Source of the DNA: Halomonas sp. 'Soap Lake #6'
GTDB taxonomy: Bacteria > Pseudomonadota > Gammaproteobacteria > Pseudomonadales > Halomonadaceae
Reading direction: 5' to 3'
DNA: 64,000 bases
Assembly (NCBI RefSeq): GCF_003031405.1
Contig: NZ_CP020469.1
Coordinates: forward strand, 4,154,001 to 4,218,000
The notes under the pieces were generated by a model. The model had not been told where the DNA came from, searched no databases, and saw nothing but the letters and a program-made list of their open reading frames with translations. Each line of letters opens with the position of its first letter. Positions within the stretch are counted from its first letter, which is position 1. Of this stretch, positions 1 to 64,000 are shown one piece after another. The translations under genes and the position numbers were made by a program.

Positions 1-614
1 GTAGTGCTCAATACCTTGCTGATCAAGGTACGCTGCAACACGGTCGGTAGCGTGCCCTTTAGCCACCCCAGAAAGATCGGCAAACACATCCCGGGTACGC
101 CGCGCTTGCATAGCCTGAGTATCTACATCGATAGCATCATAACCAATAGTGGCCAAGCGCTCGTTTAGCTCGGTATCAGAGGGGACTTCCTCTGGGCGCG
201 CTTCTGGGCCAAAACTCCACAAATTGACGATGCCCCCAACAGTAATATCGAAAGCGCCGCCACTCTCTTCAGACACCGAACGGCTAATGGCAAGCACTTC
301 GATAAGCTCATTGGAGAGTGGCTGCCACTCGTTGAGCGGGGCCTCGTTAAAGGCGATCAACTCAGCATCATCACGATAGGTCGACATCGCTTGATCGACA
401 CTCTCAAGCTCTGCAAGGAACCCCTCTTCCAACGCGTTGGCTTCGCCTTGGGTAAGTGGGTCCATTACCGTTACTTGGTAGAATGAGCCAAAAATAGCGC
501 CTTCAAAGCGTACAGGAGCATCAAGGGGGCGATCATTTTCTGAACACCCAGCAAGCATGAAGGTGGCTAACAGCACTAAGCCGACGGCACTCGACAAACG
601 GTGGTAGCGTCTCA
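1..614 (-). CDS. apbE: FAD:protein FMN transferase (ApbE family lipoprotein), 3' end outside window
   Basis: The reverse strand from 614 reads an open frame of 204 codons that runs off the window edge. It begins with a lipoprotein signal peptide (lipobox LAGC, Cys24), so the protein is probably anchored on the periplasmic side. ApbE-type motifs follow: FDITVGGIVNLWSFG and, near the edge, DLSGVAKGHATDR. The family covalently attaches FMN to Thr/Ser residues of flavoproteins such as the NQR and RNF subunits. The C-terminal part is not visible, so completeness cannot be judged. The start is the first ATG before the signal peptide. It precedes uppP on the other side of a 31 bp gap, same strand. 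Confidence 0.9.
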
Positions 615-645
615 TTATATTTCCCTTGAACAGTAGGTGTGCGTA

Positions 646-1446
646 TTAAAAGTGGAAAAACCACAGTAACCAAGCACCAAACAGCACCCGGTACACCACA
701 AATGGCTGCATACCCAACTTTTTAATAATGACCAGGAAGTAGTGTATACAGAGATAAGCGCTAATTCCCGACAGAAGTGTGCCAACAATCATTGCGGGCC
801 AATCTATCGGCACTGGTGAACTTACTAACCCCATAGCCTCTAGCCCCCCGGCTAACACAATTACCGGAATAGAAAGCAGGAAAGAGAAACGAGCAGCCCC
901 TTCTCGACTCATCCCCAGCAGCAGTGCGGCGGTAATGGTTATCCCTGAGCGTGAAGTACCTGGAATCAGCGCCAGCGCCTGGGCAAAGCCGATAATCATC
1001 ACATCCTTCATACGCATGTGATACTCACTGCGGCTGCCTCGCTTTTTCCAATCCGCGTAGCCTAATAGTAAGCCAAAAGCGATAAGGCTAATGCCGATAA
1101 TCAGTGTCGAGCGCATATGGTCGGCAATCAGATCTCGCCCGAGAAAGCCGATAATACAAACGGGCAGCGTGGCCAACACTACCCATAGCGCCAGCTTGGC
1201 ATCTTCATTCACGCCTTTGCCTGTCAGAGCATCGACACTACTAAACACCATGCGCAAAATTTCATGGCGAAAATATAAAATAACTGCTGCTAAGCTGCCT
1301 AGATGTAGCGCCACATCAAAAGCTAGCCCTTGATCGTCCCAGGCGGTGAGCACCGGCACCAAAATCAGGTGGGCAGAGCTCGAAATAGGTAGAAACTCGG
1401 TAACTCCCTGAACTACTGCTAAAACAATGACTTGTAGCCAATCCAT
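646..1446 (-). CDS. uppP: Undecaprenyl-diphosphatase UppP (BacA family)
   Basis: Integral membrane enzyme of 266 aa that dephosphorylates undecaprenyl diphosphate, recycling the lipid carrier used for peptidoglycan and O-antigen; known to give bacitracin resistance when overproduced. Both family signatures are visible: EFLPISSS near residues 17-24 and PGTSRSG near 162-168, with many hydrophobic segments between. An in-frame TTG four codons upstream exists, but the ATG at 1446 is preferred because GGGA lies just before it. Length is normal for the family. A second, unrelated PAP2-type phosphatase that may do the same job lies at 5523-6122. Confidence 0.95.
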   Translation of the reverse strand: MDWLQVIVLAVVQGVTEFLPISSSAHLILVPVLTAWDDQGLAFDVALHLGSLAAVILYFRHEILRMVFSSVDALTGKGVNEDAKLALWVVLATLPVCIIGFLGRDLIADHMRSTLIIGISLIAFGLLLGYADWKKRGSRSEYHMRMKDVMIIGFAQALALIPGTSRSGITITAALLLGMSREGAARFSFLLSIPVIVLAGGLEAMGLVSSPVPIDWPAMIVGTLLSGISAYLCIHYFLVIIKKLGMQPFVVYRVLFGAWLLWFFHF

Positions 1447-1791
1447 AATGTATCCCAACGTCGGTGAGTGACTAATCTCAAAACGCTGTTAAGGATACAC
1501 GTCGCTCGGCGGTCTGTCCGCCTCCACCGTTTAGCGCCAGCAACCCAACATCGCTCACTTAAACAAGTTGACAACAGCAGTGTTAACTTTTAGCATCGCG
1601 CATGCTTTATATAGGCGTTATTTTTATAAGCCATGTTTTTAAAAGCTACGTTTTTAAAAGCTATGTTTTTATAGACCATGCTTTTATAGAAAATTGCTAA
1701 ATATGCCTTTAAAAAGCATTACACCAAACCGTCTAAATGCATCAGATTGGCGGTTCTTCTTCACAAATTAATAAGGTTTTGAGAGCAACCC
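1447..1791. other. Intergenic region upstream of uppP and mgtE
   Basis: No gene was recognised here. It holds the upstream region of uppP (reverse) and probably the promoter of the mgtE transcript (forward). The part from about 1600 to 1740 is AT-rich and carries the tandem repeat annotated separately. Confidence 0.6.
1630..1690. repeat. Four imperfect ~15 bp tandem repeats upstream of the mgtE leader
   Basis: The units GCCATGTTTTTAAAA (1630), GCTACGTTTTTAAAA (1645), GCTATGTTTTTATAGA (1660) and CCATGCTTTTATAGA (1676) follow head to tail. The periodic T-tracts suggest bent DNA or regulator half-sites, but no known operator was recognised. It sits about 100 bp before the possible leader peptide gene. 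Confidence 0.65.
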
Positions 1792-1872
1792 ATGGAAGAT
1801 CCCAGTAGTCGATTATTCACGCGTGAGGCAGCCGATAAGTCTGGCCTGCTAGCGCACACGACTCGCCTGTAA
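1792..1872 (+). CDS. Possible 26-aa leader peptide upstream of mgtE
   Basis: Short ORF starting MEDPSSRLFTRE and ending LLAHTTRL, with a weak purine-rich element (GAGAG) six bases before the ATG. It lies 348 bp upstream of mgtE on the same strand. The acidic/proline N-terminus resembles in style the E. coli MgtL leader (which begins MEPDP), where ribosome destabilisation at low magnesium controls the downstream transporter. That parallel is inference; expression and conservation are not shown. It may simply be a chance ORF. Confidence 0.35.
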   Translation: MEDPSSRLFTREAADKSGLLAHTTRL

Positions 1873-2220
1873 GCGCTCTCTGCTTTTCCAGGCCGTCGTT
1901 GCCTGGCACATCTATTCTCGCCTATCTTATCCACTGTCTCGCGCTTATAGCGAGATAGCTAGTGGTTATTCGTCGCTTATCAATACTGCCCACGGATGCA
2001 TTATCGCATTCTTTCTTCGGCTGATATGTATTGGAAAGAGGCTAGTCATTGGTCATTCTTCGCCTTTACCTATAATCGGTCTTTATGCATTTTATGATAG
2101 CTGTCCAGCTAACTTATCTGCATTAGGATTTATGATGTTTTTATGACGCGCTAGCTATTTAAAGCGTTATAAAGATAGGGTTGTCTCGCCTTAAAAAAAT
2201 GGTAAAACCGGAGGCGAAAA
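1873..2220 (+). promoter_or_regulatory. Structured 5' leader of mgtE, possible magnesium-responsive element
   Basis: This 348 bp gap directly precedes mgtE and contains several potential hairpins: CCAGGC/GCCTGG at 1888-1906, and a longer one at 1931-1965 with CCACT pairing AGTGG outside and TCTCGC pairing GCGAGA inside. Close to the gene, TCGCCT at 2186-2191 can pair with AGGCGA at 2212-2217, which would bury the mgtE Shine-Dalgarno (GGAGG, 2210-2214). Magnesium transporter genes in several bacteria have long regulatory leaders, but no known riboswitch class was recognised here. Confidence 0.4.
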
Positions 2221-3570
2221 ATGAGCTATGCCGTATTAGCAGCATCACTACGCAGTGCCATGCAGCGTAATGACCAAAGCGCAATTTCCCATGTTGTTTC
2301 AGAAATGCAGCCTGCCGATATAGCGGATTTTGCCCGCTACGAGCCGGCCTATACCGTGTTATCTCTGCTGATGCTACTACCTGAAGCACAGCGTGGGCCC
2401 ACCTTTGGCTATCTGGAAACCGAACAGCAGCGCGATATTGCGGAAAAGATGACCGATGAGGAACTGGCCAAGCTAGTATCGAGCATGGATGCCGATGAAC
2501 GCGCTGATCTTTTTCACTTGGTTGAACCTGGCCGCCAACCCGCCATATTGCGTCAGCTTTCCAAGCGTGAACGTGATGACCTACGCAAACTGGCCAGCTA
2601 TGAGGAAGGTACCGCTGGAGCGGTAATGACATCGGAATACGTCGCCGTTCCAGAGGATATCGATGTCGCTGAAGCATTGAGCCTGCTGCGCGCCAGCGCC
2701 CCAGATGCAGAGACTATCTATCAAATCTACTGCGTGGATGTGCAAGGCCGGCTTAAAGGAGCAGTGTCACTGCGCCAGCTAATTTTGGCAGCACCCCACC
2801 TGCCCATATCAGAGCTAATGGTTGAGGATGTCGTCTTCGTCACCGCCGAAACTCCCCAGGAAGAGGTGAGCCGCCTGATTGCGCACTACGACCTGTTAGC
2901 TCTGCCGGTGATTAACGGTGGCGAACGCTTGGTGGGCATTGTGACCTACGATGACGCCATGGATGTGGCGGAAGAGGAAGCTACCGAAGATATGCATAAA
3001 GGCGTATCGATTGGAAAACTGGAGGGTAGCCTGCGCTCGGCTAGCCTATACGAACTTTACCGTAAGCGTGTGGTATGGCTGGTATTGCTGGTGTTCGCCA
3101 ACATTTTTTCCGGGGCAGGGATTGCCCACTTCGAGGAAACTATTGAAGCCTATATCGCCCTAGTCTTCTTCCTACCACTGCTGGTGGATAGTGGCGGTAA
3201 CGCGGGTTCTCAGGCTGCAACCCTCATGGTCCGGGGGATGGCCACCGGCGATGTTCGCACCCGAGACTGGGCCAAAATGCTAGGGCGCGAAGTTGGTGTA
3301 GCACTAGGGCTGGGCCTTACCATGGCGCTGGCGGTGTCCGTAGTGGGCATTTTCCGTGCTGGAACAGAGATTGCCATGGTAGTGGCGCTATCCATGGTGC
3401 TGATTGTCATGGTCGGCAGCCTAATCGGTATGCTTTTACCCTTTATCCTGCAGCGCTTTAACGTCGACCCGGCCACAGCGTCAGCTCCATTGGTAACATC
3501 TATCGCGGATGCTTCTGGGGTACTGATCTACTTCGCCCTTGCTACCGCTATTCTGGGTCTTCCCAGCTAA
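2221..3570 (+). CDS. mgtE: Magnesium transporter MgtE (first copy)
   Basis: Inner-membrane Mg2+ channel/transporter of 449 aa. Family layout is visible: helical N-domain to about residue 125, paired CBS domains around 130-255 that sense cytosolic Mg2+, and a C-terminal membrane domain of about five helices. The pore region shows SGGNAGSQAATLMVRG and DPATASAPLVTSIAD, the latter carrying the Asp residues of the ion site. Start ATG is preceded by a strong GGAGG. It opens a three-gene run with the MgtC-like and CDF genes (18 bp gap, then an overlap), suggesting a divalent-cation operon. A paralogue lies at 6145-7527 on the other strand. Confidence 0.95.
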   Translation: MSYAVLAASLRSAMQRNDQSAISHVVSEMQPADIADFARYEPAYTVLSLLMLLPEAQRGPTFGYLETEQQRDIAEKMTDEELAKLVSSMDADERADLFHLVEPGRQPAILRQLSKRERDDLRKLASYEEGTAGAVMTSEYVAVPEDIDVAEALSLLRASAPDAETIYQIYCVDVQGRLKGAVSLRQLILAAPHLPISELMVEDVVFVTAETPQEEVSRLIAHYDLLALPVINGGERLVGIVTYDDAMDVAEEEATEDMHKGVSIGKLEGSLRSASLYELYRKRVVWLVLLVFANIFSGAGIAHFEETIEAYIALVFFLPLLVDSGGNAGSQAATLMVRGMATGDVRTRDWAKMLGREVGVALGLGLTMALAVSVVGIFRAGTEIAMVVALSMVLIVMVGSLIGMLLPFILQRFNVDPATASAPLVTSIADASGVLIYFALATAILGLPS

Positions 3571-3588
3571 CGAGTCTGGAGGTCAGCC

Positions 3589-4299
3589 ATGACCCTGTTT
3601 GCTCAACTATCGACACAGTTGCAACCTCTCTGGCCTCTTATGCTGGCGGCTGTGCTCGGCGCATCAGTCGGTTTGGAGAGACAATGGCGACAGCGTATGG
3701 CGGGACTGAGAACCAATGCACTGGTGGCGCTAGGCGCCGCCAGTTTCACCCTGATGTCGATGATGGTTGAGGGTGAAATCAGCCCAACACGCATGGCGGC
3801 TCAAGTGGTATCGGGTATTGGTTTCCTCGGTGCTGGCGTAATTATGAAAGAGGGCGCTAACATTCGTGGGCTCAATACTGCCGCAACGCTGTGGTGTTCA
3901 GCAGCGATTGGCGTCATGGCGGGTGCTGGTTTTTACCTGCCCGCTACGCTCGTTGCATTGTGTATTCTTGCCGTCAATATAATACTTCGCCCTATCGTGC
4001 TACTGATCAACCGCCAACCCATTGAAGGCAGCCAAGATGAAATAGACTGGCGATATGAGCTGAATATCACTTGCCGTAATGACCATGAAGCGCATATTCG
4101 CGCCTTACTACTTCAGGGATTACTTGGCGATGCGTTACAATTACAGAAATTGGAAAGCGTCCACCGTGACGATGAACGCACGGTGCGCGTCACGGCCCTG
4201 CTCTCCGCTACCGAACGCCACGATACCCTGGTGGAAAAAGTGATCGGACGCCTTAGCCTGGAGCCCTCTGTCAGTGCCGCTGGCTGGGATATCTCATGA
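3589..4299 (+). CDS. MgtC/SapB family membrane protein
   Basis: 236 aa protein with the MgtC/SapB N-terminal membrane domain: GASVGLERQWRQRMAGLRTNALVALG and AAQVVSGIGFLGAGVIMKEG are typical, followed by two or more further helices to about residue 135. The soluble C-terminal 100 residues resemble the ACT-like domain of MgtC proteins. In Salmonella, MgtC supports growth at low Mg2+ and inhibits F1Fo ATP synthase; whether this homologue does so is unknown. GGAGG precedes the ATG. It follows mgtE by 18 bp and overlaps the next gene by four bases (ATGA), indicating translational coupling. Confidence 0.88.
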   Translation: MTLFAQLSTQLQPLWPLMLAAVLGASVGLERQWRQRMAGLRTNALVALGAASFTLMSMMVEGEISPTRMAAQVVSGIGFLGAGVIMKEGANIRGLNTAATLWCSAAIGVMAGAGFYLPATLVALCILAVNIILRPIVLLINRQPIEGSQDEIDWRYELNITCRNDHEAHIRALLLQGLLGDALQLQKLESVHRDDERTVRVTALLSATERHDTLVEKVIGRLSLEPSVSAAGWDIS

Positions 4300-5468
4300 C
4301 ACAAACGATCAAGCAGCAACATAGCCAAGAAGCCAAGCGGGTCACTTATATTGGCGCGTGGCTTGATGGCATTCTTAGCGTGGTTAAGGTAGCAGTAGGC
4401 TTTCTGGTTGGTTCAGCGGCACTGATCGCTGATGGCATTCACTCTCTTTCTGATCTAGTCACTGATGGCTTCGTGCTGGCGGCGATTCATTATGGGCGCC
4501 AAGAACCGGATATTGACCACCACTACGGCCACGGCCGCATTGAAACACTGACGACCCTATTACTCGGTAGTGTGCTGATCTTCGTTGCCGGGGGGATTGC
4601 TTGGTCAAGCTTAGATCGCCTGTTTAGCGGTACCGAGGTGGGCGCACCCGGCATTGTCGCCATTGTTATTACTGTTATCGCCCTGCTGAGTAAAGAGTGG
4701 ATCTTCCGCTATACCATGCGGGTTGCTAAACGCGTGCAGTCGAAGCTGCTGGAGGCCAATGCCTGGCACTCGCGCAGCGATGCACTTTCCACTGCGGTGG
4801 TACTGGTAGCGCTGATTGGCGCGCAGTTTGGTTTTGGCTGGCTTGATGCGGTAGCCGCTATCATCGTTGGCTTGTTAGTGGGAAAAGTTGGCTGGGACTT
4901 ATTGTGGGAGTCTGCCCGGGAGCTGGTGGACACTGCTCTACCAGTCGATGTACAACACCAGATGCATGACGTTGCTTGCGGAGTACCTGGTGTTGATAGC
5001 GTGCATGACCTACGTACACGCCAATCAGCTGGCTGGGTAATGGTCGATCTGCATGTGGTCGTGGGACCTAAAATAACCGTTTCAGAAGCCCATGAAATCG
5101 GTAATGAAGTCAGCCGCCGTTTGCGCCATGAATTCCCTGCCCTAACCGATGTGATTTTTCACGTTGACCCAGAAGATGACGCGGGCGCAGGCGATCCTAG
5201 CCGACTGCCTGGGCTGCCGCTTCGTCCCGAAGTAGAAGCCGCACTTAATGAGCGTTGGAGCAAGCACCCAGTGTGGCGCACGCTGAACGACCTACAGCTA
5301 CATTACCTGGACGATAAAGTATCGGTATCGCTGATTATTGATGATGCGGTTAACCAGCCCCCCCAGTGCCTCGCCAGCCAACTAAAAGGGCTAGCTTACG
5401 ATATTGAGTGGCTAGGCCATGTGGAGATACTGTTCATTACGCGCGCGGCTAGCAACGCGATGCACTAG
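4296..5468 (+). CDS. Cation diffusion facilitator (FieF-like) efflux transporter
   Basis: 390 aa CDF-family antiporter that exports divalent metals (Zn2+, Fe2+, Mn2+ or similar; the substrate cannot be told from sequence). Metal-site motifs are visible: DGIHSLSDLVTD in TM2 and HSRSD in TM5, with the histidine-rich loop DIDHHYGHGRIE after TM2. The cytosolic ferredoxin-like dimerisation domain follows at roughly 215-295. The protein is about 90 residues longer than FieF; the extra C-terminal part (ending LGHVEILFITRA) looks like a second small alpha/beta domain. It overlaps the MgtC-like gene by four bases. Confidence 0.9.
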   Translation: MTQTIKQQHSQEAKRVTYIGAWLDGILSVVKVAVGFLVGSAALIADGIHSLSDLVTDGFVLAAIHYGRQEPDIDHHYGHGRIETLTTLLLGSVLIFVAGGIAWSSLDRLFSGTEVGAPGIVAIVITVIALLSKEWIFRYTMRVAKRVQSKLLEANAWHSRSDALSTAVVLVALIGAQFGFGWLDAVAAIIVGLLVGKVGWDLLWESARELVDTALPVDVQHQMHDVACGVPGVDSVHDLRTRQSAGWVMVDLHVVVGPKITVSEAHEIGNEVSRRLRHEFPALTDVIFHVDPEDDAGAGDPSRLPGLPLRPEVEAALNERWSKHPVWRTLNDLQLHYLDDKVSVSLIIDDAVNQPPQCLASQLKGLAYDIEWLGHVEILFITRAASNAMH

Positions 5469-5522
5469 CCCTTTCCAACGATCTAAACGATCACTTAACC
5501 TTACTACTCTAGTTAGGCCATC

Positions 5523-6122
5523 ATGGATTCGCTAAATCTCGCGCTATTTAAACTACTTAATGCTACCCCTGACGCGCCCACTTGGTTAATTCTGGTGGCG
5601 CATGCATGCGCTGTAAACCTGATGTGGCTAGTACCGGCCCTTTTCGTTATCGGCTGGCTTCGAGGTAGTGAGCAACTCAAGCAAGCGCTGCTGGAAGCAC
5701 TCATTGCAACGCTGCTAGCCCTTGCAGCAAGTGGGCTAATCGGTGTGTTATGGCCGATGCCCCGCCCATTTATGGTGCCCATTGGCGAGTCGTTGATGGA
5801 GCATGCTGCAACCCCCGCCTTCCCTAGCAACCATCTGACTATCCTACTGACGATAGCCGTTAGCCTGATGCTGCACAGCCACTCCCGACGTATCGGTAGC
5901 TGCCTGTTGTTGCTGGCCATTCCCGTTGCTTGGGCAAGAATATTTATGGGAATCCACTTCCCTCAGGACATGGCAGGCGCTGCGCTGCTCTCCACTGTGG
6001 TTGCCGTGCTAGTAGGATATAATCGCGCTTGGCTGGTACAGCCCTTTTACGAGCACGTCGCCAAGCGCCTTTATCACCGTCTCTTTGCACCGCTAATAAA
6101 CCGTGGCTGGGTACAGCGTTAA
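5523..6122 (+). CDS. PAP2-family phosphatase, probable undecaprenyl-diphosphatase (BcrC-like)
   Basis: 199 aa membrane protein of the PAP2 acid phosphatase superfamily. Motif C1 ends in RPF (about 81-83), C2 is PSNH (residues ~98-101) and C3 is RIFMGIHFPQD. These residues form the periplasmic active site that hydrolyses lipid diphosphates. The Lys normally seven residues ahead of the C1 Arg is not evident (Gly there), which is unusual. It lies 54 bp after the CDF gene and may be in the same transcript. It converges with the second mgtE, with a 22 bp gap. BcrC-like activity is an inference from size and motifs. Confidence 0.85.
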   Translation: MDSLNLALFKLLNATPDAPTWLILVAHACAVNLMWLVPALFVIGWLRGSEQLKQALLEALIATLLALAASGLIGVLWPMPRPFMVPIGESLMEHAATPAFPSNHLTILLTIAVSLMLHSHSRRIGSCLLLLAIPVAWARIFMGIHFPQDMAGAALLSTVVAVLVGYNRAWLVQPFYEHVAKRLYHRLFAPLINRGWVQR

Positions 6123-6144
6123 GTACCATCCCGCCGTTAATACG

Positions 6145-7527
6145 TTATATGGTCGAGAGAATTGATGTTGCAATACTGAAGTAAATTATCACCCCTGTGG
6201 CATCAATTAAGGTGGTCACCAGTGGTGCTGATGCTGTTGCAGGGTCAACTTTAAAGCGCTCTAACAAAAATGGCAGGCACATGCCGATCATACTGCCAAA
6301 AAGCACAATCGTGACCATGCTGAGTGCGACAATAATTCCTACTGCCTCTCCACCTCGCATAATGCCTATGGGAGCAACCGCTAATGCCATTGTAAGGCCT
6401 AGTGAACCCGCTACTAACAGCTCGCGTCCAAGCATCTTGCTCCAGTCTTTAACGCCAACATCCCCCGTTGCCATACCACGCACCATCAGCGTTGCCGCCT
6501 GAGCCCCTGCGTTACCGCCACTACCAATCAACAGCGGTAAAAAGAACACTAGCGCCACTTGGGCGGCAATGGTGTCTTCAAAGTAGGCTATGCCTGCGCC
6601 TGAAAACAGGTTGGCAAACACCAGCAGTACCAGCCACGTCACCCGCTTACGATAGAGGCTCCATAGCGGCACGCGGCTAACGCCATCTTCCAACTGGCCG
6701 ATCGACATCCCTTTGTGGATATCTTCAGTGGCTTCCGATTCTGCAACATCCATGGCGTCATCGTGGGTGACAATCCCCACCATGCGCCCATCGGCATCAA
6801 TCACAGGTAAAGCAAGCAAGTCATAGCGGGCCACAATACGCGCTACTTCTTCCTGTTCTTCATCTACCGGAGTGTGGATAACATCTTTAATCATGATGTC
6901 ATCGACCAGCGCGCCTGGTCGAGCCACCATTAGCTGGCGTAGCGACATCGTTCCAATCAGGTGGCCATCACTGTCGAGTATATAAAGCTGGTAGACCGTT
7001 TCCGCGTCAGGGGCGGTTTGGCGTACCCGCATCATGGCTTGCGACACCGTCATGCCACTGGCTATTGCTACATAGTCAGAGGTCATGATGGCGCCTGCGG
7101 TCCCCTCTTCATAACTCGATAAGCGTTTTAAATCTTCCCGCTCTTGGTGGGCCATACGGCGCAACAGCGCCTCGCGACGGTCTTCATCAAGCAGGTTGAA
7201 TAAGTCTGCCCGCTCATCTGAACCCATCTCTTCAAGCAGCTTGAGTACCTGGGTATCCGTAAGTTCACCCACCACCTCAAGCTGGCTTTCACCCGGCAAG
7301 TAGCCAAGAACATTGGCGGCACGCTCGGTAGAGAGAATATCGAGAACCGACAGTGCGGCAGGCAGCTTCTCATCTTCTTCGATGAGTTCTTCAAGTACTT
7401 CACCAATATCCGCCGAGCGTATTTCTGACAGCCGTTCAGATAACAGCGTTTTACTCGGCTCCTCTTTAACCAACTCGTCTAGAAGCTCAGTTTTCAATTC
7501 CTGCAAGGTTTCATCATTCAATGACAT
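6145..7527 (-). CDS. mgtE: Magnesium transporter MgtE (second copy)
   Basis: 460 aa MgtE with N-domain, CBS pair and membrane domain, and the same motifs as the copy at 2221 (GSGGNAGAQAATLMVRG; DPATASAPLVTTLID). The frame extends upstream to 7599, but the ATG at 7527 is chosen because GGGAG lies seven bases before it and the protein then starts MSLNDETLQ. It differs clearly from the first copy in the N-domain, so this is an old paralogue pair rather than a recent duplication. The gene is on the reverse strand just beyond the atp operon terminator, so it likely has its own promoter at 7528-7618. Confidence 0.94.
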   Translation of the reverse strand: MSLNDETLQELKTELLDELVKEEPSKTLLSERLSEIRSADIGEVLEELIEEDEKLPAALSVLDILSTERAANVLGYLPGESQLEVVGELTDTQVLKLLEEMGSDERADLFNLLDEDRREALLRRMAHQEREDLKRLSSYEEGTAGAIMTSDYVAIASGMTVSQAMMRVRQTAPDAETVYQLYILDSDGHLIGTMSLRQLMVARPGALVDDIMIKDVIHTPVDEEQEEVARIVARYDLLALPVIDADGRMVGIVTHDDAMDVAESEATEDIHKGMSIGQLEDGVSRVPLWSLYRKRVTWLVLLVFANLFSGAGIAYFEDTIAAQVALVFFLPLLIGSGGNAGAQAATLMVRGMATGDVGVKDWSKMLGRELLVAGSLGLTMALAVAPIGIMRGGEAVGIIVALSMVTIVLFGSMIGMCLPFLLERFKVDPATASAPLVTTLIDATGVIIYFSIATSILSTI

Positions 7528-7618
7528 CGCTATCTCCCTTTTTGCAGGTGCGTTTTTACCAAAATAGTGTTGCAGACGAGCGTCAGTAGCTGAATGCACA
7601 GCTTATATTAACAGACAA

Positions 7619-7660
7619 AAAAAACGCCCCTTAAACCCTAGTGGGTTCAAGGGGCGTTTT
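7619..7660 (-). terminator. Rho-independent terminator of the atp operon
   Basis: On the reverse strand, AAAACGCCCCTT pairs with AAGGGGCGTTTT around an inner AACCC/GGGTT stem and a four-base loop, followed by a run of T. It lies 22 bp past the atpC stop. The symmetric A/T flanks would let it work in both directions. Confidence 0.92.
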
Positions 7661-7681
7661 ATACACGCCTAAAGCGTGTTT

Positions 7682-8110
7682 CTAGCCTTTACCCGCCTTT
7701 TTACGCAGCTGCTGGATCGTTCGCAGCTGTGCAACGGCTTCGGCAAGCTCAGCGGCAGCGCGGGTATAATCCAGCTCCGCTGACTTCTCATTAAAGGCTT
7801 TCAGCGCTTGCTGACGCGCTTCTTCAGCAGCGGCCTCATCGAGGTCGCCCGCACGCGCAGCCGCATCTGCCAGGATCGTCACAACATCCGGCTGGACTTC
7901 CATGAAGCCACCCGAGACAAAGAAGTTCTCTTCCTGGCCACCATCATGGATCACACGGACCGGGCCCGGCTGAAGCTCGGTCAGCAACGGGGCATGACCC
8001 GGCAAAATGCCCAGGTCACCCATAATCCCGGAAGCAACTACCTGCTCAACCTTGCCTGAGAAGATAGATGCTTCAGCGCTGACGATATTGCAAGTGAAGC
8101 TATTCGCCAT
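7682..8110 (-). CDS. atpC: ATP synthase F1 subunit epsilon
   Basis: 142 aa epsilon subunit of F1Fo ATP synthase, part of the central rotor stalk, with an inhibitory C-terminal helical hairpin. The N-terminal beta-sandwich ([22 protein letters not shown]) and [18 protein letters not shown] are family hallmarks; the C-terminal half is Ala/Glu-rich helix. Last gene of the atp operon, 24 bp after atpD, ahead of a strong terminator. Confidence 0.97.
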
Positions 8111-8134
8111 AGCGAATCCCCCTAATGGACGGGA

Positions 8135-9583
<1,449 letters not shown>

Positions 9584-9590
9584 CTAGGCG

Positions 9591-10478
9591 TTATACGGCA
9601 GAAGCGCCGCCGACGATCTCAGAAATTTCCTGGGTGATGGCGGCCTGACGGGCCTTGTTGTATACCATCTCCAGATCGTCGATCAGGTTGCCCGCGTTAT
9701 CAGTGGCACTCTTCATAGCGATCATTCGGGCGGCCTGTTCGCACGCACCGTTTTCGACTACCGCCTGATACACCTGCGATTCGATGAATCGAACCAACAG
9801 GCTGTCTAGCAACGCCTTGGCATCCGGTTCATACAGGTAGTCCCAGCTTCCGGGACGGGCGTTTTCTTCGTCATGCTTCGCATCTGCGCCCATATCGGCG
9901 GACAGAGGAAGAATCTGACGTACCACGGGACGCTGCGTCATGGTATTAACGAACTCGTTATATACCACGTACAGGCGGTCTAGACGTCCGTCGTCGTACG
10001 CTTCGAGCATGACCTTAACACTACCGATCAGACCCTCAACGGTCGGTGATTCCCCTAAACCACTCTTGGCGGCAACCAAGTTGCCCCCGTAGTTACGGAA
10101 GAAAGCACCGGCTTTAGAGCCGAGGGCACAGAAGTCCAGCTCAGCGCCTTGCTGTTTCCAGGCCATGGCGTCTTTCACCACTGCCTTAAACAAGTTGACG
10201 TTTAAGCCACCACACAGACCACGGTCGGTAGACACCACAATGTAACCAACGCGACTGACCTCGTTACGCACGATCATATAGTCGTGCTTGTATTCGGGGT
10301 TTGCGTCAGCAATGTGGCCTACCACGTTGCGAATCTGCTTGGCGTACGGCTGGCCAGCCTTCATCAGATCTTGCGCTTTACGCATTTTCGATGCAGCCAC
10401 CATTTCCATGGCACTGGTAATCTTCTGCGTATTTTTAATGCTCCCGATCTGGGTGCGTATCTCTTTTGCAGCTGCCAT
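9591..10478 (-). CDS. atpG: ATP synthase F1 subunit gamma
   Basis: 295 aa gamma subunit forming the rotating shaft inside the alpha3beta3 ring. The N-terminal helix [20 protein letters not shown] and the C-terminal helix with the conserved [31 protein letters not shown] region (given in part) are diagnostic. Somewhat longer than the E. coli protein (287 aa). It lies between atpA and atpD in the normal order. Confidence 0.97.
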
Positions 10479-10543
10479 AGCGATCTACCCTTCGTTCGTG
10501 GCTCTCAGAAAGCATGCAAGCCCGCCCGCAGGCGGGCCGGACA

Positions 10544-12088
10544 TTACCAGTTCTGAGTCGCTTTGAACTTCTCGAGACCTGACTTCAAGCCGTCCTGAAT
10601 CTCGCCGTTGTAGTCGCCGGTCTGGTTGATCTTATCGAGCAGATCGCCGTGCTCAGACTTCATGTAATCGTGCAGTGCACGTTCGAAGTCCAACACTTTA
10701 TCGACGCTCACGTCATCCAAGTGACCTTCGTTAGCGGCATACAGAGACAGCGCCATTTGTGCCACAGACATCGGCGAGTACTGGTTCTGTTTCATCAACT
10801 CGGTAACGCGCTGGCCGTGCTCAAGCTGCTTACGCGTCGCTTCATCAAGATCAGAAGCAAACTGAGAGAACGCTGCCAGTTCACGGTACTGAGCCAGCGC
10901 CAGACGCACGCTACCACCCAGTTTCTTGATGATCTTGGTCTGCGCTGCACCACCTACACGAGAAACCGACAGACCTGCGTTAATCGCCGGACGAATACCG
11001 GAGTTAAACAGGTTGGTTTCCAGGAAGATCTGACCATCGGTAATCGAGATTACGTTGGTCGGTACGAAGGCAGACACGTCGCCACCCTGAGTCTCAATGA
11101 TCGGCAACGCGGTTAGAGAACCGGTCTTGCCTTTCACTTCACCATTGGTGAACTTCTCTACGTAGTCAGCGTTAACGCGCGCAGCGCGCTCCAGCAGACG
11201 GGAGTGGAGATAGAAAACATCACCAGGGTAAGCTTCACGACCCGGCGGACGACGCAGCAGCAGGGATACCTGACGATACGCCACAGCCTGCTTAGAAAGA
11301 TCGTCATAAACGATCAATGCGTCTTCACCACGGTCACGGAAGTACTCACCCATGGTGCAGCCAGAGTAAGCGGCGAGGAACTGCATAGGTGCCGGATCGG
11401 CAGCGCCAGCAGCTACAATGATGGTGTGATCCAACGCGCCGTGCTCTTCTAGCTTGCGTACTACGTTAGCAATAGTCGACTGCTTCTGACCGATGGCAAC
11501 GTAAACACAGGTAACACCTTTGCCTTTCTGGTTGATGATCGCATCGATGGCAATAGCTGACTTACCAATTTGGCGGTCACCGATGATCAGCTCACGCTGA
11601 CCACGGCCAATCGGCACCATGGCATCGATAGATTTCAAACCGGTTTGGATCGGTTCGTCAACAGACTGACGGGTAATAACGCCGGGCGCTACTTTCTCTA
11701 CCGCGTCGGTCATTTTAGCGTTGATATCGCCTTTGCCGTCGATGGGGTTACCCAGCGCATCGACAACACGACCAATCAGCTCAGGACCTACCGGCACTTC
11801 AAGGATACGACCAGTACACTGCGCGGTCATACCTTCTTGAAGTTGCAGATAGTCACCCAGGACAACGGCACCTACGGAGTCACGCTCCAGGTTAAGTACC
11901 ATGCCGAAGATGCTGTTGGGGAATTCAATCATTTCACCAAACATCGCGTCTTCGAGGCCGTGAATTTTCACGATACCGTCGGAAACGCTGACAATGGTGC
12001 CCTGATTACGGGCTTCAGATGCGACGTCAAGCTTCTCAATTCGCTGCTTGATGATGTCGCTGATCTCGGAAGGATTCAGTTGCTGCAT
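10544..12088 (-). CDS. atpA: ATP synthase F1 subunit alpha
   Basis: 514 aa alpha subunit with the non-catalytic nucleotide sites. Walker A reads GDRQIGKS (E. coli GDRQTGKT), still matching GxxxxGK[ST]. The arginine-finger region [12 protein letters not shown] and the [13 protein letters not shown] segment are present. It precedes atpG and follows atpH by 16 bp. Confidence 0.98.
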
Positions 12089-12104
12089 GCCATGTCCCTC
12101 AGAC

Positions 12105-12641
12105 TCAAGCGGTCAGCGCTTCGGAAAGGCGATTCAATCGACCACGTACCGAACCGTCAATGACGGTGTCGCCGGCACGCAGGATGACACCGCCAATAAG
12201 CGACTTGTCCACCTGAGTAGTAATGGAGATTTCGCGATTCAGACGTTTCTTGAGCGCGTTTGCTAGCTTGGTCTTCTGCTTACTGTCCAGCTTGTACGCT
12301 GAGACCACAGTGACGTCGATACGCTGCTCATGCTCTGCGCGAAGGTGTTCAAACTGGTTAGCAATAGCATCCAACGTCGTTAAGCGGCGTTGATCGGCTA
12401 ACGTGGTCAGAAAGCGTTTAAACGCATCATCTGCGTTATCGGCCAGCATCTCTGCTAGCAGTTCCACTTTCTGATCACTGCTGAGTTTGGGGCTACCTAA
12501 CAGGCCAGCAACTTGGCGGTCTTTGACGCTTGCGCCCGCCATTGCCAATGCCTGTGACCAAGCGTCGAACGCTTGATGATCGCGCGCGTATTCAAACGCC
12601 GCTTTGGCGTAAGGACGAGCGACGGTAGATTGTTCCGCCAT
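12105..12641 (-). CDS. atpH: ATP synthase F1 subunit delta
   Basis: 178 aa delta subunit (OSCP homologue) that links F1 to the peripheral stalk. N-terminal helical bundle starts [21 protein letters not shown], and the C-terminal signature [26 protein letters not shown] (in part) is typical. It is 11 bp downstream of atpF, and GGAGGTGACCC precedes the ATG, a strong ribosome site. Confidence 0.97.
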
Positions 12642-12652
12642 GGGTCACCTCC

Positions 12653-13123
12653 TTACAGTTCAGCGGCAAGCTTATTAAGCAAGTCGCGGTGCGCTTTCTC
12701 GTCAACAGAGGCTTCAAGAACACGCTCAGCGCCTACGATCGCAAGGTGTGAAACCTGTGCACGCAGCTCGTCTTTAGCGCGATTAATTTCTTGCTCAATT
12801 TCAGCCCGAGCATTGGCAACCAAACGCTCGCCTTCGGCACGCGCTTGTTCACGTGCTTCTTCGATCATTTGGGCAGAGCGCTTATTCGCTTGCTCGAGAA
12901 TTTGAGATGCCTGCTCCTTGCTCTCGCGTAGCGTCTGTTCTGCACGCTCTTGAGCAAGCTCAAGGTCACGGGTAGCACGGCTAGCTGCGTCCAAGCCATC
13001 AGCAATTTTCTTTTGACGCTCGTGAAGCGCGTTGCTGATCGGAGGCCACACATACTTTATGCAAAACCAGACAAAGATCGCGAAGGCGATCGTCTGCCCG
13101 ATAAGCGTCATGTTGATATTCAC
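12653..13123 (-). CDS. atpF: ATP synthase Fo subunit b
   Basis: 156 aa b subunit, the peripheral stalk. One N-terminal membrane helix ([22 protein letters not shown]) is followed by a long charged coiled coil, exactly as in E. coli (156 aa). The gap to atpE is 76 bp. Confidence 0.97.
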
Positions 13124-13199
13124 AGGGATGTACCTCTGACAAATTCGTGGCGACCGGAGTGAAACAAAACCGAGCGGCTTTCCGCTCGGTCAAGCTGCA

Positions 13200-13448
<249 letters not shown>

Positions 13449-13498
13449 TTAATTTCAAGGGTTTAGGTTAAGGGTGTTGTGCAAAGCGTTGCTCTTTA

Positions 13499-14335
<837 letters not shown>

Positions 14336-14341
14336 TCAGGT

Positions 14342-14746
14342 TTAAGGGGTTGACCGCTCGCGCACAAGCCAAGGCGTTAGCCAGTACATGAGTTGGGCCA
14401 CCACATAGGCTACAAAGAAATAAGCTGGGTTTGAGGGCGGCACTAGGGAGAACACCAGTGCAAATAGCGCCACCGTCAAACCAAACTTGCCCATTGCTGC
14501 TTGGTATAAATTAAGTACGTTGCGCTGGGGCTGTTTAGCAGTGCGTTGTGTACCGCGCCAGACAAAATAGATAGCGGGTAACACACTAACGACTCCTCCC
14601 ATAAGCGCTGATAGAGCTGCTTGGCTTCCTGATACTCCACCAGCAAGCGCCATAATGAGTGCTGTTGTTGCTAGTTGGGCTTGAAACAACCTTTTAAAAT
14701 CTAATGAACGGCGTTGAGCAGTAGAAACATGGGCCACTTTGTTCAC
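14342..14746 (-). CDS. atpI: ATP synthase subunit I
   Basis: 134 aa protein with four hydrophobic segments and the typical position ahead of atpB. AtpI is non-essential and thought to help c-ring assembly or Mg2+ supply. Sequence similarity in this family is low, so identification rests on length, four helices, the FKRLFQAQLATTALIM opening and position. As first gene of the operon it follows a 202 bp gap that should carry the atp promoter. Confidence 0.9.
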   Translation of the reverse strand: MNKVAHVSTAQRRSLDFKRLFQAQLATTALIMALAGGVSGSQAALSALMGGVVSVLPAIYFVWRGTQRTAKQPQRNVLNLYQAAMGKFGLTVALFALVFSLVPPSNPAYFFVAYVVAQLMYWLTPWLVRERSTP

Positions 14747-14948
14747 TACTCCCTACCGCTTTACCTGCATTGAGCGTTATTGCCTGACGTCTATCGTTTC
14801 ACACAACCTTTTAACAAACACCGGCGGATTATAGGGAAGCGCTATCACACCTTCAACCGAAGTTGCACGGATTTGACACGTTTAGGCGGCGACTTGCGAC
14901 CAAAGGGTTAAAAAAGGTGCACTTTAGCTCGTTTATTTAATAAGCCTG

Positions 14949-15878
14949 CTACTTAATGTGTGCCAAGATACCGTCTAACTCTTCAAGGCTGGTATAACGA
15001 ATAGTGACTTTGCCTTTGCCCTTCTGGCCGTGATCAATGGAAACCGGCGCTCCTAACAATTCACCCAGCTGAGTTTCAAGTCGTGAAACATCTGGCGTTT
15101 TAGCCGCTTGATGCGCCGATTTAGCAGGCACTTCGTTTGACTGCACTTTCTTAACCAGGGCTTCAGTTGCTCGCACGGTTAGGTCGTTATTGACCACTTC
15201 GTGGGCTATTTGCCGCTGCTGAGCACTGGATAGCGAAAGTAGAGCACGGGCATGGCCCATATCTAAATCACCACGCTCTAGCAGCGTTTGTACTTCTGGG
15301 TCTAACGCTAATAGACGTAGTAAATTCGCGACCTGAGTACGGGATTTCCCCACCGCATCGGCTATTTGCTGCTGGGTAAGCTCGAACTCATCACCCAAGC
15401 GCTTCAGCGCCAGCGCTTCTTCAATGGCGTTGAGGTTTTCACGCTGGATATTTTCAATCAGCGCTAGTGCTAGAGCTACCTCATCACTGACATCACGAAT
15501 GACAGCAGGGATAACATCTAGCTCTGCCAGCTGAGCTGCACGCCAACGGCGCTCACCAGCAATAATTTCATAGCGATCTTCCCCGACAGGACGCACCACA
15601 ATGGGTTGCATTACCCCTTGAGCACGAATCGAGTCAGCAAGCTCTTCCAGCGCTTCTGGCTGAATATCTCGGCGTGGCTGGTATTTTCCACGTGAAAGCT
15701 GGCCCAGGGGCAAGCGTTCCAAGCGCTCTGCCGCCGCATCGTGGGGGGCCACAGGCAACAAGGAAGTGTCTGCACTGTCAAGCGCAGCACCACCCGTTAT
15801 ATCTAAACTGTCACGACGACGGGCGCCCGCACCAATCAGGGCATCCAGGCCACGTCCTAGCGCGCGTTTACGCGTCAT
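14949..15878 (-). CDS. parB: Chromosome-partitioning protein ParB (CTPase, parS binding)
   Basis: 309 aa ParB. N-terminal GRGLDALIG box binds ParA; the ParB/Srx CTPase domain includes GERRWRA at about 108-114; the helix-turn-helix lies around 168-190 (LTQQQIADAVGKSRTQVANL); the C-terminal 50 residues are the dimerisation domain. It nucleates on parS sites, several of which lie 30-35 kb away in this window near recF-gyrB. It follows parA by 44 bp. Confidence 0.97.
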   Translation of the reverse strand: MTRKRALGRGLDALIGAGARRRDSLDITGGAALDSADTSLLPVAPHDAAAERLERLPLGQLSRGKYQPRRDIQPEALEELADSIRAQGVMQPIVVRPVGEDRYEIIAGERRWRAAQLAELDVIPAVIRDVSDEVALALALIENIQRENLNAIEEALALKRLGDEFELTQQQIADAVGKSRTQVANLLRLLALDPEVQTLLERGDLDMGHARALLSLSSAQQRQIAHEVVNNDLTVRATEALVKKVQSNEVPAKSAHQAAKTPDVSRLETQLGELLGAPVSIDHGQKGKGKVTIRYTSLEELDGILAHIK

Positions 15879-15922
15879 TCGTTTCCCCTCGAACTTTTAG
15901 CAATACGTTACAGCGACATAGG

Positions 15923-16690
15923 TTACAGCGATAGTCGACGGATCATTTCTTTCGCTAACACCCGATACGCTTGGCTACCTCGCGAAAAGCGTGCGTAATG
16001 GGTGACTGGCAACCCATGGCTGGGCGCCTCGGCAACTTTAACGTTGCGCGGGATGGTAGTTTTTAGCAACGCATCACCGAAGAAATCACGCAGCTGTTTA
16101 TCAACTTCCCGCGTTAAGCTGGTACGTTTATCGTACATAGTGCGCAAAATACCAGAAATAGCCAGCTCTGGATTAACACTCTGCTTGATCTGCTCGACGG
16201 TATCGAGCAGTGCTGACAATCCCTCTAGGGCATAAAACTCGCATTGCAGAGGGATAAGCACACCATCAGCCGCGGTAAGCGCATTAACCGTAAGCATATT
16301 AAGCGACGGCGGGCAGTCAATAAGTACTACATCGTAGTCATCAGCGACTGCATTTAACGCTAGCGCTAAGCGACTCTGCCGCTGGTCGATGTCGAGTAGC
16401 TCTACCTCGGCCGCAGTTAGATCACCATTGCCAGGCAACACGTCAAACTTGACTCGCAGGTTGCGCACAATCGCATCACTAGCTGTTACATCGCCTAACA
16501 ACACATCAAGCACGCTTTTTTCCAGCTCATACTTGTCGATGCCACTGCCCATACTGGCATGCCCTTGCGGGTCTAAATCAACCAGCAGCACACGACGATC
16601 TAGCGCAGCCAAACTGGCCGCAAGGTTAACGGCTGAGGTGGATTTGCCCACGCCGCCTTTTTGGTTGGTCAGGGCAATGATCTGGCTCAC
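15923..16690 (-). CDS. parA: Chromosome-partitioning ATPase ParA
   Basis: 255 aa Walker-type ATPase that moves ParB-parS complexes. The deviant Walker A KGGVGKST is at residues 11-18, and VLIDCPPSLNMLTVNAL holds the Walker B/switch. Start is GTG; its G is shared with the rsmG TAG stop (TAGTG), so the genes are translationally coupled. Operon order mnmG-rsmG-parA-parB. Confidence 0.97.
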   Translation of the reverse strand: MSQIIALTNQKGGVGKSTSAVNLAASLAALDRRVLLVDLDPQGHASMGSGIDKYELEKSVLDVLLGDVTASDAIVRNLRVKFDVLPGNGDLTAAEVELLDIDQRQSRLALALNAVADDYDVVLIDCPPSLNMLTVNALTAADGVLIPLQCEFYALEGLSALLDTVEQIKQSVNPELAISGILRTMYDKRTSLTREVDKQLRDFFGDALLKTTIPRNVKVAEAPSHGLPVTHYARFSRGSQAYRVLAKEMIRRLSL

Positions 16691-17355
16691 TACTCAACTC
16701 CTTTTGGGGTCAGAATCAACAGCTGCCGCTCGGCTGTCTCAAAAGGTACGCTTAACAAGTGACGTTCGTGAAGCACAATACCGGGAGGTAGATTACGCAG
16801 TTCTTCGTCTGCACCAGGACCTTTCATGGCTAGCCACTGGCCATTCTCTGCCGGTAACGCCTTGGTTAGCGTGACAAAATCTACCAAACTGGCGAAAGCT
16901 CGCGAAATTACTTGATCAAACGCTTGGCCACTGAACTGCTCAACGCGAACCTGAGTGGGGGTGACGTTGTTAAGTCCTAATTCCATAACGGCTTGGCGCT
17001 GAAAACGTACTTTTTTGCCATTACTATCAAGTAATGTGACTTGCAGCTCAGGTTTGAGAATTGCTAACACCAAGCCTGGCAACCCAGGGCCTGCGCCAAC
17101 ATCAAGCAGCCTTGGTCCATGTACATAGGGAACCACTGCGGCACTGTCGAGCACGTGACGGGATACCATCTCTTCAACATCACGCACTGCTGTGAGGTTA
17201 TAAGCCCGGTTCCACTTATGCAACAGAGCAAGTAAAGCCAACAGCTGTTCGCGCTGCGAATCACTGACAGTAATATTAAGTGCGGCGAGCCCCGCATCCA
17301 AACGGGGCGCAATGGGACTAGGCAAACTATTAAGCAGTGGCTGCAATTGGTTCAT
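16690..17355 (-). CDS. rsmG: 16S rRNA (guanine527-N7)-methyltransferase RsmG
   Basis: 221 aa SAM-dependent methyltransferase that makes m7G527 in 16S rRNA; loss gives low-level streptomycin resistance in E. coli. Motif I is [17 protein letters not shown]. The ATG overlaps the mnmG stop (ATGA). Also known as gidB. Confidence 0.96.
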
Positions 17356-19256
17356 CCGTTAGCCACCTCGGTACTCGTGACCAGTCGGCGCTTTTTCAAA
17401 TGAATCAGCAAGATTGATACTGCTGCAGGCGTCACACCGGAAATTCTTGCCGCCTGGGCAAGTGTTTCCGGACGCGCTTCACTGAGCTTTTGACGTATCT
17501 CGTGGGATAAGCCCTCAACCCGTTGATAATCTAACTCTGCTGGTAACGGCATTGATTCGTGGCGTTTAAGTTTATCGATCTCGTCCTGCTGGCGATCAAT
17601 ATATCCTTGATATTTAGCCTGTATTTGCACTTGTTCAGCTACGGCTTCGTCATCCACTCCACCGCTTGCCATGCCTGGTAAGCTGGCGATATCAGCGTAA
17701 GTAAGCTCAGGGCGTTTCAGCAAGTCACTTAAGCAGTATTCACGTGGCAACGGTTTGCCTGTTTTTTCAGCAATTTTCGCGGCCGCAGGGCTATTAGGCT
17801 GTACCCAAGCGGTGGTAAGGCGTGCTGTTTCACGCTCGATAGCCTCACGCTTTTGGCAAAATGCTGTCCAGCGCGTGTCGTCCACCAGGCCAAGCTCACG
17901 ACCCTTCTCAGTGAGTCGCAAATCAGCATTGTCTTCACGTAACAGCAAGCGGTACTCCGCACGAGAGGTAAACATGCGGTAGGGTTCTTTAGTCCCCATA
18001 GTAATAAGGTCATCCACCAGCACACCGAGGTAAGCCTCATCGCGACGGGGATACCAGGTATCTAATTGCTTGGCACGACGTGCTGCATTAAGACCTGCTA
18101 GCAAGCCTTGGGCACCGGCTTCTTCATAGCCTGTTGTGCCGTTAATTTGCCCTGCAAAAAACAGGTTGTGGATAAATTTAGTTTCTAAGGAGTGCTTTAA
18201 GTCCCTTGGATCGAAAAAATCGTACTCAATGGCATAACCTGGACGCGTGATATGCGCGTTCTCAAGTCCTTTCATCGAGCGCACCACCTGCAGTTGCACA
18301 TCAAAGGGTAGCGAGGTTGAAATACCATTAGGGTACAACTCGTGGGTATCTAGCCCTTCTGGCTCAATAAATACCTGATGGCTTGATTTATCGGCAAAGC
18401 GATGCACTTTGTCTTCGATAGATGGGCAGTAGCGTGGGCCAATCCCTTCAATCACCCCTGAATACATTGGCGAACGATCTAGGTTGCCAAGAATAATTTC
18501 GTGGGTGTGCTCATTGGTATGCGCAATATGGCAGCTCACCTGCTGAGGGTGCATATCCCGTGAACCAAGGTAGGACATCACTGGCGTTGGTGTATCACCT
18601 GGCTGCTCTTCCAACTGGGAAAAATCGACAGTTTTGGCATCAATACGCGGCGGAGTGCCAGTTTTAAGGCGATCAACACGAAATGGAAGTGCCCTTAGGC
18701 GTTCTGCTAGTGCATTTGAGGGCGGGTCACCAGCACGACCACCGCGGCTTTGATCCAACCCAATGTGGATAACACCACCTAAAAATGTACCTGTCGAAAG
18801 TACTACAGCTTCTGCATGAAAACGGATACCAGTTTCTGTAACAACACCACGAATAGCGTTGTTATCCACAATCAAATCTCCAGCAGCCTGCTGAAAGATC
18901 GTTAAATTTGGCTGGTTTTCGAGCATCCCGCGAATCGCTGCTTTGTAGCGAATGCGATCAGCCTGGGCCCGTGTTGCCCGAACGGCTGGACCTTTGCGGG
19001 CATTCAACACACGAAACTGGATGCCGCCTAAATCCGTGGCTAGCCCCATAGCACCACCAAGTGCATCAATTTCCTTCACTAGGTGGCTTTTGCCAATCCC
19101 ACCAATCGCTGGATTGCACGACATTTGGCCGAGCGTCTCGATGTTGTGAGTTAGCAATAGGGTTTGACAGCCCATACGAGCAGAGGCCAGTGCGGCTTCA
19201 GTTCCCGCATGGCCACCGCCGATGACAATCACGTCAAAGCGGTCGGGGTAGTTCAA
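17352..19256 (-). CDS. mnmG: tRNA uridine 5-carboxymethylaminomethyl modification enzyme MnmG
   Basis: 634 aa FAD-binding enzyme (GidA) that works with MnmE to modify the wobble uridine of tRNAs. The Rossmann FAD motif [15 protein letters not shown] is at residues 9-23, and the C-terminal helical domain binds MnmE. The open frame continues to 19379, but the upstream part is not family-like. A TTG at 19256 preceded by GAGGTG gives [15 protein letters not shown] and the usual length, so TTG is taken as start. MnmE, its partner, is 18 kb away at 37654. Confidence 0.95.
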
Positions 19257-19800
19257 GAGACACCTCGTCTTGCGCCTTTTGGCACGGATGATGTGGTCAG
19301 TGTTTAGCCACTGATTGAATAGGTCGGCAAGTATAAACCTCCTGTGGGTAACCGTCAGGTTTTTCCACACCCCAAGCAATCAGTACACCTATTATTAATA
19401 ACAAAATAAAAATAAATAAGAGAAGTTCTGTTAATGCTGTAACTAATGGTGTGGACAAAATCTGGGTATAACCCTATAAAACAATTAAAAATCATACGAT
19501 TACGTTGTTGACCTTTCGGTGATCAAGCAGCGTAGTGCCTGAGTAGAAGCGGTGTTAGAGCTGTGGATGAAAAGGCGACTTATGCACAAGGCTATCAAGT
19601 AACGGGTTATCCACCGCCTCATACCGACTTTGTTACCGCACCTGTGAACATCTTGCCATGACACCTTTATAAATGCTTAAAGGTCGGCAGAGTAGGAGCT
19701 ACAGAGCATATGGGAGGTCCTGTAAAAAAATAGTATCCACAGGCAAAAAAAATGGCCTGTCGCTCTGACAGGCCATATAACAGGCATTAATTAGCGGTTT
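19257..19800. other. Intergenic region with DnaA-box-like cluster upstream of mnmG (origin-like)
   Basis: No gene was found in this gap. Matches to the DnaA box TTATNCACA or its complement occur at 19580-19588 (TTATGCACA, perfect) and, each with one mismatch, at 19450-19458, 19562-19570, 19607-19615 and 19733-19741. A very AT-rich stretch lies at 19390-19430. In E. coli and Vibrio, oriC lies just upstream of mnmG (gidA), so this may be the true origin, a relic, or a DnaA-regulated promoter. Cannot be decided by eye. Confidence 0.5.
19752..19776 (-). terminator. Rho-independent terminator of the ABC-transporter operon
   Basis: ATGGCCTGTC pairs with GACAGGCCAT around a five-base loop; on the reverse strand it is followed by eight T. 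It sits 35 bp past the end of the ATPase gene. Confidence 0.92.
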
Positions 19801-19810
19801 TATGCGTGTT

Positions 19811-20569
19811 TTAATGTTTCAACACGCGAGCCAAGAATGAACGGGTGCGCTCATGTTGAGGTGCATCGAACAGCTGTTCGGGGTGGCCCTGTTCAGTGAT
19901 TTCTCCTTTGTGGATGAAGATAACGCGGTCAGCCACTTCACGGGCAAATCCCATTTCATGGGTAACAATCACCATGGTCATGCCTTCTTTAGCAAGTTCG
20001 CGCATGGCGTCAAGCACTTCACCGATCATTTCGGGATCAAGGGCTGAGGTAGGCTCATCAAACAGCATTAGCCGTGGTTCCATTGCCAAAGCGCGTGCCA
20101 GCGCAACCCGCTGCTGCTGGCCACCAGAGAGCTGACTTGGGTACTTATATGCTTGGTCGGAGATACCCACCCTCGTCAGTAGACGTTGAGCGATATCTTC
20201 AGAATCTTTACGGTTCCAACCGCGCACTTTCATAGGTGCAAGGGTGATATTGTCGATCACGCTTAGGTGAGGAAACAGGTTGAACTGCTGAAACACCATA
20301 CCTACTTCAGTGCGAATAGTTTGTAGGGCTTTGCCGCTTTTTCCGTTAGGTAGCAGTTCATTACCATCCACATCCAGTGAACCAGATTGAAATTCTTCAA
20401 GACCGTTAATACAGCGAATCAGCGTCGATTTACCAGAGCCACTGGCACCAATCACCACCACCACTTCGCCTGGGACAATTTCAAGGCCAATATTATTGAG
20501 TACGTGCAGACTGCCAAAATGCTTGTTGAGCTTCTGCATACGCACAATAGGTTGCGTTGCGTTATTCAT
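19811..20569 (-). CDS. Polar amino-acid ABC transporter, ATP-binding protein (GlnQ type)
   Basis: 252 aa ABC ATPase. Walker [10 protein letters not shown], signature [15 protein letters not shown] and Walker [13 protein letters not shown] are all intact. Best matched by the GlnQ/ArtP/HisP group that energises polar amino-acid import; the precise substrate is not determinable. Twelve bases separate it from the permease gene, and a strong terminator follows it. Confidence 0.93.
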
Positions 20570-20580
20570 TGCGCTTGTCC

Positions 20581-21252
20581 TTATTGTCCGACGAGGCCTC
20601 TGCGCTCTAATTGACGCAGTAAGATGGAGAGAGTCCAGGTAATGGCGAGATACATAAGTGCGACCATAAAGTAGACCTCTAGGGCGGTGAAAGTGGTGGC
20701 GATATAGATCTGGCCTTGGCGTACCAGCTCACCTACTCCTATAACGGAAAACAGCGATGTATCCTTAATACTGATAATACCCTGGTTGCCTAATGGCGGG
20801 ATCATACGGCGAAAGGCCTGGGGCCAAATGACGTAACGAAACGCTTGAGAGCGCGAAAGCCCTAGAGATAGTGATGCTTCACGCTGGCCACGCTCGATGG
20901 ATTGCACTCCGCCACGCACAATTTCAGAGATATACGCCCCTGAATTAATAGCGATGGCGGCAATACCGGCAACCAACGCGTTAATAGGGCTACCCAGTAG
21001 TTGTGGCAAGCCATAAAAGATAAACAGCACTTGAACAAGAATTGGAGTGCCACGAAATACTTCGACGTAGAAAATGGCTGGCCAGCGTAACCAGCGCACG
21101 CGGCTGATACGTAGCAAACCAAATAAAATACCGATAAAGAAGCCGATGGCGAGACCGCCGAACGAGATCATCAGTGTCCAGGGTATTCCTGGTAACAAGT
21201 AAGGAATAGAGCGAAACGCTGCCGCCCAGTCAAACTGAAATGTGACGTCCAC
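20581..21252 (-). CDS. Polar amino-acid ABC transporter, permease
   Basis: About 223 aa inner-membrane permease of the HisM/GlnP type. The EAA loop reads [22 protein letters not shown], the ATPase contact. Start is set at GTG 21252, which has AGGAG nine bases upstream; the frame goes further to 21285 but without a ribosome site. Only one permease gene is present, so it probably works as a homodimer. Confidence 0.91.
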
Positions 21253-21345
21253 GAGCTTTTCTCCTGAAAGGCAACTAAACAACACAGGGCCGGGGGCTAG
21301 GCCGCCCGGCCCTGTCTCAGTGATTCACTATGTTAATGCGGAGTA

Positions 21346-22119
21346 TTAGTCTTCGCTGGACGCTTCACCAAACCACTTTTCATAGATTTCATCATAGGTG
21401 CCATCTTCGCGCATTGCCGCCAGAGCTTCATTGGCGGGTTCTACCCACTGGCTGCCTTTATGAAATACGATGCCGTATTGCTGGCCTTCATACAGCGGGC
21501 CTACCACTTTGGTGCGGCCTTCACCCCGGGTTTGAGCGAAGTAGGCAACGTTGGGTGCATCGTAGAAGGCTGCATCGACATTACGGCCTAGCAGGGCCAT
21601 ATACATATCGCTGTTGCCTGGGTAAGGGGTGATGTCTGCGTTATCACCTAGCTGTTCTTGAAGAAAATCATAGCTGGTGGAGCCAATGCGGGTGGCTATC
21701 TTGAGGCCAGCGAGGTCGTCGATGGTTTCAACATCGTCGTTATCCGCACGGACAATGATTTGCAAGCCAGAATCATAGTAAGGGTCAGAGAAATCTACGA
21801 TCTCGGCGCGTTCTTCGGTGATCGTTACCCCAGCAATGGCGATCTCTTGGCTACCGGTTTGTACCGCTGGAATAATGCCCGCGAATTCCATGGTGGTAAG
21901 GTTGACATTAAACCCTGCGCGATCAGCCACTTCGTTGATGATATCCATATCGAAACCGATCATCTCACCAGTTTCTGGATCCATCATCTCAAAGGGTACA
22001 AAGCTTGGATCAGTGACCACATTGACGGTGGGTGTCTCGGCCATGGCGGAGGTTGCCATGCTGGCAAGGCCTAGAGTGATAGCAGTGGTAAGAGCAGACT
22101 TGGTAATGGTGAGTTTCAT
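21346..22119 (-). CDS. Polar amino-acid ABC transporter, periplasmic binding protein
   Basis: 257 aa. A Sec signal peptide ends near ATSAMA (residues 23-28), then a family-3 solute-binding fold with [18 protein letters not shown] and the GSTSYDFL loop. Resembles glutamine/general polar amino-acid receptors. First gene of the three-gene operon. The mature protein is strongly acidic, which fits a halophile periplasm. Confidence 0.93.
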
Positions 22120-22268
22120 TAGTTTTCCCGTGTTTTATAGTGTTGTTAGCGGTTTTTAAAGAAACACTTTCTTTAAAAGTTGGACTAACAATCATTATTG
22201 ACCGTTTAACCTTGGCGAGAAACCGCCAAGGCGTCAAGTCACGGGGAGAGGGTTGTTGCTAACGTTAT

Positions 22269-22622
22269 CTAGACCATGAAAGAAGCACCACAGCCACAGG
22301 TAGTGGTGGCGTTGGGGTTCTGAATGCGAAAACGTGCACCTGCTAACCCCTCTTCATAGTCAACCGTTGAGCCTACTAAGTACTGGTAGGAGAGCGGGTC
22401 AACGACCAGTGTGGCATCGCCAAACTCAATGAGTGTGTCGTCTTCGGCAACGCTTTCCGCAAAGTCGAATCCGTACTGGAAACCGGAACAGCCGCCACCG
22501 GTTACGTAGACGCGCAGTTTCAGCGCAGTGTTATTCTCTTCTGCCATCAGTGCGCTAATACGTTTGCGTGCGCTGTCAGATAAGAGTAGAGGGGTTGGAA
22601 CAAAAGCTTCTGCACCGCTCAT
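22269..22622 (-). CDS. erpA: Iron-sulfur cluster insertion protein ErpA
   Basis: 117 aa A-type Fe-S carrier. The three cluster ligands are Cys45 (GGGCSGF) and Cys109/Cys111 (CGCG). It delivers Fe-S clusters to targets such as IspG and respiratory proteins. GGGAGGTACCC precedes the ATG. It is a single gene between argC and the transporter, same strand. Confidence 0.95.
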
Positions 22623-22724
22623 GGGTACCTCCCGCGAGCTTTAGGAACGAATAATCAGCATTGGAAAATGATTATGGGTAATTCCCAGCAAAAGGGTCAA
22701 CTATTGCTGGGAATTTGTGAGATG

Positions 22725-23759
22725 TTACGGCATCAGGGCAGGGGCACTAAGGCCCATATTTTCTTCAAAGCCAAACATCAGGTTTAGGTTCTGGATTGCT
22801 TGGCCTGATGCACCTTTAACCAGGTTGTCAATCACAGACAGTACCACGATAGTATTGCCGTTGCTGGGGCGGTGCACTGCTAGTCGGCAGGTGTTGTTGC
22901 CTTTTACGCTGCGGGTCTCTGGGTGGCTACCTGCTGGCATGACATCTACAAATGGCTCATTGACATAGCGCTGCTCGAAGAGTGCCTGTAAATCGCCAGG
23001 TTCGGCGATAAGTGAGCTGTAAAGCGTAGCGTGAATGCCTCGAATCATCGGTGTTAGGTGAGGCACAAAGGTCAGCCCAACCGGATTGGGTTGCATGTCT
23101 CCCAAGCCTTGACGAATTTCCGGCAAATGACGGTGCCCACTTGCGCCATAGGCTTTCATTGACTCACTAGCCTCTGCCAGTAACGATGCCACTTTGGCGC
23201 CACGGCCAGCGCCGGTAACGCCTGATTTACAGTCGGCGATTAACTGGCTTGGATCGATTAGGCCTGCTTCTAAAAGTGGTAAGTAGCCTAATTGAACGGC
23301 GGTGGGGTAGCAGCCAGGCACAGCAATCAAACGGGCGCTTTTAATTTCTTCCCGGTGCATTTCCGGTAAGCCGTAAACTGCTTCTTGCAGCAGCTCTGGT
23401 GCACCGTGGGGTTGGTCGTACCACTGACTCCACTCATTGGCATCACGCAGTCGAAAATCAGCAGAAAGATCGATTACCCGGGTACCATTATCGAGCAACT
23501 CTCCGGCAAGGGCGTGAGCCACACCATGGGGGGTGGCAAAAAATACCGCATCCATAGCACCTAGTGCCTTGGCATCAGGTTCGCTAAACGCCAGCGTATC
23601 GTAGTGGCCGCGGAGGTTGGGGTACATATCACATACCTTAACGCCCGCTTCTGATCGTGAGGTAATCGCTTCTACGCTAACGTGGGGGTGCTGGGCGAGA
23701 AGCCTTAGAAGCTCTACACCGGTGTAACCCGTACCGCCGACAATACCAACCTTAATCAC
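22725..23759 (-). CDS. argC: N-acetyl-gamma-glutamyl-phosphate reductase ArgC
   Basis: 344 aa NADPH enzyme of arginine biosynthesis that reduces N-acetylglutamyl phosphate to the semialdehyde. N-terminal [14 protein letters not shown] binds NADP; catalytic Cys150 is in [17 protein letters not shown]. No other arg gene is nearby. In many gammaproteobacteria argC precedes erpA in the same orientation, as here. Confidence 0.96.
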
Positions 23760-23848
23760 AAACCACTCCTTGCGCGTTGAGCACGTTACGTCTTAACAAT
23801 AAAGCTTGAATGCTAAACAGCCTTGTTAAATGGTCGCAGGCTGTCGAA

Positions 23849-23869
23849 GTGTATCAAGCTATGATACAC
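23849..23869. promoter_or_regulatory. Perfect palindrome between argC and the ClC gene
   Basis: GTGTATCA and TGATACAC flank a five-base spacer in the 223 bp divergent gap. The shape is that of a dimeric regulator operator. The regulator is unknown; ArgR boxes have a different consensus. Confidence 0.5.
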
Positions 23870-23982
23870 AAGAGGTATCGCCCATAAGAGCGCTCAATGG
23901 TTAAAACGATAATCGCTACCGGGTTAGCCATCTCAGGTACCCTAAATAAAGCCTAGGTAAAATAAGCGCAAGGACAGACGCT

Positions 23983-25803
23983 GTGGCACGTTTTTCCCGA
24001 TCAGATTTCACCTTAGAGAGTTTTCGTCGTCAACTGGCAAACGTTGATGCCCTACCGCAGCTATGTGTGCTGGGATTAGTGTCTGGGGTGATTACCGGTG
24101 CGGTGATGGTGGCTTTCCGCTTACTGTTGGAAGCAGGAGCCGCTCTTTATATGCCGGAAGGTAATCCCGAAGCTTTTGAAGGCATGGCACCATGGCTACG
24201 CGCGTTACTGCCTTTGGTAGCAGTAAGCATGATCGGTACGCTGCTGTATCGCCAAAAAGCGGCCGCTCGTAAATTAGGTGTTGGGCACGTGATAGAGCGA
24301 CTGACCTACCATCAAGGGCGCTTCCCTATGCGCAACTGGTTAAACCAGTGGTGGGTGGGGGTGGTTTCGGTCTTGGGAGGGCTCTCTGCTGGGCGTGAAG
24401 GGCCTGCTATTCACTTAGGCGCTGCTGCATCAAGTGGCTTGGGGCTTAAACTCCGTTTACCCAATAACAGCCTACGAGTGCTCGTCGCCTGTGGCACTGC
24501 TGCGGGTATTTCGGCATCGTTTAATACGCCGATTGCCGGGGTTATCTTCGCTATGGAAGTAGTGATGATGGAGTACACCCTGATGAGTTTTATGCCAGTT
24601 ATTTTGGCCTCTACCATGGCAGCGCTGGTGGCTCAGGTAGTGTATGGCAATGAGCCGGCATTTCGTATTCCTGAGGTTGCACTTGGTTCGTTAATTAATT
24701 TGCCCTGGGTAGTGGTGGTAGGCTTAGTAATCGGCCTACTGGCAGGGCTATTTATTCATATATCCCGCAGCCAGCAGTTGCAGGCTTGGCCATTATGGCT
24801 GCGACTAGCGCTAGTAGGTGTTGCGACCGGTGCGGTGGCTTGGTGGTATCCCGAAGTACAAGGGATCGGTTATGACAGCGTCGCCGCAGCGCTCAATAAT
24901 CAGCTTGAGCTTAAGGTGCTGTTGGCATTGATGATAGCCAAGTTACTGATTACTGCTATTACCGTCGCGGGCGGAGTCCCTATTGGTATTATTGGGCCAG
25001 TACTAGTGGTCGGTGCGGCAACTGGTGCATTAGGGGGGATGCTGGGTGGCTGGCTATGGCCAGATAAAGCTGCAGACCCAGGTGTGTATGCCATGCTGGG
25101 CATGGCAGCTATGATGGGGGCAGTGCTGCAAGCACCGTTAGCAGCATTGATGGCGCTGCTTGAGCTAACCCATTCGCCACATATGATGCTGCCGGGAATG
25201 TTAGCAGTCGTAGTAGCCTGCCTAACGTCACGACAACTAACCGGTTGCGAAGGCTTCTTTATTAGCTCGGTACGTTACGGCTTGCATCCCCTTCAGCAAC
25301 CTTTGATGCAGGCACTCTCGCGGGTTTCTGTGCCAGCAGTGATGGAGCGTCAACTAGTGCGCACCGAGCGCATAATAACGCCAGCCCACGCACGTCGTTT
25401 ACTGGAAACCAATCCCATTTGGTTAGTGATTGAGCGCTCCAGCAGCGAAAAGCCGGTGCTGGCATTAAAAGCCGCAGAGCTTGCCCGCTGGTTGCTAGAG
25501 CATGATGAAGCACTTGGGGGGGAGGCCCCACCAGAAGACGAATTAATCGACTTGCTTGAGATCCCAGGGCAGCGCCTTGAAATGGCACCAATTGCCTTAC
25601 AAGCAACACTTTCTGAAGCATTTTTAAAATTACAGGCCGATACACTGGATGCACTCTACGTAGTACATGGTTATCGCCCAAAGCAGCAGCGAATTTCAGG
25701 TATCATTACCCGTGATGCTATCGAGCGTTACTATCACTACGTAGACCCACTTAGTGCTGAAAACCGAGGTGCCGAAAAAGGTACCGAAAAATCAAAGTAT
25801 TGA
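23983..25803 (+). CDS. ClC-family chloride channel/transporter with C-terminal CBS region
   Basis: 606 aa. The N-terminal two thirds is a ClC membrane domain; GREGPAIHLGA holds the gating Glu and implies H+/Cl- exchange, as in bacterial ClcA. Residues from about 455 on form a cytosolic region with CBS-like character. Start is GTG, with AAGGA nine bases upstream. It is the first forward gene after the divergent gap and is followed by hemJ after 65 bp. In a halophile it could serve osmotic or acid stress. Confidence 0.92.
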   Translation: MARFSRSDFTLESFRRQLANVDALPQLCVLGLVSGVITGAVMVAFRLLLEAGAALYMPEGNPEAFEGMAPWLRALLPLVAVSMIGTLLYRQKAAARKLGVGHVIERLTYHQGRFPMRNWLNQWWVGVVSVLGGLSAGREGPAIHLGAAASSGLGLKLRLPNNSLRVLVACGTAAGISASFNTPIAGVIFAMEVVMMEYTLMSFMPVILASTMAALVAQVVYGNEPAFRIPEVALGSLINLPWVVVVGLVIGLLAGLFIHISRSQQLQAWPLWLRLALVGVATGAVAWWYPEVQGIGYDSVAAALNNQLELKVLLALMIAKLLITAITVAGGVPIGIIGPVLVVGAATGALGGMLGGWLWPDKAADPGVYAMLGMAAMMGAVLQAPLAALMALLELTHSPHMMLPGMLAVVVACLTSRQLTGCEGFFISSVRYGLHPLQQPLMQALSRVSVPAVMERQLVRTERIITPAHARRLLETNPIWLVIERSSSEKPVLALKAAELARWLLEHDEALGGEAPPEDELIDLLEIPGQRLEMAPIALQATLSEAFLKLQADTLDALYVVHGYRPKQQRISGIITRDAIERYYHYVDPLSAENRGAEKGTEKSKY

Positions 25804-25868
25804 AAATAAAAGCACTGGCCCCCGTGCTGCTACTTCCCAGCAATGAGTCCACCGCCTAAGGAGAGACC

Positions 25869-26300
25869 ATGTATTTATGGGTAAAGGCCATTCATTTAAT
25901 GGCAGTTATCACTTGGTTTGCCGCGCTGTTTTATTTACCGCGCTTATATGTGTACCACGCCATGGCCCGTGATAAAGGCGATGAGCAAGCGATCACTTAC
26001 TTTAAAACCATGGAGCGCAAGCTTTACCGCGGCATTATGACGCCGTCGATGATTATCGTGCTGATTTTCGGCGGTTGGATGCTCTATCTGGTGCCTGCTT
26101 GGTTTAGCCAAGGCTGGATGCATGCCAAGTTAACGCTAGTGGCTTTGCTGATTGCTTATCATCATGTTTGCTTAATTTATTTAAAGCAGTTTGCCCAAGG
26201 GCGTTGCACCAAGGGCCACGTGTTTTTCCGCTGGTTTAATGAAGCGCCGGTGATTGCGTTGGTTGCCATTGTTATTTTGGCCGTGGTGAAGCCCTTTTGA
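25869..26300 (+). CDS. hemJ: Protoporphyrinogen oxidase HemJ
   Basis: 143 aa membrane protein of the HemJ/UPF0093 family, which oxidises protoporphyrinogen IX in heme synthesis. The conserved N-terminus WVKAIHLMAVITWFAALFYLPRLYVYH contains the essential His; four membrane segments follow. GGAGAG precedes the ATG. Its TGA overlaps the thiD ATG (TGATG). Another heme gene, hemL, lies two genes on. Confidence 0.93.
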   Translation: MYLWVKAIHLMAVITWFAALFYLPRLYVYHAMARDKGDEQAITYFKTMERKLYRGIMTPSMIIVLIFGGWMLYLVPAWFSQGWMHAKLTLVALLIAYHHVCLIYLKQFAQGRCTKGHVFFRWFNEAPVIALVAIVILAVVKPF

Positions 26301-27109
26301 TGCGCCAACCTCTTCCTCCCGTTGTGTTAGTACTCGCTGGCCACGATCCCACTGGTGGTGCTGGGCTGGTGGCCGATAGTGAGGCAATAGCTGCGTGTGG
26401 TGGCTGGGCCGCTACTATCCCCACCGCATTAACTGTGCAAAATTGCCATGACGTAATGCGGATTTTACCCGCTGACCCCAACGCTATGCGCCAAATGGCC
26501 GAGGCATTAGGTGATATGCAGATTGCTGCGATTAAACTTGGCCTACTAGCAGATGAGCCGACACTACGTGCAGCAGAGCAGATTATCCGCCGCTTTCCTG
26601 GCGTACCGGTCGTGGCAGACCCTGTGCTTAAAGCAGGGGGAGGAGCTGAGTTATCCACACCCAGACTACAGAAGCTGTATGTGGATCGCTTGTTACCCCT
26701 TGTGGATATCTTAACGCCTAATCGCTATGAACTCGCAATGCTGACACCTGAGATCACCGAGCCATTTGACGATACGGCGCGCGCGGTTGCGCTACTGTCT
26801 CAGGGGTGTCAGGCAGTGTTAGTAACTGCTACCGATGATCCTATGCCAGGTAATGTGCAGCAAGTTGTGCATACGTTACATTCACCTGATACTACCCGTC
26901 AGTGGCAGTGGCCGCGTTTACCGGACGTGTTTCATGGCTCGGGGTGTACGTTAGCGTCTGCGCTGGCCGCACGTTTGGCTGTAGGTGAGCGCTTACCAAC
27001 TGCTTGTGAACAGGCTCAGCACTTTACCTGGGAGTGTTTGTCTCAGGGGTACCAGCCACCCAGTGGCCAGTGTTTACCCAATCGCTTGCCACACCCTGGG
27101 CGCTTTTGA
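26300..27109 (+). CDS. thiD: Hydroxymethylpyrimidine/phosphomethylpyrimidine kinase (ThiD-like)
   Basis: 269 aa ribokinase-fold kinase of the thiamin pathway that phosphorylates HMP and [21 protein letters not shown] is the N-terminal substrate loop, and [16 protein letters not shown] near residues 215-230 is the catalytic anion-hole motif. It starts at the ATG overlapping the hemJ stop; the TTG one codon upstream is less likely. In pseudomonads thiE often sits between thiD and hemL; here it is absent and a tandem duplication lies in that place. Confidence 0.93.
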
Positions 27110-27143
27110 TCTTATTAGTAGTAATGATCTTATTAGTAGTAAG
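27108..27143. repeat. Tandem duplication of an 18-mer between thiD and hemL
   Basis: GATCTTATTAGTAGTAAT at 27108 and GATCTTATTAGTAGTAAG at 27126 are direct copies differing only in the last base. They cover the thiD stop and the hemL leader. Probably a replication-slippage product. Confidence 0.85.
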
Positions 27144-27164
27144 CCACTTATATTTGAGGATGCC

Positions 27165-28445
27165 ATGACCACGTCTGCTGAACTGTTTGATCTTGCGAGT
27201 CGCCATATTCCTGGTGGCGTTAACTCGCCCGTCCGTGCGTTTAAAGGCCTACATCGCCCACCGGTGTTTATGGAGCGCGCCCAGGGGGCTTATCTGTTTG
27301 ACGTGGAAGGTAACCGTTACGTTGATTATGTTGGTTCCTGGGGGCCGATGATTACTGGTCATGCTGACCAAGACGTGCTGGCAGCAGTACGCGCACGACT
27401 GGATAACGGCCTCTCTTTTGGTACCCCTACGGCTGTTGAAACCACCATGGCGGATCTTATCTGCGAGATGCTACCTTCCATGGAAATGGTGCGCATGACT
27501 AGCTCTGGCACCGAAGCGACGATGTCCGCCATCCGTTTGGCGCGTGGTACGACAGGTCGTGACAAGATTGTGAAGTTTGAAGGTAACTACCACGGCCATT
27601 CGGATTCACTGTTAGTTAAGGCCGGTTCAGGTGCCCTAACTCATGGTGAGCCAAGTTCGCCGGGTGTGCCTGCTTCACTAGCTGAACACACGATTACCCT
27701 CTCCTATAACGACCCGGAAGGTGTGGAGGCGTGTTTCGCCGAGATCGGTGAGCAAATAGCCTGCATTATTGTTGAACCGGTGGCTGGCAATATGAACTGT
27801 ATTCCTCCTCAGCCAGGATTTTTGGAGACGCTGCGTCGAGTATGCAATGAATACGGTAGCATTTTAATTTTTGATGAAGTGATGACCGGCTTCCGTGTCG
27901 CTCTAGGTGGTGCCCAAGCGCACTATGGCATTACACCTGATTTAACCTGCTTAGGTAAAATTGTCGGTGGTGGCATGCCTGTTGGCGCGTTTGGCGGTAA
28001 GCGTGAAATTATGCAGAATATTTCGCCGCTGGGGCCGGTGTATCAAGCAGGTACGTTATCCGGTAACCCTCTGGCTATGGCTGCGGGCGTGGCCCTGCTG
28101 ACTAAATTACAGATACCTGGGTTTCATGATGCGCTGGCCCAGCGGGTGCAAACCCTGTGTAACGGCCTGCAAGAGCGTGCTAATGCTGCTCGTGTGCCGA
28201 TGATGACTCAATCAGCCGGTGGTATGTTTGGTATTTTCTTCACGTCACAATCAAGAGTCGATAACTTTGCTCAGGCGACCGCATGTAACCCGGATGCTTT
28301 CCGGCGTTTCTTTGGTGCAATGTTGGATCATGGCGTTTATTTGGCGCCTTCTGCTTATGAAGCCGGCTTTATGTCTAGCGCCCACTCTCCTGAAGATATT
28401 CAGTTCACGTTAGACGCGGCCGAGAAAGCTTTTTCTGTTATGTAA
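27165..28445 (+). CDS. hemL: Glutamate-1-semialdehyde 2,1-aminomutase HemL
   Basis: 426 aa PLP enzyme making 5-aminolevulinate from glutamate-1-semialdehyde in the C5 heme pathway. PLP Lys265 is in [27 protein letters not shown] and [13 protein letters not shown] are conserved. The ATG at 27165 is preceded by GAGGA; the longer frame back to 26985 overlaps thiD and is not used. It shares the locus with hemJ. Confidence 0.96.
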
Positions 28446-28471
28446 CGAAAAGTAAATCGCCTGCTACACTG

Positions 28472-28500
28472 CAAGAGCCGCTCATGTTGAGCGGCTCTTG
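28472..28500. terminator. 13-bp perfect stem-loop after hemL
   Basis: CAAGAGCCGCTCA pairs with TGAGCGGCTCTTG around a TGT loop, 26 bp past hemL and 22 bp before the next gene. No T-run follows on either strand, so it may act as an mRNA-stabilising hairpin or a weak terminator. Confidence 0.6.
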
Positions 28501-28522
28501 TGGTTAGTGAGGTAAACCAACC

Positions 28523-28885
28523 ATGAAACGGCAACTGGCGGGGCGCTATGCACTGTTAACAGCCTTCATCACCATTGGCCTACCATCTGGGGTACTGGCC
28601 GCACAGGAGCAGGATATGACTCAGATCCACATCACCATGGGCGGCACTCCTGGCGCAGAATTTTCAGCCGAGTGGCGTATCACCCAGAATGATGAAACCA
28701 TTGAACATCCGGAAGTGCTGGGGACGGTACCCGCGGAGTTTACCTTTGAAGGCACCGTCCTAGAAGGTACAGTAAAACTGCTAAGCGATGACGAGCGTTT
28801 AGAAGTGGATATTGTCAAAGGCAGCAATCGTTCTCGTTCTTCCACCCAAGGCAAAGGCGGCACACTAACGGTTGTGGTGCGTTAA
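28523..28885 (+). CDS. Small secreted protein of unknown function, convergent with csgA
   Basis: 120 aa with a clear Sec signal peptide (cleavage near GVLAAQ, residue ~27). The rest is rich in beta-type stretches (QIHITMGGTPGAEFSAEWRI, GTVPAEFTFEG) and ends Ser/Arg-rich then TLTVVVR; it looks like a small beta-sandwich. I do not recognise the family with certainty. It points toward the end of csgA, and periplasmic beta-sandwich proteins (CsgC, CsgH) restrain curlin aggregation in other bacteria, but no Cys motif of CsgC is present and the link is only positional. Confidence 0.7.
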   Translation: MKRQLAGRYALLTAFITIGLPSGVLAAQEQDMTQIHITMGGTPGAEFSAEWRITQNDETIEHPEVLGTVPAEFTFEGTVLEGTVKLLSDDERLEVDIVKGSNRSRSSTQGKGGTLTVVVR

Positions 28886-28895
28886 AACGAAAAAA

Positions 28896-28913
28896 CCGCC
28901 CCGGAAGGGGCGG
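28896..28913 (-). terminator. Rho-independent terminator of csgA
   Basis: CCGCCCC pairs with GGGGCGG around a four-base loop; on the reverse strand six T follow. It lies 30 bp past csgA and could also stop the convergent small gene. Confidence 0.9.
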
Positions 28914-28942
28914 CTTGAGAGAGAGCACTCATTAACTGATGG

Positions 28943-30193
28943 TTAATACTGGATAGTAGAAGCTCGGTTGCCACTACCCATTTGATTAACAGTCGCAGAG
29001 GCATTGACTGCGCTGTTTTGAGTGATTGTGGAAATGTTATTCCAGCCAGAACCCACGTGCGTTTGAGTAACTTCGGCAATATGGCTGGCGCTACCGGTTT
29101 GTAAAATATGCGATTCGTTGATTGTATTGTAGAAGCCGTTGCCCGACTGAACTACAACAGCTTCATGATCATTACCGAATTGTAAGATATTAGAAGCGTC
29201 AAAGCCGCCTGACTGGCTCACATCTGCAGAGTTACCTGCCCCACGCTGATAGACGGTAGATAGAGCATCATTACCGGTTTGTAAGACAGTGACTTCGTTA
29301 CCACCACCTACTTGATCAGCGTATGAGTCATTACTGCTACCGGTTTGTGTGATATCAGCAAAGTTACCTGCAGCAGCAGTACGGCTATCCTGGAAAACAT
29401 AAGACTCATTACCCACTCCGGTTTGGTCTAGATATGCAACGTTGTCATCACCCCGTTGACGCATCATGTTGATGCCATCCACACCATGTTGTTGTGCTTC
29501 AGCATAGTTATTTTGACGACCCTGTTTGATGAAGCTCTGGTTACTGACTCCACTTTGATCAGACCATGCAACGTTACCTGAAGCACCACCATTAAGAATT
29601 CCTTGCTCAATGATTGATTTATGGTCGCTGCCAGTTTGTTGAATTTGGGCACTATTTAAGTCGGCACCTAGCTGTGAGACACGTGCCTGGTTTGCAGTAC
29701 CGTTTTGGAACACATTAGCTATAGCGCCATAACTAAGATCTTGCTCAACGCTAGATGCGTTAGCATCGCCACGTTGATCAACATAAGCGCTTAACGCATC
29801 GCCAGTTCCCTGTTTATTTTGTATAACAAGAGACTGATTATCAGTACCACCGCCTTGTAAAACACTGGCAACATTACCGGTAGTGCTGCTTAGGTTGGTT
29901 GTTTGATCAATGACTGATTCGTTTCCGTTAGCCGTACTACCAAGCATATTATTTAGGCCGGTTTGAAAGCCACTAAATTCTCCATTACGTGGGATAGGAA
30001 AGCCTGATGCATTCCAGGCATCGTTGTCCATGCTTTCATTAAGGTTGTCAAGACCCCAACCTCCCCCTTGGGCCGGACTAGTTACTGTATTGTACTGAAG
30101 GTTATTTTGTTCAGTAATCGTTTGTTGTGCAAAAGCAGCACTACTTACAGTAAGGCTAATGGCGGCGGCGAGTGCGGTAAGTTGCAGTTTCAT
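28943..30193 (-). CDS. csgA: Major curlin subunit, expanded (CsgA-like)
   Basis: 416 aa secreted amyloid subunit. Signal peptide 1-22, then about 70 residues without repeats, then 27 or so short strand motifs of the type N-x-A/S-x-V-x-Q-x-G (for example NEVTVLQTGN, NSADVSQSGG, NVAYLDQTGV) from about residue 92 to the end. Two strands make one curlin repeat, so there are roughly 13, against five in E. coli CsgA (151 aa). AAGGGG precedes the ATG. It lies 61 bp after csgB. Which of the two curlins is major is inferred from length and order. Confidence 0.92.
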   Translation of the reverse strand: MKLQLTALAAAISLTVSSAAFAQQTITEQNNLQYNTVTSPAQGGGWGLDNLNESMDNDAWNASGFPIPRNGEFSGFQTGLNNMLGSTANGNESVIDQTTNLSSTTGNVASVLQGGGTDNQSLVIQNKQGTGDALSAYVDQRGDANASSVEQDLSYGAIANVFQNGTANQARVSQLGADLNSAQIQQTGSDHKSIIEQGILNGGASGNVAWSDQSGVSNQSFIKQGRQNNYAEAQQHGVDGINMMRQRGDDNVAYLDQTGVGNESYVFQDSRTAAAGNFADITQTGSSNDSYADQVGGGNEVTVLQTGNDALSTVYQRGAGNSADVSQSGGFDASNILQFGNDHEAVVVQSGNGFYNTINESHILQTGSASHIAEVTQTHVGSGWNNISTITQNSAVNASATVNQMGSGNRASTIQY

Positions 30194-30254
30194 GATGTTT
30201 CCCCTTTTATTCGATTAGCTTGCTTGGGTTATTTACTGAGAAGCAGGTAGCAAC

Positions 30255-30806
30255 TCAGTAGGTATCGATAGTGACCGGCCGTGAGTAGCTCGAATAGTTT
30301 TGTTGCTGAACACTTACACTGCGTTGGCCACTACCCGATTGTGAAATCGTTACATCTCCATTGAAACCTATCTGGTATATATCAGCCCTAAGTGAAAAGT
30401 TATTACCTTGTTGTGAAATATTGGCTGTTTGGTTATCTCCTACTTGCCATATAACACCAACATTATTTCCATTATTTTGAATAATAGCTGCCTGATTATT
30501 ATTTCCGTATTGATATATTTTTGAAAAGTTTGAAAGCTGGTAATGTGCTGAACGTGATTGAGCAATGCTTGCATGGTTATTATGACCTTGCTGCTCTATA
30601 ATGCTTACATTACCCTGTAGCAAAGATGTATCTATCTGATATGAGTATTGAGAAACTCTGAATCCTTCATTTATTAGGTTTAGCATATTCCCATTAGCTT
30701 CTGCTGAAACCATGTTGCTTGCTAACAAGCCAATCATTACCAGCGAAGCGATATAGTGCTTATCACTTGTTTTACTGGTTACTGAGTGGCGGCTTAAAGG
30801 TTTCAT
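30255..30806 (-). CDS. csgB: Minor curlin / nucleator (CsgB-like)
   Basis: 183 aa. Hydrophobic signal segment at about residues 18-36, then curlin repeats such as GNVSIIEQQGHNNHASIAQS, NNQAAIIQNNGNN and NQTANISQQGNN. CsgB nucleates CsgA fibres at the outer membrane. The C-terminus ends in an unusual Ser/Tyr-rich tail (SSYSRPVTIDTY). AAGGA precedes the ATG. First gene of the probable csgBA transcript. Confidence 0.88.
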   Translation of the reverse strand: MKPLSRHSVTSKTSDKHYIASLVMIGLLASNMVSAEANGNMLNLINEGFRVSQYSYQIDTSLLQGNVSIIEQQGHNNHASIAQSRSAHYQLSNFSKIYQYGNNNQAAIIQNNGNNVGVIWQVGDNQTANISQQGNNFSLRADIYQIGFNGDVTISQSGSGQRSVSVQQQNYSSYSRPVTIDTY

Positions 30807-31122
30807 TTTTTTTCCTTTTGAAACTCTGTGTATATTTTAACTTTGTAAATTGAGTGTGGACCATTTGAAAAATGAAGCCATAAGAATATTTGTTAATGTT
30901 GGGGTTAATTTTTTGGTTACTTTTTAATGGCTTTTTACTATTTGTTTAATTTTCTGAAGGCTATATTTTTAATACCATTTTGTATGATTTGTTTAGTTCA
31001 TTTAACATAAAAAGGCCACTCATTGAGTGACCATGAATCTAGTTATTATAATGTTCCCTTGTTTTATTTTTTAATGGTTAATGGTTAGATCGGTAAGCTA
31101 TCTATTTATTGTAAATATTTTA
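30807..31122. promoter_or_regulatory. AT-rich csgG-csgB gap, probable csgBA promoter region
   Basis: 316 bp without a gene, markedly AT-rich, between the csgDEFG unit and csgBA. It contains a terminator for the upstream unit (annotated separately), so csgBA is probably started from its own promoter here, possibly under CsgD control. No operator could be assigned. Confidence 0.55.
31014..31032 (-). terminator. Terminator of csgDEFG
   Basis: On the reverse strand GGTCACTC and GAGTGGCC form a stem (one G-T pair) with a short loop and are followed by TTTTTATG. It lies 90 bp past csgG. Confidence 0.75.
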
Positions 31123-31953
31123 TTATAATCTAGGTATAGGAGCATTCAGATAGTCATTTAAAATGGTTGCTTGAAGATTAGTTCCAGGTGCTAGATTCCA
31201 TAGGCGGTTCTCAATACCTCTGGCTACAAGATGAATAACTGCTGACTCAATTGCTGACATCACAGCAAGTTGAACGGGCTCATTGGTGGTAATTCCTACC
31301 TCCGCTTCTAATAAGCGTCTAAAATCGATAAAGCGGTAAACTCCAGCACGTAGCTCTTTGGAATAGATGGTTTTAGTAGTGGTGACGTTGGCTAATATTT
31401 CACCGGTCGATATCTCTACAGCGCGTAAATTGACAGTGACCTGATCCACCTGAAATTGGCCTGATGCCCCAATTCCAAAGTACTCAGCACCGGCACCACC
31501 GGTTCGTATATTCGACTCGTATGCAATAATGCCACCTTCTAACATTACTGATGCTGCTCTTAACGATGGCAGCGTATCGGGCTGGGAAAAGCGTTCAAAT
31601 TCTGCGCGGATAATACGCCGCTCGGTTAACAAATTTTGTAGCCCAACGCGCTCAAGCGGAATAAACCAGCCTGAGTCAGACAGCGCACCGGTGAGCATTG
31701 CTGCCGCTCCTTGTGTTACTGCGGTCGAAAAAGTACTGGCGGGGGCTGGCCTATATTGGCCTGTTTGGTCTCGGAAGTCATAGACCGAGACAAAAATTTT
31801 CCCGGATGGTGGCGGTAGTGATATAAGGTCTTGGTAGGTCGCTCCTCTAGGTGTGAGCGTTGCTTCCGCACCTTCTAAGTTTTCAGACGTTGCCACCATC
31901 CCTGCACAACCACTGAGTAGGCTGGCGATGACAATTGAGGCGATAATTTTCAT
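31123..31953 (-). CDS. csgG: Curli secretion channel CsgG
   Basis: 276 aa outer-membrane lipoprotein; lipobox LLSGC with Cys16. CsgG forms the nonameric pore that exports curlins. The YDFRDQTGQYRPAPASTFSTAVTQGA stretch (in part) and the MLEGGIIAYESNIRTGGAGAEYFGIG region are highly typical. Length is like E. coli CsgG (277 aa). It follows csgF by 71 bp. Confidence 0.96.
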   Translation of the reverse strand: MKIIASIVIASLLSGCAGMVATSENLEGAEATLTPRGATYQDLISLPPPSGKIFVSVYDFRDQTGQYRPAPASTFSTAVTQGAAAMLTGALSDSGWFIPLERVGLQNLLTERRIIRAEFERFSQPDTLPSLRAASVMLEGGIIAYESNIRTGGAGAEYFGIGASGQFQVDQVTVNLRAVEISTGEILANVTTTKTIYSKELRAGVYRFIDFRRLLEAEVGITTNEPVQLAVMSAIESAVIHLVARGIENRLWNLAPGTNLQATILNDYLNAPIPRL

Positions 31954-32024
31954 AGCGATCCCCTGACAAAACAGGTAGCGTTAGTCATTATTCTGATGGT
32001 TAGTTATTAGCGCTCCCTGTAGCG

Positions 32025-32441
32025 CTAAGGATTAAATAAGCCGCCAACACTTATCTCTGTTACATCCCCAGTTACTTTATCCACTACTCTAACAACTAAT
32101 TGACCACTACTGTCACTAACTACAACACCAAACTCGTTACTATCGAAACTTCCTTCGCTCACCTCTCCACGGCTGACATCGGATATTAATTGCGATATCA
32201 AGCGACTTTCTAAGTTTTGTAGTAAGCGATCTGTTGATGATAAGGATTGGGCTCTACGAGTGTTTGGGTCGATATTCTTATCTTGTGCCTGAGCTTTACC
32301 CAAGAGGTAGCTACCAACAAATGGATCGCCACCAAACGAGGGATTAATCGGTCGATAAATTAACTCCCCCGAGTGCGCTTGAGTTCCAATACTTATTAAA
32401 GTAATAATCGCTGCGCAGCTGATTTTTTTGCTAGTTTTCAT
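32025..32441 (-). CDS. csgF: Curli assembly protein CsgF
   Basis: 138 aa exported protein that couples CsgG secretion to nucleation. After the signal peptide, ELIYRPINPSFGGDPFVGSY is the conserved segment that inserts into the CsgG pore. Its ATG shares a base with the csgE stop (TAATG). Confidence 0.95.
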   Translation of the reverse strand: MKTSKKISCAAIITLISIGTQAHSGELIYRPINPSFGGDPFVGSYLLGKAQAQDKNIDPNTRRAQSLSSTDRLLQNLESRLISQLISDVSRGEVSEGSFDSNEFGVVVSDSSGQLVVRVVDKVTGDVTEISVGGLFNP

Positions 32442-32956
32442 TAGAATAACTCCTCTCTTCCCAAGTCTTTGTCTGAGGACAGGGCTGATGCCAGCTGTTG
32501 TCGGAGAAGTGCCTCCTCAACAATTTGTACAGCTTCTCCTGCTACGCGATCAGCTTCACTAATCCTGGGAGAGAGCTGTGTTCTGAAATACATCCGGTTG
32601 CCTTCCGTGACAGCAATTTGGCTACCCCAGCGTGCATCTGGGCGTTCCTGAATAGTAATAGTGGCATTGCCTATTATTGGGTTATCCATTGCCCGTTGAC
32701 TGAAAGCACGGTAGAAGGTTTTGCCCGCCATGGTGACTGTGCGATCGACCATAACACCAGTGAGCTCGCTCCCTCTGCTTGCACGTCCTTGCACTTCAGG
32801 GCCATCCGGGCTTGAGAGCAGGTTAATAGCATCCATTGCTTTTTGTTCATTAGTGGGTAGTGAAACAGTTGGTGAAATAGGTTCATTGGCGAGTGCCCAT
32901 GACATAGGTATCAGAGGTGCAAAGCAGATAATTAAAAAAACACGAAATAATGACAT
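32441..32956 (-). CDS. csgE: Curli secretion chaperone CsgE
   Basis: 171 aa periplasmic specificity factor that caps CsgG. VDRTVTMAGKTFYRAFSQ and ITIQERPDARWGSQIAV match the CsgE core. It is longer than the E. coli protein (129 aa) owing to an extra N-terminal region of about 40 residues after the signal peptide. Confidence 0.94.
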   Translation of the reverse strand: MSLFRVFLIICFAPLIPMSWALANEPISPTVSLPTNEQKAMDAINLLSSPDGPEVQGRASRGSELTGVMVDRTVTMAGKTFYRAFSQRAMDNPIIGNATITIQERPDARWGSQIAVTEGNRMYFRTQLSPRISEADRVAGEAVQIVEEALLRQQLASALSSDKDLGREELF

Positions 32957-33006
32957 GTTAGTAACCTGTTTATCTATTAGTTGTTTTTATTGGGGACTCT
33001 TAATTT

Positions 33007-33699
33007 TTAATGGTGCCGTTTTAAACTACGTGCAGTTTCAATGTTTGGGAGGATGGGGCCTAAGTTTTGGTGTATCCAATTAAGCGCTTGAATCCGATTG
33101 TGAACATTTATTTTTCGGAATATATTATAAAGGTGGGATTTTACAGTGTGTTCGCTAACAAAAAGTTTGTCGGCTATTTGTTGGTTAGAAGAGCCTGCAC
33201 TTAATAGAGAAATAATTTCCATTTCCCTATTAGTTAGCCCACATGCGGGCCGGAAAGTATTACTTTGGTATTTACGATAAAATAAGATGAGGCGTGCCAT
33301 AAGATCTCGAGACATCCAAAGGTCACCATCCAGCAAGGAATGAATACCTTTACAAATAACTTCTAAACTTTCATTTCGGTAAAACACACCTTTCAACTGA
33401 ACGCAGGAGAGTGCTTCTAGCGCATGATCTATATCTCGGATGTTGAATGCTGCCAGGGAAACAGTAGAAAGGGCTTCCGGTAACTTGCCTTGCCACTCGG
33501 GGAGTGCATCTACACTAATGTGATCGCTATCGATTAGGATTAGTAGCTTTTCTGGATTCAAAGTTGGCAGCGTCACTTGGGGGGGTAAGGTGCTGACTGA
33601 GCAGCCTGTATGTTCATATAAATAATCAGCAAAAAGCTGAGACTGTGGGCTTTTTTCAGTAATGATATACACCGATCCGAAGGCTTTTTCCTGCAACAT
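33007..33699 (-). CDS. csgD: LuxR-family transcriptional regulator, CsgD-like
   Basis: 230 aa. The C-terminal LuxR helix-turn-helix is at about residues 155-212 (LTNREMEIISLLSAG, VSEHTVKSHLYNIFRKI). The N-terminal half has a receiver-like fold without the phosphoacceptor Asp set, as in CsgD. It lies 50 bp ahead of csgE on the same strand with no terminator between, so csgD-E-F-G appear to be one transcript. In E. coli csgD activates the divergent csgBA operon; here csgBA lies downstream on the same strand. Confidence 0.9.
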   Translation of the reverse strand: MLQEKAFGSVYIITEKSPQSQLFADYLYEHTGCSVSTLPPQVTLPTLNPEKLLILIDSDHISVDALPEWQGKLPEALSTVSLAAFNIRDIDHALEALSCVQLKGVFYRNESLEVICKGIHSLLDGDLWMSRDLMARLILFYRKYQSNTFRPACGLTNREMEIISLLSAGSSNQQIADKLFVSEHTVKSHLYNIFRKINVHNRIQALNWIHQNLGPILPNIETARSLKRHH

Positions 33700-33969
33700 T
33701 AGAGAATCCTCGTAGAAGAAAAGAGTGAGCAGGTGGTCACTGAAGTGTTAACCATTAGAATCATTTCGTAAAGATATGTTATTAAAAATATTGATTTAAA
33801 AAATTAAAAATCTTCATTAATTTTTTAAATCATTGTATTTATTGATATTTATATTAATTAAGGATTTTATTTATTAACAAATAATAGATACATTTGGTAA
33901 CATATCATTAGCTTCTGATGCTAATTCGATCAGCGTAAACTGAATACCTAATACTTAGAGGTCTCTCCT
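33700..33969. promoter_or_regulatory. Divergent csgD / rdgB promoter region
   Basis: 270 bp of strongly AT-rich DNA between csgD (reverse) and rdgB (forward). It must hold promoters for both directions. No clear known operator was identified; its richness in A/T tracts would favour H-NS-type silencing. Confidence 0.5.
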
Positions 33970-34581
33970 ATGTCATCGCTCAGCACCCTTGTTCTAGCCA
34001 GCGGAAACTCTGGAAAGCTAAAAGAATTCAATCAATTACTTTCTCCGTTTGGATTTGATGTGCGTCCACAAGCAGAATTTGGCGTACATGATGTGGAGGA
34101 AACAGGGCTGACGTTTGTAGAAAATGCTCTATTAAAAGCTAGGGAAGCTAGCAAAATCAGTGGATTACCTGCATTGGCTGATGACTCAGGTCTGGAGGTG
34201 GATGCGCTTCATGGTGCGCCAGGCATCTACTCTGCACGCTATGCCGGAGAGCCAAAAAGTGATGAGCGGAATAACGAAAAGTTATTAAGTGCTCTCAGCG
34301 ACTGCGCTGAAGGCCAGCGCAGTGGACGTTATTGGTGTGTACTCGTTTATTTACGCCATGCTGAGGACCCTGTGCCAGTCATTGTTCAGCGTAGTTGGGA
34401 AGGTGAAATCCTGGCCCATCCCCGTGGAAATGGAGGGTTTGGTTACGATCCTCTGTTCTGGTTACCGGAGCAGGGTATGAGTGTGGCTGAACTGCCCAGT
34501 GAAACTAAAAACCGTCTCAGCCATCGAGGCCGCGCCCTGCAAAGTATGGTTGACCTACTGAAGGTGGCGCATGGCTGTTGA
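33970..34581 (+). CDS. rdgB: XTP/dITP diphosphatase (RdgB/HAM1 family)
   Basis: 203 aa pyrophosphatase that removes dITP, dXTP and their ribo forms from the nucleotide pool. LASGNSGKLKEF binds substrate phosphate at residues 9-20, and ADDSGLEVDAL holds the metal-binding Asp71/Asp72. It overlaps hemW by 11 bp, a common gene pair. Confidence 0.96.
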   Translation: MSSLSTLVLASGNSGKLKEFNQLLSPFGFDVRPQAEFGVHDVEETGLTFVENALLKAREASKISGLPALADDSGLEVDALHGAPGIYSARYAGEPKSDERNNEKLLSALSDCAEGQRSGRYWCVLVYLRHAEDPVPVIVQRSWEGEILAHPRGNGGFGYDPLFWLPEQGMSVAELPSETKNRLSHRGRALQSMVDLLKVAHGC

Positions 34582-35746
34582 GGTATTGCCACCCTTATCC
34601 CTCTATATTCACACACCATGGTGTGTGCGTAAGTGTCCATACTGTGATTTTAACTCGCATGAGCCGGAGGCAGATAAGTTGCCAGAAACGGCTTATCTCC
34701 ATGCATTGTTAAAAGATCTTGATGGAGATTTAGCTCTGGCTAGCGGGCGGACGATTGAAACGATATTTATCGGAGGTGGTACGCCAAGCCTGCTATCCCC
34801 AGCGTTTTATCGACAGTTATTCCGCGAGATACGCGAGCGTTTGCCTTTTGCCCCTGATATTGAGATCACCCTAGAGGCTAACCCCGGCACTACCGAGCAG
34901 GGGCGCTTTGTTGGCTACCGTGAAGCGGGCGTGAATCGTTTATCGCTGGGTGTTCAAAGTTTTCACCCCACACAGCTGCAAGCACTGGGTCGTATTCATA
35001 GCGGCCAAGAAGCAGTCACTGCTGTTCAACAAGCACGCAGGGCAGGGTTCGACAACCTCAATATTGACCTGATGCATGGCCTGCCTAAGCAAACGCCAGA
35101 CCAAGCAATGGATGATATTGAGCAAGCATTGGAACTTTCTCCAGAGCACCTCTCCTGGTATCAACTGACCCTAGAACCTAATACGGCATTTTTTTCCCAC
35201 CCGCCAGTACTGCCTGAAGAGGAAGCTCTTTGGGACATCCAAGAAGCTGGTCATCAGCGGCTTGAGCAAGCAGGGTTGCATCGCTATGAAATATCTGCTT
35301 ATGCGCTGCCAAACAAGCAAAGTTGCCACAACCTTAACTATTGGAAGTTTGGTGATTATTTGGGTATTGGCGCAGGTGCCCATGGCAAACTGACCACTGT
35401 TGATAGCCAAGGGCAGCGGCATATAGAAAGGCGTTGGAAAACGCGTCAGCCGGATGCGTATTTACGCCGCTCAAATGATCTCCGTGGTTTTGTGGCCGGC
35501 AAGCAACAAATTGCTCTAGAAGAGTTACCTCTGGAATTTGCCATGAACGCGCTGCGCTTAACCGAAGGTGTAAAAATGAGCGTATGGTCAGCTTATACAG
35601 GGCTGTCTGAGAGTGTGTTACTTGCTCGGTTACAAAGTGCTCACGAAAAAGGACTTTTGATGGAAATGCCCGAAAAGCTGCGTGCGTCACCTCAAGGTCT
35701 ATTATTCTTGAATGAATTGCTGGCATTAATCAGTGATCAGCGATGA
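34571..35746 (+). CDS. hemW: Radical SAM heme chaperone HemW
   Basis: 391 aa. The radical-SAM cluster motif is Cys18-x3-Cys22-x2-Cys25 (CVRKCPYCDF). HemW binds heme and delivers it to respiratory enzymes; older annotations call it oxygen-independent coproporphyrinogen oxidase-like. GGGTPSLL and the C-terminal HemN domain are present. Confidence 0.95.
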   Translation: MAVEVLPPLSLYIHTPWCVRKCPYCDFNSHEPEADKLPETAYLHALLKDLDGDLALASGRTIETIFIGGGTPSLLSPAFYRQLFREIRERLPFAPDIEITLEANPGTTEQGRFVGYREAGVNRLSLGVQSFHPTQLQALGRIHSGQEAVTAVQQARRAGFDNLNIDLMHGLPKQTPDQAMDDIEQALELSPEHLSWYQLTLEPNTAFFSHPPVLPEEEALWDIQEAGHQRLEQAGLHRYEISAYALPNKQSCHNLNYWKFGDYLGIGAGAHGKLTTVDSQGQRHIERRWKTRQPDAYLRRSNDLRGFVAGKQQIALEELPLEFAMNALRLTEGVKMSVWSAYTGLSESVLLARLQSAHEKGLLMEMPEKLRASPQGLLFLNELLALISDQR

Positions 35747-35784
35747 GTCATGCAATTACCTAGAAGATAAACAAGGAGTGAGTG

Positions 35785-36459
35785 ATGCGTATTTCTCGAC
35801 TACTGGCCCCGCTAGCGGCTGCTATTTTGGTAGCCGGTTGTGCCACGACAGACCCTTACGGCGGGCAAACGCAGCGCTCTAGTACCGCCATGGGCTCGGG
35901 TATTGGTGCCGCTGTTGGTGCCGCTGCCGGCGCATTATCTGGTGATGGTAGTACTAGCCGACGGGATCGTGCATTAATTGGAGCGGCCGTTGGTGCTGCC
36001 GCTGGGGCTGGTATTGGTGTTTATATGGATCGCCAAGAGCAGCAGTTGCGTGACAACCTTCAAGGGTCTCGTATCGAGATTGATCGTCGTGGGGATGATA
36101 TTGTTCTCAATATGCCAAGCGGTGTGACCTTTGGCTTTGACTCAGCTGATCTCACCAGTGAGGCACGCAGCGCGCTCAATCAAGTAGCTAACGTGCTTAC
36201 GCAGTACCAGGACACCCGCGTTAATATTGCTGGCCATACTGATAGTGTTGGAGACCCCAGTTACAATCAGCGTCTTTCCGAACGTCGCGCTGAGGCTGTA
36301 GGCAGCTACTTAAGCCAAAATGGCGTTTCTTCTATGCGCCTCAATACCCGGGGATATGGTGCGAACCAGCCTGTTGCTAGTAACGACACCGAACAGGGGC
36401 GTGCTCAGAACCGTCGGGTAGAAATCACTTTGACCCCGACAGGCAATGGCCAAGGGTGA
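35785..36459 (+). CDS. OmpA-family outer-membrane lipoprotein (YiaD-like)
   Basis: 224 aa. Lipobox VAGC with Cys19; two glycine-zipper stretches (GSGIGAAVGAAAG and GAAVGAAAGAGIGVYMD) at about 36-90; OmpA C-terminal peptidoglycan-binding domain at about 115-220 with NIAGHTDSVGDPSYNQRLSERRA. It anchors the outer membrane to the cell wall. AAGGAG precedes the ATG at 35785. A terminator follows. Confidence 0.93.
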   Translation: MRISRLLAPLAAAILVAGCATTDPYGGQTQRSSTAMGSGIGAAVGAAAGALSGDGSTSRRDRALIGAAVGAAAGAGIGVYMDRQEQQLRDNLQGSRIEIDRRGDDIVLNMPSGVTFGFDSADLTSEARSALNQVANVLTQYQDTRVNIAGHTDSVGDPSYNQRLSERRAEAVGSYLSQNGVSSMRLNTRGYGANQPVASNDTEQGRAQNRRVEITLTPTGNGQG

Positions 36460-36500
36460 TTGATCCAGGGTAACAAGCATTAATCCTGATATTGCCGTCA

Positions 36501-36530
36501 AAAGCCCGCTATGCTCACATAGCGGGCTTT
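36501..36530 (+). terminator. Rho-independent terminator after the OmpA-family gene
   Basis: AAAGCCCGCTATG and CATAGCGGGCTTT form a 13 bp stem with a four-base loop, continuing into TT on the forward strand. It lies 41 bp after the stop. Confidence 0.92.
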
Positions 36531-36555
36531 TTCGTCTAACTGTTAGCGAGCCATT

Positions 36556-37401
36556 ATGCTGTCTTATCAACACGCCTACCATGCTGGTAACTTTGCCGAT
36601 GTGCAGAAACATCTGACGCTTTACGCCATTGAAAACCACTTATTACGTAAAGAATCGTCCATTACATATATTGATACTCATGCAGGTAGAGGGCTATATC
36701 CGCTTGCTACAAAGGAGACCCAACGGCTAAAAGAGTACCGAGAAGGCATTTGGCCACTTTGGCAGTCGCGCCATCAGCTTACTAACTCTCTGTTAAATGA
36801 GTGGCTAAATATTTTGGAAAGTGCTCAGCCTGAAATAGACGAGCTTTCTCACTATCCGGGGTCGCCTTGGTGGCTCTCTCAGCAACTACGCAAGCAGGAT
36901 TTGCTGAAACTATTTGAACTTCATCCAGGTGAACATGAGCATTTGAACATGCAAGCACTGCCCAAACAGGCGCAACGAATTTACGGTGATGGCTTGGCCA
37001 GCTTGCGGAAGCTACTACCAGTGGCAACCCCTCGTTTATGCATGCTAATTGACCCTAGCTATGAGCGTAAAACGGAGTATCAAGAGGTGGTGGAGGCAGT
37101 AGTGTATGCCATGGAGAAAGTCCGTCATGCAGTGGCAATGGTCTGGTATCCGTTGTTGCCAGCAGGCCACCACCACACGTTATTGGCAGGTCTGAAAGAG
37201 AGTGGCATTGCTAAAATCTGGCGTAGCGAATTGCAGCTATATCAACAGAATGATCAAACCCACGGTATGTATGGCAGCGGTATGTTAGTCATCAACCCGC
37301 CTTGGGGGCTGGGTGAGCATCTAACTGCCGCAATGGCAGAAATAACACCTTTGCTTGGCGCTACCAGCCGTTATCACACGGATTGGTTAGTGGGGGAGTA
37401 G
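36556..37401 (+). CDS. rlmJ: 23S rRNA (adenine2030-N6)-methyltransferase RlmJ
   Basis: 281 aa SAM-dependent methyltransferase. The N-terminal MLSYQHAYHAGNFADVQKHLTL is diagnostic, and the catalytic motif IDPSYERKTEY (DPPY type, here DPSY) is at about 163-173. Stands alone between two terminators. Starts directly at the conserved N-terminus. Confidence 0.95.
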   Translation: MLSYQHAYHAGNFADVQKHLTLYAIENHLLRKESSITYIDTHAGRGLYPLATKETQRLKEYREGIWPLWQSRHQLTNSLLNEWLNILESAQPEIDELSHYPGSPWWLSQQLRKQDLLKLFELHPGEHEHLNMQALPKQAQRIYGDGLASLRKLLPVATPRLCMLIDPSYERKTEYQEVVEAVVYAMEKVRHAVAMVWYPLLPAGHHHTLLAGLKESGIAKIWRSELQLYQQNDQTHGMYGSGMLVINPPWGLGEHLTAAMAEITPLLGATSRYHTDWLVGE

Positions 37402-37471
37402 AGGCGGGAGAACGGTTGAATGAAGATTCTGATGATTTTAACCCCCCACGATTAGCTTGGTGGCACAGAAT

Positions 37472-37510
37472 AAAAAACAGGCTTTTGGATATATAAATTA
37501 GCTGTTTTTT
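37472..37510. terminator. Possible terminator between rlmJ and mnmE
   Basis: AAAAAACAG at 37472 and CTGTTTTTT at 37502 can pair with a 21-base loop, 70 bp past rlmJ. The stem is short and AT-rich; it could serve both converging genes. The rest of the 252 bp gap shows nothing recognisable. Confidence 0.5.
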
Positions 37511-37653
37511 ATATTGTTTTAATTAGCGTAATTACTTGGGCTTGAGAGCCTTTTTAATTGAGACAGGCTGATGGCAATAGTGTCAGCTATTACCCGTTTT
37601 GAGGCCTTCACGTCAGCCTCAACTCCAAAGCACTGACTACGATAAGCCTATTT

Positions 37654-39024
37654 TTATTTCCCGATACAAAAACTGCCGAAAATTTCCCCAAGCAAATCAT
37701 CGGCACTGAATTCGCCGGTGATTTCGCCTAATGCTTGCTGAGCGTCGCGTAAATCTTCTGCTAGCAGCTCGCCTGCACCGTAGCCATCTAACTGGGCACG
37801 CCCGGTTTCCAGTGCCTCCATCGCGCGGTCTAACGCATCCAAATGTCGTCGGCGCGCCGAAAAGCGCCCTTCGGTGGTCGCGGAAAAGCCCATTACGTCT
37901 TTTAGGTGGGCTTTTAACTTATCCACACCCATGCCGGTTTTCGCTGAGAGCCTAAGAATTGGAGTGGTTGTGGATAAATCAATGCCTGCCTGCTCAGCAC
38001 TAGTATCAATTTTATTACGAACCAGGGTTAAGCGCGTTTGGTCAGGCAGCCTGGCGACGAACTCAGGCCAAATTGTCATTGGGTCGGTTGCCTCAGTCGT
38101 AGAAGCATCAACTAATAGCAGTACTCGATCAGCCTTCTCTATCTCTTCCCAGGCGCGCGCCACGCCAATTTTTTCCACCGCGTCTGGAGTATCGCGCAGC
38201 CCTGCGGTATCGATGATATGTAGCGGCATACCGTCAATATGAATATATTCTCGCAGCACATCCCGGGTGGTGCCGGCAATATCTGTAACGATGGCTGTCT
38301 CTTGTTCGGTCAGCGCGTTGAGTAAGCTGGATTTTCCTGCATTTGGACGGCCAGCGATAACAACGTTCATTCCTTCGCGCAGCAGAGCCCCTTGGCCTGC
38401 GGCTTGACGTACCGCTACCAGTGCTTGTTGCACGTCGTTTAAATGTTGAGCTACATGGCCGTCGGCAAGAAAGTCGATCTCTTCTTCAGGGAAATCAATC
38501 GCGGCTTCGACATAAACGCGTAGCTCAATCAGTCGGGTGACCAGGGTAGAAACACGTTTGGAGAATTCCCCCTGCAGTGAGCGTACGGCGTTTTCGGCAG
38601 CGGAACGGGAGGTGGCGTCTATCAGGTCAGCAATGGCTTCTGCTTGGGCTAGGTCTAGTTTATCGTTTAGAAAAGCGCGCTCGGAGAATTCACCTGGGCG
38701 CGCTAAACGTGCGCCTAGCTGTAGGCAGCGCTCAAGTAGCATATCCATGATAATTGGCCCGCCATGCCCCTGTAGCTCTAGCACGTCTTCGCCGGTAAAA
38801 GAGTGAGGGCCGTTAAACAGTAACGCAATCCCTTCATCAATGATGCCCTCAGCGCCGCTAAACGGGCCGTAGTGAGCATGTCGTGGGGCAGGGCACTCCC
38901 CTAGTATAGAGGTAGCGATTGCACGGCAGGAAGGGCCTGATACGCGGATAATACCCACACCGCCGCGTCCCGGTGGTGTGGCCAAAGCGGTAATGGTGTC
39001 CGGGGTATAAAGTCGTTCGGCCAT
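37654..39024 (-). CDS. mnmE: tRNA modification GTPase MnmE
   Basis: 456 aa GTPase (TrmE) that pairs with MnmG. The N-terminal THF-binding domain starts [21 protein letters not shown]; the G1 motif GRPNAGKSS is at about 225-233; the C-terminal CIGK motif is intact. ATG at 39024 is chosen over the ATG four codons upstream by homology; neither has a strong ribosome site. It is last in the rpmH-rnpA-yidC-mnmE run. Confidence 0.95.
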
Positions 39025-39078
39025 GGTGGGTCTCATTGATTGATCGAAACAGATTGTGAAGCCCTGAGGCCTAAAACG

Positions 39079-39106
39079 CCAGACCCCCGCTAGGGCGGGG
39101 GTCTGG
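39079..39106 (-). terminator. Terminator between yidC and mnmE
   Basis: CCAGACCCCCGC pairs with GCGGGGGTCTGG around a four-base loop; on the reverse strand it is followed by GTTTTA. It lies 20 bp past yidC, so mnmE may have a separate promoter or depend on read-through. Confidence 0.85.
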
Positions 39107-39125
39107 TATGGTTGGGGTCAGCGTG

Positions 39126-40814
39126 CTACTTGGTTCGCATGCCTTTTCCCACGTTAGGGTCTTTCTCAATGTTGCGCGTAATAATGTACTGCTGCGCGAC
39201 TGAAATGATGTTGTTGACCACCCAGTAGATAACCAGACCTGCCGGGAACCACAAGAAGAAGAAAGTGAAGATAATCGGCAGCATCTTCATAATCTTTGCC
39301 TGCATGGGGTCTGGAGGTGTCGGGTTCAGTAACTGCTGAACATACATCGAAATGCCCATCAGGATCGGCAAGATAAAGTAAGGGTCTTTGACCGATAGAT
39401 CTTGGATCCAGAACATAAACGGTGCATGACGCAGTTCGACCGACTCTAACAGCATCCAGTAAAGTGCGATGAATACTGGCATTTGCACCAGGATTGGCAA
39501 ACAGCCGCCCAGAGGATTAATCTTTTCCTTCTGGTAGAACTTCATCATCTCTTGAGACATTTTCTGGCGATCGTCGCCATACATCTCTTTGAGGCGCTGC
39601 ATCTCCGGGCCGAGCTTCCGCATGCGTGCCATCGACTTATAAGCCTTGGCGGAAAGCGGGAAGAGCACCAGCTTCACCAGTACGGTCAGCAGGACAATCG
39701 ACCAGCCCCAGTTGCCGACTACATCGTGGATTTTATCCAGTAGCCAGAACAGGGGATTGGCAATGAACCATAGCCAGCCGTAATCAACGGTTAAGCGTAG
39801 GTTGGGTGCCACCTGCTCAAGATAATCTTGAACTTTTGGCCCCATATAGAGTGTTGCGCTTAACGTGGCGTCGCTGGAGGCTGCTACGTTCATTATTGGG
39901 CCAGCAAACGCAGCTACGTTACGATCCCGTGAGTCGGTCGTTGCGTAGTAAAGGTTCTGCTGATTTTGAGCCGGTGCCCAGGCAGATACAAAGTAGTGCT
40001 GGATAATCGCCACCCAGCCACCTTGTGCCTCTTGGTTTTCAAACCGCCCACGCTGAATGTCGTCAAAGTCGACTTTATCGTAGCGTGTGTCAGGGGTTGA
40101 ATAAGCCGCTCCTAAGTAGGAGTTCATGCCCATTGCAACGCCGCTGGATGGATCAGGGCTATTATCGCGTGCTAACTGACCAATAAAGCGCGCGCTTACC
40201 GGGGAGTCTGTGTTATTGGCCAAGTGATAGCTAACGTTGACAGCGTAGCTTCCGCGCTCAAATGAAAGTCGCTTAATGATATCTACGCCATTGACCTCGG
40301 CGGTAAGATCTACATTTAGCTGATCATCATCATTGCCTAAGCGGTATTCGGAACGCGCAGGAGTAAACACGATGCGACTTGCTTGGCCGTCTAGCTGTAG
40401 CCCTGAGCGAGCGACATAGCTGCGGTTCGCATTGTCTGAAAGCAGCACGTAGTTGCGATCTGAGTCCAGAGTCAGCTTATGCTGTGGCAACGCTGCGTAG
40501 ACAATATCACCACCGTGCGGGTCAATGCGCAGGTCGAGAACGTCAGTGGTAACGGCAATGAAGTCACGGCTCGCTGTTTCGCTTTCCGCGGCATCCTGCA
40601 AGCCCTCGCCAACAGTGCTCTGCGGAGCGGATGTGCTTGGAACTGCAAAATCGTCGCCATTGGAGACGTCGCTTGCTGGGGTTCCATTACTGCTTTGAGT
40701 GATTTCAGGCGTCGAATCGTAGGTTGTCTGCCCGTAATCCTGATTCCACTGCACAACCAGCAGATAGGCAAGTACTGCCAGTGGAACCAGTAATAGAAGT
40801 CGTTTTACGTCCAT
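39126..40814 (-). CDS. yidC: Membrane protein insertase YidC
   Basis: 562 aa inner-membrane insertase. One N-terminal helix (about 5-21), a large periplasmic domain and the conserved insertase core of five helices (NWGWSIVLLTVLVKLVLFPLSAK, with its hydrophilic-groove Arg/Lys nearby, in part; GGCLPILVQMPVFIALYWML). A long Thr/Ser-rich linker follows TM1. It normally sits next to yidD and rnpA; yidD is missing here. Confidence 0.96.
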   Translation of the reverse strand: MDVKRLLLLVPLAVLAYLLVVQWNQDYGQTTYDSTPEITQSSNGTPASDVSNGDDFAVPSTSAPQSTVGEGLQDAAESETASRDFIAVTTDVLDLRIDPHGGDIVYAALPQHKLTLDSDRNYVLLSDNANRSYVARSGLQLDGQASRIVFTPARSEYRLGNDDDQLNVDLTAEVNGVDIIKRLSFERGSYAVNVSYHLANNTDSPVSARFIGQLARDNSPDPSSGVAMGMNSYLGAAYSTPDTRYDKVDFDDIQRGRFENQEAQGGWVAIIQHYFVSAWAPAQNQQNLYYATTDSRDRNVAAFAGPIMNVAASSDATLSATLYMGPKVQDYLEQVAPNLRLTVDYGWLWFIANPLFWLLDKIHDVVGNWGWSIVLLTVLVKLVLFPLSAKAYKSMARMRKLGPEMQRLKEMYGDDRQKMSQEMMKFYQKEKINPLGGCLPILVQMPVFIALYWMLLESVELRHAPFMFWIQDLSVKDPYFILPILMGISMYVQQLLNPTPPDPMQAKIMKMLPIIFTFFFLWFPAGLVIYWVVNNIISVAQQYIITRNIEKDPNVGKGMRTK

Positions 40815-40929
40815 GAGGGTTCTGCCCGATGGGTGGTGAACATGCTAATGGCGCAGTGTCATTTACTCGACCCATGACACACGAAAGCCTGCCAGACGGC
40901 AGGCCGAGGTCGAGCGGCGATGTGTGTCG
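40815..40929. other. Short rnpA-yidC gap; yidD not found
   Basis: 115 bp, with a hairpin CCTGCC/GGCAGG around 40890-40905. The yidD gene, which usually lies here overlapping rnpA, cannot be found in any frame: no CxxYPSC-type signature (C-R-F-Y-P-S-C) is encoded between rnpA and yidC. Confidence 0.7.
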
Positions 40930-41337
40930 TCAAGCGTCACGTGTTACGCCATCAAGCGGTGAAGGTGGCGATATCGCCTGTGCATCTCGCTGGAGTCGCT
41001 TCCACATGCCGTTTAGCTGGCGGTAAAGCGTTTCGTTGTCGATATCCTGAACACCCCTTTTAGCCAGAATCACAATATCCACAGGGGGGAGGTGATCTTG
41101 GCGAAGCCGAACAGACTCTCTAACAAGACGCTTAAAGCGATTGCGATCAACAGCGCGCTTCACATTCTTCTTGCTAACTATCAGTCCTACGCGGGGGTGG
41201 CCCCGAGTACTTAAGCGTGCTAGCGCCATCATACCTTTGCCATGGACTTTCAAGTCGGCTTGTTCAAACACGTGACTAAAATCCCCAGCGTTTAGCAAAC
41301 GTAAGCACCGGGGAAAGCCTTGATGCGGCACACGCAA
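40930..41337 (-). CDS. rnpA: Ribonuclease P protein component RnpA
   Basis: About 133-135 aa protein subunit of RNase P. RGHPRVGLIVSKKNVKRAVDRNRFKRLVRESVR (shown in part) includes the RNR motif that binds the RNA subunit. The start is uncertain: TTG at 41337 or GTG at 41331; both lie within 14 bp of the rpmH stop, so the two genes are one transcript. The tail ends TRDA. Confidence 0.94.
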   Translation of the reverse strand: MRVPHQGFPRCLRLLNAGDFSHVFEQADLKVHGKGMMALARLSTRGHPRVGLIVSKKNVKRAVDRNRFKRLVRESVRLRQDHLPPVDIVILAKRGVQDIDNETLYRQLNGMWKRLQRDAQAISPPSPLDGVTRDA

Positions 41338-41344
41338 TCCGAGA

Positions 41345-41479
41345 TCAGGCGCTCAGACGCTTGCGGCCTTTGGCACGGCGGCGTGCGATAACGGCACGGC
41401 CGTTTTTGGTTGCCATACGAGCACGGAAGCCATGCGCGCGCTTGCGCTTGAGAACGCTGGGTTGAAAAGTGCGTTTCAT
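41345..41479 (-). CDS. rpmH: 50S ribosomal protein L34
   Basis: 44 aa, reading [20 protein letters not shown] at the N-terminus and ending GRKRLSA; a perfectly typical L34. The highly basic protein sits in the large subunit. It is the first gene of the leftward transcript from the origin region, as in pseudomonads. Confidence 0.98.
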
Positions 41480-42013
41480 AACTCGTTATTCCCACGTGGT
41501 TTAGGACGGAAAGTGAATTCCAAAAGACCCGGACCAGTGAGGAACTAGCCGGGTAGATTCAATTCAAGACCGGAAATTGTAGAGACTTCCTGCGTCGGGT
41601 GCAATTTTTCCTTGCACAAAAAGCTTTAAAAAGGCAATGCAGATTTTGCAGTTGGAGCTGCAGAGAGCCAGAAACCTACCACTATTATTACTAATGGTAT
41701 TACTTAAAACCTATTGTTATTAATAGTGGGGATACTAATTGTGGATAAGTGGTTTATACTTTTTATTAACAATGGCTTAAATCTGTAAAAAATCTGTGTG
41801 TAAGTCCCGAATAAAGGCCAAATAAGCTGTTAATTAGGTGTGTTCAATACCCCGGAAAGTTGCCCTTTCTTAAGTTGTCCTCTCTCCCTCCCATACTTTT
41901 CCTAGTAGCTTATGAGAAGTTGTCCACAGGGGAAAAAGGGCGTCTAGTGCGTGTGGATAACCGTGCCATTGGGCGCTACAATGGTCGGCCCTTTTCAACT
42001 GATGGTGAGATGA
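41480..42013. other. oriC: Probable oriC / dnaA promoter region
   Basis: 534 bp without a gene between divergent rpmH and dnaA, the position of oriC in pseudomonads. Perfect DnaA boxes (TGTGGATAA) lie at 41740-41748 and 41952-41960; one-mismatch boxes at 41795-41803 and 41920-41928. The AT-rich stretch 41681-41735 could be the unwinding element; it is bracketed by a 9 bp inverted repeat, CCACTATTA at 41679 and TAATAGTGG at 41721. DnaA boxes near dnaA also serve autoregulation, so the origin role is not proven. Confidence 0.7.
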
Positions 42014-43486
42014 GTGTCACTCGCGCTTTGGCAACAGTGCCTGGACTACCTGCAGGACGAACTGAATTCACAGCAGTTCAATACCTGGATACGTCCGTTG
42101 CAGGCAGAAGAAGGAGAGTCCAATGAGCTACGCTTGTTGGCGCCGAACCGCTTTGTGCGCGACTGGGTGAGCGATAAGTACGCCAAGCGGATCAGCGAGT
42201 TGATCCGTGAGCTATCACCCGCAAAACCTCCCAAAGTTAGCTTAACGGTAGGTAGCCGTCGTATTGCTACGCCAGCTCCACAGCCGCGAGAATTAGGCAA
42301 TCCGGTATCGGCAGCTCCTTCTCAGAGAATGGCTCCTGCTGTGCATACCCCCCCACGGGGTGATATTGCTGATGAGCGGGAAATTGGCCAGTTAAGAGAT
42401 AGAGAAGAAGCGCCTAGTCGTCGTAATAACGAGCGCCAAGTGCAGGTTGAAGGTAGCTTGAAGCACGGCAGCGGTCTTAATCCTAATTTTACCTTCGATA
42501 CCTTTGTTGAAGGTAAGTCGAACCAACTTGCTCGCGCCGCGTCACGCCAGGTGTCAGAAAACCCCGGTGGTGCTTATAACCCACTGTTCTTATACGGTGG
42601 AGTTGGCTTAGGTAAAACCCACTTAATGCATGCGGTAGGTAACGCTCTGGCGGGCCGCCGAGAAAATGCTCGAGTAGTTTATTTACACTCTGAGCGTTTT
42701 GTAGCCGACATGGTAAAAGCGCTACAGCTAAACGCAATTAACGATTTTAAGCGGTTTTACCGTAGTGTTGATGCACTGCTCATTGATGACATACAGTTTT
42801 TTGCGGGTAAAGAGCGCTCACAGGAAGAGTTTTTCCATACGTTTAACGCGCTGTTAGAGGGAGGGCAGCAAATGATCCTCACCTCTGATCGTTACCCTAA
42901 AGAGATTAGTGGTGTCGAAGAGCGTTTGAAGTCGCGCTTTGGGTGGGGGCTTACCGTTGCTATTGAACCACCCGAGCTTGAAACTCGTGTGGCGATTTTG
43001 ATGAAAAAAGCTGATCAGGCGAAAGTTGATCTGCCTCATGATGCTGCTTTCTTTATTGCCCAGAAGATTCGCTCTAACGTGCGCGAGCTTGAAGGTGCGT
43101 TGAAGAAGGTCATCGCAGACTCGCACTTTATGGGTAAGACCATTACCCAGGATTTTATTCGTGAGTCTCTAAAAGACCTATTGGCGCTACAGGATAAGCA
43201 GGTTGGAGTAGATAATATTCAGCGGACGGTCGCGGAATATTACAAAATTAAGATAGCTGACTTACTTTCCAAGCGGCGTTCCCGATCGGTGGCAAGACCA
43301 CGGCAAGTCGCCATGGCACTTGCCAAGGAGCTCACTAATCATAGCTTGCCAGAAATAGGCGATGCTTTTGGTGGCCGCGATCACACTACAGTTCTTCACG
43401 CCTGTCGAAAAGTAAAAGCGTTGCAGGAAGAGAGCGCGGATATTCGTGAAGATTATAAAAATCTGTTGCGCCTGTTAACCAGTTAA
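42014..43486 (+). CDS. dnaA: Chromosomal replication initiator DnaA
   Basis: 490 aa. Domain I (1-75) binds partners, domain II is a linker, domain III is AAA+ with Walker A GGVGLGKT (195-202) and LLIDDIQFF, and domain IV has the signature [16 protein letters not shown] contacting the DnaA box. The start is GTG at 42014, giving [23 protein letters not shown] lies upstream. First gene of dnaA-dnaN-recF-gyrB. Confidence 0.98.
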
Positions 43487-43544
43487 CCACTATTGTTGGG
43501 TCTAAGGTAAAGAGGCCTTTCAAGACATAAAAACCGGAGTATTG

Positions 43545-44648
43545 ATGAAGTTTTCAATTTCTCGAGAGGCGCTTTTGCGCCCGCTGACTCTGGTGGCGGG
43601 CGTGGTAGAGCGGCGCCAAACGCTACCAGTGCTCTCTAACGTATTGATTCAAGTAGAGGGTGATCAAGTCTCACTAACCGGTACCGATCTTGAGGTCGAA
43701 CTGGTGGGGCGTACGGTTGCTAGCCACGTGGAACAGGGCGGCTCAGCGACTGTACCTGCTCGCAAGCTAATGGATATCTGTAAATCGCTACCCGACCAAT
43801 CAGATATTCAGCTGGCGGTAGAAGAGGGGAGGGCGGTTCTGCGTAGCGGGCGTTCTCGCTTTACGCTTTCAACACTGCCAGCAGCGGAGTTTCCCAATAT
43901 TGAGGATGCTGATAGCAGCCAAGAACTGAGCGTGCCCCGAGGTACCTTAAAGCACCTGATTGAAGCCACATCATTCGCGATGGCACAGCAGGATGTTCGC
44001 TATTACCTCAATGGTATGTTGATTGAAATTCAGAGTAACTTATTGCGTACAGTTGCTACCGATGGGCACCGTTTGGCGATGTGCTCACGGCCTATCGAAG
44101 TTACTGTTAGCCAGTCACAAAAGCTAATTGTCCCGCGCAAAGGTATCCTTGAGCTGTCACGCTTACTCGATGATAGCGACGAGCCTGTAAGCTTAACGCT
44201 AGGTTCTACTCATGTGCGTGCTCATACTGGGGACTTTACTTTTACATCTAAGCTGATTGACGGCAAGTTTCCTGACTACGAGCGCGTGGTGCCGCGTAAT
44301 GGCGATAAAGTGTTGATCGCCGAGCGTGCCGAATTGCGCCAGGTGCTTTCGCGCACAGCGATTCTTTCTAATGAAAAATACCGTGGTGTTCGCCTCTATC
44401 TTGAGGAAGGTAATCTCAAGGTGATGGCTAATAACCCTGAGCAAGAAGAGGCTGAAGAGAACGTGGCGGTTGAGTACAACGGCAGCGCTATGGAAGTGGG
44501 CTTTAATGTGGGCTACTTGGTTGATGTGCTGTCGGTATTGGATGAAGACCGTGTTCAAATGACTTTGGCAGATCCCAACAGCAGTGCGTTGCTGGAAGTG
44601 CCGGGTGGCGGCGACGCTTTGTATGTTGTGATGCCAATGCGTTTATAA
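43545..44648 (+). CDS. dnaN: DNA polymerase III beta sliding clamp
   Basis: 367 aa ring-forming clamp, three similar domains. MKFSISREALLRPLTLVAGVVERRQTLPVLSN (in part) is characteristic, and the C-terminal ...VVMPMRL ending forms part of the peptide-binding pocket. Start ATG 43545, preceded by CCGGAG; the TTG one codon before is ignored. A strong terminator follows. Confidence 0.98.
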   Translation: MKFSISREALLRPLTLVAGVVERRQTLPVLSNVLIQVEGDQVSLTGTDLEVELVGRTVASHVEQGGSATVPARKLMDICKSLPDQSDIQLAVEEGRAVLRSGRSRFTLSTLPAAEFPNIEDADSSQELSVPRGTLKHLIEATSFAMAQQDVRYYLNGMLIEIQSNLLRTVATDGHRLAMCSRPIEVTVSQSQKLIVPRKGILELSRLLDDSDEPVSLTLGSTHVRAHTGDFTFTSKLIDGKFPDYERVVPRNGDKVLIAERAELRQVLSRTAILSNEKYRGVRLYLEEGNLKVMANNPEQEEAEENVAVEYNGSAMEVGFNVGYLVDVLSVLDEDRVQMTLADPNSSALLEVPGGGDALYVVMPMRL

Positions 44649-44668
44649 CTGGTCTTTAGCCTCATGGT

Positions 44669-44702
44669 AAAACGGCGCTTCTGACAGCAGAAGCGCCGTT
44701 TT
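44669..44702 (+). terminator. Terminator between dnaN and recF
   Basis: AAAACGGCGCTTCTG pairs with CAGAAGCGCCGTTTT around a four-base loop. It lies 20 bp past dnaN. The same GGCGCTT core recurs in the terminator after gyrB. recF is thus probably expressed by read-through or from its own promoter. Confidence 0.92.
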
Positions 44703-44751
44703 CACGTTTGTGTAGAAATACCATCACTGACTAACCCGGCGACGATTGCTC

Positions 44752-45855
44752 ATGAGCCTATCCCAACTGAACCTACAAGGCTTGCGTAATCTAGAACCCA
44801 TAGATATGCGGCCCTCTGAGCGTATTAATGTCATTTATGGCGTTAATGGCAGTGGCAAAACCAGCTTGCTAGAGGGGATTCATATTCTAGGGATGGGGCG
44901 CTCGTTTCGTACGCGTCAGCTGAAGAACGCTATACAGCTGGATGCGCCCTATATGACGCTGTATGGGCGTTTAGCAAGTGACCCAGAGGTTGCCCTGGGG
45001 GTTAGGAGGTTTCGGGCTCAGAGGGAGTTAGAATTGCGTCTGCGGGGGGAGAAAGGAGTCCGCTTGGCTGAAATGGTAGAAGCAATGCCTTTGCAGCTAA
45101 TTAACCCCGACGCATTTCGATTGTTAGAAGGCGCTCCAGCAGGTAGGCGAGAATTTCTCGACTGGGGAGTGTTTCACGTGAAACACCACTTTTTAGAAGC
45201 GTGGAAGCGCACGCGGCGAGCGGTGAAACATCGGAATGCGCTGCTTAGGCGTGGTAGAATAGTACCCGACGAAATCTTAGTATGGGAGCAAGAGCTAGCT
45301 ACCTGGGGCGAGCAAATGGATAGGCTACGCCAGAGTTGGTTTAGCGAGTTTCTACCGGTGTTTGAGGAAACGCTTGCAAGGCTACTTCCTTTGCCTGGGT
45401 TAACGCTTCGTTATGCCAGAGGCTGGGATAACCAGAAGCCATTAGCAGAAGTGCTAAAAGGTAGCCGTGAAGCAGATCAGCAGATGGGCTTTACTCAGTA
45501 TGGCCCCCAGCGCGCTGATCTACGAATTCGGTTATATAAGCAAGCAGCAGTTGAAGTGCTTTCCAGAGGCCAGCAAAAGCTAGTCGTTAGTGCTCTAAAA
45601 TTAGCCCAAGGGCGGCTTCTGGAAAGTACAGCAAAGAGGCACTGCATTTATCTAATTGATGATTTGCCCGCTGAGCTGGATGAACAGCACCGCTTGCGGT
45701 TTTGCAAATTGCTTGAAGAGATGCAGTGTCAGGCATTTATTACCAGCGTCGACCCAGCCGCTTTAAGCGGCATGTGGCAACCCAATACTAGCGTCAGTAT
45801 GTTTCACGTGAAACATACTGGGCCGGGGTTAAGCCAGCTACAAACGGAAGGGTAG
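44752..45855 (+). CDS. recF: DNA replication and repair protein RecF
   Basis: 367 aa ABC-like ATPase that loads RecA at gaps. Walker A GVNGSGKTS is at residues 30-38; signature LSRGQQKLVVSALKLAQG and DDLPAELDE follow. Start ATG 44752; the frame extends two codons to a TTG. Two perfect parS sites lie inside the gene, each coding FHVKH (45171 and 45801). Confidence 0.96.
   Translation: MSLSQLNLQGLRNLEPIDMRPSERINVIYGVNGSGKTSLLEGIHILGMGRSFRTRQLKNAIQLDAPYMTLYGRLASDPEVALGVRRFRAQRELELRLRGEKGVRLAEMVEAMPLQLINPDAFRLLEGAPAGRREFLDWGVFHVKHHFLEAWKRTRRAVKHRNALLRRGRIVPDEILVWEQELATWGEQMDRLRQSWFSEFLPVFEETLARLLPLPGLTLRYARGWDNQKPLAEVLKGSREADQQMGFTQYGPQRADLRIRLYKQAAVEVLSRGQQKLVVSALKLAQGRLLESTAKRHCIYLIDDLPAELDEQHRLRFCKLLEEMQCQAFITSVDPAALSGMWQPNTSVSMFHVKHTGPGLSQLQTEG
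45171..45184. promoter_or_regulatory. parS: parS site 1 (inside recF)
   Basis: Perfect 14 bp palindrome GTTTCACGTGAAAC, the conserved bacterial ParB-binding site. It codes FHVK in the recF frame. Confidence 0.95.
45801..45814. promoter_or_regulatory. parS: parS site 2 (inside recF 3' end)
   Basis: Perfect GTTTCACGTGAAAC, again coding FHVKH, near the C-terminus of RecF in a region where the family is poorly conserved. Confidence 0.95.
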
Positions 45856-48315
<2,460 letters not shown>

Positions 48316-48344
48316 TTGCCGATGAGTAGTGTTTAATACATGTT

Positions 48345-48358
48345 GTTTCACGTGAACG
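48345..48358. promoter_or_regulatory. parS: Imperfect parS site 3 (after gyrB)
   Basis: GTTTCACGTGAACG differs from the full palindrome in the last two positions. It is 16 bp from the next perfect site (centre to centre), making a close pair. Confidence 0.6.
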
Positions 48359-48360
48359 AT

Positions 48361-48374
48361 GTTTCACGTGAAAC
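48361..48374. promoter_or_regulatory. parS: parS site 4 (after gyrB)
   Basis: Perfect GTTTCACGTGAAAC between gyrB and its terminator. Confidence 0.95.
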
Positions 48375-48392
48375 ACTTTAAAGCTATACATT

Positions 48393-48442
48393 AAAAAGCG
48401 CCGTTTTCTATGCCAGTAAAGGCTGAAGAAACGGCGCTTTTT
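48393..48442. terminator. Bidirectional terminator between gyrB and gmhB
   Basis: AAAAAGCGCCGTTT pairs with AAACGGCGCTTTTT; a T run follows in the forward direction and an A run precedes, so it can stop both converging genes. The loop is unusually long (about 22 bases) and may hold a small inner helix. Confidence 0.85.
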
Positions 48443-48458
48443 TTAAATTTAGGAATGC

Positions 48459-49073
48459 TTAATTGTTATCAAGGGTTTGTGCCTGATCATCTTGCTGTCT
48501 GCATAGCCAGTCGGCAAACGCAGCTAAATCCGGATAGATAGCTGCTTTCTCAAGACCGATATTTCTAGCCAGTGTCTTTTCCCCTTTGCCTGTTTTAACG
48601 AGTACAACATTACAGCCAACCACTTCGCCTGCTTGAAGATCCCTCAGACTATCGCCCACCATCCAGCTTCCCTCTAAGCTCGCAACATTAAGCTGCTGCT
48701 GAATTTGTAACAGTAGTCCCGGCAGCGGCTTGCGGCAATCACAGCCGTCATCAGGCCCATGGGGACAGTACGCAATATGAGCGATATGACCGTTTTCTGC
48801 TTCTACGAGTGCGTTTAACCGGCGGTGCATTGCATGCAGTGTCGCTTCATCATAGTAGCCACGCGCGATACCTGATTGGTTAGTGGCCACTGCAACGGTA
48901 AATCCTGCTTGGGTTAACTGAGCTATAGCACTGATGGCAGAAGGGTAGGGGATCCACTCATCAAGTGACTTAATGTATGCATCCGAGTCGTGGTTTATAA
49001 CGCCGTCGCGGTCAAGGATAACCAGTTTACGGGCGGGCAATGTTGCTAAGGCGTTGTTTGGCGTAGGAGGCAT
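48459..49073 (-). CDS. gmhB: D-glycero-beta-D-manno-heptose-1,7-bisphosphate 7-phosphatase GmhB
   Basis: 204 aa HAD-family phosphatase of ADP-heptose synthesis for LPS inner core. Nucleophile motif LDRDGVIN (Asp21, Asp23); zinc-binding Cys/His cluster CPHGPDDGCDCRKP; MVGDSLRDL is motif 4. hldD, a later step, is at 53438. It starts nine bases after the kinase-like gene upstream. Confidence 0.95.
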   Translation of the reverse strand: MPPTPNNALATLPARKLVILDRDGVINHDSDAYIKSLDEWIPYPSAISAIAQLTQAGFTVAVATNQSGIARGYYDEATLHAMHRRLNALVEAENGHIAHIAYCPHGPDDGCDCRKPLPGLLLQIQQQLNVASLEGSWMVGDSLRDLQAGEVVGCNVVLVKTGKGEKTLARNIGLEKAAIYPDLAAFADWLCRQQDDQAQTLDNN

Positions 49074-49082
49074 TGATAGGCT

Positions 49083-49880
49083 CTATTTAGTTCGTAGCTG
49101 TTGATCTAGTACTGAAAGCGCGTGAAGCGTAATAGCGATTTTTCTTCCGTCACTGCCAAAGCGCTGGAAAGGGAATCGAGTAAGGCGCGTAAGGCGTGGC
49201 AGTGTATCAAGAAATCGTTCGCGAACTTCAGGCGTTGCCTGATGCAGGCCACGCAACAGCGCGGGAGTCAAACGCTCGCGATGCATTTCACGCTTACTGA
49301 GTTTGCCATACAGTGAAAAAATAAAGCAGTGCCAGTCGCGTACCATGCAGTCCGTCAGCTCATGATACTCCCCTGGATCGGTTTCAAAATCGATGAACAC
49401 CACTTCTTCTTGGCGTACCAGAATATTGCGAGCGAACGCTTCACTAAGATAGCACTGCCGTGCATGTACATCATTAAGCGCCTGGGTGCCCAAGGCCAGG
49501 TAATGATCAATTTCCTCTACACTTTGCGCTGCAAGTAATTTATCAAGCAGCGTTTGGGATGGCTGTCCATTGTGACCAGCATCGGCTAGTAGTAGTGCCT
49601 CTGGGGCTTCAGCCAATATTGTGGGCACGACTACGCCAGCGGCCGAAAGGGCTTTTATCCGGGCAGACTCCTGAGCAATGCTTTGCTCGCCGCCTAGGTT
49701 TGGGACGGGTTTGAGCGCCTCAATACGCAACCATTTCGCTAATAGAGTAAGCGGTAGATACGCAAGGCGAGAATTACGCTTTGCGGCTTTTTTAAGCCAC
49801 ACCTTTTGTCCATCATGTGTGTATGACGCTATATTTGCTTGTTGCTGGGGGAGGGTGTCTAAAAGGAAATTTTCGTACAT
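49083..49880 (-). CDS. Kinase-like protein (LPS-kinase / BUD32-like), function unassigned
   Basis: 265 aa with a degenerate protein-kinase-like fold: candidate ATP Lys in VWLKKAAKRN, hinge-like EALLLADAG, and a catalytic-loop-like FARNILVRQEEVVFIDFETDP where N and the D of FIDFE would bind metal. The usual HxD is not seen. It lies just before gmhB, so it may phosphorylate a lipid A/core sugar, but this is context only. Start ATG 49880 with GGAG upstream; the longer frame to 49913 lacks a ribosome site. Confidence 0.75.
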   Translation of the reverse strand: MYENFLLDTLPQQQANIASYTHDGQKVWLKKAAKRNSRLAYLPLTLLAKWLRIEALKPVPNLGGEQSIAQESARIKALSAAGVVVPTILAEAPEALLLADAGHNGQPSQTLLDKLLAAQSVEEIDHYLALGTQALNDVHARQCYLSEAFARNILVRQEEVVFIDFETDPGEYHELTDCMVRDWHCFIFSLYGKLSKREMHRERLTPALLRGLHQATPEVRERFLDTLPRLTRLTRFPFQRFGSDGRKIAITLHALSVLDQQLRTK

Positions 49881-49973
49881 GGGTCGTCTCCATGGCAAAG
49901 CAGAAAGCCTCACGCGTTTGCCAGGTAATGGACGCGCTGATTCGCTTTAAGGTTTCACTAATCTTACCTGCAT

Positions 49974-49987
49974 GTTTCACGTGAAAC
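49974..49987. promoter_or_regulatory. parS: parS site 5 (abuts the hairpin array)
   Basis: Perfect GTTTCACGTGAAAC, ending at the base before the first A-run of the tandem hairpin repeats. Confidence 0.95.
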
Positions 49988-50216
49988 AAAAAAACGCCGG
50001 GAGCGTTTTTCAACGTCGTGCAACGACGGCCCTGAAAGGGTGGCTGCCATGGATGGCAGCCATAAAAAAACGCCGGGAGCGTTTTTCAACGTCGTGCAAC
50101 GACGGCCCTGAAAGGGTGGCTGCCTGGGATGGGTAGCCATAAAAAAACGCCGGGGGCGTTTTTCAACGTCGTGCAGCGACGGCCCTGAAAGGGTGGCTGC
50201 CAGGGATGGCAGCCAT
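49988..50216. repeat. Three tandem copies of a 76-77 bp multi-hairpin unit
   Basis: Units start at 49988, 50064 and 50141. Each has four potential hairpins: AACGC/GCGTT with A and T runs on both sides (a bidirectional terminator), CGTCG/CGACG, CCCT/AGGG and GGCTGCC/GGCAGCC. The few differences (for example CGGGA to CGGGG, GCAAC to GCAGC, CATGG to CAGGG) fall in loops, and in unit 2 the last stem keeps a G-U pair. No ORF of note. The element lies downstream of glyS and upstream of the kinase-like gene. No known repeat family was recognised. Confidence 0.9.
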
Positions 50217-50220
50217 AAAA

Positions 50221-50245
50221 AACCGGCACTGTAGCAGTGCCGGTT
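50221..50245 (-). terminator. Terminator of glyQS
   Basis: AACCGGCACTG and CAGTGCCGGTT form an 11 bp stem with a three-base loop; on the reverse strand six T follow. It is 56 bp past the glyS stop and precedes the tandem hairpin array. Confidence 0.93.
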
Positions 50246-50301
50246 GAGAGGGCGTTGTTAAATACGCCAATGAAGTTGCTATTAGCAATAAGCTAAAACA
50301 A

Positions 50302-52368
50302 CTACTGGGGTAGCTGAGAAATATCAGCCACTTCTAGGAACAGCGCTTGAAGACTGGCAAGCAAGGCAAGACGATTACGACGAACTGCTTCGTCATCTGA
50401 CATCACCATCACTTGGTCAAAGAAGGCATCGACTGGCTCGCGCAGGGTCGCTAGTACATCCAGCGCCTGCTGATAATCACCCGCTGCGAATAACGGCGTC
50501 ACCTGCTGCTGGCTGGTTGCTACAGCGTTAAACAGCGTCTGCTCAGCCTGCTCTTGTAGCAAGCTTTGGTCAACCTGGGTGTTGCCATCATGCTCCTGCT
50601 TACTGAGAATGTTAGAAACACGTTTGTTGGCAGCGGCCAACGCAGTTGCTTCTTCACGCTGGGCAAAGGCCTTAACAGCACGCAAGCGACGAGCGAAATC
50701 CAATGGCTTGGTGACCGGGCGTGCGCGAACCGCGAGATACATCTCTGCACTAATACCCTCATCCTGCCCCCAGGCACGGAAGCGGTCTAGCATGTAGGTT
50801 AGCACGTCCTCAACCAACCCTTCGGCTTTGGGTAGGCCTTGGTGCTGTTCCGCCGCTACGTTAAGCAGTTCGCGCAGGTCCAGATTAAGTTCGCCTTTGA
50901 CCAGAATATTCAGCACACCGATGGAAGCACGACGGAGGGCGAAGGGGTCTTTCGCGCCGGTGGGGCGTTGGCCGATACCGAAGATGCCCACCAGTGTGTC
51001 TAATCGGTCTGCTAATGCCAGCGCTTGGCCGGTCAGACTTTGGGGGATGGCGTCGCTAGCAAAGCGGGGTAGGTACTGCTCTTCTAACGCCTGGGCAACC
51101 TCGGCAGGCTCGCCATCCTGCTCAGCGTAGTAGCGCCCCATGATGCCCTGTAGCTCAGGGAATTCGAGCACCATCTCAGTGACGAGGTCACATTTAGCTA
51201 ACGCAACGGCGCGCTGGGCGTGAGCCACGTCACCGTTGATATGCTCGGCAATAAAAGTAGCAATGGCCGTACTGCGACGTGCTTTATCCGCGAGGGTACC
51301 GAGCTGCTGCTGAAATACCACGCTTTCCAGCTGTGGAATGCGCGAGGCTAAGGTGCGTTTGCGATCTGTATCGTAGAAGAAGGCCGCATCCGCTAAGCGT
51401 GGGCGAATGACCTTTTCGTTGCCAGAAATCACCTGTTCAGGGTCTTGGCTCTCGATATTTGAGATGGTGATAAACAGCGGCTTCAGCTTGCCTTGATCAT
51501 CTAGCAAGTGGAAGTATTTCTGGTTCGCCTTCATGGAAGAGATCAGGCACTCTGCCGGAACTTCCAGGAAGCGTTCGTCAAAGCTGCCTGTCAGTGCTAC
51601 TGGCCACTCGACCAAACCACTGACTTCAACCAGCAGATCTTCGTCAATTACTGCGTTTGCTTCCAGCACTTCAGCTTCGGCAAGTACTTGCTCACGAATA
51701 CGTTCACGGCGTTGCTGACGGTCGGCCAACACATAGGCGTTTTCCAGCGTGGCGAGATAGTCGTCGGCATGTTCCAGTTGTATTGCATCCGGCGCATGGA
51801 AACGGTGGCCGTAGGTTGTACGACTAGCTTGAAGGCCTAGCGCCTCGGCAGCAATCACATTGCTACCGTAGAGGGCTACTAGCCAGTGAACCGGCCGGGA
51901 AAACTCAACCCGGGACGCACCCCAGCGCATATTTTTCGGTACGGGAAGGGACTGCAGCGTTTTGCGCAGCATCTCCGGCAGTAGCGCATGAACGCTCTCG
52001 CCTGGCTGCTGTTCGCGATAGCCCAGCCAAGTACCCTTGTCGGTTTCCAGATGAATAAGCTCATCTACGCTGACGCCGCAAGAGCGGGCGAAACCTTCAG
52101 CGGCTTTGGATGGCACACCGTCTTTAAACGCAGCGGCCAAAGCAGGGCCACGGCGCTCAACTTCGCGGTCGGGTTGCTTATCGGCAAGCCCAGTGACCTG
52201 CACTGCAAGGCGACGAGGCGAGGCGTAAGCGGTCACTGCCTGGAACGGGATGTCTGCTTCCTTTAGGCCTTTTTCAATGCCGTCCGCGAAAGCATCTGAA
52301 AGTGCATCCAGTGCGGAAGGCGGTAACTCTTCAGTGCCCAGTTCTAATAAAAGCGTCTCAACAGCCAT
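50302..52368 (-). CDS. glyS: Glycine-tRNA ligase beta subunit
   Basis: 688 aa beta subunit of the alpha2beta2 bacterial glycyl-tRNA synthetase, starting ETLLLELGTEELPPSALDAL and ending with a DALR-type anticodon region. Length matches E. coli (689). It shares one base with the glyQ stop (coupled). Confidence 0.97.
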   Translation of the reverse strand: MAVETLLLELGTEELPPSALDALSDAFADGIEKGLKEADIPFQAVTAYASPRRLAVQVTGLADKQPDREVERRGPALAAAFKDGVPSKAAEGFARSCGVSVDELIHLETDKGTWLGYREQQPGESVHALLPEMLRKTLQSLPVPKNMRWGASRVEFSRPVHWLVALYGSNVIAAEALGLQASRTTYGHRFHAPDAIQLEHADDYLATLENAYVLADRQQRRERIREQVLAEAEVLEANAVIDEDLLVEVSGLVEWPVALTGSFDERFLEVPAECLISSMKANQKYFHLLDDQGKLKPLFITISNIESQDPEQVISGNEKVIRPRLADAAFFYDTDRKRTLASRIPQLESVVFQQQLGTLADKARRSTAIATFIAEHINGDVAHAQRAVALAKCDLVTEMVLEFPELQGIMGRYYAEQDGEPAEVAQALEEQYLPRFASDAIPQSLTGQALALADRLDTLVGIFGIGQRPTGAKDPFALRRASIGVLNILVKGELNLDLRELLNVAAEQHQGLPKAEGLVEDVLTYMLDRFRAWGQDEGISAEMYLAVRARPVTKPLDFARRLRAVKAFAQREEATALAAANKRVSNILSKQEHDGNTQVDQSLLQEQAEQTLFNAVATSQQQVTPLFAAGDYQQALDVLATLREPVDAFFDQVMVMSDDEAVRRNRLALLASLQALFLEVADISQLPQ

Positions 52369-53327
52369 TATGCATCTCCCTGGTCAGCTAGTAGTTCACG
52401 GCGCAGGGCCTCGGGCGCCATTGGGAACCCTTCTGCTTTACGAGATTCGAAATAAGCGGTGGCCACGTCTCTCGCCATAGTGCGCACGCGCAGAATAAAG
52501 CGCTGGCGTTCGGTCACGGAGATTGCATGGCGTGCGTCGAGCAGGTTAAACGTATGTGACGCTTTTAGCACTTGCTCGTAGGCAGGTAGCGGCAAACTAG
52601 CGGATAATAGTTTGCTGCACTCTTTTTCCTGGTGATCAAAGGCGGCAAATAGCTGGTCAATGTCAGCGTGCTCAAAGTTATAAGCTGACTGCTCGCGCTC
52701 ATTTTGCAGGTAAACATCGCCATAACTGACTTTGCTACCATCCGGGGCGATGGCCCATACTAAGTCGTATACACTGTCGACGTTTTGCAGGTACATGGCG
52801 ATACGCTCAAGCCCGTAGGTGAGCTCGCCTGTGACCGGGTAGCACTCAATGCCACCTGCTTGTTGGAAATAGGTAAACTGGGTGACCTCCATGCCGTTGA
52901 GCCATACTTCCCAGCCAAGACCCCAGGCTCCAAGAGTGGGAGATTCCCAGTTATCTTCAACGAAGCGTACATCGTGAATCAGCGGATCAAGCCCCAGGCG
53001 CTTTAATGAACCAAGGTAGAGGTCCTGCAGGTTGCTGGGTGAGGGCTTCATGACTACTTGAAACTGGTAATAGTGCTGCAGGCGGTTAGGATTTTCGCCG
53101 TAGCGGCCGTCAGTAGGGCGGCGGGAAGGCTGGACGTAGGCAGCGTTCCAGGTTTCTGGGCCAATTGCCCGCAGGAAGGTAGCGGGGTGGAAGGTGCCCG
53201 CGCCGACTTCCATATCTAGGGGCTGAAGGATGACACAGCCTTGCTCTGCCCAATACTGTTGCAGGGTAAGGATCAAGCCTTGAAAGGTCGACACATCAGA
53301 TGTCGATTGGTTTGTCGAAACACTCAT
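52368..53327 (-). CDS. glyQ: Glycine-tRNA ligase alpha subunit
   Basis: 319 aa catalytic alpha subunit (class IIc). [42 protein letters not shown] and [13 protein letters not shown] are typical. Start ATG 53327 gives a short extra N-terminal tail relative to E. coli (303 aa); a longer frame to 53357 has little support. It is divergent from hldD with a 110 bp gap. Confidence 0.96.
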
Positions 53328-53437
53328 CGCGGAAAGCACCGTTGGCCATGAATTCATTAGCCGTCAAGTATACAATCACAGGCAGATGGGTTATAGGCAC
53401 GTTAGCTAACAGAGCCGCTTTTGGTAAGGAGAACGAG

Positions 53438-54394
53438 ATGATCGTTGTAACAGGCGGGGCCGGGTTTATCGGTGCCAATATTGTCAAAGCGCTGAATGCC
53501 CGTGGCCGAGATGATGTGATGGTGGTTGACGACCTGCGTGATGGCACCAAATTTGTCAATCTAGCTGATTGCACGTTGGCCGACTATCTGGATAAGGGTG
53601 ACTTCTTAGCGCGAGTTAAAGCAGCGCTACGCGGCGAAATAGTTGATCTGCCGACCATCGATGCCATTTTCCATGAAGGGGCCTGTTCCGATACCACGGA
53701 GTGGGATGGCCACTACATGATGGAGAATAATTTCGAGTACTCCAAGGTACTGCTCAACTACTGTGAAAAGTTTGGCATTCCATTCTTGTACGCATCGTCG
53801 GCGGCTACCTACGGTGGCAGTGAGATATTTAAAGAAGCACCCGAGTATGAAAAGCCGCTGAACGTATATGGCTACTCAAAGCTGCTGTTTGACCAGCACG
53901 TGCGCTCACGTTGGAGTGAATTGACCACTCAGGTAGTGGGCTTTCGCTACTTCAACGTGTATGGCCCCCGAGAGCAGCACAAAGGGAAAATGGCCAGCGT
54001 GGCCTATCATAACCATTTGCAAATTCGTAATGGTGAGACCTTGAAGCTGTTTGGGGCCTACGGTGGTTTTGATGCGGGTATGCAGAGCCGTGATTTTGTT
54101 TACGTGGGTGATGTAGTCGACGTCAATCTATGGTTTTTAGATAACCCAAGTGCATCGGGTATTTTCAACCTGGGTACTGGCCGGGCAGAGCCATTCAAAG
54201 CTATTGGTGAAGCGGTGATCGACTTTTATGGGCGGGGAGAGATTGATTACATCCCTTTCCCAGAAGAGCTAAAGGGACGCTATCAGAGCTATACCCGGGC
54301 GGATATTAGTAACCTACGCGCTTGCGGTTGCGATGTGGAGTTCAAAACGGTGGCCCAGGGTGTAAACGCTTACCTGGAGTGGCTGAATGGCTAA
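53438..54394 (+). CDS. hldD: ADP-L-glycero-D-manno-heptose 6-epimerase HldD
   Basis: 318 aa short-chain dehydrogenase-like epimerase. NADP motif TGGAGFIG near residues 5-12; catalytic Tyr144-x3-Lys148 in YGYSK. It converts ADP-D,D-heptose to ADP-L,D-heptose for LPS core. The frame starts at 53300, but AAGGAG just before 53438 and the family N-terminus fix the start. It overlaps waaF by eight bases. Confidence 0.96.
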
Positions 54395-55403
54395 CCCTCC
54401 TGCCAAGCGACTGTTGGTGGTTGGCCCTTCCTGGGTGGGGGATATGGTCATGGCGCAAAGCCTGTTCATGACCTTAAAAGCCCGTTACCCAGGTTCAACC
54501 CTAAGTGTAATTGCTCCAGCCTGGTCGCAGCCTATCATTGAGCGCATGCCAGAGGTAGACGCTGTACTACCTCTGGCGGTAGGTCATGGAGAGTTCGGCT
54601 TGGCTAGCCGCCGTGAATTGGCTGCCCGGTTACGCGGAGATTTTGACCGTGCCATTGTGCTACCTCGCTCTTGGAAAGCGGCACTAGTGCCGTTTATGGC
54701 TCGTATTCCTGAGCGGGTGGGCTTTGTAGGGGAACACCGCTATGGCCTGCTGAAGGAGCGCCGTAAACTGGATAAGCAGGTGCTGGACCAAACCGTAAAG
54801 CGCTTTGTTTCACTTGGCCTGCCTCTAGAGGAAGCTGTAAAAGGTGACTTTGCTATTCCCAAGCCGCGGTTGACCATCGACCGGGATAACTTGGTTAATT
54901 TACGCCTAACCCATGCGCTATCGTCACGTCCAGCCATCGGTATGATGCCAGGAGCTGAATATGGGCCGGCGAAGCAGTGGCCACTGGAGTACTTCCATCG
55001 CTTAGCAGCACTGCTGGTTAAAGAGGGCTTTGAGGTGCGCGTGTTGGGCGGGGCAAAAGATCAGGCGGCGGGGGAGACCATCGTTCAAGGACTGCCCCAC
55101 GCCCATAATCTTTGCGGTAAAACCCAGTTAGCAGATGCGGTGGATCTGCTAGCGGATTGCAGCCAAGTAGTGACCAATGATTCGGGGTTGATGCACGTAG
55201 CAGCCGCCGTAGGGGTTCGTATTCATGCCCTCTATGGCTCTTCGTCGCCCGCTTACACACCGCCGCTAACTGATAATGCCGTTATTCACTATCTGGGGCT
55301 TTCCTGCTCGCCCTGCTTTAAGCGCATTTGCCCGCTGGGCCACACCAACTGCCTGAAAGAGCTAAGTGTTGAGCAGGTCTACCAGATGATGCAGACCGAC
55401 TGA
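54387..55403 (+). CDS. waaF: ADP-heptose:LPS heptosyltransferase II (WaaF)
   Basis: 338 aa GT9 glycosyltransferase. N-terminal [43 protein letters not shown] and the donor-site [15 protein letters not shown] are characteristic. Adds the second heptose to the inner core. Translationally coupled to hldD. Confidence 0.93.
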
Positions 55404-56182
55404 CAAGGTGAAAACGGTGTGTTTATTAGCGCATAATCTCTACTTCTACTGCCTGATCAGCAGGTGTTTCGACGGTTTGTGCTGTGCTGTTTTTTTCATT
55501 ACTGCTCTCTTCTGTAGTGCGGCGCTGAGGTGATAGCCCCTCCCAGAGGCGATGCTGGAGAGCGGTTTCTTCCCGCAAACGTTCATTCAATACATTGAGT
55601 CCGTGTACTTCCACAAGTGTAGGTTTGTCGCTGAGCAGTGATGCACCTAGACCCGCTCGATGATCATTTAGCGACAAGCCCATCGCCTCAAGGATGGTAG
55701 GAAATACATCCAGCATAGTGGCGTCTCGAATGATGCGGCCTGGGGGAAGATTATCACCCAACATAATCAGCGTATTATCACGGTCAAGCGCTGTCAGTTG
55801 ATCCCACACGGAAACACGCATGGTGAGATGGTCGCTTAGCAACACGACCAGGGTGTTATCGAGCAAGCCTTCTTCGTCAAGGCGTTCAATGAGATCTCGT
55901 GCTAACCATGCAGAGCACTCAACCGAATATAATATATTCTGGCCGTCGAATTCACCCTGACGATCTAAGCAGGTTTGAGAGGGGAAGCCATGGGGTGCAT
56001 GCCCTGCGATGCTTAGGTTGACGACTGCCCATGGGCCGTCGTCTTCGGTACTTAAACGGCGAACTTCTTGAACGGTAAAATCGTAAAGCGAATCGTCGTA
56101 AAGTCCCCAGCTATTCAAGTACTCTGGGTTTTCAAGCTTAGGTACCAGCTCTTCTTTGCCTTTCACCGCTTGGCCGCAGAAA

Positions 56183-57254
56183 CTGAGTGCAACACCTGAG
56201 TATTTCGCTAAGGTGTTGTCCCATGTCTTACCTCGAACTCAGCATTGAAGAACGTGCCAGCATTCAAGTGGGTCAAGCCCAAGGGATGAGCCTTCGGCAT
56301 ATTGCCCAGCTCTTAGGGCGAGCTCCTTCAACCATCTCTCGTGAAATACGCCGTAACCAAATGGCCCAGAACGGTTACTGTGCCCGGCACGCTCAACGTC
56401 AGCGAGAAAAGCGTCGAGCGGCCTGTCGCCCGAAACAGAAGCTTGTGCTAGGCACGGAGCGTTTTGACCTCATCGTTTATATGTTGCGGCGACGCTTGTC
56501 TCCCGAACAGATTAGCGGCAAGCTCAAGGCCATGACATTACCTGACCTAAGCGATGCCTACGTCTGCCGAGAGACGATATACACGGCTATTTATGCCCTG
56601 CCCGTTGGCCACCTGCGCAAGGAGCTGATTCACTGCTTGCGACAAGGAAAAACCACGCGTAAGCCTCGCCGTGGCGAAGTAGATCGACGTGGTCAGATCC
56701 CTGACATGGTCAGCATCCACTTACGTCCGCCCGAGGTCAGTAAGCGTGAAATGCCCGGCCACTGGGAAGGCGATCTGATTAAAGGTAAGAATAACGCGTC
56801 TGCGGTAGGCACCTTGGTAGAACTTAGCAGTGGCTATCTGATCCTCGCAAAAATGGACGACGCCACCGCCACATCCGCCGTAGCAGGTTTTAGTGCCGCC
56901 CTGAACCGAATGCCGACCACCGCTCGAAAAAGCATGACCTATGATCAGGGGCGTGAAATGACACACCATGCAAAAATTACTCAAGAAACCGGTGTTGCGA
57001 TTTACTTTTGCGATCCCCATAGCCCCTGGCAACGGGGAGCTAATGAGAATATCAATGGCCTTATCCGTCAATATTTACCGAAAGGAACAGACCTTTCAGT
57101 ACATAGCCAGGAAGAGCTGGATGCCATTGCCTTTGAGCTGAATATGCGGCCTCGAAAACGCTTTGATTTTAAATGTCCGATAGAAGTGATGAGCGAGCTG
57201 ATGGCCAAGTATCATGAGAGCCCATCAACCATCCAGTGAGTGTGTTGCACTCAG
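56183..57254 (+). mobile_element. IS30-family insertion sequence
   Basis: About 1.07 kb with a 13 bp perfect terminal inverted repeat, CTGAGTGCAACAC at 56183-56195 and its complement at 57242-57254. It encodes one intact transposase. Flanks are GAAA on the left and AGTC on the right, so no clear 2-3 bp target duplication is visible; the exact ends may differ by a base or two. Confidence 0.88.
56223..57239 (+). CDS. IS30-family transposase
   Basis: 338 aa. An N-terminal helix-turn-helix (SLRHIAQLLGRAPSTISREI, about 23-42) is followed by an rve integrase core with Asp184 (WEGDLI), Asp241 (TYDQG) and Glu275 (NENING), spacing DD(33)E as in IS30. No frameshift is seen, so the element may be active. 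Start at ATG 56223 is supported by GTTG-GTCCC context only weakly; an upstream GTG at 56187 is within the terminal repeat. Confidence 0.95.
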   Translation: MSYLELSIEERASIQVGQAQGMSLRHIAQLLGRAPSTISREIRRNQMAQNGYCARHAQRQREKRRAACRPKQKLVLGTERFDLIVYMLRRRLSPEQISGKLKAMTLPDLSDAYVCRETIYTAIYALPVGHLRKELIHCLRQGKTTRKPRRGEVDRRGQIPDMVSIHLRPPEVSKREMPGHWEGDLIKGKNNASAVGTLVELSSGYLILAKMDDATATSAVAGFSAALNRMPTTARKSMTYDQGREMTHHAKITQETGVAIYFCDPHSPWQRGANENINGLIRQYLPKGTDLSVHSQEELDAIAFELNMRPRKRFDFKCPIEVMSELMAKYHESPSTIQ

Positions 57255-58196
57255 AGTCTGCATCCGCCCCGTATTGAAACTGTGACCACGATAAAAAAGA
57301 CCTTTCCCAGCAAACTGAGTGCTTGCCCCACCTAGATAGCTAAGCCGGTATCCTTGCTCGGCTAATATACCACCCAGGCAGTCAACGCCTGGGACGACTT
57401 GGGTGAGCGGCTCAAACTGACTATCGTGCAAAAGGCCCGCAGGCATTAGCGGTACACCACACTGGCTGGCTATCATGCCCGCCATGGTCCAGCCAGTATT
57501 GTCCATTTGTCGAACCCCTTCAAAGACGATGCCGCGCTCACCTAGCACATTCAAGTCAGCATAAGCATCACCAAATAGCTCATTATCGTAGGTACGCTCA
57601 ATGCTCTCTAGATAGAGGAGTAGCAAGTTAGGTGGATCACTTAGCTCACTATCAGGAGGAGGCATATAGCGGCGATCTAGCCATGCGCCATCGTCAGTTA
57701 CAATCGCGGCGCTACGTTGTCCTAGGCCGTATAGTAGCGGGTTAGCAGCGAGCAGCGTTATGGCGATGAAACGCTCCGATAATCGCCAGCGTTGATCGTG
57801 GCGGGTTAGCCAGGTAATTGAGGTTAGCACGGCTAACACTACCAGTGTGTAGAGTACCGCCATCACCATCTTTCCGGCACCACCGTGTTCGGCCATGCCT
57901 GCTTGAAGGTGAAAAAACACGGCGCCCAGGTCAACGCTGCCGAAGCTGTCGACTAAATAGACATAAATACCTAATAAGCTGATAGGTAAGAGAGACCATG
58001 GCCAGACTGGCCGGTAGCGTGCATTGGTAGGCCTCCCCCAACGCAGAGTTAGCCCTATGCCAGTCCATACCGCGGCGGTAAAAAACAGCGTCCACCAGGG
58101 GAGGCGGGTTAACACGGTGATAGCGTAACCTATGCTAGCACCCGTGACCGCTAGCGGTAGCCAGGGAGTAAGTTTGATTGACGTTAACGCGGACAT

Positions 58197-58661
58197 GCCT
58201 CTCCAAATAAATAGCTGTGAAAAACAGTAGCCTGTGGTGACTCTCACATCAATATAACGTAGGCATATGGTTTGGCTACGCGGTAATTAACTTTTTGTCC
58301 AAGCTGATTCTAGCCAAAACGGGTATCATGCCCTTGGAAATTAATGGCAGTTGGTTCTATGTACGACCATAATCAATTTGTCTTTACACAAGACCGCTGT
58401 ATGGGTACTGAGCCATCAGGCAATGTATATGACACTAGCTTAATCATAGCAGCTATGCCGAGACATTTTTCTCAGCTTGAAAGGTTGATACTGAGGATGC
58501 TGAAGGGGCCATGTAAAAGCATGCCCTAAGGAAGTGATAGAGCTGTGAGCATATGCACTAGCCAGTAATTGGGCGTATCGGCGCGGCACTGATAATTTGT
58601 CAATTAGTGCTCTAAGAGATGAATTTTCATTAGAGCCTTTTCTTTATAAAGGGATGATTTA
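58197..58661. other. Gap between opgB and the GT32 gene
   Basis: 465 bp in which only a 61-codon forward frame (58344-58529) is open. Its product resembles nothing I recognise and has no convincing ribosome site. The region may hold promoters for the two divergent genes or be a gene remnant. Confidence 0.45.
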
Positions 58662-59435
58662 GTGAATAAGTTTTTAATTATAGCTACTAGCCGAGTGATT
58701 AAGTTAGTAGCTAACATAACTAAGTTGCTTAACTATCTGGTTATTTGGGTTTTCCCAAAAAAACGATTTAAACTACCTCCTTACGCAGCCCCTTTGTTAA
58801 ATACAAAGAAGCCTAGTAAAGTGCCGCGTGTTATTTGGCAAACGAACTTTACGGATAAGGTGACTTTGCCTGTGTATCTCAACTATCTGTTTAATAGGTT
58901 GATGTCGCCTAGCTATGAATATCGTTTCATGATTACCGAAGCGCGTTCTGAATTTATAAAAAATGAATTCCCTGACGTGTTCCCTTACTATGACAGATTG
59001 AAAATTGGAGCAGCCCAGGCAGATCTTTGGCGTTTGCTCATATTATATAAATTTGGTGGAGTATATCTTGATATTGACGCGCACCAAGTGTGGCCGTTAG
59101 CGTCTATCGTTGGTCAAAATCGGGAAGAGCTCTATGTGATGACTCGGCGTGGCGAAATTAGTAACTACTTTATAGCCAGTAAGCCTGATAATGAGAATAT
59201 CAAGCTGCTGATAGATAAAGTAGTAGAAAATATATCTTTAAACTCATCTGATAATATATTTCACTTGACGGGGCCAGGTGTTTTTAACGAATGTTTGGAT
59301 AAGGAAGTAATACCTACAGTTCTGTATCGCTATGCTGTTAATCAGGGAAGTTTTACAAATGAGTATTTTCAGTATATTGATAAACCTCAAGGTAAATGGA
59401 ATAAAGAGCAGGAAAAGACGAGTATCTTGAAATAG
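58662..59435 (+). CDS. GT32-type glycosyltransferase (Gly_transf_sug family)
   Basis: 257 aa. AAQADLWRLLILYKFGGVYLDIDAH (in part) contains the DxD motif (Asp137, Asp139) typical of sugar-binding-region glycosyltransferases. A hydrophobic segment near the N-terminus (about 15-30) may anchor it to the membrane. Start is GTG. Base composition is visibly more A/T-rich than in neighbouring genes, suggesting a separate origin. Acceptor unknown; likely LPS outer core or surface glycan. Confidence 0.85.
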   Translation: MNKFLIIATSRVIKLVANITKLLNYLVIWVFPKKRFKLPPYAAPLLNTKKPSKVPRVIWQTNFTDKVTLPVYLNYLFNRLMSPSYEYRFMITEARSEFIKNEFPDVFPYYDRLKIGAAQADLWRLLILYKFGGVYLDIDAHQVWPLASIVGQNREELYVMTRRGEISNYFIASKPDNENIKLLIDKVVENISLNSSDNIFHLTGPGVFNECLDKEVIPTVLYRYAVNQGSFTNEYFQYIDKPQGKWNKEQEKTSILK

Positions 59436-59661
59436 ATTATGGTTGTAAACCGTTATTGCTTAGCATATTTTACTAATTTTTATTAGGATTTTTTGAAGAG
59501 GGGTAAGTTAAGCTTTGCGTAATTCTGGATAGTTTTTTAAAGAAAAATAGCTTCTGCCTTTCCAGGTAAGGCATGAAAATTAGATGAGGTAGAGCGAGTC
59601 TCTAGCACTGTTTACAATGCTAAGATAGTTCAATGTTTTCTTTATAGAGTTGCCTTTATTT

Positions 59662-60426
59662 ATGCCTATTTCAGCTGTGTTAATAGTGAAAAACGAAGCG
59701 CACCATCTACGGGACTGCCTAGAAACGCTGGTATGGGCTGACGAAATCGTTGTGCTTGATGCGGGTAGCCAGGACGAGACATGTGCAATTGCTCGTGAGT
59801 TCACCGAGAACGTCAACGTGAACGCGGACTGGCAAGGCTTCGGTATCCAGCGCCAGCGGGCTGAAGCGTTAGCAAACAACGAGTGGATTTTAATGGTAGA
59901 TGCTGATGAGCGGGTGACACCTGAACTGCGCGACAGCATCTTAGCGGCTATTCAGCACCCTCCTGCCGCTTATAGCGCCAGCCGCCTGTCATGGTGCTTT
60001 GGGCGCTTTATTCGCCATTCTGGCTGGTATCCTGATCGGGTACTGCGTCTCTACCCGAAAAGCCAAGCATCTTATAATGCTTCTCTAGTGCACGAAAAGC
60101 TTGAAGTCTCAGAAGGGCTTGCCATAAAGCAGTTAGCAGGAGACCTGCTTCACTATACTTATCGTGACCTGCGCCACTATTTGGAAAAATCAGCTCACTA
60201 TGCTCAAGCATGGGCAGAGCAGCGGGCGGCGCAAGGCAAAACCGCCACCTTATGGCAAGGTATTAGCCACGGTCTTGCCTGCTTTATCAAAATGTATTTA
60301 CTAAAAGCAGGGTTTAAAGACGGTAAGCAGGGGTTACTGCTGGCACTGCTTTCGGCGCACTCGACGTTTACTAAATATGCTGATCTGTGGATCCGAACCC
60401 AAACGTCAGCCGCGAAGCAGCGTTGA
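59662..60426 (+). CDS. waaE: Family 2 glycosyltransferase, WaaE-like
   Basis: 254 aa GT2 enzyme; ISAVLIVKNEAHHLRDCLETL and VDADERVTPEL (Asp80-Ala-Asp82) match WaaE/KdtX, the beta-1,4-glucosyltransferase acting on inner-core heptose in Klebsiella. Start ATG 59662; an upstream in-frame TTG is weaker. Its last 21 bp overlap the 3' end of the next, convergent gene. The 226 bp before it is AT-rich and empty. Confidence 0.87.
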   Translation: MPISAVLIVKNEAHHLRDCLETLVWADEIVVLDAGSQDETCAIAREFTENVNVNADWQGFGIQRQRAEALANNEWILMVDADERVTPELRDSILAAIQHPPAAYSASRLSWCFGRFIRHSGWYPDRVLRLYPKSQASYNASLVHEKLEVSEGLAIKQLAGDLLHYTYRDLRHYLEKSAHYAQAWAEQRAAQGKTATLWQGISHGLACFIKMYLLKAGFKDGKQGLLLALLSAHSTFTKYADLWIRTQTSAAKQR

Positions 60427-61458
60427 GATTTGTTGAGCTGCGTGGTTAATTTCGATCGCTGACATATCCTGTTGGCCAGCACTGTCGGGAGGGCTGAATG
60501 CTAGGCGTTTTTGAGCGCTATTGCAGGTTTGCCAACGTAGTGGTGTAGCCGAACGCTTGGCTGGATAAAACCCCGCCGTGGCAATATTTAAACAGCCCGC
60601 AATATGTAGTGGGCCAGTAGAGCCTGCAATCAACAGGTCTGCCCCCGCGAGTTGCAGAGCGAAATCAGCCACGCTAATACTGTCGGGAAAGTGGCCAGCG
60701 GTAATATCTACTTCAGCAAGCTGTTCTATCAGTGCCTGGGCATAAGGCTTTTCGTTTGGGCCAGCGCTGATCATCCAGCTAGTGGGTATGCCATTTAGCT
60801 GCTGGTGAATCTGCGTAATGAGAGCTGCATATTGCTCTATCGATAAGTTGACCGCTGAGCCGCCGCTACCAGGGTGTACCACGATGACGCGCTCACCAGC
60901 TGTTTGACGGGTACTGAGCAGTGCTTGACGCTGCTGTTGGCGGTGGGCGTCGTTCATTGGCCAGAACGGGGGAGAGGGCAGCGAAGAGAGCTTGAGTGAA
61001 AGCCTGGCAAGCAATTCACAGGCTAAATCGACGTTGTACTGGAACTCCGGTTTGATCGACTGAGAACGCCGCTGGCGAACCCTGACGTTGTAGAATACCT
61101 GTGCCCACTTTGTTGCAGGTGCTATGCGCAAAGGAATTCCAGCTCGCCAACCTAGCCAGCCAATACGGGGCGTCGAAAATAGTGTTAGCAGCGCATCAAA
61201 GCCCCTGGCTTTTATTTGGTTTAGCAACTCCTGCTGCGCAGCTTTGTCAGCATTGGAGCCTGGGTCGATAAGCACTTCGTCTACCCATGGGCAGGCATTC
61301 GCTAGTGGCGCGGTATAGGTAGGCACCAGGACGGTAATGCGTGGCGCAGGTGATGCGTTTTTCAGGCATGCCAGCGCTGGCCAAGCCAACATAAAATCAC
61401 CGATTTTGTCGTTGCGTACCACTAGAACGTTGGGCGTCGCAGCGCTTGGGTGACTCAT
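60406..61458 (-). CDS. GT9-family heptosyltransferase (WaaQ/WaaF-like)
   Basis: 350 aa. NVLVVRNDKIGDFMLAWPAL is the family N-terminus, and VVHPGSGGSAVNLSIEQYAAL plus AGADLLIAGSTGPLHIAG the donor site. Transfers a heptose or related sugar to LPS core; which position is not clear. Start ATG 61458 with AGGAG upstream; the longer frame to 61527 is unsupported. Convergent overlap with waaE at the 3' end. Confidence 0.86.
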   Translation of the reverse strand: MSHPSAATPNVLVVRNDKIGDFMLAWPALACLKNASPAPRITVLVPTYTAPLANACPWVDEVLIDPGSNADKAAQQELLNQIKARGFDALLTLFSTPRIGWLGWRAGIPLRIAPATKWAQVFYNVRVRQRRSQSIKPEFQYNVDLACELLARLSLKLSSLPSPPFWPMNDAHRQQQRQALLSTRQTAGERVIVVHPGSGGSAVNLSIEQYAALITQIHQQLNGIPTSWMISAGPNEKPYAQALIEQLAEVDITAGHFPDSISVADFALQLAGADLLIAGSTGPLHIAGCLNIATAGFYPAKRSATPLRWQTCNSAQKRLAFSPPDSAGQQDMSAIEINHAAQQISTLLRG

Positions 61459-61518
61459 CAAAGCTCCTAATAATTTTTTGACAACGTAAACGTTAATATA
61501 TAGGACGGGAAGGTTTAG

Positions 61519-62616
61519 ATGGCCCAAAACATAATGCAGATTTGTATGTCTCGTGGCTGGGGGGGGCTTGAAATGTACCCTTCACGTATTATGCCTGAAT
61601 TGTATCGCCAGGGTGTAACCAACCATGGAGTTGCCATCAAAGGGTCGCGTGTTGCCACCAGCATGATGGAGGCCGGTGCCCAGCTCTTTACTGTCCCCAG
61701 CCCCACACGAGCTATTTATTCGCTACCCAGGCTACTGTCTTACATTGATGCGCATACAATCGAGATACTGCATTGTCATAAATCTAGCGATTTGCGCGTT
61801 GCCTCTCTGTTGAAGGTCTTTCGTCCTGGGCTTAAGTTGTTTTTTACTGAACACATGGGCGTTACTCGGTCCAAAAAAGGGCTATACCACCGGTTTGCCT
61901 ACTCCCAGGTAACACGCGTTTTTTCTATCAGTCAGGCGACTTATCAGCGTAATTTACGGGCATTGCCTCTCCCTTCCGAGCGCATTCATCGCTTAGGACT
62001 AGGCGTAGACCTGGGTACCTATTCGGCTGCCCTTATATCGAAGGCGGAGCTGGGGCTCCCTGAAAATAGGTGCTTAATTGCGTTGCCAGGACGTATTACG
62101 CCAGGTAAAGGGCATGAGGTCTGGTTGGATGCTTTAGCGATGCTGAAACAAACGACACCGTGGCATGCTCTGGTTATTGGTGGCTTAAATGCCGTTGAGG
62201 GAGCAGACGAATTATTTGTCGCTGAGATAAAGAAGAAAGCAGCAAGCCTTGGGCTTGAAGATAGGGTGAGTTTTCTTGGATTTCGGCGGGATGTGCCGAT
62301 GTTGCTGCAGGCTATGGATATCGTCTGTATTCCTTCCCGCAATGAGGCGTTTGGCTTAACAGTGATCGAGTCCATGGCGGCTGGCTGTGCCGTGGTTGGG
62401 GCCAATAGTGGCGCTATACCTGAGCTGATTGATGCTGAGCGGGGGCGCTTAGCGGATCCTTTATCGGTAACTGAATGGGTTGCCGCTATTAGTGAGTTGC
62501 TCAATACACCTGCTTTAAGAAGCAAGCTGGGGGAGCAGGCAAGGCAGTGGGTGGCTGAAAATATGGCGCTTGATGTCCATGTAAGTAATTTACTAAGAGA
62601 GTATCAACGGGATTAG
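61519..62616 (+). CDS. GT4-family glycosyltransferase
   Basis: 365 aa GT-B enzyme. RGWGGLEMYPSRIMPEL at the N-terminus, LGLGVDLGTYS, PGRITPGKGHEVWLDAL, and the C-terminal E-x7-E motif in PSRNEAFGLTVIESMAAG are diagnostic. Donor and acceptor unknown; context implies LPS core. It ends four bases past the end of kdkA on the other strand. Confidence 0.9.
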   Translation: MAQNIMQICMSRGWGGLEMYPSRIMPELYRQGVTNHGVAIKGSRVATSMMEAGAQLFTVPSPTRAIYSLPRLLSYIDAHTIEILHCHKSSDLRVASLLKVFRPGLKLFFTEHMGVTRSKKGLYHRFAYSQVTRVFSISQATYQRNLRALPLPSERIHRLGLGVDLGTYSAALISKAELGLPENRCLIALPGRITPGKGHEVWLDALAMLKQTTPWHALVIGGLNAVEGADELFVAEIKKKAASLGLEDRVSFLGFRRDVPMLLQAMDIVCIPSRNEAFGLTVIESMAAGCAVVGANSGAIPELIDAERGRLADPLSVTEWVAAISELLNTPALRSKLGEQARQWVAENMALDVHVSNLLREYQRD

Positions 62617-63329
62617 TGGTGATAGCCTGCATAAATATACGCCATGGCAGTGGTTTCCTGCGGTGAGCAAAACTTGGCGATGGATCTTTCTAACCTTGCT
62701 AAGTTTTTTGCCTGCCATTTCCCTTGTGAGCGCAGGCGGCAGCGATCCAGATCAATTAGCCAAGGCTCGCCGTGGTGGTCTACTAAGATATTGCGGGCGT
62801 TTAGATCGACGTGATCAAGCCCTGCCAAATGAAAGCGCTTAATCATTGCGCCGACGCGTATTAGCAGTGCCTCGTTGGCTTCGTTTGCAGCCAGCAGTGA
62901 GGCCAGTGCCTGCGCACCGGGAATTCTAACGGTTAACAGGGCGGCTTCGTAGCTTGCACCGAAGCGAGTCACACAGCAGGCGACTGGACGTGGAATAGGT
63001 AAGCCTTGCTGATAAAGCGTAGCGGTTAAACGTAGCTCACGAAATGCTCGGGTGCGTTCTTCACCAAGCCATAAATAACGTTTTTTACTCACTTTAGCGA
63101 TCAGCCCACCGCGGCGGTAGGGGCGCAGTACCCACTGCTCGGCATCACTGGCCTGTAAAAACAGACTGCTGCCACGACCAGGCGCTTCTCCGACGATTAA
63201 CCCTTGCCTACGCCAATAGTCCGCCTCAAACAGCGTTGGATCGAGTTGGTGTGATGCGCCAGCGTCACTTAAACTGTCTACATCATGTAAAATCAGCCAA
63301 TTTTCCTTCCGGAGTGCCGCTAAGCGCAT
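62613..63329 (-). CDS. kdkA: 3-deoxy-D-manno-octulosonic acid kinase KdkA
   Basis: 238 aa kinase that phosphorylates Kdo of the LPS inner core, as in Haemophilus and Vibrio. RPYRRGGLIAKVSKKRYLW and the catalytic loop DHVDLNARNILVD (Asp175, Asn180) with LIDLDRC (Asp193) match H. influenzae KdkA. Phosphorylated Kdo often replaces a second Kdo. GAGAGG precedes the ATG. Its start codon overlaps the start codon of the divergent next gene. Confidence 0.93.
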   Translation of the reverse strand: MRLAALRKENWLILHDVDSLSDAGASHQLDPTLFEADYWRRQGLIVGEAPGRGSSLFLQASDAEQWVLRPYRRGGLIAKVSKKRYLWLGEERTRAFRELRLTATLYQQGLPIPRPVACCVTRFGASYEAALLTVRIPGAQALASLLAANEANEALLIRVGAMIKRFHLAGLDHVDLNARNILVDHHGEPWLIDLDRCRLRSQGKWQAKNLARLERSIAKFCSPQETTAMAYIYAGYHH

Positions 63330-64000
63330 GAAGCCCTCTCTGCCTGTTCAACCTAATCATATTGCCATCTTGCGCCTCTCCGCGTTGGGAGATGTGTGCA
63401 ATCTCGTGCCCACGGTGCGGGCGTTGCAGCGCCAATGGCCGCATGCGCGCATTACCTGGATTATCGGCAAGGGGGAGTACAGTTTACTGGCGGGGCTTTC
63501 CGGGGTCGAGTTTGTTGTTTATGACAAATCCACAGGCCTGGCTGGTATGCGGGTACTGTGGAAAGAGCTTGCCGATACGCGCTTTGATGTTCTGTTGCAT
63601 ATGCAGCAGGCCATCCGTGCCAGTGTGCTCTCGCTGGGCCTGAAGGCTAATGTGCGAGTGGGCTTCGATAAGGCCCGCGCGAAAGATGCCCAACACTGGT
63701 TTACCCAGCGCCAGCTCGCACCGCACCCTAATGCCCACGTGCTGGAGTCGTTTATGGACTTCGCACGCCTGCTGGGAGTAGAGGACGACAGCCTGGAGTG
63801 GAACCTAGCCGTTCCCCCTGTCGCTTACGATGAAGCTCGGGTAATCAGCGGTGACGGACCTTATCTAGTAATTAACCCCTGTAGCAATGTGCGGCTGCGT
63901 AATTTTCGCAACTGGTCGGTGGAAGGCTATGCCAGCGTGATTGAACATGCCTGGGTACAGCATGGTCTGACAAGCGTATTGACTGGCGGCGGCAGCTCGC
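63328..64000 (+). CDS. GT9-family heptosyltransferase, WaaC-like, truncated by window end
   Basis: At least 224 codons, cut by the window edge. HIAILRLSALGDVCNLVPTVRAL is typical of heptosyltransferase I / WaaC-WaaQ relatives, and YLVINPCSNVRLRNFRNWS the middle. Probably adds an inner-core heptose; waaC identity is likely but not proven. Its ATG (63328) shares two bases with the kdkA start on the opposite strand (CATG). Confidence 0.86.
   Translation, partial: MKPSLPVQPNHIAILRLSALGDVCNLVPTVRALQRQWPHARITWIIGKGEYSLLAGLSGVEFVVYDKSTGLAGMRVLWKELADTRFDVLLHMQQAIRASVLSLGLKANVRVGFDKARAKDAQHWFTQRQLAPHPNAHVLESFMDFARLLGVEDDSLEWNLAVPPVAYDEARVISGDGPYLVINPCSNVRLRNFRNWSVEGYASVIEHAWVQHGLTSVLTGGGSS

What the first reader, a model, noticed from the sequence alone, without database searches (positions are those of the whole stretch)
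49988..50216. Triple tandem multi-hairpin unit with structure-preserving changes, abutting a parS site
Three head-to-tail 76-77 bp copies each carry four hairpins including a bidirectional terminator. Substitutions between copies sit in loops or keep a G-U pair, which suggests that structure is selected. It follows the glyQS terminator and touches a perfect parS. Possible roles: transcription insulator protecting a parS region, tandem small RNAs, or a mobile repeat. I know of no described family matching it.
Basis: partly seen in the sequence, partly recalled or inferred. Interest (0 to 1): 0.75.

Follow-up and report, generated by a model that had tools for sequence, protein, structure and literature searches.

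The report
Tandem CsrA-type hairpin repeats behind terminator
Three copies of a four-hairpin unit sit just behind the glyS gene; the unit belongs to an old, widespread bacterial repeat family that includes a small E. coli RNA known to bind the global regulator CsrA, and its place beside a chromosome-segregation site looks accidental.

Summary
In detail: three 76-77 bp units at 49988-50222, each folding into four hairpins. The array is the only one found in its genome, but a covariance model from 36 Halomonadaceae units finds relatives in 87 of 275 family genomes and 120 of 369 class genomes. It also finds the spacer between the rrnB terminators of E. coli (73 bits, not in the training set): the sRNA RrB, which binds CsrA through GGA motifs (PMC8144298). 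Stems change by paired substitutions, while GGA caps both outer hairpins in 151 of 178 distinct units. In Halomonadaceae and Pseudomonas-rich samples units often sit directly behind intrinsic terminators; elsewhere many lie near tRNAs. parS is present in 30 of 30 orthologous loci read, a recognisable array in 4, so the parS contact looks incidental. Most likely: a terminator-parked tandem variant of an RrB-type family whose + strand RNA could titrate CsrA. Expression and CsrA binding here are untested; gene orientation and the lack of strand-biased wobble pairs count against it.

The parts
49988..50222 (+). whole tandem array, three units; GGA-capped RNA would be read on the + strand
49988..50069 (-). 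unit 1 (model R1 match, 96.0 bits)
50064..50146 (-). unit 2 (88.6 bits)
   Evidence: genome coordinates 4204064-4204146
50141..50222 (-). unit 3 (97.9 bits)
49990..50010 (+). hairpin D' of unit 1 (A-run/T-run stem, GGA cap); copies at 50066-50086 and 50143-50163 (the last capped GGG, no GGA)
50014..50028 (+). hairpin C' of unit 1; copies at 50090-50104 and 50167-50181
50029..50041 (+). hairpin B' of unit 1; copies at 50105-50117 and 50182-50194
50042..50061 (+). hairpin A' of unit 1 (GGA cap); copies at 50118-50138 and 50195-50214
50221..50245 (-). glyS intrinsic terminator, on whose T-run the array abuts
49973..49988 (.). perfect parS, neighbour, judged independent of the array
50302..52368 (-). 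glyS (glycyl-tRNA synthetase beta subunit), upstream of the array on the - strand
49083..49913 (-). 276-aa ORF beyond parS (264 aa from the start used; no Pfam match)

Best explanation
The array is a terminator-parked, tandemly amplified branch of an old proteobacterial family of four-hairpin elements whose studied member is the E. coli sRNA RrB. Inferred: the conserved work of the unit is to present GGA stem-loops that bind CsrA/RsmA when the GGA strand (+ here) is transcribed, so the three units (five of six GGA caps intact) could act as a small CsrA titrator. Inferred: the array arose by insertion behind the glyS terminator and later recombination between units. Read in the - direction, glyS read-through would meet weak extra terminator-like hairpins, a by-product. 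parS is an independent neighbour.
For: Model built without the E. coli sequence finds the rrnB T1-T2 spacer at 73 bits, E 3.6e-21; that stretch lies between the two copies of the 18-bp 5S-end repeat, 168 bases start to start, as PMC8144298 describes for rrB, and folds alike. In that paper RrB binds CsrA in vitro and replacing three GGA by UUU removes the shift in the tested range. GGA in both caps: 75 of 92 Halomonadaceae and 76 of 86 class-level distinct units; in B and C loops 1 to 10. Covariation score 0.512 against 0.134 shuffled and at most 0.099 slid, 19 of 21 pairs with double changes; also within two orthologous sets. Sub-threshold Rfam hits of RsmW and rsmX on the GGA strand of L003, L004, L030 and L045. 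CsrA is encoded in the own genome. Terminator junction: 60 of 84 against 80 of 808 T-rich control positions.
Against: No transcript is known. Both neighbouring genes read the other strand; the only + strand promoter-like site near is weak and not above chance (49806-49835; none in 49850-50320). G-U and A-C cells in stems are about equal (24 to 20; 7 to 11 after leaving out one loop-closing U-G pair), so no strand is favoured family-wide. 12 of 120 class genomes with the element show no csrA match, against 44 of 249 without it, p 0.063. At this locus relatives look decayed by eye. In PMC8144298 the 19 tRNA-operon TLRs score below 0.01 for CsrA binding by prediction, and RrB phenotypes are modest and contradictory. 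The cap count is biased because the model itself rewards the consensus caps. One rsmX sub-threshold hit (L018) lies mostly outside the unit on the other strand.
Confidence: 0.5

Rival explanations
1. Selfish or passive repeat: a formerly mobile palindromic element that lands behind T-runs of terminators, where it does little harm. Stems stay perfect because template switching at the DNA level corrects one arm to the other, and caps are kept because a mobilising enzyme needs them.
For: Pair changes are nearly wobble-free and not strand-biased. Dispersed copies behind unrelated terminators, 33 locus clusters. Copy number differs by whole units and sites can be empty: 6 of 18 congeners have no element at one locus (by eye). 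Some copies sit inside a larger repeat with terminal inverted repeats (L023, L024, L027; by eye).
Against: No candidate mobiliser: Y1 transposase absent from the own genome and from 9 of the 11 family genomes with at least 10 listed matches. Orthologues are closer than paralogues in 40 of 45 comparisons, so copies are mostly old and inherited. No match in phage or plasmid collections. Caps keep the motif known to bind CsrA.
Confidence: 0.3
2. Transcription insulator: a chain of back-up terminators that stops read-through from glyS (and in the opposite direction) before the next promoter.
For: Each unit ends in an A-run/T-run hairpin; arrays follow terminators.
Against: The unit hairpin has few G-C pairs and is not called by the terminator scan, while the glyS terminator already looks strong. 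Terminators do not need conserved GGA caps or the A, B and C hairpins. The E. coli member is transcribed between two separate terminators (PMC8144298). Terminator junctions are rare class-wide, 10 of 77.
Confidence: 0.15
3. A parS-linked element, for example a boundary or roadblock for ParB spreading.
For: The array touches a perfect parS.
Against: Three other perfect parS sites in the window have no array. parS is in 30 of 30 orthologous loci, a scoring array in 4. Other arrays in the family follow varied terminators.
Confidence: 0.02
4. A chance local duplication without family or function.
For: Only one place in the own genome.
Against: Relatives in 87 of 275 family genomes and 120 of 369 class genomes, own included.
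Confidence: 0.01

Closest known systems
RrA, RrB, RrF sRNAs of E. coli (between the dual terminators of rrnA, rrnB, rrnD; PMC8144298)
   Different: RrB is a single copy in an rRNA operon, bounded by a repeat of the 5S end, with the GGA strand in the sense of transcription; here three tandem units, no rRNA or tRNA near, GGA strand opposite to both neighbouring genes. The paper reports conservation only within Enterobacteriales.
tRNA-linked repeats (TLR) such as RttR of the tyrT operon (Rfam RtT)
   Same: Order of hairpins similar by eye; R1 hits the tyrT region weakly (12.7 bits); tRNA-linked relatives in other genera give sub-threshold RtT hits (35.1 and 33.7 bits, gathering 45).
   Different: Defining tRNA/rRNA setting and end repeat not met here.
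CsrB / RsmX / RsmW type CsrA-titrating sRNAs
   Same: Several GGA-capped hairpins; sub-threshold RsmW and rsmX hits on relatives (25-35 bits, gathering 52-56).
   Different: No dedicated promoter or transcript shown; dispersed and tandem units.
REP/BIME and other palindromic repeats; E. coli BoxC; TRIP1
   Same: Intergenic, palindromic, at times tandem, near 3' ends of genes.
   Different: BoxC is an intrastrand-triplex motif (PMC4666352, passages read). The three K-12 TRIP1 regions give no R1 hit at E up to 1. No Y1 transposase match in the own genome.

Membership tests
RrA/B/F-type element (core) | homologous four-hairpin core | tested here: met
   R1, trained without it, finds the rrnB spacer at 73 bits, E 3.6e-21
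   five of six caps in the array; 151 of 178 distinct units with both
RrA/B/F-type element (core) | made as RNA and binds CsrA | not testable with these tools
   shown for RrB in PMC8144298, not for this array
tRNA-linked repeat (TLR) | lies in a tRNA or rRNA operon | tested here: not met
   no tRNA in the window, no Rfam match at gathering score in the window
[quoted passage not shown]
   no tRNA/rRNA to match; no flanking direct repeat of that size in 49900-50300 apart from the units
CsrB/Rsm sRNA | reaches an Rfam family's gathering score | tested here: not met
   none in the window; relatives only below threshold
CsrB/Rsm sRNA | own promoter and stable transcript | tested here: inconclusive
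   one weak + promoter-like site 49806-49835, total found no more than near chance; none in 49850-50320; transcript not testable
intrinsic terminator (each unit) | G-C rich stem followed by a T-run | tested here: inconclusive
   A-run/T-run hairpin present but 3-4 G-C pairs and not called by the scan
REP moved by a Y1 (RAYT-like) transposase | Y1 transposase in the genome | tested here: not met
   no PF01797 match at E 0.001 in the own genome

The most novel reading that the evidence does not exclude
A proteobacteria-wide, dispersed CsrA-binding RNA module exists that is carried behind terminators and beside tRNAs and rRNAs and expands by whole tandem units, so that a cell's capacity to buffer CsrA is an easily evolving copy-number trait; the glyS array is one such sponge, fed by + strand transcription not yet seen.
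Probability: 0.25. Interest if true: 0.8.

Novelty: new variant of a known kind. Interest (0 to 1): 0.58.

Why it matters
It ties an unannotated Halomonadaceae repeat to the puzzling spacer between the rrnB terminators, a stretch that PMC8144298 says is widely used in cloning and expression plasmids, and shows that this core reaches far beyond Enterobacteriales: 101 of 271 sampled genera of the class, with GGA caps kept. No Rfam 15 family reached its gathering score in the window. If the RNA is made, dispersed and tandem CsrA sites behind terminators would be an overlooked layer of post-transcriptional control. If not, it is a clear case of a palindromic repeat that parks behind terminators.

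Tried and rejected
parS function: rejected. BoxC identity of the E. coli copy: my first recall, dropped on reading passages of PMC4666352. TRIP1 as a relative: no model hit. Y1 transposase as mobiliser: not supported. Strand-specific wobble pairs as proof of the selected strand: no bias. csrA co-occurrence: weak (p 0.063; the 2x2 table was tallied by hand from the lists). Neighbour orientation on the D side: 46 co-directional, 33 opposing, 2 without an ORF, of 81; the rule is crude, and on the A side it gave 53 and 28 although terminators point one way, so I use neither. Terminator junction at class level: 10 of 77, like the background, so that seat is not general. Plasmid and phage collections: no match. 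Papers: searches listed none that I recognised as describing the Halomonadaceae or Pseudomonas form; search 104 for short sequence strings returned nothing at all and may not reach sequences in figures; only open-licence papers are held. Rows dropped before counts: 14 of the 108 hits (13 below 26 bits, one partial of 41.7 bits). Overlapping middle units are not returned by that search, so tandem units are under-counted. Large genome searches score few candidates per genome (17, 12), so copy numbers are minimum values. Genome tallies include the own genome; that also includes G235, whose hit is the E. coli-like rrnB stretch.

Full report
What is there. Three head-to-tail copies of a 76-77 bp unit lie at 49988-50222 between glyS and a 276-aa ORF, both on the minus strand. 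Read on the + strand each unit is D'-C'-B'-A': an A-run/T-run hairpin capped CGGGA, a CGTCG..CGACG hairpin, a small hairpin, and a long hairpin capped with GGA. On both strands the units fold better than nearly all shuffles (0 of 200 as good in five folds, 2 of 200 in the sixth). Five of the six D' and A' caps hold GGA; D' of unit 3 has GGG. The hairpin changes between copies stay paired by G-U on the + strand and weaken the - strand fold, but these are only a handful of events. The D' hairpin has few G-C pairs and is not called by the terminator scan; the glyS terminator beside it is.

Not chance, not alone. DNA search finds no second place in the 4.8 Mb genome, but 27 of 275 family genomes, own included, have DNA-level matches. 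I aligned 36 units from these, leaving out L021 (E. coli rrnB-like), L023, L024 and L027 (copies inside a larger repeat), and built model R1. In the own genome it finds the three units (97.9, 96.0, 88.6 bits); the next match has 16.2 bits, E 0.115. It finds matches in 87 of 275 family genomes, 10 of 24 genera; 120 of 369 class genomes, 101 of 271 genera; and 50 of 299 genomes of a phylum sample, of which I count 31 outside the class at lower scores, mostly one family. A pattern scan of named genomes stopped at its limit with 120 stretches; the 80 listed are mainly Pseudomonas, with Stutzerimonas, Halopseudomonas, Luteimonas, Salinicola, Alkalilimnicola and others.

The known relative. L021 looked to me like the rrnB T1-T2 region (recalled). 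The same stretch of E. coli MG1655 (L031:339-417) scores 73 bits, E 3.6e-21, and folds alike. It lies between two copies of the 5S-end repeat, 168 bases start to start; PMC8144298 gives 18 bp and a spacing of 150 for rrB. From that paper I read the abstract, the Introduction, two Results sections, part 1 of the Discussion and some passages. RrB binds CsrA and Hfq in vitro; changing three of five GGA to UUU removes the CsrA shift in the tested range; deletion and overexpression both give modest effects; rrA/B/F are counted among 22 tRNA-linked repeats (TLR) of K-12; the other 19 TLRs get low predicted CsrA scores; conservation is reported for 31 species of Enterobacteriales. A BLAST search finds the E. 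coli element in 3914 of 5426 E. coli genomes. No Rfam family reaches its gathering score in the window; below threshold, RsmW or rsmX hit the GGA strand of L003, L004, L030 and L045, one rsmX hit lies mostly outside the unit of L018, and RtT hits two tRNA-linked relatives.

What is conserved. On 86 distinct class-level units 95.4% of cells pair, 19 of 21 pairs have changes on both sides, and the covariation score is 0.512 against 0.134 shuffled and at most 0.099 for slid partners. The alignment was made by the model and leans towards the structure. Within two sets of orthologous loci the double-change cells are 18 and 21 against 6.4 and 6.1 shuffled; two of five measures do not exceed shuffles (pairs with double changes, pair types). 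Meanwhile both caps hold GGA in 75 of 92 Halomonadaceae and 76 of 86 class units; B and C loops in 1 to 10, with the caveat that the model rewards consensus caps. Pair changes are nearly wobble-free and show no strand preference (24 G-U to 20 A-C; 7 to 11; one loop-closing U-G pair left out by hand). That weakens the claim that one RNA strand is selected and leaves room for DNA-level arm correction.

Where units sit. For 84 Halomonadaceae arrays from 80 fetched loci and the window, 60 A-side junctions have a terminator-like hairpin; controls: 80 of 808 T-rich and 197 of 1680 random positions. Of the other 24, seven follow another unit's D hairpin by eye. In 33 locus clusters, 19 have the hairpin and 29 a T-run in at least half of their members. 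In 80 of the 120 named stretches it is 36 of 88 against 250 of 1444 T-rich and 182 of 1760 random. Across the wider class it is 10 of 77, while 21 of 60 fetched loci hold a tRNA or tmRNA; by hand, in 17 of these 21 the GGA strand is the tRNA strand, one is mixed, three are not. So the terminator seat is a habit of some lineages, and there the GGA strand runs against the terminated gene.

History. Of 82 genus genomes 35 match the ORF next to parS; I read the 30 loci returned, own included. parS is in 30 of 30. Units score in four: own, G246 (one at 89.5 bits plus a degraded one), G222 and G224. G242, G248, G272, G265 and G201 hold what look by eye like relics; in seven others parS stands directly on the terminator T-run (by eye). 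At a locus behind a ribosomal-protein gene (rpsT, by eye) in 18 congeneric genomes, the terminator is kept in all 18, with full units in 7, only a partial A hairpin in 5 and no element in 6 (by eye). Orthologues are closer than paralogues in 40 of 45 comparisons. Y1 transposase does not follow copy number; no plasmid or phage match.

Judgement. Kinship with the RrB core is strong (about 0.9). That this array titrates CsrA in its host is open (about 0.35): both neighbours read the other strand, the only near + promoter-like site is weak (49806-49835), and csrA presence is only weakly associated (12 of 120 against 44 of 249 lack it, p 0.063). The own genome does encode CsrA. It should not be filed as a TLR: the tRNA/rRNA setting and the end repeat were tested and not met.

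Noticed in passing
window 45170, 45800, 48360, 49973 (and 48344 with two mismatches): Four perfect parS sites near recF/gyrB/glyS, the first two inside the recF ORF, and a degenerate one directly beside that at 48360.
   Followed up: partly
L074, L075, L078 (G219, G227, G234): Relatives carry two perfect parS between glyS and the ORF, one standing directly on the glyS terminator T-run.
   Followed up: no
L021 (G235, 1494-1572): One Halomonadaceae genome holds a stretch that matches the E. coli rrnB T1-T2 region, perhaps an engineered strain or contamination.
   Followed up: no
L023, L024, L027: Copies of the unit sit inside a larger repeat whose ends share ggaarcactgcataaatgcct-like sequence, perhaps a MITE (by eye).
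   Followed up: no
L047, L048, L051, L053: In other genera units sit in a partial repeat of tRNA-Ser 3' sequence, split in the T-loop, as in TLRs (by eye).
   Followed up: partly
L110 and orthologues (11 loci): At one locus kept across two genera the D hairpin and its T-run stand directly before a GGAG and start codon of the next gene (pth by eye).
   Followed up: partly
window 1621-1688: A 15-bp tandem repeat, 4.5 copies.
   Followed up: no
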